49,520 nucleotides of DNA from an uncultured Alphaproteobacteria bacterium. GTDB lineage: Bacteria; Pseudomonadota; Alphaproteobacteria; HIMB59; GCA-002718135. The stretch spans positions 1 through 49,520 of the forward strand of contig CACGRD010000002.1 in NCBI GenBank assembly GCA_902575375.1, written 5' to 3'. Below the pieces are notes generated by a model. The model saw only the letters and a list, made by a program, of their open reading frames with translations. It was not told the DNA's origin and made no database searches. The position numbers and the translations under genes were made by a program. Positions 1-49,520 of the stretch are shown one piece after another (positions within the stretch are counted from its first letter, which is position 1; each line of letters starts with the position of its first letter).

Positions 1-802
1 CATCAATAACATTAGGAGTAACATCTTTAATTGCAACGGAAACATTTTCATTGCTTGATGAGATAACTGTTCCTGAAAGAAATTGCATACTTGGCGAACC
101 TATAAAACTAGCTACAAACTTATTTGCTGGGTGATAGTAAATTTCAAGCGGTTTCGCAGCTTGCTGAATTACACCCTCATTCATTACCACTATCTTTGTT
201 CCTAATGTCATAGCTTCAACTTGATCATGTGTAACAAAAATCATTGTTGCTCCTAGACTGCGATGAAGTTTTGAAAGTTCCAAGCGCATTTCAACTCTCA
301 TTTCAGCATCAAGGTTAGAAAGTGGTTCATCAAATAAAAAAACTTTTGGTTCACGAACAATACTTCGACCTATTGCTACTCTTTGACGTTGTCCACCAGA
401 GAGGTGCTTAGGTAAACGCTTTAAATAAGGTTCAAGTTTCAGTATTTTAGCAACCTCTGCTACTTTCGCATCAATCGTCGATTTATTTTCTCTACGCATA
501 CGCATTCCAAAAGCTATATTCTTTTCAACACTGAGGTGAGGAAACAATGCATAAGCTTGAAATACCATACCCACACCTCTTTTTGAGGAAGATATCTCAT
601 TTACTCGTTGATCATCAAAATAAATATCACCCGTCTGATGTTCTTCAAGTCCTGAAATAATACGCAAGAGAGTTGATTTACCACATCCTGAAGGGCCAAC
701 GATAACAGCAAAATCCTTATCTTCTATTTCAAGAGATACATTATTAAGAACTCTTACAGTACCATAATTTTTGTTTAAAGATTGTATAGTTACGGATGAC
801 AT
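1..802 (-). CDS. Sugar ABC transporter ATP-binding protein (MalK/UgpC type), 3' end missing
   Basis: This is the ATPase subunit of a CUT1-family carbohydrate importer. It hydrolyses ATP at the inner face of the membrane to drive uptake by the two permeases encoded just upstream. The frame opens with ATG at 802 and stays open to the window edge, giving about 267 residues of an expected 350-370, so the C-terminal regulatory domain is only partly present. Visible motifs are Walker A GPSGCGKST near residue 38, the Q-loop in VFQAY, the ABC signature LSGGQRQR and Walker B VFLFDEPLSNLD followed by the switch histidine in FVTHDQ. It lies 2 nt after the stop of the upstream permease, so it is the last visible gene of the operon. 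The substrate is not readable from the ATPase; the rhamnosidase next door suggests a rhamnosylated sugar. Confidence 0.95.
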   Translation of the reverse strand, partial: MSSVTIQSLNKNYGTVRVLNNVSLEIEDKDFAVIVGPSGCGKSTLLRIISGLEEHQTGDIYFDDQRVNEISSSKRGVGMVFQAYALFPHLSVEKNIAFGMRMRRENKSTIDAKVAEVAKILKLEPYLKRLPKHLSGGQRQRVAIGRSIVREPKVFLFDEPLSNLDAEMRVEMRLELSKLHRSLGATMIFVTHDQVEAMTLGTKIVVMNEGVIQQAAKPLEIYYHPANKFVASFIGSPSMQFLSGTVISSSNENVSVAIKDVTPNVID

Positions 803-804
803 AA

Positions 805-1617
805 TTAAATTCCTTCAATACCTCGTATGAATTTTCTCACTACAAAAATAAATAAAATCATAAGCGGTATTGAAACACTTACATATGCAGCAAATAAGTT
901 ACCATTGTCAACTCTATATTGATTTCTAAAAGTAATTACTGCTGCTGAGACAGGATATGCATCTTGATCACTTAGTAATACAAGAGGCCACAATAGTTCA
1001 TTCCAAGTGAAAAGAAGATCTAAAATAGCTACTGTACCTAATCCTGGCAAAGCTAGAGGAATTGCAACAAATAATAATAATTGAATTTCATTTGCACCTT
1101 CAATTTTGGCTGCATGGAATAGTTCTGTTGGAAGTCTCTCAAAAAATAACCTCATAATAAATATACCAATAACAATTTCAAAACCAGCTAGAGGGAAAAT
1201 GAAGCCCAAAGAACTGTTTGCCATTCCTAAATTTTTAGTTAATACAAACAGTGGAACCAGTGTTAATATTCCAGGTATCATTAGCAACATAATTACTGCA
1301 AGAAACAATATATTTTTGCCATAAAATTTAAAACGACCAAAAGCATAACCACCTAATAAAGAGAGAGTAAGAACAACTACTAGAGTGCCAAAAGAATAAT
1401 GTATTGAATTAAAGATCGCAATTGAAATTCGATCCCAAACTATGAGGTAGTTTTCAAAGTCGAACGGATACGTGAACCACCAGTAGTTTTCATAAAACTG
1501 GTTTTGTGTTTTGAGAGAAGTAGATACCATAAAGATAAGTGGGTACCACGTAATAATTGCAAGAAATAGTAATACTATTTGTTGGGGTATAGATTTGCCA
1601 TGCTTAGTCGACATCAT
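805..1617 (-). CDS. Sugar ABC transporter permease, MalG type
   Basis: Inner-membrane permease of the CUT1 importer, 270 residues, the usual size for a MalG/LacG-type subunit. About six hydrophobic segments are visible, beginning near residue 12 (IVLLFLAIITWYPLIFMV). The cytoplasmic EAA loop that docks on the ATPase is seen as AAKIEGANEIQLLLFVAIPL around residues 168-187. The first codons are two successive ATGs, and the start overlaps the end of the MalF-type permease gene by 14 nt, which implies translational coupling. The ATPase gene follows after 2 nt. Family assignment is firm; substrate specificity is inferred only from the neighbouring rhamnosidase. Confidence 0.93.
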   Translation of the reverse strand: MMSTKHGKSIPQQIVLLFLAIITWYPLIFMVSTSLKTQNQFYENYWWFTYPFDFENYLIVWDRISIAIFNSIHYSFGTLVVVLTLSLLGGYAFGRFKFYGKNILFLAVIMLLMIPGILTLVPLFVLTKNLGMANSSLGFIFPLAGFEIVIGIFIMRLFFERLPTELFHAAKIEGANEIQLLLFVAIPLALPGLGTVAILDLLFTWNELLWPLVLLSDQDAYPVSAAVITFRNQYRVDNGNLFAAYVSVSIPLMILFIFVVRKFIRGIEGI

Positions 1618-2533
1618 ATGCTCCTCGGTATCTCATCCATGTTGAAATACCAGACAGTATCAAGCCAATTAAAAGTATTATTACACCTATTGCACAAGCC
1701 ATACCAAAATTAAAATATGAGAAGGCTACAGTATAAAGATAATGCCCTGGCATCTCTGTTGCACTTCCTGGTCCACCACGTGTTAAAATAAGTTGAGGCT
1801 CAACTGCTTGCATTGACTCAAGAGCAACTAGCAAGGCAATGAAAATAATTGGCGCTCTTAGCATTGGCAAATCAACAACAAAGATTCTTTTAAGAACCGA
1901 ACCACCTTCGAGTTCTGATGTCTCAATTAAATCCCGAGATATACCTTCTAGTGATGTAATAAAAACAAGGAATGCAAGAGTTGATACAAAAGGAAAACCG
2001 ATAATGGAAATTGCAGCAAGTGCTGTAGAAGATTGACCAAGCCAAGGTTGAGTAAGACCTTCTAGTCCTATAGCAATTAGTGCTTCATTTAGCATACCTG
2101 CCTGTGGTTCGTATATAAATCCCCAAAGTATATAAAGTAAGGAACGAGGCATAACCATCGGCATTACAAAGGCAATCTTCCAATACATTCTTATTACGGG
2201 ATCACGCACTGATAACACAAGTTCAGCTGCTATGAATGCCATTGTTAATGTAGCTACTGTTCGAATACTTGTATAAGTAAGCATATTCCATAAAGTTGAT
2301 TTAAACACACGATCATCAAACAATTCCCGGTAGTTTTCTAAGCCGACCATTTTCCAATCACCCATTACATCCCAATCAGTAAATGAATAATATATTGCCG
2401 AGAAAGAGGGTATGTATCGAAATATAATAAGTTCTATTGCTACAGGTAAAAGAAAAAGCAACGGTGTATATCTTACCCAATTGTTTAGCTTTATTCGGCT
2501 GTTAGAATTTTCCAATAATTTAGATTTTTCCAT
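1604..2533 (-). CDS. Sugar ABC transporter permease, MalF type
   Basis: The second inner-membrane permease of the CUT1 importer, 309 residues, pairing with the MalG-type subunit. It has a short polar N-terminus, a first membrane segment at about residues 25-45 (YTPLLFLLPVAIELIIF) and about five further hydrophobic stretches. The EAA loop is present in a diverged form, ETSELEGGSVLKRIFVVDLP near residues 204-223, with Thr-Ser where Ala-Ala is usual. It follows the binding-protein gene after 117 nt that hold two strong hairpins, the layout seen in many binding-protein operons where the first gene is expressed above the permeases. The end overlaps the next permease by 14 nt. Confidence 0.93.
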   Translation of the reverse strand: MEKSKLLENSNSRIKLNNWVRYTPLLFLLPVAIELIIFRYIPSFSAIYYSFTDWDVMGDWKMVGLENYRELFDDRVFKSTLWNMLTYTSIRTVATLTMAFIAAELVLSVRDPVIRMYWKIAFVMPMVMPRSLLYILWGFIYEPQAGMLNEALIAIGLEGLTQPWLGQSSTALAAISIIGFPFVSTLAFLVFITSLEGISRDLIETSELEGGSVLKRIFVVDLPMLRAPIIFIALLVALESMQAVEPQLILTRGGPGSATEMPGHYLYTVAFSYFNFGMACAIGVIILLIGLILSGISTWMRYRGAYDVD

Positions 2534-2576
2534 GCTTATTAAATATAGAAATTTACCTCTATTTATTTTTTAAATT

Positions 2577-2640
2577 TGTGTGCCCTTTAAAGAGAGCACA
2601 CACTTAGACGTTCTTTAAATATTACAAAGAACGTCTAAGT
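2577..2640 (-). promoter_or_regulatory. Two abutting hairpins between binding-protein and permease genes
   Basis: Two perfect inverted repeats lie back to back. Positions 2602-2616 pair with 2626-2640 (15 bp, 9-nt loop). Positions 2577-2583 (TGTGTGC) pair with 2596-2602. In the direction of the operon (minus strand) neither stem is followed by a clear T-run, so they look like an RNA-stabilising or attenuating element at the 3' end of the binding-protein message, similar in role to the malE-malF intercistronic repeats. Read on the plus strand the larger stem is followed by T-rich sequence, but no plus-strand gene ends here. The structure is seen directly; the role is inferred. Confidence 0.6.
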
Positions 2641-2650
2641 TATTGTTTTT

Positions 2651-4099
2651 TTAGCTTGAACACCAATCCCATGCATTTTCTTCGCACAGTTTTTTAACAG
2701 TTTTATCAAGTAACTTTTGATAATCCTCTTTAAGTTCATCTCGGCTAATATCACCCATCATAAAGCTTTGCATCATTCGATTATGAGGTGTACCAAATTC
2801 TTCACCTCCAAAACGACTAACTGCATCAGTAATACCTCTTTCAGGTAATTTTGAAATACTGATAAAACCTTTAGCAACGTCAGGGGACTCTACTCCGTTG
2901 ATAACTGTCAACATACCTTGATCACTATTAGCTACAGCTTGATAATTTGCTGGAGCAGTATAGAATTTTGCAAAATCAATAGCAGCATCAACAGTACCAC
3001 GTTCAACAGTTGAAATTGAAAGCCCTACTTGACCGCTTGATGAAGGGCCACCAACTCTATACATTATAGGATCACTTACATATGGACTATTGTCAGATGT
3101 AAATGGCGGATAGAAAGTAGATCTAAAATTGAATTTAGCTCCGTCCTGAACAGCAACAGCATTCCAAGTTCCAAGCCATCCCATTGCAGTTTCTCCACTA
3201 AGGAAAAGGTTTAGAACAGTGTCAAGATCAGGTATTCCTGTAAAACCTTCAACTAGACAGTGTGTTACCACTTCCTCAGTTAAGTCTAGAAATGTATCAA
3301 ATCTCGGATTATTTACATTGTACTCTCCTTCGTGAACAGCTTTTGAAATTTCTTCCAAAGTTAATTGACGTGCTGTCATAAATGGATTTGAATATTCTGG
3401 TAATTGCCATTTTTCCAATGAGTCTTGAAATGCTGCTGAGATGAGAATTGTGTCAAGCCATTGGTACGTACTCCAACCAACACTTGAAAAAACACCAAGT
3501 GGCTGAATACCGTCTGCTCTTAAAGCTTTACAAGTATCAATGAATTCCGACCAATTATCCCATTCTACTGGAAGGCCTCGTGAAGTCAAAATATCTTCGT
3601 TTAAGTAAAGCCCAGTCTCAACCCAATTGGTATTCAACTGATACCAGTTACCATTACCATGACGAATTTGTGCCATAACACCTTCATCAAAAATATCCAT
3701 CCAACGATCATGACCAGGTTGGCCAGCCGGTATATACTCATTAGGACCCTCAAGATATTCGTTTAACGGCAACCAACGTTCAGAACGAGCATTTCGATCA
3801 TACCAATGTGACCAACCTACATCTGGCTCATCACCAGCTGCAATTCTTGATGTGAGCCATGCATAATAGTCACTTTGTGATCCACCCATATATGGAATGA
3901 GATCTACTTCTACGTCAGGATTAGCTTCTTTATAACTGCTTAAAAGTTGCTCAAATGCTTCCTTTGAAGCAGGATTAGACTCAGGGGCATAAATGTTTTG
4001 TAAAAAAACACTAATTTTTGTTGCTTGTGCTTGACTGGCAACAAATGATAAACTGATTATGCCCGCTAAAATCAATTTAGTTACGAATTTGGTGATCAT
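2651..4099 (-). CDS. Extracellular sugar-binding protein of a CUT1 ABC transporter
   Basis: Periplasmic substrate-binding protein (SBP_bac_1 family), 482 residues, that delivers the sugar to the permease pair encoded downstream. A Sec signal peptide is clear: MITKF then a hydrophobic core and a probable signal peptidase cut after SQAQA near residue 26. The mature part begins TKISVFLQNIYAPES and has the two-lobe pattern of the family with many aromatic residues (WSHWYDRN, WYQLNTNWVETGLYLN) suited to stacking on sugar rings. Three cysteines cluster near the C-terminus (LCEENAWDWCSS), which may form a disulphide. A strong Shine-Dalgarno AGGAGG sits 4 nt before the ATG at 4099. The length exceeds MalE (about 396), which is common for oligosaccharide binders. 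It is the first gene of the transporter operon. Confidence 0.92.
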   Translation of the reverse strand: MITKFVTKLILAGIISLSFVASQAQATKISVFLQNIYAPESNPASKEAFEQLLSSYKEANPDVEVDLIPYMGGSQSDYYAWLTSRIAAGDEPDVGWSHWYDRNARSERWLPLNEYLEGPNEYIPAGQPGHDRWMDIFDEGVMAQIRHGNGNWYQLNTNWVETGLYLNEDILTSRGLPVEWDNWSEFIDTCKALRADGIQPLGVFSSVGWSTYQWLDTILISAAFQDSLEKWQLPEYSNPFMTARQLTLEEISKAVHEGEYNVNNPRFDTFLDLTEEVVTHCLVEGFTGIPDLDTVLNLFLSGETAMGWLGTWNAVAVQDGAKFNFRSTFYPPFTSDNSPYVSDPIMYRVGGPSSSGQVGLSISTVERGTVDAAIDFAKFYTAPANYQAVANSDQGMLTVINGVESPDVAKGFISISKLPERGITDAVSRFGGEEFGTPHNRMMQSFMMGDISRDELKEDYQKLLDKTVKKLCEENAWDWCSS

Positions 4100-4511
4100 A
4101 TATTCCTCCTATTTAAAATAAAATTACAACCTCCATTTTACCTAAATTACAATTCAAGCTGAAATTTAAATTAGTTATATTTAAAGTTTCAATATTTGTT
4201 TAAATCGTAATTAATAAAAATATGATCAAACAAATTTAAAATTTGTAAACTAATATCGTCATTAACTAACGATTAAAATTTCCCAGATTTTCAACAAATA
4301 CACATTAAAACCCGAAAAAATGTTATAAAATAGATGTGGATAAATCTATATTATTAAAATATTCATAATTTAGCTGTATTTTTTTAAAAATTTTTAAATA
4401 CTTAACTTTACTATTTCACTCAATTTTTGTGAAGAAATATTGACGTTATAAACTTTTGTGATTAACATTTTTTAATACATAATTTTAACTTTGAGATAAA
4501 CAGGAGTATTT
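4100..4511. promoter_or_regulatory. Divergent regulatory region between transporter operon and rhamnosidase
   Basis: 412 nt without a gene, very AT-rich, separating the minus-strand transporter operon from the plus-strand rhamnosidase, so it must hold both promoters. Directly visible are the Shine-Dalgarno elements at each edge (AGGAGG complement at 4104-4110; AGGAG at 4502-4506) and one inverted repeat, ATAGAT (4330-4335) with ATCTAT (4344-4349), spaced 8 nt, which could be an operator. The spacer of that repeat contains TGTGGATAA, an exact match to a DnaA-box consensus, probably by chance. I cannot pick promoter boxes with confidence in this background. No regulator gene is visible in the window. 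Confidence 0.5.
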
Positions 4512-7172
4512 TTGCAACCAAAACTTGTTGAACATTTACCTTATTATATTAGTCAAAGCTCTCCTGAATTTGGTTGGCAACTTCCTGTTTCATGGTCTAC
4601 TTCACAAAATGGATATGAGATAGAGATATCGAAGTCCGATAATTTTTCCAAAGAGGATTTTGTTTGGAGTAGTGGAAAAGTTTCAAGCACTCAATCACAA
4701 AATATAAAATATACTGGACCTATTCTAAATTCATATCAGCAGTATTTTACACGTGTTCGAGTTTTTGGAAACGATGGTAGTGAGAGTGATTGGAGTAAAT
4801 CTGGAAAATACGAAACTACTAAACTATCATCTGATGATTGGAAGGCAGAAATGATTTCTCCTCTGTCTGATCAAGGTCCTGAGACTCGCTGCCCAACAGT
4901 TACACAGTCTTTTGATCTTGATGATATTCCATCTAGTGCACACCTTTACATCTCTGCTCTTGGTTTATATCAAGTACATGTAAATGATAAACGTGTAGGG
5001 AATGATGAATTAACACCCGGTTGGACTTCTTACTCTGATCGACTTGGTTATCAAACATATGATGTTAGTTCTTTTTTAAAAGCTGGAAAAAATACTATTA
5101 TTGTTATCTTGGCTGATGGATGGTATCGAGGAAGGCTCTTTTGGCCTCCTAATGATAAGAATAGTATTTACGGTGATAAAATTGGATGTATAGCCGAGAT
5201 CCGTATAGTTAATAAAGATGATACTATTACAACTATTGCTACAGATAATAATTGGCGTAGTGGGCTTTCACCCTATCTATTTTCTAGCATTTATGATGGT
5301 GAGACCTATGATGCACGTCTACAAGGAGCAGATCAGGATAAAGCGGGAGTTGAAATTCTTGACTTTAATTGTACTAAACTTGTTTCTCAAGAGTCTGAAA
5401 CAGTACGGGTGATTGAAGAGTTTAGCCCAGTTAAGTCTGAAAAGACAAAAGATGGTTCAAATTTATATGACTTCGGTCAAAACATAGCTGGTGTTGTTTT
5501 GATTGAAGTCCGAGGAGACTCAGGCTCCAAAGTGACAATCAATCATGCTGAAATTATACTTGATGGTGATCTTGGTCTTTCTAGTTTGAGGAGTGCTAAA
5601 GCAGAGGTTACTTACATATTATCAGGAAATGAAATTGAAACTTATCAACCATCATTTACCTTTATGGGATTTCGCCACGTGCGTGTTCAAATTAAAGGTA
5701 ATGCTGAAATTATATCAATCAAGTCTCTTGCTTTATCATCCGCTTTGAAGGTAACTGGTAATTTTTCATGTGGAGACGAATTAATTAATAGACTTCACGA
5801 AAACGCTAGTTGGAGTCTAAACGGTAATTTTGTTGATGTACCAACCGATTGTCCTCAACGTGACGAGCGACTAGGATGGACTGGTGATGCACAAGTATTT
5901 TGCCCATTAGCTAATTACATGCGTGATGGTCAGCAGTTTTTCAAAAAATATTTAAGAGATATGGTTGCTGATCAGCGTAAAGACGGAGGAATTCCCTACA
6001 CTATACCTGATGCCACACGTCATTATGATAAAGGCCTACCAAATTTCTACGGCAGTACAGGCTGGGCAGATGCAATTTGTAATATTCCTTGGACAATTTA
6101 TCTTTTTTATGGAGATACTGACGTTTTATCTGATTGTTTACCAGCCATGCAGGGTTGGGTTGATTTTCTTAATAGTTATGCACCAAATGGAATTGTAGAG
6201 AATGAGCAACACGTTGAAGATAAAAGCTTTACATTTGGAGATTGGTTACAACCTACAGATTTTGAAGGAATTTTACCTCCTAATAGTAAACCTAACCCAA
6301 ATACAGGTGATGATTATATTTCCACAGTTTTTTTATATTCGTCAGCACTTATAACAGCTAAGACTGCAAATGTTCTTGGAAAAAAAGAGATTGCAGATAA
6401 GTATAATGAGATTGCTAAGACTGTTAAGACAGCTTTTCAAAAAGAATTTATAACTTCAAGTGGAAGGGTTGCAACTGACTCACAAGGTTCATATCTTTTA
6501 GCTCTTTATCATGATTTATTACCAAACGATTTTGTCCCAATAGCTATTTCAAGATTAGAAAAAACAATATTAAGAAACGAACATCATATTGCTACCGGAT
6601 TTATTACAACTTCAATTATGCTACAAACTCTGTCAAAGGTTGGTCTTCATAAACATGCGATAAAATTACTATTACAGAAAACTAAACCTTCTTGGCTTTA
6701 TCAAGTTACTAAAGGAGCAACAACTATTTGGGAACGCTGGGACTCAATTGATCTTGAAGGAACTGAGTCATCAGTAAAGATGAATTCATACAACCATTAT
6801 GCTTTCGGTGCAGTTGTATATTGGTTTTATCATAACCTCGCTGGGATACAGCCTGATATTACAGCTCCAGGGTTTGAAAAGATTACACTTGCTCCAGAGT
6901 TTTACCGTGAACTTTCTCCAATAAATGCAAATTATTCATCACGTCGTGGCAAGATTAGTGCTAAATGGAATTTTGAGGAAGATAAAGTTAATTATGAAGT
7001 TCTAACACCAGCTGGAACGACTTCGACACTAAAATTACCATCTAATGTAACTTCTATCAGCATTGATGATAAACTTCTAAGTAAAACTGAATCTGTTGAA
7101 GTAACTAGTAATGGTTTATTAATACAGTCTGGCAAACATAAAATAACGATGACCATATCGGATGATAAATAA
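4512..7172 (+). CDS. Alpha-L-rhamnosidase, glycoside hydrolase family 78
   Basis: Inverting glycosidase that removes terminal alpha-L-rhamnose from oligosaccharides or glycosides. It has 886 residues, normal for GH78. The N-terminal beta-sandwich part (about 1-100, fibronectin-like) is followed by the rhamnosidase N domain with the GWTSYSDRLGYQTYDV and NTIIVILADGWYRG motifs, then the (alpha/alpha)6 catalytic barrel and a C-terminal beta domain. The family signature D446-CPQR-D451-E452-RLGWTG-D459 is intact; Glu452 matches the general acid and Glu741 in TIWERWDS the general base. There is no signal peptide, so it acts in the cytoplasm on imported substrate. The start is TTG at 4512, chosen because AGGAG lies 5 nt upstream and the protein begins in register with the family. 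GC content is higher than in the DhaK gene 5 nt downstream. Confidence 0.95.
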   Translation: MQPKLVEHLPYYISQSSPEFGWQLPVSWSTSQNGYEIEISKSDNFSKEDFVWSSGKVSSTQSQNIKYTGPILNSYQQYFTRVRVFGNDGSESDWSKSGKYETTKLSSDDWKAEMISPLSDQGPETRCPTVTQSFDLDDIPSSAHLYISALGLYQVHVNDKRVGNDELTPGWTSYSDRLGYQTYDVSSFLKAGKNTIIVILADGWYRGRLFWPPNDKNSIYGDKIGCIAEIRIVNKDDTITTIATDNNWRSGLSPYLFSSIYDGETYDARLQGADQDKAGVEILDFNCTKLVSQESETVRVIEEFSPVKSEKTKDGSNLYDFGQNIAGVVLIEVRGDSGSKVTINHAEIILDGDLGLSSLRSAKAEVTYILSGNEIETYQPSFTFMGFRHVRVQIKGNAEIISIKSLALSSALKVTGNFSCGDELINRLHENASWSLNGNFVDVPTDCPQRDERLGWTGDAQVFCPLANYMRDGQQFFKKYLRDMVADQRKDGGIPYTIPDATRHYDKGLPNFYGSTGWADAICNIPWTIYLFYGDTDVLSDCLPAMQGWVDFLNSYAPNGIVENEQHVEDKSFTFGDWLQPTDFEGILPPNSKPNPNTGDDYISTVFLYSSALITAKTANVLGKKEIADKYNEIAKTVKTAFQKEFITSSGRVATDSQGSYLLALYHDLLPNDFVPIAISRLEKTILRNEHHIATGFITTSIMLQTLSKVGLHKHAIKLLLQKTKPSWLYQVTKGATTIWERWDSIDLEGTESSVKMNSYNHYAFGAVVYWFYHNLAGIQPDITAPGFEKITLAPEFYRELSPINANYSSRRGKISAKWNFEEDKVNYEVLTPAGTTSTLKLPSNVTSISIDDKLLSKTESVEVTSNGLLIQSGKHKITMTISDDK

Positions 7173-7177
7173 CAGTA

Positions 7178-8170
7178 ATGAAAAAAATAATTAATTATCC
7201 TGAAGATTTTGTTAATGAAAGCATACAAGGATTAGTAATTTCTTATCCTGATATTTATAAATTTTCATCTGAAACTAACAAAGTTTTAATGAGATCTAAA
7301 AAATCTAGTAATAAAGTTGGTTTAGTAAGTGGAGGGGGTTCAGGACATTTGCCTTTATTTACAGGATATATTGGTGAAGGATTATTAGACACTTGTGCAA
7401 TTGGAAATGTTTTTGCTTCACCTTCAGTTGATGAAATCTCTAATGCTATTAAATCTGCAAATTCAGGTAAAGGAGTATTATGTATTTATGGTAATTATGG
7501 AGGCGATGTAATGAATTTTGATATGGCAAGTGAAATGCTTGAAATGGAAGATCTTAAAGTTGAATCAATTGTTGTTGCAGATGATGTTGCCAGTGCTTCT
7601 TATGAAGAAAAAGAGAAACGAAGAGGTGTGACAGGAATGCTATATGTATTTAAAATCACTGGTGCAATGGCTGAAACTGGAGCTGACTTTAATGAAGTTA
7701 AGAGAATAGCATTAAAAACAAATGAAAATATTAGAACTATGGGAATTGCATTGACTCCAACTATTTTACCTCAAGCTGGCAAACCAACATTTGAAATAGG
7801 AGATGATGAAATGGAAATAGGAATGGGTATTCATGGTGAACCCGGTATTAGAAGAGGTAAGCTTAAATCTGCAGATGAAATTACGGAAGAACTATCTGAA
7901 AAATTACTTGGAGATATTAATTTATCAAATGGTGATAAAGTTTCAATTCTTATAAATAGTTTAGGAGCCACTCCTCATGAAGAATTATTTATTGTTGCCA
8001 ACAAATTTAATAATATTTTAAATGATAAAGGAATAATTAATTCAAAATCTTACGTAGGTAGATATGCAACATCAATGGAAATGGCTGGCATGTCAATATC
8101 AATACTTAAATTAGATGATGAATTAGAAAAGCTACTTTTAGAAGATGCAAATTGTCCTTTTTGGTATTAA
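7178..8170 (+). CDS. DhaK-type kinase, substrate-binding subunit
   Basis: Homologue of the dihydroxyacetone kinase subunit that binds the keto substrate covalently through a histidine; 330 residues, close to E. coli DhaK (356). The key residues align: His57 in GGGSGH, Asp110 in YGGDVMNF and the hemiaminal-forming His219 in GIHGEPGI. The usual GHEP after the first histidine is GHLP here, a change in the substrate pocket that suggests a ketose other than dihydroxyacetone. It starts 5 nt after the rhamnosidase and overlaps DhaL by one base (TAATG), so the three genes form an operon. No DhaM phosphotransferase partner is visible, which points to ATP as phosphate donor. Family assignment is firm; the exact substrate is not. 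Known relatives also phosphorylate erythruloses and apulose. Confidence 0.85.
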   Translation: MKKIINYPEDFVNESIQGLVISYPDIYKFSSETNKVLMRSKKSSNKVGLVSGGGSGHLPLFTGYIGEGLLDTCAIGNVFASPSVDEISNAIKSANSGKGVLCIYGNYGGDVMNFDMASEMLEMEDLKVESIVVADDVASASYEEKEKRRGVTGMLYVFKITGAMAETGADFNEVKRIALKTNENIRTMGIALTPTILPQAGKPTFEIGDDEMEIGMGIHGEPGIRRGKLKSADEITEELSEKLLGDINLSNGDKVSILINSLGATPHEELFIVANKFNNILNDKGIINSKSYVGRYATSMEMAGMSISILKLDDELEKLLLEDANCPFWY

Positions 8171-8766
8171 TGATTACAAAATCATCTTTAGAAACCTTTT
8201 TTAAAAAAATACTAATTATAGCAGAAGATAATTATGATGAATTTAATTCTATTGATGGTCAATTGGGAGATGGTGATTTAGGTATTACTATTTCTATGGG
8301 TTTAAAAGAAATTAATAAAAATCTTTATAAGTTTGAGGATGACTTAGGTAAAAATTTTTTTGTTTGTGCGCAAAGTTTTACTAAAGCATCAAGCTCTAGT
8401 TTTGGAACTCTTATAGCAATTTCGTTTATGACTATTGCAAAAGAAACAAAAGGTAAAAAAGAATTAAATTTTAATGATATACCAGAAATTATAAATAAAG
8501 TTATAGAAGCAATATGCACAAGAGGAAAAAGTAAAATTGGTGATAAAACTTTTGTTGATACATTATTTGAAATATCAAACTCGATTTCTAGATCTGAAAA
8601 TAACTATAGCCAAATTATATATAAAGCTACAATCAACGCTTTAGATAATTTTAGAGGTAAAGAATGTAAAATTGGAAGAGCAAGAATGTTTGGAGAAAAA
8701 TCAAAAAATTTAGATGATCCAGGAATGTTTGCTTTGAGTAGATTATCATCAGTATTTGTTAAATAA
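8170..8766 (+). CDS. DhaL-type kinase, nucleotide-binding subunit
   Basis: ADP/ATP-binding partner of the DhaK-type subunit, 198 residues when started at the ATG at 8170. That start overlaps the DhaK stop in TAATG and aligns with DhaL families; an upstream in-frame start at 8152 would lie inside DhaK. The Mg-nucleotide aspartates are present as D29-GQLG-D34-G-D36, but the histidine that follows in E. coli (DADHG) is Leu37. The nucleotide loop usually reading GGASGP is KASSSS, a clear divergence. The C-terminal GRARMFGEKS and DPGMFAL match the conserved GRASYLGERS and DPGA blocks. Its 3' end faces the P-loop kinase gene across 39 nt of AT-only inverted repeat (about 8781-8804), a weak shared terminator at best. 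Confidence 0.83.
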   Translation: MITKSSLETFFKKILIIAEDNYDEFNSIDGQLGDGDLGITISMGLKEINKNLYKFEDDLGKNFFVCAQSFTKASSSSFGTLIAISFMTIAKETKGKKELNFNDIPEIINKVIEAICTRGKSKIGDKTFVDTLFEISNSISRSENNYSQIIYKATINALDNFRGKECKIGRARMFGEKSKNLDDPGMFALSRLSSVFVK

Positions 8767-8805
8767 TTTAAATGTTCGTATATAAAATTAAAATTTAATT
8801 TATAA

Positions 8806-9447
8806 CTAATTATTTGCTTGTGATATTGATTTAGATATTGAATCAATTAATTGATCGTAATCTTTAGAAGAATGATTTGTAGTATTAATTGAAAACATTG
8901 CTCCTTCAATATCAAGTGGCCTTAAATCATATCTACTAGGATCTTCTAAAAAAGACTGGAGAAGTAAATTATCAAAATGTCCAGGGTGTCTTTCTCTAGT
9001 TTCAGCGCGTTCTTTGTATCGTTGCAATAATACATCTAAATCAGCATAACAATAGATCTGTATTGGGAAAAAAAAATATTTAGATTTAAGTTTTTTAAAT
9101 GTAGATGAATGAATCTCATCAAAAGTACAATCAATTATACATGATTTCTTAACTTGGATATGAGCTTCAATTAATTGAAAGAGAATGGCAACCGAAGCTT
9201 CATCCATTTTCATTCCCGAAAGCTTCCCTTCATTTTCATCATCAGAAGTATTTTGACTTGCATTATCACTAAATAGTGCTGGTGTTGTTGGTAAGCCAAT
9301 ATAATCAAATATCAGTTCTTTAATATTATCTTTACTGAAGTAAGGAAATTGAAATTCCTTAGCAACTTTCTTTCCAAGTGTTGTTTTTCCAGTTGCAGGA
9401 CCGCCTTGAAGAATTATGATATTGGATTTTTCTTCATTCCTATTCAT
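8806..9447 (-). CDS. Predicted P-loop small-molecule kinase (AAA_33/zeta-like)
   Basis: A small ATP-dependent kinase of the AAA_33 group, 213 residues from the ATG at 9447. Walker A is GGPATGKTT at residues 15-23. A DCTFDE motif in the middle resembles the substrate-activating aspartate region, and RAETRERHPGHFD has the lid arginines and HPGH typical of these kinases. Related enzymes phosphorylate sugars, gluconate or antibiotics; the group also includes zeta toxins, but no antitoxin gene is nearby and the operon is metabolic. An upstream start at 9480 would add 11 residues; I prefer 9447 because it gives a short 8-nt overlap with the aldolase stop and places Walker A at the usual distance. 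The substrate is unknown; phosphorylation of a sugar made in this locus is the natural guess. Confidence 0.7.
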   Translation of the reverse strand: MNRNEEKSNIIILQGGPATGKTTLGKKVAKEFQFPYFSKDNIKELIFDYIGLPTTPALFSDNASQNTSDDENEGKLSGMKMDEASVAILFQLIEAHIQVKKSCIIDCTFDEIHSSTFKKLKSKYFFFPIQIYCYADLDVLLQRYKERAETRERHPGHFDNLLLQSFLEDPSRYDLRPLDIEGAMFSINTTNHSSKDYDQLIDSISKSISQANN

Positions 9448-10234
9448 TAATGAATTTATGTGATGTTTCCACACTTTCATCGTTATGAATTATTGCTTCT
9501 AAAGCTTTTGTCATGCCTTTAATGTTTTTATGACCCCAAATATTCCTTCCCATTGTAATACCAATCGCACCTACATCCATTGCATTTCTTACCATCTTCA
9601 AAATTTCAAGATCTGAACTAACTTTTTCTCCACCAAGAATAAATACAGGAACTGAACAGTTTTCAATTACTTCTTTAAAACTAGACTTATCACCTGTGTA
9701 GAAAGACTTTACGTAGTCAGCACCAGCTTCGCTTGCAATACGACATGCAGCAGCAATTTGTTCATTTGTTTTTCTATCTGCTTTAGGCCATCCAAAAGGT
9801 ATAGTTTCTATCATCAGAGGCAATCCCCATTTTTGACATTCTGACGCTAGGCAAACAGCATTAAGAACTGTTTCGTTACCACTAGATTTAGAAAAATAAT
9901 CATCTTCAGGTTTACACCATGGAAAAATCTCAACCTTTATTCCATCTGCACCTAACCGAAGAGCCATTTCAACAACAGTTGTCACAGTGTCTCTAGTAGT
10001 ATCAACACTTAACCATAATCCAGCATCTCCTAGAACTTTCGATGAATCAGATGCAGTACCAAATGGTGCCAATATTGCATCAGCTCCTCCATCAATTACT
10101 TTATTAATAATTGAATTAGCATTCTTTAAACCGGTAATAGTATCAAATACACGTGGATGATCCATAGCAACAACAAGTGCACGTCCATTATCTCTAAACA
10201 AACGACTTTTACGAATACCAAATTTTTCAGGCAT
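9440..10234 (-). CDS. Class I aldolase, DeoC/LsrF/FbaB superfamily
   Basis: A Schiff-base aldolase on a TIM barrel, 264 residues from ATG 10234; a TTG at 10252 would add six. The barrel begins ALVVAMDHPRVF, as in FbaB and LsrF proteins. The lysine of GADYVKSFYTGD (Lys176 from ATG 10234) is at the position of the Schiff-base lysine of this superfamily. The phosphate-binding end is seen as FILGGEKV and GAIGITMGRNIWG. The family cleaves or makes ketose phosphates (fructose 1,6-bisphosphate, tagatose phosphates) and includes the LsrF thiolase, so the true substrate is open. It is the first gene of a two-gene operon with the P-loop kinase (8-nt overlap). Its presence beside a DhaK/L kinase fits phosphorylate-then-cleave catabolism. 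Confidence 0.8.
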   Translation of the reverse strand: MPEKFGIRKSRLFRDNGRALVVAMDHPRVFDTITGLKNANSIINKVIDGGADAILAPFGTASDSSKVLGDAGLWLSVDTTRDTVTTVVEMALRLGADGIKVEIFPWCKPEDDYFSKSSGNETVLNAVCLASECQKWGLPLMIETIPFGWPKADRKTNEQIAAACRIASEAGADYVKSFYTGDKSSFKEVIENCSVPVFILGGEKVSSDLEILKMVRNAMDVGAIGITMGRNIWGHKNIKGMTKALEAIIHNDESVETSHKFINE

Positions 10235-10252
10235 AAATGAATTGGGTAACAA

Positions 10253-10444
10253 AATTCAATATCAAAGTCAAAGTCAATTATACGTTTTTATAAATTACTT
10301 TAACAAAAATACATAAAATTTATTAATAAAATTTCAAAATTTTTTCATAAAATCTAACCTTCATGGATAAAATTTAGAAAGTTTTGTAAATTAATCCTTT
10401 CTAAACACATTAAAAAACCAAAATAAAAATTTTTTATATAAATT
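10253..10444. other. AT-rich spacer upstream of the aldolase gene
   Basis: About 190 nt of low-complexity AT-rich DNA upstream of the minus-strand aldolase gene. It must hold that operon's promoter, but I cannot identify convincing boxes or an operator here. No gene is seen. Confidence 0.4.
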
Positions 10445-10700
10445 TTTAGGCCCCTGTGAACCTACTGCCTTTATTCTGACAGTTATGGGGTAGGGAGTAA
10501 AAAAACAGCTCTGTTTCATAGCTCAGATTCTTTATTTTACGTTTCTAGAGAGTCATATTTTCAACTGAAGTTTGGCATCGTTAAAAAGTTATAACTTACT
10601 GAGTGTTGAGATGTAGGAATCTTGAATCATGTTTCGAAACGATCTTAGGTTTCAAGTTGCACTTGTGATTCTTTTTACATACAATTTTATGAAATAAGGT
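10445..10700. other. GC-richer non-coding block with hairpins, unassigned
   Basis: This stretch is visibly richer in G and C than either flank and has no credible reading frame. Several local inverted repeats can be drawn on the plus strand: CCTAC near 10461 with GTAGG near 10490, AAACAG with CTGTTT around 10503-10516, and CTTGAA with TTCAAG enclosing GTTTCGAAAC at about 10620-10656. This is the look of a structured RNA or the relic of a longer RNA gene, but it matches none of the RNAs I checked by motif (tmRNA, SRP RNA, RNase P RNA). It lies just before a decayed tRNA and a truncated gene, so it may be debris from an insertion or deletion event. Confidence 0.35.
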
Positions 10701-10764
10701 GTTATAAGTTGAATTTGAAAGTGAGAATTAGTCTCGTTTAACTTAACTTGGATACGTTGCCATT

Positions 10765-10824
10765 TTGCTAGAGCAGAAGACTGCAATCCTGGAGTCGGTG
10801 GTTCGATTTCGCCCTTGGGCACCA
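10765..10824 (+). pseudogene. Decayed 3' half of a tRNA gene, tRNA-Phe-like
   Basis: The 3' half of a tRNA is recognisable. The T-stem GGTGG (10797-10801) pairs with TCGCC (10809-10813) around the loop TTCGATT, followed by a 7-nt acceptor strand CTTGGGC, discriminator A and an encoded CCA ending at 10824. Upstream, AGAGCAGAAGACTGCAAT resembles the D-stem end and anticodon arm of alphaproteobacterial tRNA-Phe, but the anticodon stem no longer pairs and the loop appears to have lost or changed bases. The matching 5' acceptor strand (GCCCAAG or similar) and D-arm are absent. It therefore cannot fold as a tRNA. Such fragments are typical of integration or deletion endpoints at tRNA genes. The antisense reading frame over it is spurious. 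Confidence 0.65.
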
Positions 10825-10911
10825 CTTTCTTAATTAGACTATTCATTCAATACAATTTTAAAAAAATCTTTAAAAATTTCTAAATGAAAGATATAAATTT
10901 CATACATTTAG

Positions 10912-11334
10912 ATGAGAAACTATGAATTTATTAAAAAATTATTTCTAGTTTTATCAGTATTATCTTTATTCAGCTTACACTCTTTTTCTGCGAATGCTTG
11001 TTCAGTTAAAATTGGGTCATTTGACTGGGATAGTGCTAATATACATTCAACTATAGCCTCTTATATTCTAGAAAATGGATATGATTGCGATGTTGAAATT
11101 ACTAAGGGTAGAACTAATCCAATTTTAGCATCATTAATTGATAATAAAATTGATATTATTTTTGAGCACTGGACTGATAATAATGTTGCATTAATTGAAC
11201 CTGAATTAAATTCTGGTAATTTAGTTGATCTAGGCATCAATACTCCAGCGTCTGGCCCTGTGCTGATTGATCAAAGTGGCCTAGTAGCAGAAGTTGGAAA
11301 AACTATTACAGGAAAATTAAAGAATAAGATTTAA
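10912..11334 (+). pseudogene. Truncated glycine betaine/proline-type binding protein (OpuAC family)
   Basis: 140 residues matching only the N-terminal part of an OpuAC/ProX-type osmolyte-binding protein, whose full length is near 300. A signal peptide is present (hydrophobic core LFLVLSVLSLFSLHSFSA, cut near ANA). It is followed by the family's first beta-alpha unit KIGSFDWDSANIHSTIASYIL and by FEHWTD, which resembles the WTDN-type motif before the ligand site. The reading frame then ends in GKLKNKI after TGKLK, and no remainder is found in any frame of the following 68 nt. No OpuA/ProV/ProW partners are nearby. It lies between the tRNA relic and the glycosyltransferase segment, so it is probably a remnant cut by rearrangement. 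Secretion of a short stable fragment is possible but unlikely. Confidence 0.7.
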
Positions 11335-11402
11335 AATTTTATTTATATAATTTAAATTATTATATTGTAATAAAACTTAATTTAGTTAATTCTTTTAATT
11401 TA

Positions 11403-12410
11403 ATGAATATATTTATAACAGGAATAGCAGGATTCTTAGGATCACATTTGGCTGAAGAATGTATAAATAAAGGTCATAATGTGTATGGAAACGATAACTT
11501 AATTGGTGGTTATAAAGATAATATTCCAAAAGAAGTTATCTTCTCAAATATTGATTGTAATAATTTTGAAGATATTAATGAATTATTTAAGCAAAATAAT
11601 ATTGATGTTGTTTATCATTGTGCTGCAACTGCTTATGAAGGATTATCAGTAGTATCACCTAATTTTGTAACAAAAAATATATTTCAATCAAGTGTTAGTG
11701 TTTTCTCAGCAGCCATCAACAATAAAGTAAAAAGAATTGTTTTTTGTTCCTCTATGGCCAGATATGGTAATATTAATCCTCCATTTACTGAAGACTCAGA
11801 CCCAAACCCCGTTGATCCGTATGGCATAGCTAAGCTCGCGGCAGAAAAAGTATTAATATCTCTTTGTAAATTGAATAATATTGAATGGGTAATAGCAGTT
11901 CCACATAATATAGTTGGTCCTAAACAAAAATATGATGATCCATATCGAAATGTTATGTCTATTATTATTCATAAAATGTTAAAAAAAGAAAAGCCAATTA
12001 TCTATGGAGATGGAGAACAAAAAAGATGTTTTTCTTTTATTAAGGATTGCATAACACCTTTATATAAAATGATGACAAGTCATGATGCAAATAATCAAAT
12101 TATTAATATTGGACCAGATGAAGGAACTATTTCTATTAATGAATTAGTAAATCTATGCGCAAACCATTTAGGTTATAATGGAAAGCCAATATACTTCAAA
12201 GATAGACCTCTTGAAGTAAAAAATGCATTTTGTTCTTCAGATAAAGCACGAAGATTATTAGATTATAAAACTAGTACCAACATAGAAACAGCTATTAAAG
12301 AAACTGCAAAATATATTAAAAAGAAAGGTATTAAAGATTTTGACTATAATTTTGATATTGAAATAGATAATTCTTTGACACCAAAAACTTGGAAAGATAA
12401 AATTATTTAA
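11403..12410 (+). CDS. NAD-dependent nucleotide-sugar epimerase/dehydratase (extended SDR)
   Basis: 335-residue extended short-chain dehydrogenase of the GalE/WbpP-like group, which modifies UDP- or dTDP-linked sugars for surface polysaccharides. The Rossmann motif GxxGxxG is at residues 7-13 (GIAGFLG), the catalytic Tyr140 and Lys144 are in DPYGIAK, and the catalytic serine region is FCSSMARYG near 115-123. A nucleotide-sugar C-terminal part follows (GDGEQKRCFSFIKD). Base composition is very AT-rich compared with the rhamnosidase region. The next gene begins 1 nt after the stop, so it is co-transcribed with two glycosyltransferases. The exact reaction (4-epimerisation, 4,6-dehydration or other) cannot be told from the sequence alone. 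Confidence 0.88.
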   Translation: MNIFITGIAGFLGSHLAEECINKGHNVYGNDNLIGGYKDNIPKEVIFSNIDCNNFEDINELFKQNNIDVVYHCAATAYEGLSVVSPNFVTKNIFQSSVSVFSAAINNKVKRIVFCSSMARYGNINPPFTEDSDPNPVDPYGIAKLAAEKVLISLCKLNNIEWVIAVPHNIVGPKQKYDDPYRNVMSIIIHKMLKKEKPIIYGDGEQKRCFSFIKDCITPLYKMMTSHDANNQIINIGPDEGTISINELVNLCANHLGYNGKPIYFKDRPLEVKNAFCSSDKARRLLDYKTSTNIETAIKETAKYIKKKGIKDFDYNFDIEIDNSLTPKTWKDKII

Positions 12411-12411
12411 A

Positions 12412-13206
12412 GTGCAAGTTGCCATTTTAATTCCAACACATAAGACAGAATTTGATCACTATGAAACTAAATCTATTTTAAGAGTAATAAAATTATATCA
12501 AAATAAATTTGATATTTTTTTTGTCTGTCCGGATAAGATTAAAAACAAATTTGATATTTATAATATAAATGTCGAACCTTTTCCTAATATTTTTTTTTCT
12601 AATCATAGCGAATATAACAAACTTTGTATGGATAAAAATTTTTATCATAGGTTCAAAAATTACGAGTATATTCTTATAAGTCAAATCGATTCAATTATAT
12701 TAGAAGATAAACTAGATTTTTGGTATAATCATAATTTAAGCTATATTGGGGGTCCATCTTATCATAAAAAATTAATTAACAAGAAACCTAAATCACCAAA
12801 ATTTTTTTGCAATGGAGGTTTTAGCTTAAGAAAAGTAGATGATTTTATAAATATATTAGATTGTCATAATATATATTTGCAAAATATTGATTTAAAAATA
12901 ATTAATCAAATATGTTTCAGAGGTTATTTTTTAAAGTTTCTAAAATTATTACTTAAATCTATTTTTTTCTGGAATAAAAAGTATTTCATTACAAATTTTT
13001 TTTTAAATGAAGATGTTTTCTATACATACTTTGCAAAACTATTTATTAAAAAATTTAAATTACCAAAAAATTCAAAAGAGTGTGCATATTTCGCATTAAG
13101 CGAGGGGATAGAATATTATATTGAAAAATATAATAAAAAACCGTTTGGTATTCATGGTTATAATAAAAAAATAGATTTATTATTAAAGAAAAAAAAATTT
13201 ATCTAA
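12412..13206 (+). CDS. Putative glycosyltransferase, DUF5672 family
   Basis: 264 residues beginning with GTG at 12412, 1 nt after the epimerase stop. It carries the pattern of DUF5672 proteins: an N-terminal nucleotide-sugar-type strand (VAILIPTHKTEFDHYE), YILISQIDSII at about residues 86-96 in place of the usual YILIYQLDA, YIGGPSY near 111-117, and CNGGFSLRK at 133-141, a glycosyltransferase acceptor-side signature. No signal peptide or long membrane segment is seen. The gene is extremely AT-rich with long A and T runs, as in the two neighbours. It likely transfers a sugar in glycan or lipopolysaccharide assembly; family membership is reasonably sure, donor and acceptor are unknown. Confidence 0.7.
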   Translation: MQVAILIPTHKTEFDHYETKSILRVIKLYQNKFDIFFVCPDKIKNKFDIYNINVEPFPNIFFSNHSEYNKLCMDKNFYHRFKNYEYILISQIDSIILEDKLDFWYNHNLSYIGGPSYHKKLINKKPKSPKFFCNGGFSLRKVDDFINILDCHNIYLQNIDLKIINQICFRGYFLKFLKLLLKSIFFWNKKYFITNFFLNEDVFYTYFAKLFIKKFKLPKNSKECAYFALSEGIEYYIEKYNKKPFGIHGYNKKIDLLLKKKKFI

Positions 13207-13229
13207 AAGTAAAGTTGAGTAATTAAAAT

Positions 13230-14204
13230 ATGGATAAAAAAATTCTAGTCTTTTCAAATGGTGAAAAAATCGGAGATGGAATAATAAAATTACAACTTCT
13301 TCACGAAATTAAATCAAGACTTCCAGATTATAAATTATATTGGCTAACAAATAAGGGTAAAACTGTTTATTCGAATACTCTTAAATTTATTGCATCTAAT
13401 TATATTGATGAGATACTCGATCAAGCAGACCTTAGTCCATTATTTTGGAATAAAATATCTAAAAGATATAAATTAGAAAATGAATTTTTTGATTATATTT
13501 TAGATACACAAAAATCAGTAATTAGAACTGTAGCATTAAAAAGAATAAAACATAAAAATTTTATTTCTGGATCTGCTAATGGTTTTTTTTCTACAAAAAA
13601 AATTAAACATAATAACAAAAGAAAGTATTATTTAAACTATATTTTAGATTTATTAGATTTAATAGTTATTAAAAATAATAGAAGTGATTTTAAAATTCCT
13701 ATTAGTAAAAATCTCGATGAAGTATTAAGTAATATTTTACCAAAACAAAAACGCTATGTAGGTATAGCACCTGGTGCAGGTGAAAAAAACAAAATTTGGT
13801 CTTTAGATAACTACATCGAGCTATGTAATTATCTTGAAAGAAATAATAAGACTATAGTTTTTTTTATTGGACCTGATGAATTATATTTAAAAGAAAAATT
13901 AAAAAACCTTTATCCTCAATCAATATTTATTGAGGATCATATTAAAAATTATCAAAATATAGAAATTATTATGGCTACTACCAAATATTTACAATTAGCC
14001 ATTTCAAACGATAGCGGTGTTAGTCATATGTTATCAACTGGATATTGCCCATTAATTAAACTCTTTGGTCCCAAAGATTCAAAAAAATTTACTCCTGAAA
14101 ATCCAAATCTACTTTCAATATCTTCAAGTGATTTTAACTCAAAAAATATCAATAAAATACCCGTCTCTAGAGTGATCGAAGAAATAGAAAAAGTTCTGAT
14201 TTAA
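13230..14204 (+). CDS. Glycosyltransferase family 9 (heptosyltransferase-like)
   Basis: 324 residues with the two-Rossmann GT-B layout of GT9 enzymes, which add heptose or related sugars to the lipopolysaccharide core at the inner face of the membrane. The N-terminal part opens ILVFSNGEKIGDGIIKLQLL, matching the family's N-terminal strand with the GD motif. The C-terminal nucleotide-binding part shows VGIAPGAGEKNKIWSLDNYIEL and NDSGVSHMLSTGYCPLIKLFG, the latter being the conserved D-S/T-G-x-x-H site. It follows the DUF5672 gene by 23 nt. The length is slightly short but no domain is missing. The very low GC content marks it, with its two neighbours, as a surface-glycan segment of different history from the flanks. 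Confidence 0.8.
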   Translation: MDKKILVFSNGEKIGDGIIKLQLLHEIKSRLPDYKLYWLTNKGKTVYSNTLKFIASNYIDEILDQADLSPLFWNKISKRYKLENEFFDYILDTQKSVIRTVALKRIKHKNFISGSANGFFSTKKIKHNNKRKYYLNYILDLLDLIVIKNNRSDFKIPISKNLDEVLSNILPKQKRYVGIAPGAGEKNKIWSLDNYIELCNYLERNNKTIVFFIGPDELYLKEKLKNLYPQSIFIEDHIKNYQNIEIIMATTKYLQLAISNDSGVSHMLSTGYCPLIKLFGPKDSKKFTPENPNLLSISSSDFNSKNINKIPVSRVIEEIEKVLI

Positions 14205-14215
14205 AATTTGATATT

Positions 14216-14251
14216 AGGAGGTAGACAAGTATATTTTTCATCATTACTTGT
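14216..14251 (+). promoter_or_regulatory. Orphan Shine-Dalgarno and hairpin before the permease pair
   Basis: A perfect AGGAGG sits at 14216-14221 with no ATG, GTG or TTG at a usable distance after it. Directly downstream, ACAAGTA (14225-14231) pairs with TACTTGT (14245-14251), 7 bp, followed by T-rich sequence. The next start codon is 14262. The hairpin may be a weak terminator for the glycosyltransferase gene; the orphan AGGAGG may be a relic of a lost gene start. Confidence 0.35.
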
Positions 14252-14261
14252 TTAATTTTAT

Positions 14262-14969
14262 ATGTTCAAATTTGATAAATTAGTATTTGGAGATGCAGGG
14301 TGGGGTGATGAATTTCTTATTGCAACACTCATGACTCTACTAGTAAGCATTTTATCAATGGGTTTAGGTCTTTTTCTAGCAATTATTACAGTTTGGGCAA
14401 AGATATTACAAAACAGAATAACAAGATTTATTGCAAATTTTTATACAACAGTAATCAGAGGTGTTCCTGAATTATTAGTTATTTATCTAATTTTCTTTGG
14501 TGGCAATGCTGTTGTTATGAGTATAGCTAAAGTATTTGGATATAATAAATATATAGAACTAAACGCACTTACAATTGCAACAATAGCAATAGCCGTAATA
14601 TCAGCAACATATTCCAGTGAAGTTTTAAGAGCTTCTTATTTGGCTATATCTAAGGGTCAAATAGAAGCTGCAAGAGCATTGGGTATGAATAAATTTAGTA
14701 TTTTTTTTAAAGTTATTTCGCCTCAAGTTATAAGACATGCTTTACCAGGAATAGGGAACGTATGGCAAATAACTCTTAAAGATACTTCCCTTATTTCCGT
14801 AACTGGTCTTGTTGAAATTATGCGTCAATCTAGAATATCTTCTAACGTTGAGCATTCACCTTTAACTTTCTTAATAACAGCTGCAATATTGTATTTATGT
14901 TTAACAACAATCTCTGGTAGGGTTTTTAAAACGCTAGAAATAAATTATTCAAAAGGATTTTCGACGTGA
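14262..14969 (+). CDS. Polar amino-acid ABC transporter permease, HisQ/OccQ type
   Basis: 235-residue inner-membrane permease of a PAAT-family importer for polar amino acids or opine-like compounds. It has about five hydrophobic segments, starting with LIATLMTLLVSILSMGLGLF. The conserved RGVPELLVIYLIFFGG block near residues 66-81 and the EAA loop EAARALGMNKFSIFFKVISP at about 136-155 are intact. Its end overlaps the start of the second permease by 4 nt (ATGA), so the two are co-translated. The expected ATPase (HisP type) and binding protein are not next to the pair. The start at 14262 has no strong Shine-Dalgarno close by. Confidence 0.9.
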   Translation: MFKFDKLVFGDAGWGDEFLIATLMTLLVSILSMGLGLFLAIITVWAKILQNRITRFIANFYTTVIRGVPELLVIYLIFFGGNAVVMSIAKVFGYNKYIELNALTIATIAIAVISATYSSEVLRASYLAISKGQIEAARALGMNKFSIFFKVISPQVIRHALPGIGNVWQITLKDTSLISVTGLVEIMRQSRISSNVEHSPLTFLITAAILYLCLTTISGRVFKTLEINYSKGFST

Positions 14970-15676
14970 TTGAATTTTTAAATAGTATTCAAAATTCTCT
15001 AATTTATAAAAATTTCTTTTTGGTACTATCTGGCTTAGATAATACAATTTTATTATTATTAATTTCATTACCACTTGGTTTTGTTTTAGCCTTATTATTT
15101 GCTCTTGGAAGAGTGTCCAAAATTACATTATTATCAAGAACAATTGCAAGTTATATTTTTATCATCAGAGGAACGCCTTTACTTGTGCAAATTTATTTAA
15201 TTTATTTTGGTTTAGGTTCCGTAAAATTTATTAGAGAAAGTTTTTTGTGGTACGCATTAAAAGAGCCTTTTTGGTGCGGGGTAATAGCACTTACAATTAA
15301 TACTGTTGCATATGGAGCAGAAATTTTTCGAGGTGGCATTCAATCAATTGAGAAAAGTCAGGTTGAATCTGGTTTATCACTTGGGTTTGGAAAATTTTTA
15401 CTTTTAAGAAAAATTATACTACCTATAGCTATACGAAAAGTTTTACCATCTTATGGTAATGAATTAATCCTAATGGTTAAAGCAACCTCTTTAGTTAGTC
15501 TTACAACCTACATGGAAATGACAGGTATCGCTAGAAAGATAATGGCTAAAACATTTGCACCAGTAGAAGCATTTATTGCTGCAGGTATACTTTATCTATT
15601 TTTAAATTTTTTAATGGTACAATTTGTTAAATATTTAGAATGGAAATATAATCCGCACTTAAGATTAAATAATTAA
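14966..15676 (+). CDS. Polar amino-acid ABC transporter permease, HisM/OccM type
   Basis: 236-residue partner permease of the HisQ-type protein, beginning with GTG or ATT-rich sequence at 14966 inside the previous stop. The pattern is typical of HisM: a first segment NTILLLLISLPLGFVLALLF, the block FIIRGTPLLVQIYLIYFGLG near residues 67-86, and the EAA loop VESGLSLGFGKFLLLRKIILP near 134-154, which has lost the first alanines. It ends converging on the cytochrome c' gene, with the two reading frames sharing 4 nt. No ATPase follows on this strand, so the transporter must borrow an ATPase and binding protein encoded elsewhere or have lost them. Confidence 0.9.
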   Translation: MIEFLNSIQNSLIYKNFFLVLSGLDNTILLLLISLPLGFVLALLFALGRVSKITLLSRTIASYIFIIRGTPLLVQIYLIYFGLGSVKFIRESFLWYALKEPFWCGVIALTINTVAYGAEIFRGGIQSIEKSQVESGLSLGFGKFLLLRKIILPIAIRKVLPSYGNELILMVKATSLVSLTTYMEMTGIARKIMAKTFAPVEAFIAAGILYLFLNFLMVQFVKYLEWKYNPHLRLNN

Positions 15677-16122
15677 TTTCTAAATTTTTTATGACAAGTG
15701 CTACAATTTGCAGCCATTACTTTAATAGCATCACTTATCATTTCTTTATCTTCTAGTTCTATACTTAAAGATATCATTTCGATATCATCTACAAAGTTTT
15801 GGTTATATTCATTAAATGTCTCACGATCACTCCAAATATTATCACTAGCTCCTTCTGCTTGACTATTTTCTGGATAAAAATTTTTAAAATCAGATGCTGA
15901 ATGAAGAAGAATTTCATTAAGTTCTAACATTTCCTCATATTGATCTGAATTCATTAATCTGTAAAGTTTCGATGATGTGCTTTTAATTTTTTGCATTAGC
16001 GCCATTCTTTCATTAACAATCTTTTCTAACGATTTGTCTTCTAATGTTACTTTATGAGCTAGAACATATAATGGAATGAATGAAAATAATGTACTTAACG
16101 TTAATTTAAAAAGAATACCCAT
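15673..16122 (-). CDS. Cytochrome c' (class II c-type cytochrome)
   Basis: 149-residue periplasmic haem protein. It has a signal peptide (LFKLTLSTLFSFIPLYVLA, cut before HKVT), then the alpha-helical four-helix-bundle pattern and a single C-terminal haem site C140-S-T-C143-H144 in ANCSTCHKKF, the hallmark of class II cytochromes. Members bind NO or act in electron transfer; here the partner is unknown. The first 17 nt lie inside the end of the iolE frame, implying coupling to iolE. The 3' end overlaps the converging permease gene by 4 nt, leaving no room for a terminator between them. Confidence 0.87.
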   Translation of the reverse strand: MGILFKLTLSTLFSFIPLYVLAHKVTLEDKSLEKIVNERMALMQKIKSTSSKLYRLMNSDQYEEMLELNEILLHSASDFKNFYPENSQAEGASDNIWSDRETFNEYNQNFVDDIEMISLSIELEDKEMISDAIKVMAANCSTCHKKFRN

Positions 16123-16999
16123 TTTTTGTTATTATATTATGCAAATAATTATGTCCTAATTTAGCATATTCAAGAGGGTTTGCTTTTTTAGGATCTTGCT
16201 CAGCTTCAATAATTAACCATTCCTGATATTTTGACTCATATAGTATCTTAATTAACGGATCGTAATCAATACATCCATCTCCTGGAACAGTGAAAACACC
16301 ATCTAAAAAAGACTCCCTAAAACTTAAGTCATCTTTAATAGATTTTAAAAAAATATCTTTTCTAATATCTTTACAATGAATATGGTTAATTCGAGAAATA
16401 TAATTTTTTAATACTCTTTCGTAATTTGCTTTTGCAAACATTAAGTGTCCAGTATCATAAAGTAAAAATGTATTTTGATTTGTCATATCCATAAATCGAT
16501 CTACATCTTCCTCTGATTGTATAATAGTTCCCATATGCTCATGATACGACATTGGCATTCCTTCATCCATCAGCATATCCGATAACTCGTTAATTTTAAT
16601 ACAATAGCTTTCCCATTCATCTTTTTCAAGTTTTGGTCTTTTACTAAGAGCTTTTGATTGATCACCTTGAATTGATCCAGATACATCAGCAAAAACAAAA
16701 ACATCCGCATTAATTAATTTTAATAAATTTAAATGATCTTTAAGTGCTAACCATTCTTCTTTTACACTTCTCTCTCTAAGCATTGCTCCATACCAACCCC
16801 CTGGCATTTTTAAATTAAATTTTTCTAAAAGATATTTTGTTATGCCAGGGTTTCTAGGAAATTTTCCACCTAATTCAATGCCTGTAAATCCAGATGTGCT
16901 TGCATCCTCTAAACATTTTTCAATGGGAGTATCACCGCCAAGTTCTGGCATATCATCATTGCTCCATGCAATAGGCGCGATACCAAGTTTAATTTTCAT
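16106..16999 (-). CDS. iolE: Myo-inosose-2 dehydratase
   Basis: 297-residue TIM-barrel protein of the xylose-isomerase-like group, matching IolE, which dehydrates 2-keto-myo-inositol in inositol catabolism in the cytoplasm. The diagnostic N-terminus KIKLGIAPIAWSNDDMPELG is nearly that of known IolE proteins. Metal- and substrate-site blocks follow: YHEHMGT near residues 152-158, LLYDTGH near 180-186 and HIHCKD near 206-211. No other iol gene (iolB, C, D, G or transporter) is in the window, and it is paired instead with a cytochrome c' gene that overlaps its end by 17 nt. It might therefore act on a related cyclitol or sugar; the family call is strong, the pathway context is missing. Confidence 0.88.
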   Translation of the reverse strand: MKIKLGIAPIAWSNDDMPELGGDTPIEKCLEDASTSGFTGIELGGKFPRNPGITKYLLEKFNLKMPGGWYGAMLRERSVKEEWLALKDHLNLLKLINADVFVFADVSGSIQGDQSKALSKRPKLEKDEWESYCIKINELSDMLMDEGMPMSYHEHMGTIIQSEEDVDRFMDMTNQNTFLLYDTGHLMFAKANYERVLKNYISRINHIHCKDIRKDIFLKSIKDDLSFRESFLDGVFTVPGDGCIDYDPLIKILYESKYQEWLIIEAEQDPKKANPLEYAKLGHNYLHNIITKNGYSF

Positions 17000-17042
17000 G
17001 AAGTTTTACATATTTCATGATAAATGAAAAATAAAGATAAAT

Positions 17043-17864
17043 ATGAACATATTATTAGTTGATGGAAATGAAAAAGAAGCTTCTGATCGATATACAAAAA
17101 TGGGTATGGATACTCAATTTCAGGTATATGAAAAAATTTTAAAAAAATATTCTAGTTCAACTATCAATATTACAACAATTCATCCTGCAGTTCACAATAA
17201 TTATTTTCCTTTAGGCATAAATCTTGATAATTTTGAAGCAGTTGCTTGGACGGGAAGTTTGTTAAATATATATAATGAGACAAAGTCTATAACAAATCAA
17301 ATAGAGCTAGCTAAAGAATTATTTAAAAGAAAAAATAAAATATTTGGAAGTTGTTGGGGGCTTCAGGTTTTAGTTACTGCCGCAGGAGGTAAAGTAAGAA
17401 AAAATCCAAACGGTCTTGAAGCAGTTTTAGCCAAAAATATTATATTAAATCAAGATGGTGAAGTTCACCCTATGTATAAGAATAAAAAAAAATCGTTTAA
17501 TGCACTCTGTTGGCATTATGATGAAGCAGAAAACCTTCCAAAAGAAGCCAAAGTTTTAGCTTCAAATAAGATCAGTAAATTTCAATCCATAAGCTTTGAA
17601 GTAAACAAATCAAGTGTTTGGGCAGTACAATATCATCCAGAATTTAATCCAAAATGGATGGCTGGACTTATGGAAATGAGAAGAGATATTTTGTTGGAAC
17701 AAAAAGTATATGAAAATTTATCAGAATTTGAAAACGAAAAAATGATTTTGAAAAACTCTGATAATTTTGAAAAAAAAGAATTACAAATATATGATGATGT
17801 GGTTGATGAAGACATCCATTCTTTAGAAATTTCAAATTGGTTAAATCTTAATAAAAATTATTGA
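17043..17864 (+). CDS. Class I glutamine amidotransferase-like protein
   Basis: 273 residues with the triad of class I glutamine amidotransferases: Cys104 in GSCWGLQ (where GxCxG is the nucleophile elbow), His198 and Glu200 in QYHPEF. Such domains release ammonia from glutamine for a partner synthetase, or hydrolyse gamma-glutamyl compounds. The N-terminal 100 residues and a C-terminal tail of about 60 residues rich in charged amino acids extend the plain domain. It stands alone on the plus strand, between iolE and a converging glpK with which its end overlaps by 17 nt. The acceptor substrate is not evident; stand-alone relatives are often annotated as GMP-synthase-like. Confidence 0.82.
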   Translation: MNILLVDGNEKEASDRYTKMGMDTQFQVYEKILKKYSSSTINITTIHPAVHNNYFPLGINLDNFEAVAWTGSLLNIYNETKSITNQIELAKELFKRKNKIFGSCWGLQVLVTAAGGKVRKNPNGLEAVLAKNIILNQDGEVHPMYKNKKKSFNALCWHYDEAENLPKEAKVLASNKISKFQSISFEVNKSSVWAVQYHPEFNPKWMAGLMEMRRDILLEQKVYENLSEFENEKMILKNSDNFEKKELQIYDDVVDEDIHSLEISNWLNLNKNY

Positions 17865-19329
17865 CCACATTTATAATTGATTTCCACTTACTAATACTAG
17901 ATGTTGAAATGGATTTGCTAATATTTGCTTTTACTGTTTTATCTTTTTTCCAAAGTTTAATTATTTGGCTTGTATTTTTTAAATATCCAGATTGAATTGC
18001 TGCAAGATACGCTGCGCCAAGTGAAGTAGTCTCAACATTACGTGGTCTAATAATTTTAATTTGAGAAATATTTGCTAAACTTTGTAGAAAGCTATTATTA
18101 TTAACCATACCTCCATCAACTCGTATCTCACTAATCTTTGTCTTAGAATCTTTTTCCATACACTCAATTAATTCATATGTTTGAAAAGATAGGCTGTCCA
18201 AAGTTGCTTTTATGATATCTTCTTTAGATGTATTTCTAGTGATTCCAAAAAATGTTCCTCTTGCATTAGGGTTCCAATATGGTGCTCCAAGTCCAGTTAG
18301 GGCTGGGACAAAAAATAAATTTTCGTCTTTATTAGCTTTTTTATAAAGTTCATCAGTTTCACTAGAATCTTTTATAAATTTTAAATTATCGCGAAGCCAT
18401 TGTATGGCAGAACCTGCCACAAATATACTTCCCTCATAGCAAAACATCTTTTTACCATTTATTTTAAAAGCAACTGTTGTAAGTAATCTATTCTTTGATA
18501 ATTTAAATTTTTCTCCAATATTCATAAGAAGAAAACAACCCGTACCATAAGTACTTTTTGACTGACCTTTTCTAAAACATGCCTGACCAATTGTTGCTGA
18601 CTGTTGGTCTCCAGCCATGCCTCCGATTGGTATTGAATCACCAAATAACTTGGTGGAGCCAAAATCATATGCATTTTCAACTACAGTTGGTAAGATATTT
18701 TTTGGAATATTAAATATTTTTAAAATCTTGTCAGACCACTTCTCTTTTTGAGAATCAAAAATCATGGTTCTTGAGGCATTTGATATATCTGTTAGGTGAG
18801 ATTTTCCCTTGGTTAATTTCCATAATAGCCATGTATCTATTGTTCCAAAAAGTAAATTATTATTTTTTAAATTCTTATTTACTTCTTTAACATTATCAAT
18901 AATCCATTTTATTTTAGTAGCTGAAAAATATGGATCAAGCTCTAGACCAGTTATTTTTTGAATTTTTTTATCAATTCCTTTTCTTTTTAAATTTTCACAA
19001 AGATTAGCTGTTCTTCTATCTTGCCAGACTATTGCTCTGTAAACTGGTTTCCCAGTTTTCTTATTCCACAAAACTGTTGTTTCTCTTTGATTGGTAATTC
19101 CAATTGAAATTATATTTTTAGAATTTAACTTATTTTTTTTTAAAATTTTTGAAATTAAATTTCTAACATCATCCCAAATTTCTGTTGCATTATGTTCTAC
19201 CCATCCTTCATTGGGGAAATATTGCTCAAATTCTTTTTGAACAATATCAAAAATTTCAAATTTTTTATTATAAAGTACAATTCTTGAACTTGTTGTACCT
19301 TGATCTATCACTAGGAAAAATTTACTCAT
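17848..19329 (-). CDS. glpK: Glycerol kinase
   Basis: 493 residues, the normal length for GlpK, which makes sn-glycerol 3-phosphate from glycerol and ATP in the cytoplasm. FGGY-family marks are all present: the N-terminal phosphate loop VIDQGTTSSRIVLY, the glycerol-site ITNQRETTVLW, WQDRRTA and the ATP-site GGMAGDQQSA, STYGTGCFLLMN and RVDGGMVNN. It lies 3 nt after parE in the direction of transcription and may be co-transcribed with it. No glpF or glpD is seen in the window. A glycerol route would feed the same triose pool as the DhaK-type locus at 7178, but the two are far apart. The 3' end overlaps the converging amidotransferase gene. Confidence 0.95.
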   Translation of the reverse strand: MSKFFLVIDQGTTSSRIVLYNKKFEIFDIVQKEFEQYFPNEGWVEHNATEIWDDVRNLISKILKKNKLNSKNIISIGITNQRETTVLWNKKTGKPVYRAIVWQDRRTANLCENLKRKGIDKKIQKITGLELDPYFSATKIKWIIDNVKEVNKNLKNNNLLFGTIDTWLLWKLTKGKSHLTDISNASRTMIFDSQKEKWSDKILKIFNIPKNILPTVVENAYDFGSTKLFGDSIPIGGMAGDQQSATIGQACFRKGQSKSTYGTGCFLLMNIGEKFKLSKNRLLTTVAFKINGKKMFCYEGSIFVAGSAIQWLRDNLKFIKDSSETDELYKKANKDENLFFVPALTGLGAPYWNPNARGTFFGITRNTSKEDIIKATLDSLSFQTYELIECMEKDSKTKISEIRVDGGMVNNNSFLQSLANISQIKIIRPRNVETTSLGAAYLAAIQSGYLKNTSQIIKLWKKDKTVKANISKSISTSSISKWKSIINVVNNFY

Positions 19330-19332
19330 ATA

Positions 19333-21267
19333 TTAGATATCTAAATTTTTAATGAAGTTAGCATTATTTTGAATAAATTTAAAACGTAACTCTGCTTGTT
19401 TTCCCATTAAAGTTTCAAATAAATTTTCTGTAATTTTTAAATCTTTTTTTGCTTTTTCTGAGTTAATTAAAATTAGATTTCTTTTCTTTTGATCCATAGT
19501 TGTCTCTTTCAATTGATCTGCAGGCATTTCACCCAACCCTTTAAATCTCGTGATGTTATAATTTTCAGACTTAAATTCTTTTTCAATCAATTTATCTTTC
19601 TCTTTTTCATTATATGCGTAAAAAGATTTATTTTTGTTATAAATTTTAAATAGAGGAGGCATTGCAAGATAAAGTTTATTTTCATCAATTAAACTTTTCA
19701 TATATTTATAAAAAAAAGTAATAAGTAGAGTTGCTATATGTGAGCCATCCACATCAGCATCAGTCATTAGTATTATTTTCTCATATCGAAGTTTTGAAAT
19801 TTCAAAATTTTTTCCAATTCCACATCCTAAAGACTGAATAAGGTTCTGTATTTCATTGTTATCAGCAATTTTAGATAACCCAACATTATAAACATTTAAT
19901 ATTTTTCCTCTGAGAGGAAGTATTGCTTGAAATTCTCTATTTCTTGCTTGTTTTGCAGAGCCTCCAGCACTATCACCCTCAACAATAAATATCTCAGAAT
20001 CTTTTACAGATTTACTCGAACAATCTACCAATTTGCCTGGAAGACGATTTCGTTCTTTAATACTTTTTCTATCTAATTCCTTAATTTTTGATAAATCAGT
20101 TCTCTGCAGCGCTCTTTCAATTAAATTATCTAAAAGTATTTTTGAATTTTTCTTATTAGCATTTAACCATAATAAAAATTCTTGTTGTGTTTTTGTTTCA
20201 ATTTCTTTTTGTAAACTTGGCATTATTATTCTCTTTTTAGTTTGGCCTTCAAAACTTGGATCATTAATAAAGATAGAAATAATAACGTTAGAGTAATCAA
20301 AAATATCACTGAGATTGATATTGCCTATTTTTGAAAATTGATTTTTTTGACCATAAAGTTTTACAGCTTTTAAAATTCCATTACGAATACCATTTTCATG
20401 AGAGCCACCATCTGGTGTTTCAATGGTGTTACAATATGACATTAAACTTGAAGTTTCATTAGTGTTAAATGAAATTAATGTTTCAAAATTTTCATTATCT
20501 TTAATTTTTGATTTTAATAAAAAATTTTTTTCAAATAATTTAGAGTTGTTTGCATATTCTAATTGAAAATAATCTTCAATTCCTTTTTTATAAAAAAAAC
20601 TTTTTTTGTTAGGGGTTTTATCTTTAATTAATTCTTTATCAATTTCAAAGTTGATGGTTGTGCCTCCAACTAATACTGATTTCATATTTATAAAATTATA
20701 TAATTTTTTTGGAACAAATTGTGTTTCTTCAAATATGCTTTCATCTGGGATAAAAGAAATTTCTGTACCTTTTAATTTTTTGCTACATTTTTCAATTTTT
20801 ATTTTTGTCTTAACTTTCCCCTTTGAATAATCTTGTTGATATACTTTTCCGTCTTTGAAGACTTGAACTTTTAATAAAGAGCTTAATGCATTTACTACAG
20901 AAATCCCAACCCCGTGCAATCCTCCAGATGTTTTGTAAGCATTACTATTAAATTTTCCACCCGCGTGAAGTGTAGTTAAAACTACTTCAAGCGCTCTTTT
21001 ATTTTTATATTTTGGATGAAAATCAATAGGAATACCTCTTCCATTATCTTTTATTTTTATCGAACCATCTTTTTTATACCGAAAATTTATATCAGTTGCA
21101 TGACCAGCTAAAACCTCGTCTATACTATTATCTAGTACTTCGTTAACTAAATGATGAAGTCCATCTTGGTTTGTACTCCCAATATACATACCTGGTCTTT
21201 TACGAACGGGCTCAAGACCCTCAAGTACTTCTATATCTTTGGCATTATAAGTAGATTTCTTAGCCAC
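19333..21267 (-). CDS. parE: DNA topoisomerase IV subunit B
   Basis: 644 residues. ATPase subunit of topoisomerase IV, which decatenates daughter chromosomes with ParC. The GHKL ATP site is seen in LVNEVLDNSIDEVLAGHA, DNGRGIPIDFH and TSGGLHGVGISVVNALS; the TOPRIM domain in VEGDSAGGSAKQARNREFQ and DADVDGSH; the C-terminal RFKGLGEM block is also present. GyrB of this group is usually longer (about 800), so the length and the TSGGLHGVG spelling favour ParE. No parC is adjacent. The glnA terminator lies just upstream at 21308-21329, so parE needs a promoter in the 30 nt before its start or some read-through. Confidence 0.92.
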   Translation of the reverse strand: MAKKSTYNAKDIEVLEGLEPVRKRPGMYIGSTNQDGLHHLVNEVLDNSIDEVLAGHATDINFRYKKDGSIKIKDNGRGIPIDFHPKYKNKRALEVVLTTLHAGGKFNSNAYKTSGGLHGVGISVVNALSSLLKVQVFKDGKVYQQDYSKGKVKTKIKIEKCSKKLKGTEISFIPDESIFEETQFVPKKLYNFINMKSVLVGGTTINFEIDKELIKDKTPNKKSFFYKKGIEDYFQLEYANNSKLFEKNFLLKSKIKDNENFETLISFNTNETSSLMSYCNTIETPDGGSHENGIRNGILKAVKLYGQKNQFSKIGNINLSDIFDYSNVIISIFINDPSFEGQTKKRIIMPSLQKEIETKTQQEFLLWLNANKKNSKILLDNLIERALQRTDLSKIKELDRKSIKERNRLPGKLVDCSSKSVKDSEIFIVEGDSAGGSAKQARNREFQAILPLRGKILNVYNVGLSKIADNNEIQNLIQSLGCGIGKNFEISKLRYEKIILMTDADVDGSHIATLLITFFYKYMKSLIDENKLYLAMPPLFKIYNKNKSFYAYNEKEKDKLIEKEFKSENYNITRFKGLGEMPADQLKETTMDQKKRNLILINSEKAKKDLKITENLFETLMGKQAELRFKFIQNNANFIKNLDI

Positions 21268-21307
21268 AAATATTTCTTATCAAAAGTGTTGTTCTAAAAA
21301 CATAAAA

Positions 21308-21329
21308 AAAACCGCCCTAAGGCGGTTTT
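21308..21329 (-). terminator. Rho-independent terminator after glnA
   Basis: AAAACCGCC (21308-21316) pairs with GGCGGTTTT (21321-21329) around CTAA, a 9-bp stem with a GC core. In the glnA direction the stem is followed by a run of T residues (the A-run at 21304-21311 on the plus strand). It lies 22 nt past the glnA stop. The flanks also fit termination on the opposite strand, but no plus-strand gene ends here. Confidence 0.9.
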
Positions 21330-21351
21330 CTTTATAGATATAAGTATAATT

Positions 21352-22782
21352 CTACACGTCGTAGTATAATTTGAACTCGTGTGGATGAGGTCTAATATTA
21401 ATGGGGTCAACCTCACTCTCTTTTTTATAGCTAATATAAGTTTCAATTACATCTTTGGTGAATACATCGCCCTCTAATAAAAATGCATGATCTTTTTCAA
21501 GAGCTTCAAGAGATTCAGCTAAAGATCCAGGTGTAGATTGAATTTTAGACAAAACTTCATCGCTAGCAGCATAGAGATTTATATCTGTTGGGTCACCAGG
21601 ATTAATTTTATTTTTAATTCCATCTAATCCCGCCATTAACATTGCTGAAAATGCTAGGTATGGATTTGCACTTGGATCAGGACATCTAAATTCCATTCTT
21701 TTTGACTTAGGACTTTGAGAATAAGCAGGAATTCTTACAGATGCAGTTCTATTTCTTTGAGAATAAACAATGTTTACTGGAGCCTCAAAGCCTGGTACCA
21801 ATCTTTTATAAGAGTTAGTAGTTGGAGCACAAAAAGCTAATAGAGCAGGTGCATGCTTAAGTATACCGCCAATATAATTTAAAGCTAAGTCACTTAAGTT
21901 AGCATAATTTCCTTCCTTGTACATCAGTGTATCACCATCTTTCCAAACACTTTGATGAACGTGCATACCTGATCCATTATCTTCAAATAAAGGTTTAGGC
22001 ATAAATGTAGCAGTCATTCCATGCTGTCTAGCAACATTTTTAACGACGTACTTATATTTCATCATATCATCAGCCATCTTTAAAAGTGGTGAAAATTCTA
22101 AATCAATTTCACACTGCCCACCTGTTGCAACTTCATGGTGGTGTGCTTCAACAGTAAGACCTATGTCTTGCATTGTCATTACCATTTCAGTTCTAACATC
22201 TTGCAGTGTATCAACTGGAGGTAATGGAAAATAACCTTCCTTATGTCTAGGTTTATGACCTAAGTTTGGATTTTCATCAGCACCACTATTCCAAGTGCCT
22301 TCGACAGAATCAACTTCATGAAATGCAAAGTTTGATCCAGAATCAAACTGAACATTATTGAAAACAAAAAATTCTGCCTCTGGTCCAAAAAATGCTGTAT
22401 CGCCAATACCAGATGATTTCAAATAAGCCTCAGCTTTTTTAGCAATATTTCTTGGGTCACGACTATAATCAACCAAAGTCACAGGATCCTTAATATTACA
22501 ATGTAATGCTAAAGTTTTTTCTGAAAAAAATGGATCAATGTATGCAGTCGTTGCATCTGGCAAAACAATCATATCACTGTCTTGAATTTCTTGGAAACCT
22601 CTTACAGAAGATCCATCAAAACCAAGTCCATCAGAAAATATATCTTCGTCTAAAAATTTAATTGGTATTGTAAAATGTTGAGTTGTTCCTGGTATATCAG
22701 TAAAGCGCATATCAACCATCTTAATGTCCATATCTTTAATTTCAGACATTAAATCTTTTGGAGTCGAGCTTTTTAATTTCAT
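21352..22782 (-). CDS. glnA: Glutamine synthetase type I
   Basis: 476 residues. It joins ammonia and glutamate to form glutamine, as a cytoplasmic dodecamer and the main entry of ammonium. Family blocks are intact: [42 protein letters not shown] and the ATP-site [27 protein letters not shown]. The adenylylation-loop tyrosine is kept as Tyr404 in NLYAASDE, so control by GlnE-type modification is possible. A good Shine-Dalgarno (AAGGAG, 22789-22794) precedes the ATG. The 5' leader holds two glutamine-riboswitch-like elements and the 3' end has a strong terminator. glnB lies just upstream on the same strand. Confidence 0.97.
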
Positions 22783-22788
22783 ATCTAT

Positions 22789-22834
22789 CTCCTTACTTCA
22801 ACAAAAGGGTATGCCATCCAGCGTTACCCAGTTA
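22789..22834 (-). promoter_or_regulatory. glnA leader: Shine-Dalgarno and adjacent hairpin, possible expression platform
   Basis: Between the second aptamer and the glnA start lies AAGGAG (complement of 22789-22794), 6 nt before the ATG. Just upstream is a short hairpin, GGGTA (22806-22810 on the plus strand) pairing with TACCC (22824-22828). No terminator-type T-run is seen in the leader, so if the aptamers control glnA it is more likely by access to the ribosome site than by premature termination. This is inference from position. Confidence 0.4.
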
Positions 22835-22867
22835 AATCATGCTCTAGTTATGAAATCTGCTTTTGAT

Positions 22868-22921
22868 GCGCGTTCCTTCAGCTTAAGCTTACTTCCGACC
22901 TATAACAATAGGTTGAACGAT
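22868..22921 (-). promoter_or_regulatory. glnA-type glutamine riboswitch, second (glnA-proximal) copy
   Basis: On the minus strand this element reads CGTTCAACC, then a stem ACCTAT/ATAGGT with loop TGTT, then CGGAAGTA, a short stem AGC/GCT with loop TTAA, then GAAGGAACGC. The outer stem CGTTC/GAACG closes it. This order and the conserved CGGAAGTA and GAAGGAACG segments are those of the glnA RNA motif, a glutamine-binding aptamer. It lies about 85 nt before glnA. Compared with the first copy, both internal stems differ in sequence but keep pairing. Confidence 0.85.
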
Positions 22922-22934
22922 TTATAACTTTTGC

Positions 22935-22985
22935 ATGCGTTCCTTCGGCACAATGCCTACTTCCGACTCTAAAAGAGTTGAACGA
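22935..22985 (-). promoter_or_regulatory. glnA-type glutamine riboswitch, first (promoter-proximal) copy
   Basis: The minus strand reads CGTTCAACTC, a stem ACTC/GAGT with loop TTTTA, then CGGAAGTAGGC, a stem GGC/GCC with loop ATTGT, then GAAGGAACGC. The outer stem is CGTTC/GAACG. It matches the glnA RNA motif at all conserved stretches and is about 14 nt upstream of a second copy. The motif is known to sense glutamine and to occur singly or in tandem ahead of nitrogen genes, mostly in cyanobacteria and marine environmental DNA. Confidence 0.88.
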
Positions 22986-22993
22986 TTAGAAGT

Positions 22994-23021
22994 TAATTAC
23001 TTGCTTTTGAATAAAAGTAAA
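22994..23021 (-). promoter_or_regulatory. Candidate sigma-70 promoter for the riboswitch-glnA transcript
   Basis: On the minus strand TTTACT (23021-23016) and TAATTA (22999-22994) are spaced 16 nt, a reasonable -35/-10 pair. Initiation about 7 nt downstream would fall right at the first aptamer. The background is AT-rich, so the match could be chance; transcription could instead continue from glnB. Confidence 0.35.
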
Positions 23022-23027
23022 GAAAAA

Positions 23028-23369
23028 TTAGACAGCATCACTGTCTTTTTCACCAGTTCTTATTCTTATTACTTGCTCTATATTGGATACGAAAATCTTA
23101 CCATCTCCAATTTTTCCAGAGTATGCACTAGATTTTATTGATTCTATAACTTCATCGACTTGATTATCTTCGACTATTACCTCTAATTTCATTTTGGCTA
23201 AAAATTCATCATCATAAGCATCATTAGTATCCATGCCTCCAGTCGATCCTCGTTGTCTTCCAAAACCCTTGACATCAATTAAAGTCATTCCAGATATTCC
23301 AATTTCATGGAGCGCTTCTTTTACTTGAGATAGTTTAAAGGGTTTAATAATTGCTTCTATTTTTTTCAT
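23028..23369 (-). CDS. glnB: Nitrogen regulatory protein PII with a divergent T-loop
   Basis: 113 residues. PII proteins are small trimers that bind ATP/ADP and 2-oxoglutarate and control nitrogen enzymes by contact through the T-loop. The body is canonical: MKKIEAIIKPFKL at the start, VKGFGRQ before the T-loop, and the ATP-binding TGKIGDGKIFV-type block (here SGKIGDGKIFVSN) and IRIRTGE at the end. The T-loop is not: where the family has G-H-T-E-L-Y-R-G-A-E-Y, this protein has GSTGGMDTNDAYDDEF (residues 41-56), one residue longer and acidic, so the usual uridylylation site around Tyr51 is lost or shifted to Tyr52. The gene follows the aminotransferase with a 4-nt overlap and precedes the riboswitches and glnA. 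Confidence 0.92.
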   Translation of the reverse strand: MKKIEAIIKPFKLSQVKEALHEIGISGMTLIDVKGFGRQRGSTGGMDTNDAYDDEFLAKMKLEVIVEDNQVDEVIESIKSSAYSGKIGDGKIFVSNIEQVIRIRTGEKDSDAV

Positions 23370-24523
23370 ATCGAAGATAATCTATTAATAGCTTCTTTAA
23401 TGTTTTCTAGAGAATTAGCAAAACTTATTCTAACAAATTCTCCGGCATTATCACCAAAGCTAGAGCCTGGAACTAAAGCAACACCTTTTTCTTGCAGTGC
23501 TACTTCTGAAAATTTATTTCCGCTTAATCCAGTTTTCGAAATATTGGGAAATGCATAAAAAGCTCCACCTGGTTCAAAACATGAAATTTTTTCTAATTTA
23601 TTCAATTCATTAAAAACGTACTCTTTTCTTTTTCGAAATTCACTAACAATTTTTGTTACTTCTTTCTGAGAACCTTTTATTGCCTCTATTCCTGCATATT
23701 GTGAAATTGAGGTAGCGCAGGAATTATAATTGACACATATTTTGTTGGCATGCTCAATTAAATCGTCTGGCCAAATGCTCCAACCTAATCTCCATCCAGT
23801 CATACAATATGTTTTGCTCCATCCCTCAAGAACAATTAATCTATCTCTTATACTTTCGTATTCTAATAATGACGGCATTTGTTCATTATTAAAAATAATA
23901 TTACTATAAATTTCATCACTTAAAATTGATACGTTGGGGTACTGCTCTAATAAATTAACAAGATCAGTAATTTTTTTCTTATTCATATAAGATCCTGTTG
24001 GATTGTTTGGATTATTTATTATTATCAAACTTGTTTTATCAGAAATTAATTCTTTTAATCGTTCAGTATTAATTTCAAAATTATCTCTTTCGTAAAGTTG
24101 CAAAGGTACAGCCTTTGCACCACTGTATTTAATCATGGATCTATAAATTGGAAAACCAGGATCGGGAAAAATTATTTCTCTGTCTTCATTTCCTAATAAT
24201 AATGTTGAAATGAAAATGACTGGCTTACCTCCTGGAGTTATTAAAACATTTTCTGGTTTAATATTTGTTTTGTATTTATTGAGTACTAATTCTGAAATTG
24301 CTTCTCGTAATTCAGGAATACCATTTGATGGAGTATATCCATGATAACCATCTTTGATTGCCTTAATAGCAGCTTCTTGAATATTGATTGGTGTAGGAAA
24401 ATCAGGTTGTCCAATTCCCAAATTGATAATATCTTTACCTTTGGCTGCTAGATCATTGGCTTTAGCAAGAATAGAGAATGCTGTTTCTGTTTCTAAATTA
24501 AATATTCTTTTTGAAACTTCCAT
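23366..24523 (-). CDS. Class I/II pyridoxal-phosphate aminotransferase (aspartate aminotransferase family)
   Basis: 385 residues, fold type I. It transfers amino groups between amino acids and 2-oxo acids in the cytoplasm. Visible marks are INLGIGQPDFPTP near residues 33-45, YTPSNGIPELR, NNPNNPTGSYM near 168-178, SDEIYSNI with the PLP-stacking region, and the PLP lysine in EGWSKTYCMTGWRLGW near 231-246, with the carboxylate-binding arginine in EFVRISFA near the C-terminus. It resembles AspC/AatA-like or alanine-type enzymes of alphaproteobacteria; the preferred substrate cannot be fixed. The stop overlaps the glnB start by 4 nt (ATGA), so it is co-translated with glnB and may belong to nitrogen distribution. 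Confidence 0.9.
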   Translation of the reverse strand: MEVSKRIFNLETETAFSILAKANDLAAKGKDIINLGIGQPDFPTPINIQEAAIKAIKDGYHGYTPSNGIPELREAISELVLNKYKTNIKPENVLITPGGKPVIFISTLLLGNEDREIIFPDPGFPIYRSMIKYSGAKAVPLQLYERDNFEINTERLKELISDKTSLIIINNPNNPTGSYMNKKKITDLVNLLEQYPNVSILSDEIYSNIIFNNEQMPSLLEYESIRDRLIVLEGWSKTYCMTGWRLGWSIWPDDLIEHANKICVNYNSCATSISQYAGIEAIKGSQKEVTKIVSEFRKRKEYVFNELNKLEKISCFEPGGAFYAFPNISKTGLSGNKFSEVALQEKGVALVPGSSFGDNAGEFVRISFANSLENIKEAINRLSSI

Positions 24524-24575
24524 ATTTTTGATATAGCGAATTAATATAAAAATTAAACTTTAAATTAAGTTTTAT

Positions 24576-24653
24576 GGCGAACGTAGCTCAGTTGGTTAGA
24601 GCGCAGGCTTGTGGTGCCTGATGCCGTGGGTTCGAATCCCATCGTTCGCCCCA
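24576..24653 (+). tRNA. tRNA-His (GTG)
   Basis: Full cloverleaf with encoded CCA. Acceptor GCGAACG (24577-24583) pairs with CGTTCGC (24643-24649). An extra G at 24576 sits opposite C at 24650, the G-1:C73 pair that marks tRNA-His. The anticodon stem CAGGC/GCCTG surrounds loop TTGTGGT with anticodon GTG at 24611-24613; the T-loop is TTCGAAT. Confidence 0.97.
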
Positions 24654-24719
24654 ATTTCTATTTAGTTAATTTTCTCTATTGTTTTTTAATTTATTGTACA
24701 TAAAAGGCTATTAATAATA

Positions 24720-24804
24720 GGGCCGGTGGTGGAATTGGTAGACACGCTAGATTTAGGTTCTAGTGCCGCGAGGTGTGAAGGTTCAAGTCCTTTCCGGCCT
24801 ACCA
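24720..24804 (+). tRNA. tRNA-Leu (TAG)
   Basis: Class II tRNA with a long variable arm and encoded CCA. Acceptor GGGCCGG (24720-24726) pairs with CCGGCCT (24794-24800), with a G-U at the first pair. The anticodon stem CTAGA/TCTAG encloses TTTAGGT with anticodon TAG at 24754-24756. It ends 15 nt before the tig start, and a spurious reading frame runs through it into tig. Confidence 0.96.
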
Positions 24805-24819
24805 TTAGGTTTGATTAAT

Positions 24820-26172
24820 ATGATTACAAAAGAATTAAAATCTACAAAACTTTATAAAGAATACTCATTAGAAATTCCTTATGAAGAAATTGATATTGAA
24901 GTAGATAATAAAATAAATCAAATACTGGCTACAGTAAATATTCCTGGTTTTAGAAAAGGTAAAGCTCCACTAAATATTGTTAAAAAAAAATATGAAGACA
25001 ATGTTTTAAATGAAGTAATTCAAAAAGTAATAGATACAAATGCAAGAAAATTAATTGATGAGAAAAAGTTGTCTCTTTTTAGAGCTCCTAAAGTTGAACT
25101 TAGTAATTATGAAAAAAATAAACCAATAACTATAAATTTAAAATTTGATTTAAAACCAGAAATTAAACTTAAAGATTTTAAAGATTTTAAAATTAATAAG
25201 TATGAAATTAACTTAGATAAAAAAACAGAAGAAAATCAATTTAAGAGTTTTATTGACTCACAAAAAAATTTTAAAAAAATTGAAACTTCGAGACAAGTAA
25301 AAAATTCCGACAAGGTTATTGTTAATTTTGAGTCCTCTCAAGATGGCCTTCCAGAATATTTAAAATCTCAAAAGAATTTTCCCATTGATTTGGGATTTGA
25401 TGATGGAATACTTCCAGGTTTAAATAAAGAATTGATAGACAAAAAAGTAAAAGCTGGAGATAAAATTGAATTAAAAATTAACTTATCTAAAATTCTTCAA
25501 GATGATAAATTTAAAAAAACAACTTTTCACTTTGAAATAATATCAATTGAAGAAAAAATTAAATTTGAACTTACAAAAGAGTTTTTAGATAAGAATGGCC
25601 TTAAATCAGAAAAAAACCTTAAAGAGTACCTAGTGAATAATATGAAAACTCAGTATGAGCAGGGAATAAAACAAATTGAAAAAAAAGAATTAATGGATCT
25701 TTTAGATAAGAACTATAAATTTGAATTACCTGATGGAGTGCTAGAAGATGATTTTAATCAAATATGGAGTCGTTTAGAGCAAGCTAAAAAAGAAGGTAGT
25801 TTGGATGAAGATGATAAGTTACTAAAAGATGACGAACTTAAAAAAAGATATAAAAAAATTTCAGAAAGAAGAGTTAAGCTTGGTTTATTAATGCAACATA
25901 TTGCTTCAGAAGAAAAAATTGTTGTATCTGAAGAAGAAATTAACAAAGGTATATTGAAATATACTAGCCAATATCCTGGTCAAGAAAAGCAAATTATGGA
26001 ATATTTTGAAAAAAATCCATCATCACTGGATACGATTCGAGCGCCTCTTATCGAGCAAAAAGTAATTGATTCAATTATTTCCAAATCGAAAACAAATGTT
26101 ATAAAATTAAACGAGGATGATTATAAAAAACTTGAAGTTAAAACATTTGATATTAAAGGTACAAAAAAATGA
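24820..26172 (+). CDS. tig: Trigger factor
   Basis: 450 residues from ATG 24820; an upstream in-frame start at 24763 lies inside tRNA-Leu and is rejected. Trigger factor is the ribosome-associated chaperone that meets nascent chains, with a peptidyl-prolyl isomerase domain. The ribosome-binding signature GFRKGKAP is at residues 43-50. The middle FKBP-like domain follows at about 150-240 ([26 protein letters not shown]) and then the helical C-terminal arms, rich in lysine and glutamate. It overlaps the next gene, clpP, by 4 nt, the standard tig-clpP-clpX-lon order. The sequence is strongly lysine-biased, in keeping with the low GC of the genome. Confidence 0.96.
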
Positions 26173-26780
26173 AAGATCCGATAGATAATATAACAAACAA
26201 TCTTATCCCAATGGTTGTTGAACAATCATCAAGAGGCGAAAGATCTTATGATATATATTCAAGATTGTTAAAAGAAAGAATAATCTTTTTAACTGGCCCT
26301 ATTGACGATAATGTTGCAAGTTTAATCTGCGCTCAAATATTATTTCTAGAGTCTGAAAATCCAAAAAAAGAAATTTCTTTTTATATTAATTCACCAGGTG
26401 GTATCGTTTGGTCTGGATTAGCCATTTATGATACTATGCAATATGTTTCTTCGAAAATTATGACTATTTGTATCGGGCAAGCAGCTTCTGCTGGCTCTCT
26501 TCTTTTGACAGCTGGAGAGAAAGGCATGAGGTTTTCTTTACCCAATTCTCGCATAATGGTTCATCAACCTAGTGGAGGATACCAAGGGCAAGTAACAGAT
26601 ATTGAAATTCAAACTAATGAAATAAAGAGAGCAAAGTTAAAATTAAATGAAATTTATTCAAAACATACTGGAAAAAAATTATCAGAAATATCAAGTATAA
26701 TGGAAAGAGATAAGTATTTCTCAGCTGATGAAGCTATTAAATTTGGTCTTATAGACAAGGTTGTAAAGGATAGAAAATAA
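26169..26780 (+). CDS. clpP: ATP-dependent Clp protease proteolytic subunit
   Basis: 203 residues. Serine peptidase that forms the double-ring chamber fed by ClpX or ClpA. The triad is complete: Ser107 in GQAASAGS, His132 in MVHQPSGG and Asp181 in MERDKYFSA. The N-terminal propeptide is short ([25 protein letters not shown] is the usual mature start region). The start overlaps the end of tig by 4 nt and the stop touches the clpX start, so it sits in a tight operon. Confidence 0.97.
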
Positions 26781-28045
26781 TGAATAAAAATAATGATAAG
26801 GACTCATTATTTTGTTCTTTTTGTGGTAAAAATCAGAAAGAAGTAAAAAAATTAATAGCTGGCCCAACTGTTTTTGTATGTGATGAATGCGTAGAACTAT
26901 GTATGGACATTATTAAGGAGGATAATAAGAATAATAAATTCAAGATTAAAAAAGATATACCAAAACCTTCTGAAATAAATAAATTCTTAAATGATTATGT
27001 AATAGGTCAGAAAGATTCAAAAAAAATACTTTCTGTGGCAGTTTATAATCATTACAAAAGATTATCTTCTAATTTAGAAAATGATAATATTGAAATCTCA
27101 AAATCAAATATTCTTTTAGTTGGCCCAACTGGAACAGGCAAAACTTTATTAGCGCAAACTTTAGCAAAGATATTAGATGTTCCTTTTACAGTAGCTGATG
27201 CAACGAGTTTAACAGAAGCAGGATATGTTGGGGAAGATGTAGAAAATATAATCCTTAAATTATTGCAAGCATCAGATTATAATGTTGAGCGTGCACAAAA
27301 GGGGATAGTTTATATTGATGAAATTGATAAAATTGGAAGAAAAAGTGATAATCCGTCTATAACAAGAGATGTTTCTGGAGAGGGTGTGCAACAAGCTCTT
27401 CTAAAAATTATGGAAGGAACTATAGCTAGTGTTCCACCACAAGGTGGACGAAAACATCCTCAGCAAGAATTTTTACAAGTAGATACGTCTAACATACTAT
27501 TCATATGTGGAGGAGCTTTTTCAGGCTTAGAAGAAATCATTAATTATCGTTTAAAAGGAACTGCTATAGGCTTTAATTCTAAGTTAGATTTAGAACCCAA
27601 AAAGACTATTGGCGCATCACTAAAAAAACTTGAGAACCAAGATTTATTAAAATTTGGAATGATACCGGAGTTTATTGGAAGACTGCCTGTAATTACTACT
27701 TTAAATGAATTAGACGAAGATATGTTAATACAAATAATGACTCAACCAAAAAACGCTATTGTAAAGCAATTCGAATCTTTAATGAAAATGGATGGAGTTA
27801 AATTAGAAGTCAAAGAGGATGCCTTGAAAGAAATTGCAAAGTTGGCAGTTTCTCAAAATACTGGTGCAAGAGGTTTAAGGTCTATAATAGAAGACTCTTT
27901 AATGGACCTTATGTATAAAGTTCCAGATCAAAAAAATTTATATAAAGTAGTGATAAATAAAGACGTTATTGCAAAAAAATCTGATCCAATTTTAATTTAT
28001 TCAAATAAAGAAAATAGTCAAAAATTAATGTCCAATAACTCTTGA
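26780..28045 (+). CDS. clpX: ATP-dependent Clp protease ATP-binding subunit ClpX
   Basis: 421 residues. AAA+ unfoldase that recognises tagged proteins and feeds them to ClpP. The N-terminal zinc finger has Cys12, Cys15, Cys34 and Cys37. Walker A GPTGTGKT lies near residues 115-122, Walker [11 protein letters not shown] near 175-184, and the pore motif of the family is in the GYVGEDVEN segment. Sensor-2 GARGLR lies near 365. The stop of clpP shares its last base with this start. Lon follows after 30 nt. Confidence 0.97.
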
Positions 28046-28075
28046 ATTTAATTAATATATAGACATTTATATATT

Positions 28076-30442
28076 ATGGTAAAAAATCTACTCCCTGTTC
28101 TACCACTTAGAGATATAGTCGTATTTCCAAACATGGTTGCCCCTTTATTTGTGGGTAGAGAACAATCAGTAAATGCTCTTAATCATGTAATGACAGGTGA
28201 TAAAAAAATTTTTCTGCTATCTCAAAAAAATTCAAAAGTTGATAACCCAGACAAAGAGAATCTTTATTCATTTGGAACCGTTGCAAAAATTATTCAACTA
28301 TTAAAGCTTCCAGATGGCACTCTTAAGGTTTTAGTTGAAGGCATTCATAGAGCCAAAGTCAATAAAATAAATTTTAATAAAGAATTTATTACTGCATCAT
28401 TTACTGAGATTAATCAAAAAGCAAAAAAAAATTCAAACATAAAAGCTTTACAAAAACTTATAATTGAACAATTTGTTGAGTTTCAAAAAATTAATAAAAA
28501 AGTTTCACAGGATGTAATTAATAATGTGAAAACTATAAATGATCCTGACAAAATTGTTGATGTAATAGTATCTAATATTTCAATTTCTTTATCTCATAAG
28601 CAAGAAATTTTAGAAATTATAAACACTGAAGAAAGACTCAACAAAATATACGGCTATTTGATATCTGAAATTGATTCTTTTCAAGTTGAGAAAAAAATAA
28701 AAGGTCGTGTGAAAAGACAAATGGAGAAAACACAAAAAGAATATTATTTAAATGAACAAATGAAAGCAATTCAAAAAGAATTAGGGGAAAATGAGGATTT
28801 GGATGAAATTGCTGAGCTCGAGAAGAAATTAAACCAATATAATTTATCTAAAGAAGCTAAAGAAAAATGTACCTCTGAGATTAAAAAATTAAAAAACATG
28901 AGTCCAATGTCAGCTGAAGCAACCGTAATTAGAAACTATTTAGATTGGGTAATGTCTATACCATGGAATAATCCTAATCAAATCTCTCAAAATATTAATA
29001 AAGCTTCAACTATTTTAGAGAATGATCACTACGGTTTAGATAAAGTTAAAGAAAGAATTCTAGAATACCTAGCAGTCCAAAAAAGAACTAACAAACTTAA
29101 AGGTCCTATATTATGTTTGGTTGGACCTCCTGGTGTTGGAAAAACTTCTCTTGGTAAATCTATTGCAAATTCTACTGGAAGAAGTTTTGTGAGAATGTCT
29201 CTTGGAGGTGTAAGGGATGAAGCTGAAATTAGAGGTCATAGAAAAACTTATATTGGATCAATGCCAGGAAGATTTATTCAATCAATGAAAAAATCTAAAT
29301 CATCTAACCCTCTCATTCTATTAGACGAAATCGATAAACTTGGTTCTGATTGGAGAGGTGATCCTTCTTCTGCACTTCTGGAGGTTCTTGATCCTGAACA
29401 AAATAATAAATTTAATGACCATTACTTAGAGGTTGACTATGATCTTTCTGATGTAATGTTTGTATGCACAGCCAATACACTTAATATTCCTCCTGCTCTT
29501 CTTGATCGAATGGAAGTAATAAGAATACCTGGTTACACAGAAAAAGAAAAAAACCAAATTGCAAAAAGATATTTGGTTCCAAAACAAATAAAAAATCATG
29601 GAATAAAAAAATCTGAGATTTCATTTAATTCTAAAGTTTTAAATTTAATAATCAGAAATTATACTAAAGAAGCCGGAGTCAGAAGTCTTGAAAAAGAAAT
29701 TGCTAAAATTTGCAGAAAAACTGTAAAAAAATTAGAAACCTCAAGATTAAAAAAAGTAAATTTAAACGAAAAATCCATACAAGATCTTTTAGGTATAGCA
29801 AAATACAGATCTAGCGAAATTGAAAAGAAGAATTTAGTTGGTGTCACTAATGGTTTGGCATGGACAGAAGTTGGAGGAGAAATACTATCAGTAGAAGTCA
29901 TTTTATCAATGGGTAAAGGAAAACTGACGATTACAGGTAAGTTAGGTGAAGTAATGAAAGAATCAATTCAAGCTGCAACTTCTTACGTCAAATCTAAATC
30001 AATCAGTTTAGGCATAAATCCAAAAGATTTTGAAAATTATGATATTCATATTCACGTTCCTGAAGGAGCTACACCTAAGGATGGTCCAAGCGCAGGTATA
30101 GCAATCTTTAATTCTTTAGTATCATCATTGACTAATAATAAAATTAAAAGAGATGTTGCAATGACTGGGGAAATTACACTTAGAGGTCGCGTTCTACCTA
30201 TTGGTGGTTTAAAAGAAAAAATATATGCAGCTAGCAGAGCGGGTATAAAAAAAATACTTATTCCACAAGAAAATTTCAGAGAAGTATCTGAGTTTGACAA
30301 AGAATTAATTAAAGGAATTAAAATAATTCCTGTTTCTGATGCCTTTTCAATTCTTGAGCACACATTAACAAAAACTATAATTCCGTTAAATTTAAGCGAA
30401 TCTCAATTAAAAAATAATCAAAATACAACTAGTACTCATTAA
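28076..30442 (+). CDS. lon: ATP-dependent protease La (Lon)
   Basis: 788 residues, standard for LonA. It degrades misfolded and short-lived regulatory proteins in the cytoplasm. The N-terminal substrate domain starts LPVLPLRDIVVFPNMVAPLFV; the AAA+ module has Walker A GPPGVGKTS and Walker B LILLDEIDKLG; the peptidase dyad is Ser672 in DGPSAG and Lys715 in GGLKEK. The C-terminal tail after ILEHTL is about 26 residues and polar. A hairpin terminator follows at 30486-30512, before the HU gene, an order common in proteobacteria. Confidence 0.97.
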   Translation: MVKNLLPVLPLRDIVVFPNMVAPLFVGREQSVNALNHVMTGDKKIFLLSQKNSKVDNPDKENLYSFGTVAKIIQLLKLPDGTLKVLVEGIHRAKVNKINFNKEFITASFTEINQKAKKNSNIKALQKLIIEQFVEFQKINKKVSQDVINNVKTINDPDKIVDVIVSNISISLSHKQEILEIINTEERLNKIYGYLISEIDSFQVEKKIKGRVKRQMEKTQKEYYLNEQMKAIQKELGENEDLDEIAELEKKLNQYNLSKEAKEKCTSEIKKLKNMSPMSAEATVIRNYLDWVMSIPWNNPNQISQNINKASTILENDHYGLDKVKERILEYLAVQKRTNKLKGPILCLVGPPGVGKTSLGKSIANSTGRSFVRMSLGGVRDEAEIRGHRKTYIGSMPGRFIQSMKKSKSSNPLILLDEIDKLGSDWRGDPSSALLEVLDPEQNNKFNDHYLEVDYDLSDVMFVCTANTLNIPPALLDRMEVIRIPGYTEKEKNQIAKRYLVPKQIKNHGIKKSEISFNSKVLNLIIRNYTKEAGVRSLEKEIAKICRKTVKKLETSRLKKVNLNEKSIQDLLGIAKYRSSEIEKKNLVGVTNGLAWTEVGGEILSVEVILSMGKGKLTITGKLGEVMKESIQAATSYVKSKSISLGINPKDFENYDIHIHVPEGATPKDGPSAGIAIFNSLVSSLTNNKIKRDVAMTGEITLRGRVLPIGGLKEKIYAASRAGIKKILIPQENFREVSEFDKELIKGIKIIPVSDAFSILEHTLTKTIIPLNLSESQLKNNQNTTSTH

Positions 30443-30485
30443 TATTTTTTTTTAAAAAAACATTAAATCTAGCCATTTATCTGAT

Positions 30486-30512
30486 AATTTCCCTAGTTTC
30501 TGGGAAATTTTT
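30486..30512 (+). terminator. Terminator after lon
   Basis: AATTTCCC (30486-30493) pairs with GGGAAATT (30502-30509) around TAGTTTCT, and the stem runs into T residues to 30512. It lies 44 nt after the lon stop and ahead of the hup gene. Confidence 0.7.
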
Positions 30513-30522
30513 AATAATAATG

Positions 30523-30550
30523 TTGACTTGTTGAGAAAACATAGAATTAT
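30523..30550 (+). promoter_or_regulatory. Candidate promoter of the HU gene
   Basis: TTGACT at 30523-30528 is a good -35 match. A weak -10 (AATTAT, 30545-30550) follows after 16 nt. It lies between the lon terminator and the hup start, where a promoter is expected. The -10 call is uncertain. Confidence 0.4.
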
Positions 30551-30578
30551 CATCAAAAATTAATAAAGGAGATTAAAA

Positions 30579-30854
30579 GTGAACAAAAATGATCTTATCG
30601 CATCTGTAGCATCTTCAGCAGGACTATCTAAATCTGATGCAACTAGAGCAATTGAAAGTTTTCTAGATGCAATTACTAATTCTTTAAAAAGAGATGAAAA
30701 GGTTAGTATTGTAGGATTTGGTAATTTTAGTGTGAGCCATAGAAAGGCAACCACTGGTAGAAATCCTAGAACAGGTGAATCAATTCAAATACCGGCATCC
30801 AAAAGACCTAAATTTACTGTAGGAAAAGCTCTAAAAGACTCAGTAAACAATTAA
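30579..30854 (+). CDS. hup: DNA-binding protein HU
   Basis: 91 residues, the normal size of the HU/IHF fold. HU dimers bend and compact DNA in the nucleoid. The start is GTG at 30579, preceded by AAAGGAGA at a suitable distance. The family pattern is complete: MNKNDLIASVA at the start, VGFGNFSV around residues 46-53, the DNA-binding arm RKATTGRNPRTGESIQIPAS near 56-75 and FTVGKALKDSVN at the end. A single gene after lon fits HU-beta rather than IHF. A strong terminator follows at 30874. Confidence 0.96.
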   Translation: MNKNDLIASVASSAGLSKSDATRAIESFLDAITNSLKRDEKVSIVGFGNFSVSHRKATTGRNPRTGESIQIPASKRPKFTVGKALKDSVNN

Positions 30855-30873
30855 TTATCTTTTTTTCTTGCAC

Positions 30874-30905
30874 CGGCTGTTAAATAAATTTAACAGCCGC
30901 TTTTA
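30874..30905 (+). terminator. Rho-independent terminator after hup
   Basis: CGGCTGTTAAA (30874-30884) pairs with TTTAACAGCCG (30889-30899) around TAAA, an 11-bp stem followed by CTTTTATTT. It lies 19 nt past the hup stop. The T-tract runs straight into tRNA-Val, which starts at 30909, so either the tRNAs depend on read-through or the stem also serves as a processing element. Confidence 0.88.
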
Positions 30906-30908
30906 TTT

Positions 30909-30984
30909 GGGTGTTTAGCTCAGTTGGTAGAGCATCTCGTTTACACCGAGAGGGTCGGGAGTTCAAGTCTCTCAACACCCACCA
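30909..30984 (+). tRNA. tRNA-Val (TAC)
   Basis: Acceptor GGGTGTT (30909-30915) pairs with AACACCC (30974-30980), followed by A and an encoded CCA. The anticodon stem TCTCG/CGAGA encloses TTTACAC with anticodon TAC at 30942-30944. tRNA-Asp follows after 3 nt. The antisense reading frame 30880-31065 over these genes is spurious. Confidence 0.97.
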
Positions 30985-30987
30985 TGC

Positions 30988-31064
30988 GCGGGAGTAGTTC
31001 AGCTGGTTAGAACGCTGCCCTGTCACGGCAGAGGCCGCGGGTTCGAATCCCGTCTCTCGCGCCA
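30988..31064 (+). tRNA. tRNA-Asp (GTC)
   Basis: Acceptor GCGGGAG (30988-30994) pairs with CTCTCGC (31054-31060) with one G-U. Discriminator G73, typical of Asp, and CCA are encoded. The anticodon stem CTGCC/GGCAG encloses CTGTCAC with anticodon GTC at 31022-31024. Confidence 0.97.
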
Positions 31065-31162
31065 CTTATTTCAGTGTTTTTGTGAACTAAAGTCGCAACC
31101 AGACAAGTTGTTATTGTTGAATAAATCTTTAAATATATTACTAATTTAATTGTGAGATTATA

Positions 31163-31528
31163 GTGTCTGAATTTCTATTTGAATATTTGCCTATTTTAAT
31201 TTTTATATTCATTGCTTTAGCATTAGCTGTTGGAATGACATTGTTATCTTTTGTAGTAGGAGACTCTCAACCAGATCAAGAAAAATTATCAGCTTATGAA
31301 TGCGGGTTCGAAGCATTTGATGATGCTCGTGGAAGATTTGATGTAAGATTTTATTTAGTAGCAATCTTATTTATTATCTTTGATTTAGAAGTTGCCTTCT
31401 TGTTTCCGTGGGCAATAACACTTGGTAAAATTGGATTGTTTGGTTTTTGGTCAATGATGATTTTTCTGACTGTCTTAACTATAGGTTTTATTTATGAATG
31501 GAAAAAAGGTGCTTTAGAATGGGAGTAG
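31163..31528 (+). CDS. nuoA: NADH-quinone oxidoreductase subunit A
   Basis: 121 residues with three membrane helices. First gene of the complex I operon; NuoA lies at the junction of membrane and peripheral arms. It starts with GTG at 31163 after GAG-containing leader sequence. The conserved loop [22 protein letters not shown] (cut here at SAYECGF and DARGRFD) near residues 42-64 holds the family cysteine. The last helix [19 protein letters not shown] is typical. It overlaps nuoB by 10 nt. The 98-nt gap after tRNA-Asp must carry the operon promoter; no clear box is seen. Confidence 0.96.
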
Positions 31529-32031
31529 ATAAAGCAAAAAAAATTGTTGATGATACTCTAAACACAGAATTATCCTCTAAAGGTTTCTTAGTCGCTAGTT
31601 ATGACAAAATTCTTACCTGGGCTAGAACTGGTTCCTTATGGCCTATGACATTCGGATTGGCATGTTGTGGAGTTGAAATGATACATTCTTATATGGCAAG
31701 ATATGATCTAGATCGTTATGGAGTTATACCAAGAGGTAGTCCTAGACAATCTGATGTAATGATCGTTGCTGGAACACTAACAAATAAAATGGCACCGGCT
31801 TTAAGAAAAGTATATGATCAAATGCCTGAACCTCGTTGGGTAATATCAATGGGTTCATGTGCAAATGGTGGTGGATATTATCACTACTCGTATTCAGTAG
31901 TTAGAGGATGTGATAGAATAGTTCCCGTTGATGTTTACGTACCAGGATGCCCCCCAACAGCAGAGGCATTAGTTTACGGTATATTGCAATTACAGAAAAA
32001 AATTAGAAGAGAAAATAAATTTAAAAGATAA
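31519..32031 (+). CDS. nuoB: NADH-quinone oxidoreductase subunit B
   Basis: 170 residues from ATG 31519; a longer frame from 31498 would run inside nuoA and is not needed. NuoB holds cluster N2, the last iron-sulphur cluster before ubiquinone. Its ligands are visible as the tandem Cys49-Cys50 in ACCGVEM, Cys114 in MGSCANGG and Cys144 in VPGCPPTAE. Soluble subunit of the peripheral arm at the membrane interface. Confidence 0.97.
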
Positions 32032-32037
32032 TTTTAT

Positions 32038-32619
32038 ATGATTAAATTTCTTACTAAAATAGATGGCATAAATAATGTTTTAGAGAATAATAATTTGTTA
32101 GAAATAGAATTTGAAAAAAATAATATTATAAAAATTTTTAACGAATTAAGAGATAACACTGAGCTTAATTTCAATCAATTATTAGATATTACAGCTGTAG
32201 ACTATCCTTCAAGAGAATTTAGATTTGATTTGATTTATATTTTACAAAGTTTAACAAAAAATAAAAAAATTATTCTTAAAACTTTTATTAAAGAAAACGA
32301 AAACATAGAATCAATAACAAATATTCACAAATCTGCGGATTGGTATGAAAGAGAATGTTATGATTTATTTGGAATTGAATTCATTAATCATCCTGATTTA
32401 AGAAGGATAATGACGGATTACAATTTTGAAGGTTATCCATTGCGTAAAGATTTTCCTTTAACAGGACATACAGAAGTTCGCTACGATGACCTTGAAAAAA
32501 AAGTAATATATGAGCCTGTTAAGTTAACTCAAGAATTTAGAAATTTCGATAGTGAATCTCCTTGGGAAGGAATGGAAAACAAACTTTTTGGTGATGAGAA
32601 ATCTACTGGTGAAAATTAA
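32038..32619 (+). CDS. nuoC: NADH-quinone oxidoreductase subunit C
   Basis: 193 residues, peripheral-arm subunit without cofactor. The conserved block ADWYERECYDLFGIEFINHPDLRR is easily seen (ADWYERE and YDLFGI), followed by GYPLRKDFPLTGH. NuoC and NuoD are separate genes here, as in alphaproteobacteria and mitochondria, not fused as in E. coli. nuoD starts directly after the stop with no gap. Confidence 0.96.
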   Translation: MIKFLTKIDGINNVLENNNLLEIEFEKNNIIKIFNELRDNTELNFNQLLDITAVDYPSREFRFDLIYILQSLTKNKKIILKTFIKENENIESITNIHKSADWYERECYDLFGIEFINHPDLRRIMTDYNFEGYPLRKDFPLTGHTEVRYDDLEKKVIYEPVKLTQEFRNFDSESPWEGMENKLFGDEKSTGEN

Positions 32620-33798
32620 ATGAAAGAAGTAGAGCTTAATACAACTACAATTAACTTTGGCCCCCAACATCCAGCTGCGCATGGTGTTTTGCGTTTAGTA
32701 GTTGAGCTTGAAGGTGAGGTAGTTCAAAGAGCAGAACCACACATCGGATTGTTACATAGGGGGACAGAAAAATTAATTGAATATAAAACTTATCTTCAGG
32801 CTGTTCCTTATTTTGATAGACTTGATTACGTTTCACCAATGTGTCAAGAACATGCTTTTGCATTGGCAACGGAAAATCTCCTAGGTATCAATGTTCCTGA
32901 AAGAGCTAAATACATTCGAGTTATTTTTGCCGAAATTACTAGAATACTAAATCATTTATTAAATATACCTGCCTATGCTGCTGACATTGGTGCAGTGACA
33001 CCTTTTTTATGGTGTTTTGAAGAAAGGGAAAAGCTTTTGGAGTTTCATGAAGCAGTATCTGGGGCAAGATTTCATGCAGCCTATTTTAGACCTGGCGGTG
33101 TTCATCAGGATATGCCAGAAGGAATGGAAGAAAAATTATTTGAACATTTTAAAACTCTTCCAAAATTTATTGATGATCTTGAAAGCTTGCTGACTAATAA
33201 CAGAATTTTAAGACAAAGATCAGTTGATATAGGAATAATTTCAAAGTCAGAAGCAATTGAATGGGGGTGTTCGGGTCCTGTATTAAGAAGTGCAGGTGTA
33301 GCATGGGATTTAAGAAGATCTCAACCTTATGACGCCTATGATCAAGTTGATTTTGAAGTTCCTGTTGGAAAAAAGGGTGATTGTTTTGATCGATATTTAG
33401 TTCGTATAGAGGAAATGAGACAAAGCATTAGTATTATTAACCAATGTTTAAATAAAATCAAACCAGGTCCAATATCAATTGAGGATAACAAAATTACACC
33501 TCCTAAAAGAAACCAAATGAAAAAATCAATGGAAGCTTTAATTCATCATTTTAAACTTTTCACTGAAGGTTACCGTGTTCCCGCTGGTCAAGTTTATAGT
33601 GCAGTAGAAGCACCAAAAGGTGAATTTGGTGTTTACCTTGTTTCTGATGGATCTAGTAAACCATATAGATGTAAAATAAGAGCACCAGGTTTTGCACACC
33701 TTCAAACATTGGATCATTTATCTAAAGGCCACTTAATGGCTGACATAGCCGCCATACTAGGTAGCTTAGATATTGTTTTTGGAGAGATAGATAGATAA
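32620..33798 (+). CDS. nuoD: NADH-quinone oxidoreductase subunit D
   Basis: 392 residues, the 49-kDa type subunit that forms the quinone site with NuoB. The start carries [14 protein letters not shown] with the conserved histidine loop, and [12 protein letters not shown] follows near residues 41-52. The C-terminus [10 protein letters not shown]-type ending (here [11 protein letters not shown]) is standard. It ends in a one-base overlap with nuoE. Confidence 0.97.
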
Positions 33799-34397
33799 TG
33801 CATCATCCTGGTACAAATAATAAAGTATTTAAAAAAATTAATGATAATTTTGAATGGTCATCAGAAAATTTTAAAAAAATTTCTGAAATAATAAAAAAAT
33901 ATCCACCAAACCGTATTCAAAGCGCAGTTATTCCTTTACTTGATTTAGCACAAAGACAAAATAATGGATGGCTAAGTAAAAACTCAATGGAAAAAGTAGC
34001 TGAAACTCTAAGTATGTCTTATATAAGAGTGTTGGAAGTCGCCACTTTTTATTCGATGTTTAATTTAGAACCTATTGGTAAAAATTTTGTCCAAATTTGT
34101 AGAACGACACCTTGTTGGTTAAGAGGGAGTGATAAACTGTCTAAAGTTGCACAAGAAGTTTGCGAAACTAATATTGGCGAGACAAGTGATGATGAAATAT
34201 TTACAGTTGTTGAAGTTGAATGCTTAGGTGCATGTTGTAATGCTCCTATGGTCCAGATCAATGATGATTATTATGAAGATTTAGATGAAGAGAGTTTTAA
34301 AAAAATACTTCAAGATTTAAAAGATAATAAATCAATAAAAGTAGGTTCACAAATTGGTAGAAAATCATCACAACCTGAAAGAAAATTTGATGCTTAA
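33798..34397 (+). CDS. nuoE: NADH-quinone oxidoreductase subunit E
   Basis: 199 residues, thioredoxin-like subunit with the [2Fe-2S] cluster N1a. Ligands are Cys101 and Cys106 in ICRTTPCW, and Cys142 and Cys146 in [11 protein letters not shown] helical N-terminal region and a charged C-terminal tail ([13 protein letters not shown]) complete it. The last 8 nt overlap the nuoF start. Confidence 0.96.
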
Positions 34398-35664
34398 GGA
34401 AAAAGATAAAATTTTTAAAAATTTATACGGTTTTGAAGACTGGAAATTAGAAGGTGCCAAAAAAAGAGGTATTTGGTCAAATACTAAAGAACTTATTAAA
34501 ATGGGTAGCGAAAAAATTGTTGAGGAAATTAAAAATAGTCAATTAAGAGGAAGGGGAGGAGCAGGTTTCCCTGCGGGACTTAAGTGGTCATTTATGCCAA
34601 AAAACTCTGGAAAAGATCATTACCTAGTTGTTAATGCAGATGAGTCAGAGCCAGGCACATGTAAAGATCGAGAGATTATGAGAAACGACCCACACCTTCT
34701 TTTGGAAGGTTGTTTAGTTGCGGCCTTTGCTATGCATGCACATACTTGTTATATTTATATAAGGGGTGAATATTATTCTGAATCTTCTAATTTACAAAAA
34801 GCAATAGATGAAGCCTACGCAAATAATTTAATTGGTAAAAATGCATGTGGTACAGGATGGGATTTTGATATTTATCTTCACAGAGGAGCAGGAGCATATA
34901 TTTGTGGTGAAGAAACTGCTTTACTTGAAAGTTTAGAGGGTAAAAAAGGCCAACCTCGATTAAAACCTCCGTTTCCCGCTGGCGCAGGTTTATATGGATG
35001 TCCAACAACAGTTACAAATGTTGAAACAGTTGCCGTTTCACCAACTATTTTAAGACGTGGTTCAAAATGGTTCGCTGATTTAGGAAGTGCCAACAATACA
35101 GGTACAAAAATTTTTAGTATTTCAGGACACGTTAATAACCCATGCAATGTAGAAGAAGAAATGGGGATACCATTAAAAGAACTGATTGAAAAACATGCAG
35201 GCGGTGTAATTGGTGGTTGGGAAAATTTATTAGCTGTAATTCCTGGAGGTGCAAGTGTGCCTTTATTACCTAAGTCTATTTGCGATACAGTTAAAATGGA
35301 TTTTGATAGCCTAAAAGAAGTTCAAAGTGGATTAGGAACTGCTGCTGTTATTGTAATGAATAAATCAACAGATATTGTTGAAGCAATAGCTAGATTATCA
35401 CATTTTTATAAACATGAAAGTTGCGGTCAATGTACACCTTGTAGAGAAGGTACTGGATGGATGTACAGAATGATGGAAAAAATGGTTCATGGAAATGTTG
35501 AACATCAAGATATTGATAAAATTTTAGATGTGACTAAGCAAATTGAAGGTCATACTATTTGTGCCTTAGGTGATGCTGCTGCTTGGCCTATTCAAGGTTT
35601 GTTTAGACACTTTAGACCTGAAATTGAAAAAAGAATTCAAGAAAGAAAAATAAGAGTAGCCTAG
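34390..35664 (+). CDS. nuoF: NADH-quinone oxidoreductase subunit F
   Basis: 424 residues from ATG 34390; the upstream start at 34354 lies deep in nuoE and is rejected. NuoF binds NADH, FMN and the [4Fe-4S] cluster N3. The FMN/NADH loop [13 protein letters not shown] is at residues 54-66 and [19 protein letters not shown] near 168-186. The cluster ligands are Cys345, Cys348 and Cys351 in [12 protein letters not shown] plus Cys391 in GHTICALGD. Its stop shares one base with the nuoG start. Confidence 0.97.
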
Positions 35665-37703
35665 TGCCAAAGATAACAATTGATAATAAAGAATACGAAT
35701 TTGAAAACGGCATGACTGTAATGCAAGCTTGTGAACAAGCAGGAACTGAAATTCCAAGATTTTGTTACCATGAAAAACTCTCAATAGCTGGAAACTGTAG
35801 AATGTGTTTAGTAGAAATGGAAAAGGCTCCAAAACCTATTGCATCATGTGCCATGCCAGCTGCAGATGGAATGGTTATAAAAACGAAAACAGAAACAGTT
35901 AAAAAAGCTCGAAAAGGTGTAATGGAGTTTCTTCTCATTAATCATCCATTAGATTGCCCTATTTGTGATCAAGGAGGAGAATGTGATCTTCAAGATCAAG
36001 CGATGTATTATGGTTTCGATAAAACTAGATATGAAGAAAATAAAAGAGCAGTTCAAAATAAAAATATGGGACCACTTGTTAAAACAATTATGACAAGATG
36101 TATACATTGTACAAGATGTGTAAGGTTTTCTACAGAAGTTGCGGGTGTTGATGATATAGGATTACTTGGCAGAGGTGAAAATGCTGAGATCACGACGTAC
36201 TTAGAAAAAACTATTGAGTCAGAATTATCTGGAAATGTAATTGATTTATGCCCCGTAGGTGCATTAACAAGTAAACCATATGCATTTAAATCTAGACCAT
36301 GGGAGCTAACCAAGACAGAAACATTTGATGTGTTCGATGGAATAGGTTCAAGTATAAGAATTGATACGAGAGGAAAAAAAGTTTTAAGAGCTCTTCCTAG
36401 AATAAATGAAGAAACCAATGAAGAATGGATAAGTGATAAATCTAGATTTGCAGTTGATGGACTCTCAAGTCAAAGATTGGATGATGTATATTCTAAATCT
36501 AATAAAAAACTCCAAAAATCTTCATGGGATTATGCATTTGAATTAATAAAAAAAGAAATTACAAAAAGAGGTAAAGAAAATACTGTATTCTTATCTGGTA
36601 AGTTCACCGACATTGAAACTTTATATTCCGCAAAAAAATTTAGTAATTCACTAAAATCAAAAAACTATGATTGCAGATTTGATAATACACAAATTATCGA
36701 TAATTCATCTTCAAGTTATAAATTTAATTCAACAATTCAAGAAATTGAAAAGGCTGATGCTATTCTTTTAATTGGATCCAACCCTAGATGGGAAGCGGCG
36801 GTACTAAATGCTAGAATTAGAAAGGCATATATTGAAAATAACTGCAAAATTGGTCTTATAGGTCCTAAATTAGATCTTACCTACGATTATCATCATTTAT
36901 CTGATTCTTTAGATTACCTTAATAAATTATCTAATAATAAATCTGAATTCAATAAAGTTTTAAAATCTGCAAAAAACCCACTTATAATATTAGGTACTTC
37001 AGCAATAAATAATGATCATGGAAAAAAAATATTAGAAACTGCAGGATTAATTGCGAAAAAAATTCAAAAAAATAAAAATACAAATCCATTAAATATTCTT
37101 AACCAAGATATTTCTAGAGTAGGAGCATTAGATTTGAAATTTTATAATAAAAAATTTGATAATGATTACAATAAACAATTAAAAAAACATATTGATAAAA
37201 CAAAGCCTGTTGTTTTCTTAATGGGATTAGATGAGATAAATTTTTCAACATTTGAAAATGCTTTTGTTGTTTATCTTGGTCATCATGGAGATATTTCAGC
37301 ATCTATAGCTGATATAATTTTACCAACACCTGCATATACTGAGAAAAGTTCTACCTATATGAATATAGAAGGTAGAGTGATTCAAACAACTAAGTGTCAT
37401 AATCCATTAGGTGAAGCAAAAGAGGAGTGGAAAATTTTTAGAGTTTTGAGTGACTTATTTGAAAAGAATTTAAATTTTAATAATCTTGGGGAACTTCGAA
37501 ATGAGCTTACTAGTACCTATGGTCAATTTGCTCTCTTAAATGAAGTTAATTCTATTGGCGAAATAACTTTTGCTAAAAATAATAAAATTGAGAATATTAA
37601 AATTAAATATAATATTGAAAATTTTTATATGAATGATTCTATTTCTAGATCTTCTGAAACAATGGCAAAATGTACTAAAGATATTTTAAATAAGGCTGCA
37701 TAA
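35664..37703 (+). CDS. nuoG: NADH-quinone oxidoreductase subunit G
   Basis: 679 residues, starting with GTG at 35664 inside the nuoF stop (TAGTG). NuoG carries several iron-sulphur clusters: the ferredoxin-like [2Fe-2S] with Cys34, Cys45, Cys48 and Cys62, the HPLDCPICDQGGECDLQD region, and the 4Fe-4S pair region RCIHCTRCVRF. From about residue 215 on it has a molybdopterin-oxidoreductase-like domain that is structural. Length is close to the alphaproteobacterial norm; the C-terminal half is lysine- and asparagine-rich. Confidence 0.96.
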   Translation: MPKITIDNKEYEFENGMTVMQACEQAGTEIPRFCYHEKLSIAGNCRMCLVEMEKAPKPIASCAMPAADGMVIKTKTETVKKARKGVMEFLLINHPLDCPICDQGGECDLQDQAMYYGFDKTRYEENKRAVQNKNMGPLVKTIMTRCIHCTRCVRFSTEVAGVDDIGLLGRGENAEITTYLEKTIESELSGNVIDLCPVGALTSKPYAFKSRPWELTKTETFDVFDGIGSSIRIDTRGKKVLRALPRINEETNEEWISDKSRFAVDGLSSQRLDDVYSKSNKKLQKSSWDYAFELIKKEITKRGKENTVFLSGKFTDIETLYSAKKFSNSLKSKNYDCRFDNTQIIDNSSSSYKFNSTIQEIEKADAILLIGSNPRWEAAVLNARIRKAYIENNCKIGLIGPKLDLTYDYHHLSDSLDYLNKLSNNKSEFNKVLKSAKNPLIILGTSAINNDHGKKILETAGLIAKKIQKNKNTNPLNILNQDISRVGALDLKFYNKKFDNDYNKQLKKHIDKTKPVVFLMGLDEINFSTFENAFVVYLGHHGDISASIADIILPTPAYTEKSSTYMNIEGRVIQTTKCHNPLGEAKEEWKIFRVLSDLFEKNLNFNNLGELRNELTSTYGQFALLNEVNSIGEITFAKNNKIENIKIKYNIENFYMNDSISRSSETMAKCTKDILNKAA

Positions 37704-37710
37704 TAATTAG

Positions 37711-38712
37711 ATGACTTATGATATATTAATTACAGGGTTAATAATCATTGCCCAAATACTTGCTGTTGTTGTGCCAGTTTTAATATCTGTAGCTTTTTTA
37801 GTTTATGCTGAAAGAAAAGTTTTAGCATTAATTCAATTAAGAAGAGGTCCAAATATAGTAGGGCCTTTTGGTATATTACAAAGCTTTGCTGATGCATTAA
37901 AACTAATTACTAAAGAAAATATTATACCTAGTGGATCAAATAAAATTGTTTTTATTTTAGCACCCATAATAACAATGGTACTTAGCTTAGCAGGTTGGGC
38001 AGTAATACCTTTTGCTCCAGGATGGGTAGTCTCTGATATTAACGTAGGTATCATGTATCTGTTTGCAGTATCATCTCTTGGAGTATACGGAATAATAATG
38101 GCTGGATGGGCTAGTAACTCTCAATATCCTTTTCTAGGAGCATTAAGATCAGCTGCTCAAATGGTTTCATATGAAGTATCTATTGGATTTGTAATAATTA
38201 CAGTATTATTATGTGTAGGTTCTTTAAATTTATCAAAGATAGTTTTAGCTCAGCAGACTGTATGGTTTGCAATTCCATTATTACCTATGTTCATTATTTT
38301 TTTTATTTCTGCTTTAGCTGAAACAAATAGATTGCCTTTTGATCTTCCTGAAGATGAATCAACACTTGTTGCAGGATTTTTTACTGAATATTCATCTGCT
38401 TCATTTGTATTATTTTTTTTAGGTGAATACGCGAGTATGATTTTAATGTCTTCTATGACTGTCATTCTTTTTTTAGGCGGATGGCTTCCTCCATTTGATG
38501 TATACCCATTAAATGTTGTTCCTGGAGTAATCTGGTTTACTGTGAAAGTAATATTTATATTATTTTTATTTATTTGGGTTAGAGGAACTTTCCCAAGATA
38601 TAGATATGATCAGTTAATGAGACTTGGATGGAAAGTTTTTCTACCGTTTTCTTTGTTTTGGGTTGTGGCAACTTCTGGTTTTTTAGTATATTTTGACATG
38701 CTGCCAAATTAA
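37711..38712 (+). CDS. nuoH: NADH-quinone oxidoreductase subunit H
   Basis: 333 residues, about eight membrane helices. NuoH forms part of the quinone chamber and links it to the proton path. The family blocks [22 protein letters not shown] and [20 protein letters not shown] are present in full (key parts [20 protein letters not shown]). It lies 7 nt after nuoG; nuoI starts 1 nt after its stop. Confidence 0.97.
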
Positions 38713-38713
38713 T

Positions 38714-39193
38714 ATGTATAAATTAATTAAATCTTTTACTTTATTTGAATTATTTCAAGGGCTATTTTTAACTTTCAAATACATATTTAAATCTAAAGTT
38801 ACAATAAATTATCCTCACGAAAAAGGTCCATTAAGCCCACGTTTTAGAGGCGAGCATGCTTTGAGAAGATATCCAAGTGGGGAAGAGAGATGTATAGCAT
38901 GTAAACTTTGTGAAGCAGTATGTCCTGCTCAGGCAATTACAATTGAAGCAGAGCCAAGAGAGGATGGAAGCAGAAGAACAACAAGATATGATATAGATAT
39001 GACTAAATGTATTTACTGTGGTTTATGTCAAGAATCTTGCCCAGTTGATGCGATAGTAGAAGGACCAAATTTTGAATTTGCTACTGAAACAAGAGAAGAA
39101 TTAATTTATAATAAAGATAAACTTTTAGAAAATGGAGATAGATGGGAGCAAGAAATTGCTCAAAATATTCATCTCGATAGAAAATATAGATAA
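38714..39193 (+). CDS. nuoI: NADH-quinone oxidoreductase subunit I
   Basis: 159 residues from ATG 38714; the frame's upstream start at 38693 is inside nuoH. Two [4Fe-4S] clusters (N6a, N6b) are bound by Cys60, Cys63, Cys66 with Cys109 and by Cys99, Cys102, Cys105 with Cys70, in [12 protein letters not shown] and [12 protein letters not shown]. An N-terminal amphipathic helix anchors it to the membrane arm. Confidence 0.97.
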
Positions 39194-39195
39194 GA

Positions 39196-39807
39196 ATGAT
39201 TCTTTATTCATTAACATTTTATCTTTTTTCATCTGTTGCAGTTCTTTCTGCTCTAATGGTAATAAGTGCAAAAAATCCAGTTCATTCAGTTTTGTTCTTA
39301 ATTTTAAGTTTTGTTAACGCATCAGGACTCTTTGTTTTATTAGGTGCTGAATTTTTGGCAATGATTCTTGTCGTTGTATATGTTGGAGCTGTTGCCGTCC
39401 TTTTTCTATTTGTTGTAATGATGCTTGATATAAATTTTGTAAAGTTGAGAGAGGGTTTTTTGCAATATTTACCTTTTGGAGCATTATTAGGTATAGTTCT
39501 AGTAATTGAACTTGGAATACTTTTTTTAACAGATAGATCGTCTAATATTTATAACAATCAAACACCACTACAACCTATAGTTAATGAAGTGGAAAATACA
39601 AAAATGATTGGGCAAATACTCTACACTGAATATTTTTATTTATTTCAAATATGTGGGATAATTTTATTAGTCGCAATGATTGGCTCTATTACACTTACAT
39701 TAAGAGATAAAGGTGGTGTTAAAAGGCAAAATATAGATTCACAAAATACAGTTGATGCATCAACAGCTATAGAAAAGAAAAAAGTAAAAATAGGCGAAGG
39801 AATTTAA
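39196..39807 (+). CDS. nuoJ: NADH-quinone oxidoreductase subunit J
   Basis: 203 residues with five hydrophobic helices and a charged tail of about 30 residues. NuoJ is part of the membrane arm near the quinone site. The third helix with the pi-bulge region reads MILVVVYVGAVAVLFLFVVMML, shown here as VVVYVGAVAVLFLFVV near residues 58-73. It starts 2 nt after nuoI. Confidence 0.95.
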   Translation: MILYSLTFYLFSSVAVLSALMVISAKNPVHSVLFLILSFVNASGLFVLLGAEFLAMILVVVYVGAVAVLFLFVVMMLDINFVKLREGFLQYLPFGALLGIVLVIELGILFLTDRSSNIYNNQTPLQPIVNEVENTKMIGQILYTEYFYLFQICGIILLVAMIGSITLTLRDKGGVKRQNIDSQNTVDASTAIEKKKVKIGEGI

Positions 39808-39810
39808 TTA

Positions 39811-40116
39811 ATGATTACTCTTGAACACTATCTTTTTCTTGGCGCAATTATTTTTACCTTAGGTGTTTTAGGAATATTTTTAAATAAGAAAAATTTAATT
39901 ATAATTTTAATGTCTATAGAACTCATCTTATTGTCGGTAAATATTAATTTTATTGCTTTCTCAGCGTATATTAATGATATTTCAGGGCAGATCTTCGCAA
40001 TGCTTACACTTACTGTTGCAGCTGCGGAAGCAGCAATTGGACTCGCCATACTTGTAGTATTTTTTAGAAATTTAGGATCAATAGAAGTAAATAAAATTAA
40101 TCAACTTAAGGGATAG
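39811..40116 (+). CDS. nuoK: NADH-quinone oxidoreductase subunit K
   Basis: 101 residues with three membrane helices. The two proton-path glutamates are kept: Glu37 in MSIELILLS and Glu73 in VAAAEAAIG. Standard length for the family and placed between nuoJ and nuoL. Confidence 0.96.
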
Positions 40117-40119
40117 TAG

Positions 40120-42027
40120 ATGGCAACCTCAATTATATTTTTACCTCTACTTGGTTTTCTTTTTTGTTTTTTACTCGGTAAACAGTTTAACTATAAGGTT
40201 TATCAAATATCAACAACTTCAATCCTTTTTCTTTGTACTTTATTTTCTTGGATAATATTCATTCAGTTTATTAATAATAAGGAAACTGAAATAATTTTTA
40301 TTCTTAACTGGATCACTTCTGGAAACTTTATTGTTGATTGGTCAATTAGATTAGACACTTTAACTGCTGTGATGTTCATTGTGGTTACAACTGTTTCTGC
40401 TTGTGTTCATTTATATTCAATAGGCTATATGGAAGAAGATCCATCAAAAATAAGATTTATGGGTTATCTAAGCTTATTTACTTTTTTTATGCTTGTTCTT
40501 GTATCAAGTAATAACTTGTTGCAAATGTTCTTTGGTTGGGAAGGTGTTGGGCTAGCCTCATATTTATTAATTGGTTTTTGGCACCATAAAGATTCAGCAA
40601 ATAAAGCTGCTATAAAAGCATTTGTTGTAAACAGAGTTGGAGATTTTGGATACGCAATTGGAATTGCTGGAATTTTTTATATTTTTGGCACGATAAGTTT
40701 CGACAGTATATTTTCACAAGTAGATCAATTTAGTGAGAATCAAATTCAATTCCTTTCTTTAAGTTTTCCAACTTTAGATTTTTTATGTTTTCTTTTATTC
40801 ATAGGTGCAATGGGTAAATCTGCCCAATTAGGTTTACACACCTGGTTGCCAGATGCTATGGAGGGGCCTACTCCTGTATCTGCACTAATACATGCTGCAA
40901 CAATGGTAACAGCTGGTGTATTTTTAGTTGCAAGAATGAGTCCTCTTTATGAATTTGCTACATTTACTAATTTATTCATTACTTTTATTGGTGCGGCCAC
41001 AGCTATTTTTGCTGCCTCTATAGCCTTAACGCAAAATGATATTAAACGAGTCATTGCATATTCAACATGCAGTCAATTAGGATATATGTTTTTTGCAGCA
41101 GGTGTCGGCGCTTATAATGCTTCAATATTTCACTTAACAACTCATGCCTTTTTTAAAGCTCTTCTATTTCTTTCTGCAGGTTCTGTAATTCACGCAATGC
41201 ATCATGAACAGGATATGAGAAAAATGGGAGGACTTTATAAAAAAATACCTTTTACTGCTACAATGATGTGGATTGGATCTCTTGCAATTATTGGTTTCCC
41301 ATATCTATCTGGTTACTATTCAAAAGAAAGTATTTTAGAAAATGCTTTCTATGCTTCAAATGGAATAGCATACTTTGCATATTTAGTAGGTATTTTAACT
41401 GCTTTACTTACTGCTTTTTATTCATGGAGATTATTATTCCTAACATTTCATGGTGAAAATAGATCAAATAGTAAAACATATGATCACGCCCATGAATCAC
41501 CTTTAGTGATGACAGTTCCATTATTTATTCTTGCAACTGGTTCTATTTTTTCTGGCATATTCTTTGCTGATTATTTTATTGGATATTACAAAAAAGAATT
41601 TTGGGATAATGCAATATTACTAACAGAAAGTTCTCATAAATATCTTCCTCTTACGCAATCACTAATTTCAAAATCGGCTGTTGCAATTGGAATCCTTGTC
41701 TGTGTGTTGATATATTCAAATAATTTAAACAGAGCAAAAAATCTTTCCTATAACTTAGATCCTTTATATTCTCTTTCTAAAAATAAATGGTATGTGGATG
41801 AGCTATATCATAAAGTATTTGTTTTAACTTTTTTCAAATTGGCAAACTTTTTCTGGAAAAAAGGAGATGAAAAAACTATTGATGGTTTAGGACCAAACGG
41901 GGTCTCCTGGATTATTTCAAAATCTTCATCTTATGTAAGTTTGTTTCAATCAGGGTATTTGTTTCATTATGCTTTTGCTATGCTTGGAGGCTTAGTAATA
42001 ATTTTAACATGGTTTTTATATTACTAA
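40120..42027 (+). CDS. nuoL: NADH-quinone oxidoreductase subunit L
   Basis: 635 residues, the largest antiporter-like proton channel of complex I, with the long lateral helix at the C-terminal end. The key helix FFGWEGVGLASYLLIGFWHH carries Glu141. The Lys/His relay region is in GKSAQLGLHTWLPDAMEGPTPVS (around GLHTWLPDA) and in IKRVIAYSTCSQLGYMF. It starts 3 nt after nuoK and abuts nuoM with no gap. Confidence 0.97.
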   Translation: MATSIIFLPLLGFLFCFLLGKQFNYKVYQISTTSILFLCTLFSWIIFIQFINNKETEIIFILNWITSGNFIVDWSIRLDTLTAVMFIVVTTVSACVHLYSIGYMEEDPSKIRFMGYLSLFTFFMLVLVSSNNLLQMFFGWEGVGLASYLLIGFWHHKDSANKAAIKAFVVNRVGDFGYAIGIAGIFYIFGTISFDSIFSQVDQFSENQIQFLSLSFPTLDFLCFLLFIGAMGKSAQLGLHTWLPDAMEGPTPVSALIHAATMVTAGVFLVARMSPLYEFATFTNLFITFIGAATAIFAASIALTQNDIKRVIAYSTCSQLGYMFFAAGVGAYNASIFHLTTHAFFKALLFLSAGSVIHAMHHEQDMRKMGGLYKKIPFTATMMWIGSLAIIGFPYLSGYYSKESILENAFYASNGIAYFAYLVGILTALLTAFYSWRLLFLTFHGENRSNSKTYDHAHESPLVMTVPLFILATGSIFSGIFFADYFIGYYKKEFWDNAILLTESSHKYLPLTQSLISKSAVAIGILVCVLIYSNNLNRAKNLSYNLDPLYSLSKNKWYVDELYHKVFVLTFFKLANFFWKKGDEKTIDGLGPNGVSWIISKSSSYVSLFQSGYLFHYAFAMLGGLVIILTWFLYY

Positions 42028-43512
42028 ATGATAGACTGGCCATTAGTATCAGTAATAATTTTTTTACCTTTAATTGGTGCTTTAATTATTCTTTTTATTA
42101 AAGAAGATGAATTAACATCAATTAATATTAAATGGGCTGCTTTACTAGCAACATTAGGAACATTTATTTTAAGTTTAATACTCTGGTTACAATTTGATTA
42201 TTCCAATCCGTCTTATCAATATGAAGAAAAATTTAGATGGTTTGATGATTTTAATTTCTTCTACCATGTTGGAGTTGACGGTATCTCACTTTTTATGATT
42301 TTACTGAGTACTTTTTTGACCCCACTTTGTATTTTAGCTAGTTGGAATAATATAAAAAAAAGAGTCAAGGAATACATGCTTTCTTTTTTATTTTTAGAGA
42401 CTGTAATGATTGGAATGTTTGCTTCTATAGACATACTTTTATTTTATATTTTTTTTGAAGCAGTATTAATACCAATGTATCTAATCATAGGTATATGGGG
42501 AGGTAATAGAAGAATCTATGCTTCTTTTAAATTCTTTCTCTACACTCTTTTGGGGTCAGTACTCATGTTGATTGCTATTATTGTGATGTACAGAAATACA
42601 AGTTCAATGAGTATTGAATTCTTACAAGGTAACTATTTTTCCTATAATACTCAATTGTTTCTATGGCTTGCCTTTTTTGCTTCCTTTGCAGTTAAAATTC
42701 CTATGTGGCCGTTTCATACATGGTTGCCCGATGCCCATGTTGAAGCTCCAACAGCTGGATCTGTTATTTTAGCAGGAGTACTTTTAAAAATGGGTGGATA
42801 TGGTTTTATCCGTTTCTCTTTAGGCATGCTTCCAGAAGCAACAGAGTTTTTTATTCCTTTAATTATGACATTAAGTATAGTTGCCATAGTATACACTTCC
42901 TTAGTAGCACTAGCACAAACTGATATTAAAAAACTAATTGCATATTCATCTGTTGCTCATATGGGAATTGTAACAATTGGAATTTTCTTAGTGAATCAAC
43001 AAGGCTTAGAAGGAGCAATGATGCAAATGATTAGTCATGGACTAGTTTCAGCAGCTTTATTTTTATGTGTTGGTGTTATTTATGATCGAATGCATACTAG
43101 AGAAATTGAATTTTACGGAGGATTAGTTCAAAGAATGCCACTTTATGCAACAGTATTCATGATTTTTATGCTGGGATCAGTTGGATTGCCTGGAACTAGT
43201 GGTTTTATTGGAGAATTTTTAGTCATTGTTGGCGCATTTAAATTTTCAAGTTACGTTGTTATTGGCGCGGCTTTTGGAATAATATTATCCGCTGTTTACA
43301 TGTTATACCTTTATAAAAGAATTATTTTTGGCACCATAACTAATAATAAACTTGCAGATATTTTAGATATAAACACAAGAGAGAAAATCATATTAATTCC
43401 TTTAGCAATTTCAGTAATATTACTAGGTATATTTCCAAATCTATTTTTAGATCCTATGAGATTATCACTTGAACTGATTATAACAAACTATGAAATAGCC
43501 AATGCTAAATAA
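42028..43512 (+). CDS. nuoM: NADH-quinone oxidoreductase subunit M
   Basis: 494 residues, second antiporter-like subunit. The conserved Glu144 is in FFEAVLIPMYLIIGIWGG. The pattern KIPMWPFHTWLPDAHVEAPT with the channel residues and KKLIAYSSVAHMGIV follows. It begins one base after the nuoL stop and its last 11 nt overlap nuoN. Confidence 0.97.
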   Translation: MIDWPLVSVIIFLPLIGALIILFIKEDELTSINIKWAALLATLGTFILSLILWLQFDYSNPSYQYEEKFRWFDDFNFFYHVGVDGISLFMILLSTFLTPLCILASWNNIKKRVKEYMLSFLFLETVMIGMFASIDILLFYIFFEAVLIPMYLIIGIWGGNRRIYASFKFFLYTLLGSVLMLIAIIVMYRNTSSMSIEFLQGNYFSYNTQLFLWLAFFASFAVKIPMWPFHTWLPDAHVEAPTAGSVILAGVLLKMGGYGFIRFSLGMLPEATEFFIPLIMTLSIVAIVYTSLVALAQTDIKKLIAYSSVAHMGIVTIGIFLVNQQGLEGAMMQMISHGLVSAALFLCVGVIYDRMHTREIEFYGGLVQRMPLYATVFMIFMLGSVGLPGTSGFIGEFLVIVGAFKFSSYVVIGAAFGIILSAVYMLYLYKRIIFGTITNNKLADILDINTREKIILIPLAISVILLGIFPNLFLDPMRLSLELIITNYEIANAK

Positions 43513-44938
43513 TATTTACAACATTTTTTTTATACCCGAAATTTTTTTAGCATGCTCTTCTTTTGTTTGCTTACTTTTTGGGCTTTTTTTAAAAAAGAAT
43601 GCATTTAGACAAACTTCCAATCTAGCAGTTTTCGTTTTATTATTAACCATTTTGCTTGTTTACTATGGTAGTGAATCAAATTTTGCAAATTATAAAAGTT
43701 TATTTAGCCACTCTTCTTTTATAAATTTTTTTAAAATTTTAGCTCTATTAGGATCTATAGCTAGTATCATCATTTCTAAAGATTATTTCTTAGGCATTAA
43801 GCTTAAAAATTTTGAAATTCCTGTTTTATTTTTATTTTCTACACTTGGGATGATGTTAATGATTGCTTCAAATAATCTTATGTCCATGTATCTAGCAATA
43901 GAACTACAAAGTTTATCTCTATACGTTGCTGCAGCAATAAAAAGAGATTCAATCTCATCAGCTGAGTCAGGAGTAAAATACTTTATTTTAGGAGCATTAT
44001 CGTCTGGTATACTTTTATACGGCTTCTCCTTAATTTATGGATTTACTGGTTCAATGAATTTTAATGATATAAGTTTCTATTTATCAAAATATGATAATTT
44101 AAATTTAGGCCTAATATTTGGGCTTGTATTTGTGATGGTAGGCTTGGCTTTTAAGGTTTCAGCCGTACCTTTCCATATGTGGACTCCAGATGTTTATGAA
44201 GGAGCTCCAAACTCAATTACAGGTTTTTTTGCTATTGTCCCTAAGATTGCTGCAGTAGCTTTAATTTATCGTTTTTGCTTAGTTCCATTTGAAAATTTTT
44301 ACTTAGAATGGAGTCAAATAATTTTATTTTTATCAATAGCCTCAATGTTTCTTGGAGCTATAGCGGCTATAGCACAGTCAAATATTAAAAGATTATTAGC
44401 TTATAGTTCTATCGGACATATAGGTTATATCTTAATAGCTTTAGTTGCCTCAAATGATGATGGAATTAAAGCAGCATCAATTTATATGTTTTCATACATG
44501 TTAATGAATGTTGCTATTTTTGCTATTTTACTTTCATTAAAAGTTAAAAATGAATATTTAATTAATATAAGTGATTTAAAAGGGTTAAGTAAAAGTAATC
44601 CAATCGTCAGTCTTTCTATTTCAATAATAATGTTATCTATGGCTGGCATCCCACCCTTTATAGGATTTTTTGGAAAGTTTTATGTATTCATTGCTGCAAT
44701 TGAACAAGAATTATATGTGCTTTCAGTTCTTGGCGTCCTAGCTAGTGTTATTTCTGCTTTTTATTATTTAAGAATTATTAAGATAATGTATTTTGATGAA
44801 AGTAAAAGTGAAGGAATAATTAATTTTCAAATTTCTTTTCAATCAAAAATTATTCTGTCCTTAAGTTTGTTTGTAATTATTTGTTTTATATTTTACCCAT
44901 CTTTATTGATTAATATATCAGCAAGTTTGACCATTTGA
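43502..44938 (+). CDS. nuoN: NADH-quinone oxidoreductase subunit N
   Basis: 478 residues, third antiporter-like subunit. Glu134 in YLAIELQSLSLYVAAAIKR is the conserved helix-5 glutamate; FKVSAVPFHMWTPDVYEGAP and IKRLLAYSSIGHIGYIL carry the lysine/histidine relay. The start overlaps nuoM by 11 nt. It closes the 14-gene operon, which is complete and in canonical order; birA follows after 3 nt and is probably co-transcribed. Confidence 0.96.
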   Translation: MLNNIYNIFFIPEIFLACSSFVCLLFGLFLKKNAFRQTSNLAVFVLLLTILLVYYGSESNFANYKSLFSHSSFINFFKILALLGSIASIIISKDYFLGIKLKNFEIPVLFLFSTLGMMLMIASNNLMSMYLAIELQSLSLYVAAAIKRDSISSAESGVKYFILGALSSGILLYGFSLIYGFTGSMNFNDISFYLSKYDNLNLGLIFGLVFVMVGLAFKVSAVPFHMWTPDVYEGAPNSITGFFAIVPKIAAVALIYRFCLVPFENFYLEWSQIILFLSIASMFLGAIAAIAQSNIKRLLAYSSIGHIGYILIALVASNDDGIKAASIYMFSYMLMNVAIFAILLSLKVKNEYLINISDLKGLSKSNPIVSLSISIIMLSMAGIPPFIGFFGKFYVFIAAIEQELYVLSVLGVLASVISAFYYLRIIKIMYFDESKSEGIINFQISFQSKIILSLSLFVIICFIFYPSLLINISASLTI

Positions 44939-44941
44939 TTA

Positions 44942-45676
44942 ATGTCATTAGATAAAATTAAAAATCTATTAGATAAAAACAATTTTGATTTTCATTTTAT
45001 TGAATCTGTAGACTCTACAATGTCAGAGGTTAAAAAACTTATTTATAATAGAGATATATGTTTGATGGCAAATGAACAAAAAAAAGGATTTGGAAGACGA
45101 GGAACAACTTGGGAAAGTCCAAAAAATAATGTCTATATTTCTATTTTATCTAAAAATATATTGCCAATAGAAAATCATTTTTTAAATAATGCTTTTATTA
45201 CTAATATGATCTGTTCTGTGATTGAAAATATTTGTAATGTTAAAACTCAAATTAAATGGCCAAATGATATTTTAATTAATAAAGAAAAAATTTCTGGAAT
45301 AATTTCAGAAATATTTAGTATCAAAAGTGATAAATATATCAACACTGGTTTTGGAGTTAATATAGTATCTTCTCCAAAAATTGAAAATTATCCAACAACT
45401 AATATTAATAAATACAATAAAGAAATTAACAATTTTTATTTTGTATATGAGATTATGGAAGAGTATTTTAAAAATTTTAAACAACTGCTAAATAACCACG
45501 AAAAAATTATGACTGAATATAAAAGTAGATTATTATATTTAGGAAGCAATATTAATTTAAAAATTAATGAACAAAATGTAAAACAAGGAATATTTCATAA
45601 CCTTAACCCAGATGGTTCAATCACTTTAAAAAATAATACTAACTTTGAAAATATATATAATGCTAGAATAATTTAA
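44942..45676 (+). CDS. birA: Biotin-[acetyl-CoA-carboxylase] ligase
   Basis: 244 residues. It attaches biotin to the biotin carboxyl carrier protein. The biotinyl-AMP site is GFGRRGTTW at residues 49-57; KWPNDI lies at 105-110 with the conserved Lys116 region in NKEKISGIISE. There is no N-terminal helix-turn-helix domain, so this is a monofunctional ligase without the repressor role of E. coli BirA. The gene sits between nuoN and coaX, the usual alphaproteobacterial order, and ends in a one-base overlap with coaX. Confidence 0.92.
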   Translation: MSLDKIKNLLDKNNFDFHFIESVDSTMSEVKKLIYNRDICLMANEQKKGFGRRGTTWESPKNNVYISILSKNILPIENHFLNNAFITNMICSVIENICNVKTQIKWPNDILINKEKISGIISEIFSIKSDKYINTGFGVNIVSSPKIENYPTTNINKYNKEINNFYFVYEIMEEYFKNFKQLLNNHEKIMTEYKSRLLYLGSNINLKINEQNVKQGIFHNLNPDGSITLKNNTNFENIYNARII

Positions 45677-46437
45677 TGATTGTTATAGATGTAGGTAATA
45701 CGAATATAGTTATAGGTTTTTATACAAAAAATAAATTAATTAAAATTATTAGATTAAAAACAGAAAAAAAAATCAATATTACAAAAAAAGAAATAAATAA
45801 ATTTTTTAAATCTAACAATAAGTTGATTAATAATCTTAAAGATAGATTTTGTATCTTGTCCTCTGTTGTACCTTCTTTAAATTTAATTTTAAAAAATATT
45901 TTTCAAAAAAATAAATTCAAATTTTATGTAATTAATCCCAAAAAAATATCATTTAGAAATAGTATCAATTATAATTTAAATCAAATTGGAAGTGATCGAA
46001 TAGCAAACTATGCCTATGTATATAGTAAGAAAATCAAAGACTGTATAATTGTCGACTTTGGTACAGCTACTACTTTTGATGTCATTAAAAATAATCAATA
46101 TTTAGGGGGATTAATATTTCCAGGTATCAATCTTTCAATGGAGACACTTTTAAAAAATGCTGAGTTAATAAAAACTTCAAAAATCTCAAAATCAAATAAA
46201 ATTGTTAATAATAATACATCTGCTTCTATTCAATCAGGTTTCTATTTTGGTTATTTGCATGCAGTTAATGGCATATTAAAGCAAATTATTAAGGAGAATA
46301 ATTTTAAACCCAAAGTCTATATAACGGGTGGTCTGGGTAAAATATTTAGAGATAAAATTATTTATAAACCTATATATATGGAACATTTAACATTAGAAGG
46401 AATAAAAGAAATCGGTAACAAACATTTTTATGAGTAA
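45676..46437 (+). CDS. coaX: Type III pantothenate kinase
   Basis: 253 residues. It phosphorylates pantothenate, the first step of coenzyme A synthesis, and belongs to the ASKHA fold. The N-terminal phosphate loop DVGNTN is at residues 5-10, GSDRIAN (with Asp107) at 105-111 and the second phosphate motif DFGTATTFD at 127-135. GLIFPGINLSMETL follows. The last 8 nt overlap the RNase J gene. Confidence 0.94.
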   Translation: MIVIDVGNTNIVIGFYTKNKLIKIIRLKTEKKINITKKEINKFFKSNNKLINNLKDRFCILSSVVPSLNLILKNIFQKNKFKFYVINPKKISFRNSINYNLNQIGSDRIANYAYVYSKKIKDCIIVDFGTATTFDVIKNNQYLGGLIFPGINLSMETLLKNAELIKTSKISKSNKIVNNNTSASIQSGFYFGYLHAVNGILKQIIKENNFKPKVYITGGLGKIFRDKIIYKPIYMEHLTLEGIKEIGNKHFYE

Positions 46438-48103
46438 TAATTTACAACTAAATGATTTTAATGAAGGACTGCACTTTTTATCTCTTGGTGGTATTGGAGA
46501 AATAGGTGCAAATTGCTATCTTTATGGATGTGATGGAAAATGGATAATGATAGATTTAGGTCTTTCATTTGCAGATGAAAAATTTCCTGGTGTAGATTTA
46601 TTGGTACCAAAAATAGATCATATTGAAAGTTTAGAAGATAATCTCGAGGCTATTATTATCAGTCATGGTCATGAAGATCATGCAGGAGCTGTTGCGTTCT
46701 TAGCAAATAAAATTAAATGTCCTGTATATGCAAGTAAATTTGCAAAATTTCTTATCGAAAATAGGCTAAAAGAATTCAATAAAGTAGAAGGATTTACTTT
46801 ACAAGAGATAAATCTAGACAAGAAATTAATACTCAATAATTTTGACATAAGTTTTATTCCAACTACACACTCAATTCCTGAACCAACTGCAATAGTAATT
46901 AAAACAACATATGGATCATTACTTCATACTGCTGATTGGAAAATAGATCATTCACCTACTTTAGGAGATTCATTTTCAAAAGAAAAATTTGAAAAATTAG
47001 GAAATGATGGATTACTTGCCTTAATAGGTGACTCTACTAACGCAAATGTGCCTGGTAAATCAGAATCTGAAAGTGACGTTAGGGATGAACTGACAAGTAT
47101 ATTTTCAAGATTTTCAAATAGAATTGTTGTTACCTGTTTTTCTTCAAATATTGCACGAATGAAAAATATTATTCAAGCAGCAAAAAAAAATAAAAGAAAG
47201 GTCGCTCTTGTTGGTAGGAGTATGAAAAAAAATATCGAAGTAGCAAGAAAATGTGGTTATGTTGCAGATGATGAAATTTTTATTGGTGAAGATGAAGCCT
47301 CTTATATACCAAGAGAAAATTTAGTCATAATTTGTACTGGAAGTCAGGGTGAAAAAAGATCTGCTCTTTTCAGAATAGCTTATAATTCTCATCAACATTT
47401 ACATTTAGAACCTGAAGATGTAGTAATTTTTAGCTCTAGAGATATTCCTGGTAATGAAAAATCAATAAATAATTTAAAGAACTTACTTATTAGACAAAGA
47501 GTTGAGATAGTAACTGCTGATGATGATTTAGTACATGTTTCAGGTCATGGCTATGCAGATGAAATAAAGCAAATGTATAATTGGACTAAACCTTACTTAT
47601 CTATTCCTGTGCATGGTGAACCTATGCATCTAGAAGCACATAAACAATTATCTTACTCATCTCAAGTACCATTTACTAAAATTTTAGAAAATGGAAAATG
47701 TCTCAAAATTGCACCAGGTGAACCAAAAATTGTAGAAAAATTTGAAACTGGAAAGTTAATTGTTGAGGGTAAAAATCTTTACGACTCTGAATCTGCTTTT
47801 ATTAAAGAGAGAAGGAAATATTCATTTGAGGGTCTAGTTTTAATTTCTTTAATTATCAATGATGATGACTATTCAATTAATAAAAATATGTTACTTACTT
47901 TAAAAGGATTGCCGGGAATAGATGAAGAAAATATTAAAAATGATTTTAAAATACTTTTTATAGAAAACTATACAAAACTTAACAAAGATCAAAAATCATC
48001 AGATCTCATAGTATCTGACTTAGTTAAAAGTAGTTTTAGAAAGATTATAAAAAATTCAATTCAAAAAAAACCAGAAATTGAAGTTCATTTAATACGATCT
48101 TAA
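46430..48103 (+). CDS. rnj: Ribonuclease J
   Basis: 557 residues, metallo-beta-lactamase/beta-CASP nuclease with endo- and 5'-exonuclease activity on RNA. The zinc motif HGHEDHAG is at residues 79-86, with further metal ligands in THSIPEP and LLHTADWK. The beta-CASP block shows GDSTNANVPG, ICTGSQGEK and HVSGHGYADE, then IPVHGEPMHLEAH. Alphaproteobacteria often use RNase J alongside RNase E. It shares the coaX stop region and its own stop overlaps the next start by one base. Confidence 0.95.
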   Translation: MSNNLQLNDFNEGLHFLSLGGIGEIGANCYLYGCDGKWIMIDLGLSFADEKFPGVDLLVPKIDHIESLEDNLEAIIISHGHEDHAGAVAFLANKIKCPVYASKFAKFLIENRLKEFNKVEGFTLQEINLDKKLILNNFDISFIPTTHSIPEPTAIVIKTTYGSLLHTADWKIDHSPTLGDSFSKEKFEKLGNDGLLALIGDSTNANVPGKSESESDVRDELTSIFSRFSNRIVVTCFSSNIARMKNIIQAAKKNKRKVALVGRSMKKNIEVARKCGYVADDEIFIGEDEASYIPRENLVIICTGSQGEKRSALFRIAYNSHQHLHLEPEDVVIFSSRDIPGNEKSINNLKNLLIRQRVEIVTADDDLVHVSGHGYADEIKQMYNWTKPYLSIPVHGEPMHLEAHKQLSYSSQVPFTKILENGKCLKIAPGEPKIVEKFETGKLIVEGKNLYDSESAFIKERRKYSFEGLVLISLIINDDDYSINKNMLLTLKGLPGIDEENIKNDFKILFIENYTKLNKDQKSSDLIVSDLVKSSFRKIIKNSIQKKPEIEVHLIRS

Positions 48104-48336
48104 TGGCACTATTTACTCATGTTCTAATTTTTATCCTTGTTTGGTGGATTTTATTTTTCATACTCCTACCGATTAAGATAAAAGTACCCCAAAAAGTAGA
48201 ATCTGGACATGCAAAAAGCGCCCCAAGTAAGCCATATCTTCTAATAAAATTTATAGCAACTTCATTAATATCAGCTTTAATTTTATTTTTTTTGATTTTA
48301 TTTGGATTTGATTTATCAAACATATTTAATAAATGA
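48103..48336 (+). CDS. DUF1467 family membrane protein
   Basis: 77 residues with two predicted membrane helices: about 3-25 ([20 protein letters not shown]) and about 50-70 ([20 protein letters not shown]), joined by a polar loop with [15 protein letters not shown]. This is the small DUF1467 family of alphaproteobacteria, regularly found right before proS. Its function is unknown. The stop overlaps the proS start (ATGA). Confidence 0.85.
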
Positions 48337-49520
48337 AATATTCTAACTTTTTTCTTCCCACTATTAAAGATGCGCCATCAGATGCTGAAATAATTTCACA
48401 TAAATTAATGATCAGAGCTGGCATGATTAAACAATCTAGTGCCGGTATTTATTCGTGGTTACCTCTAGGTCTAATTGTATTAAAAAAAATTGAACAGATT
48501 GTTAGAGAAGAACAAAATAATGCAGGAGCAGTTGAACTGCTTATGCCTACGATTCAATCTTCTGATTTGTGGATTAAATCAGGAAGATACGATGATTATG
48601 GAAAAGAAATGTTAAGGATTACAGATAGAAGCGGAAGAGAAATGCTTTACGGCCCAACAAATGAAGAATTAATTACAGATATATTTCAATCACATATAAA
48701 TTCTTACAAAGATCTTCCAAAAAATCTTTATCATATTCAATGGAAATTCCGAGATGAAGTTAGGCCTAGGTTTGGAGTAATGCGAGGAAGAGAATTCTTA
48801 ATGAAAGATAATTATTCATTTGATCTTGATGAAAACGAAGCAAAAAAATCTTATGACAATATGTTTAAAGCATACATAAAAACTTTTATTAGAATGGGTT
48901 TAACACCAATTTCTTTAAGAGCAGAAACAGGACCAATTGGCGGAAACTTAAGTCATGAATTTCAAATACTAGCTAAGACTGGTGAAAGTACACTCTATTA
49001 TGATAAAAAATTAGAAACACTAAACACTGAAACTATAGACATAAATGAGTTACAATCTTTTTATGCTGCAGTTGATGATCAACATGATGAAAAAAATTGC
49101 CCAATTTCAAATGAAGATTTAAAAATTTCTAAAGGCATTGAAGTGGGTCATATATTTTATTTTGGAACAAAATACTCTGACAAATTAAACGCATTTGTTC
49201 AAGATAAAAGTGGGAAAAATGTTCCAGTGCATATGGGATCATATGGCATTGGTGTTTCAAGACTTGTGGGTGCAATTATAGAAGCTTATCATGATGAAAA
49301 AGGAATTAGATGGCCTTTAGAGGTCGCTCCATTTAAGGTTTCCATAGTAAATTTAATGCCAGAAGATCAAGATTGTGCCACAAAATCATCAGAATATTAT
49401 GAATATTTTATGAAAAATAATATTGAAGTCATTTTAGATGATAGAATCTGCAGTATAGGAAAAAAATTATCTGATAATGAGTTAATTGGTACTCCATATC
49501 AAATTATTATTGGGAAAAGA
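48333..49520 (+). CDS. proS: Prolyl-tRNA synthetase, 3' end missing
   Basis: The first 396 codons of a class II synthetase that charges tRNA-Pro; the frame is open at the window edge and about 40 residues should follow. Motif 1 is around [13 protein letters not shown] (68-80), motif 2 is [20 protein letters not shown] (138-157) and motif 3 begins at [13 protein letters not shown]. Only about 55 residues lie between motif 2's domain ([18 protein letters not shown]) and VGHIF, so the roughly 180-residue editing insertion of most bacterial ProRS is absent, as known in alphaproteobacteria. The anticodon-binding domain starts near [13 protein letters not shown]. Confidence 0.96.

Follow-up and report, generated by a model that had tools for sequence, protein, structure and literature searches.

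The stretch of DNA under study (the window, 49,520 nucleotides in all) carries on its minus strand glnB, encoding a PII protein, and behind it glnA, the glutamine synthetase gene whose leader is described here. A cmscan of the whole window revealed two matches to the glutamine aptamer model RF01739, in tandem on the minus strand between the two genes (Table 1). Both cover model positions 1–53 and lie far above the curated cut-off of 35 bits. An earlier note on this DNA had proposed tandem glutamine riboswitches and a search with the glnA covariance model as a check; the scores of 64.3 and 65.7 bits confirm the proposal. The span it gave, 22868–22985, holds the aptamers but falls short of the whole unit, which reaches the glnA start codon at 22782. 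The Glutamine-II (Downstream-peptide) model RF01704 gave no match in the window at gathering score. The glnB gene starts within the stop codon of an upstream aminotransferase-like gene (ATGA overlap, 23366–23369), which suggests that translation of these two genes may be coupled.

Table 1. Features of the glnB–glnA region and records of leaders with another platform. Positions without a record name refer to the window.
Feature	Position	Strand	Evidence or remarks
glnA, glutamine synthetase, presumed controlled gene	21352..22782	-	PF00120 (Gln-synt_C) E 5.1e-139; PF03951 (Gln-synt_N) E 3.6e-30
glnB, PII protein, upstream neighbour	23028..23369	-	PF00543 E 8.6e-34
Aptamer 1 (RF01739)	22934..22986	-	cmscan 64.3 bits, E 4.7e-12
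P1 of aptamer 1	22984-22980 / 22942-22938	-	CGTTC / GAACG
Linker CATGCAAAAGTTATAAAT, P0 5' strand	22920..22937	-	CATGC 22937-22933, AGTTAT 22929-22924
Aptamer 2 (RF01739)	22867..22921	-	cmscan 65.7 bits, E 2e-12
P1 of aptamer 2	22919-22915 / 22875-22871	-	CGTTC / GAACG
Tail behind aptamer 2	22838..22870	-	P0 3' strand: ATAACT 22851-22846 and GCATG 22842-22838
Start-complementary tail strand ATTTCATA	22856-22849	-	sequence complementarity
Hairpin H (GGGTA...TACCC), between tail and ribosome binding site	22807..22829	-	predicted
Translation initiation region	22776..22794	-	AAGGAG 22794-22789, ATG 22782-22780
TATGAAAT, complementary to tail	22783-22776	-	sequence
Small reading frames behind tandem aptamers	L084:1898-2053; L085, L048, L056, L093, L136		
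Distant glutamine synthetase genes	L068, L072, L104, L112, L129, L132, L141, L148, L149		

For comparison we used a set of distinct loci fitting a two-aptamer pattern with a linker of 15–19 nt and sufficient flank (n = 119); the set does not include the gammaproteobacterial and viral types of tandem leader, whose linkers are shorter or longer. The inner stems named in the earlier note are present in the window: P2 is ACTC/GAGT and P3 GGC/GCC in aptamer 1, and ACCTAT/ATAGGT and AGC/GCT, respectively, in aptamer 2. Its claim that these stems covary is borne out by 118 distinct related leaders, in which 99.8% of the cells of this structure are paired. Two-sided changes were found in 13 of the 30 pairs, all within P2 and P3, and 410 compensatory cells were counted against a shuffled mean of 127 (as high in none of 500 shuffles). 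P1 is invariant throughout. The CGGAAGTA junction and the C directly behind P1 are also invariant columns in the 119 leaders; since the selection pattern demanded CGGAAGTA, the C alone counts as independently observed.

The solved aptamer shows that, on binding of glutamine, G23 forms a linchpin pair with C60 (PMC11477058); according to the construct sequence (PMC5393176), C60 immediately follows P1. Counted by position, the equivalent of this linchpin base is C22937 in aptamer 1 and C22870 in aptamer 2. Score, stem covariation, the junction and the C behind P1 place both elements among the Glutamine-I riboswitches, and glutamine binding is predicted. Folding of the single strand from 22740 to 22990 was no better than that of shuffles (z −0.38) and is not taken as evidence.

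Glutamine aptamers, including tandem ones, are already known; what is new are the multiple paired sites, the genus-wide presence of the switch set against the absence of GlnD and GlnE, and the linker–tail helix. The sequence and fold of the aptamer, with the C that follows P1, are shared with the cyanobacterial Glutamine-I riboswitch (RF01739, for example that of gifB). The cyanobacterial elements are located mainly before DUF4278/IF17 genes and are ON for gifB (PMC6316151), whereas those described here are paired, precede glnA, ammonium transporter (amt) genes and an ATP-grasp operon, and belong to an alphaproteobacterial genus without detectable GlnD. Glutamine-II has the same ligand and related conserved segments (PMC2864571). 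Tandem glnA RNAs as such, with two Gln-I aptamers in a row at nitrogen genes in marine DNA, have been reported by Weinberg 2010 (PMC2864571) and Sherlock 2022 (PMC9481103); in the excerpts available the former names cyanobacteria and marine DNA, the latter no host. A 2018 review describes glutamine riboswitches as restricted to cyanobacteria and leaves associations with glutamine synthetase, PII and ammonium transporters to unnamed uncultured strains (PMC6316151), and a 2022 paper reports a glutamine riboswitch in a methylophage (PMC9004378). Neither the linker–tail helix nor a connection with the loss of GlnD was found described in the literature searched, a body partly of excerpts and with most subscription papers outside its scope. 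The present data assign one set of glutamine synthetase, PII and ammonium transporter riboswitches to an alphaproteobacterial genus.

Complementarity of linker and tail

The linker between the two aptamers approximately follows the consensus CATGC-A(AA)-AGTTAT-(A/T)AAAT and is 18 nt long in the window. The sequence behind aptamer 2, ATTTC(C)-ATARCT-...-GCATG, is complementary to it. This complementarity, which would produce a helix (P0) enclosing aptamer 2, was found in 119 of 119 leaders, and CATGC or CGTGC in the linker together with GCATG in the tail likewise in all 119. There are 53 distinct linker/tail pairs; all of them form the five base pairs of P0a, and 49–53 form the six of P0b. The mean energy of the linker–tail duplex is −11.0 kcal/mol as compared with −4.1 kcal/mol for shuffled linkers, the own linker being better in 54 of 54. 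Pairing is preserved in the variants CGTGC with GCATG, GGTTA with TAACT, and AGTTTGAA with TTCATAACT. The strands are nearly invariant and covariation is slight: A-U is changed to G-U at one pair in three rows, and one further pair varies between U-G and U-A. RNAalifold, applied to the 119 leaders, omits P0 and pairs the identical P1 strands of both aptamers crosswise. What speaks for P0 is thus its complementarity in every leader, together with near-fixed spacing, more than covariation.

The crosswise pairing might itself be the switch. Without glutamine the identical P1 strands would then pair with each other, destroying both aptamers, and glutamine would restore them; the RNAalifold consensus as well as the window's unconstrained fold have this form. 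However, the invariance of P1 is demanded by the aptamer itself and thus gives no support to swapping, which also leaves the conserved linker–tail complementarity unexplained. We regard such a strand swap as highly improbable.

The linker–tail complementarity points to a single expression platform shared by both aptamers. Judged by sequence, there is one gene start behind both, the arrangement expected of a one-platform tandem. The tandem glycine riboswitch likewise has two like aptamers and one downstream platform. It resembles the glnA leader in this respect (PMC9481103), while its ligand and fold are different and the linker–tail complementarity is a feature of the host system. Sherlock 2022 files glutamine tandems, 157 doublets and four triplets, as pseudo-cooperative with multiple expression platforms (PMC9481103), and this would favour two independent serial switches, each with a platform of its own. 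In the host, however, the linker itself would be a platform strand: its 18 nt contain no terminator, ribosome site or gene start codon that could give aptamer 1 an output of its own, and it is complementary to the tail in every one of the 119 leaders. Independent switches are in our view improbable. The earlier note had described two aptamers in series acting as two sensors, which could give a steeper or two-step response; the series stands, but the complementarity indicates a shared platform. Coupling of two aptamers to a single output through linker and tail would be a novel arrangement.

Proposed start-codon pairing and sign of regulation

A second complementarity, absent from the earlier note, connects the tail with the glnA start region, where the tail strand ATTTCATA matches TATGAAAT across the start codon. 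For 16 distinct pairs at glnA the tail–start duplex has a mean z of −2.07, with 5.3% of dinucleotide shuffles as strong; the window's own duplex has −10.2 kcal/mol (z −1.24, 11.5% of shuffles as strong). The values for the other site classes (see below) are −1.18 at amtB and −0.65 at amtA (both weak) and 0.08 at ATP-grasp sites (absent). In cross-class tests with at most the first 15 leaders per class, amt starts paired worse with glnA tails (−8.4, −7.4) than with amt tails (−10.0 to −11.7), and with ATP-grasp tails (−10.5, −10.6) as well as with amt tails. The glnA starts slightly favoured their own tails (−11.8 versus −10.3 to −11.1), and ATP-grasp starts had no clear preference. Pairing with the start region is thus moderately indicated and claimed for glnA, plausible for the amt genes and unsupported for the ATP-grasp sites. 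The tail strand concerned overlaps the P0 strand, so that both pairings are mutually exclusive in a pseudoknot-free fold; in the window ensemble their probabilities are 0.57 for tail–start pairing and 0.43 for P0.

We lean towards a tandem class-I glutamine riboswitch which controls glnA translation through one shared platform and is OFF with glutamine. At low glutamine, P0 would form as the RNA is made and occupy the tail; the start codon would be left open and glutamine synthetase produced. At high glutamine both aptamers would bind their ligand, and C22937, the base behind P1 of aptamer 1 and the first of P0, would be drawn into the linchpin pair with the junction G. This would weaken P0, and the freed tail would cover the start codon and stop synthesis. 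In the host lineage, such a switch would stand in for the missing glutamine-sensing cascade of GlnD and GlnE.

In the fold model P0 is a minor form in glnA leaders even when unbound (mean 0.16 by partition functions for 35 glnA leaders; near 0 in four of the seven glnA leaders among 20 hand-chosen ones), and the mechanism therefore needs P0 to form first, during transcription. These partition functions cover 116 leaders; of the full set of 119, two lacking a class and an ATP-grasp leader with no recognised start were dropped. With both aptamers forced to fold, and the linchpin C and the junction unavailable, P0 was lower in 92 of the 116 leaders and higher in eight. The modelled openness of the start region fell in 48, rose in 25 and was about unchanged in 43. 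At glnA it fell in one of 35 leaders and rose in seven, one of the 35 (L015) having a misplaced start in the tallies over the 116 leaders as well as in the cross-class tests and the all-class hairpin values. The partition functions agree on no sign of regulation.

Under the opposite sign, glutamine-bound aptamers would stabilise P0, keep the tail off the start codon and switch glnA ON. Folding the aptamers without the linchpin term increases mean P0 from 0.82 to 0.98 at amtA, from 0.47 to 0.83 at amtB and from 0.68 to 0.82 at ATP-grasp sites, which would favour an ON switch, and the cyanobacterial Gln-I switch on gifB is ON (PMC6316151). However, aptamer folding lowers mean P0 at glnA from 0.16 to 0.06, P0 begins with the linchpin C, and physiologically an ON switch would mean that glutamine raises glutamine synthetase and ammonium uptake. 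We consider ON regulation unlikely, though it deserves some weight. The OFF sign is what we infer from linchpin modelling and physiology, with both of which it fits; folding energies do not settle the sign.

In each of the four site classes a hairpin whose sequence varies is predicted between tail and start; compared with mononucleotide shuffles its mean z is about −2 to −3. The mean z is −1.99 for 19 distinct versions at glnA and about −0.8 to −1.0 for hairpin H of the window. Hairpin H might be an intrinsic terminator (22829–22807) that is released or formed by glutamine, as GGGTA/TACCC is followed by TTTTGTT and in a related glnA leader (L105) a U-rich run comes after a hairpin of 11 pairs. 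Yet only four U follow H in the window, then GTTGAA, which is paired in the fold with TTTAAC before the hairpin. There is no U run behind H in amtA leaders and several glnA leaders inspected, and a scan of 22700–23400 reported no leader terminator. The stable hairpin plus U run of intrinsic-terminator riboswitches is thus missing from the leader, and transcription attenuation appears very improbable. As the earlier note had supposed, translational control is more likely than termination. A terminator-like hairpin at 23046–23030 was discarded, as its stem belongs to the coding sequence at the 3' end of glnB and some relatives have an interrupted U run there.

Distribution of the switch and of GlnD

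The host assembly (1.09 Mb, 66% complete) contains six RF01739 matches forming three tandem pairs, which precede glnA, an ammonium transporter gene and an operon encoding a circularly permuted ATP-grasp protein. According to Pfam the operon (L036:3164-6588) comprises circularly permuted ATP-grasp, Alpha-E and transglutaminase-like proteins, and its position under a tandem glutamine switch connects it with nitrogen metabolism. Between switch and ATP-grasp gene there is a short reading frame. In relatives a further amt gene, two kilobases away from the first, has a fourth site, and a 96% complete genome has eight matches in four pairs. The plan of two aptamers with linker and tail is kept before glnA, the two amt genes and the ATP-grasp operon. 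A renewed search of 20 genus genomes gave matches in 19, with a total of 104 (51 pairs and two singles). Both singles (L305, L306) precede a third, distant amt gene, 30–31% identical to the second, which in these two genus genomes is located beside a glutamine-synthetase-like gene.

Altogether the switch was found in 60 of 61 genomes of the host genus, and the earlier note was right in assigning it to an alphaproteobacterium. The one genus genome without an RF01739 match (G014, 82% complete) has no GlnD match either. None of 40 genomes of the sister family contained the switch in a first search in which at most 50 candidates per genome were scored under stricter filters, and again none of 40 with laxer filters and all or nearly all candidates scored. 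Even samples of class and phylum, for which the best 14 candidates per genome were scored under stricter filters and negatives are accordingly softer, gave six of 385 and one of 398 genomes. The six belong to the host genus (two) and to one other family (four, whose ATP-grasp gene likewise carries the switch, as a single aptamer); the one is the window's own genome. Named genomes, scanned for the tandem pattern, yielded at least 119 stretches. Among the 80 matches listed, 59 are titled ‘uncultured Alphaproteobacteria’, the rest including SAR86, SAR116, other proteobacteria and a few odd titles. Many of these records stem from marine single cells, as their SAG names indicate, and the host genus may belong to the AEGEAN-169/HIMB59 order. 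RF01739 was confirmed in 15 of the 18 records tested. Pattern matches in Paenibacillus (L080), Roseovarius (L119) and L057 were rejected, having no RF01739 match at gathering score.

In proteobacteria, the uridylyltransferase GlnD senses glutamine. GlnD was found in none of 61 genomes of the host genus and in 35 of 40 of the sister family, counted from a listing that gives every match but not every genome without one; GlnE was found in none of 12 and in nine of 10, respectively. Incompleteness (the genomes are mostly 55–92% complete) is a poor explanation of the missing GlnD. The NtrC model does not separate genus and sister family, 22 of 22 genomes giving a match with E ≤ 0.001 and none exceeding the cut-off. 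Twelve pattern-scan genomes, for which completeness is not given, comprise six with aptamers on a different glutamine synthetase gene, all without a GlnD match, and six with aptamers on a small reading frame, all with one. Of two SAR116-labelled genomes, L092 has GlnD and in L044 none was found; nor was it found in two further genomes (L055, L062) whose leaders are close relatives of the amt and glnA leaders of the genus. GlnD is present in three of the four alphaproteobacteria with a single aptamer, one of the matches exceeding the cut-off. Each of these contrasts may rest on one or a few evolutionary events.

The presence of the switch in a genus where GlnD was not found suggests that RNA may have taken over glutamine sensing, and replacement of GlnD by the riboswitch is a strong lead, not proof. 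More broadly, an RNA would have replaced a protein glutamine sensor: with the GlnD/GlnE cascade gone, the genus would read up to four nitrogen uptake and assimilation genes or operons, each through a switch of two aptamers and one platform, the linker acting as antisequestrator, and a second bacterial group, in which these aptamers precede a different kind of glutamine synthetase gene, is also without GlnD. We see this proposal as evenly poised. It would offer a reason for the switch in the genus and makes it testable how streamlined ocean bacteria sense nitrogen status.

Tandem aptamers with other platforms

In proteobacterial and viral leaders with linkers of 8–11 nt, a hairpin containing the ribosome site starts with the base that follows P1 of aptamer 2. 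This hairpin is predicted in all 10 proteobacterial leaders folded; the viral ones were read by eye. The arms of this hairpin vary together (CATCT/AGATG, CACCT/AGGGTG, CAATCT/AGATTG). As the hairpin starts at the linchpin base, the same reasoning implies that glutamine would open it, and the short-linker leaders would be ON switches. Behind the tandem aptamers of proteobacterial records we found 10 small reading frames of 35–54 codons (for examples see Table 1). The one scanned, that of L084, gave no Pfam match. They might be analogues of the cyanobacterial glutamine synthetase inactivating factors.

The tandem pattern also occurs in 89 stretches of viral contigs, 80 of them listed (L216–L295). 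Linkers measure 8–11 nt in 77 of 78 viral pairs, and the P0 linker and tail are present in none of the 78. The viral leaders inspected mostly have the ribosome-site hairpin from the base behind P1, then a reading frame.

Nine glutamine synthetase genes, whose products are 24–27% identical to GlnA of the window, lie behind tandem aptamers with yet another platform (Table 1). From their sequence features we take them to be of type II; that of L129 has a Pfam Gln-synt match. In L068 the platform consists of CTTCTATAG against CTATAGGAG at the ribosome site. Record titles name Gammaproteobacteria or SAR86 for four of the nine loci. Three aptamers in a row precede a gene for a predicted exported protein in L107 (3102-3277), L052 and L061, and in L107 and L052 this gene is followed by an ammonium transporter gene.
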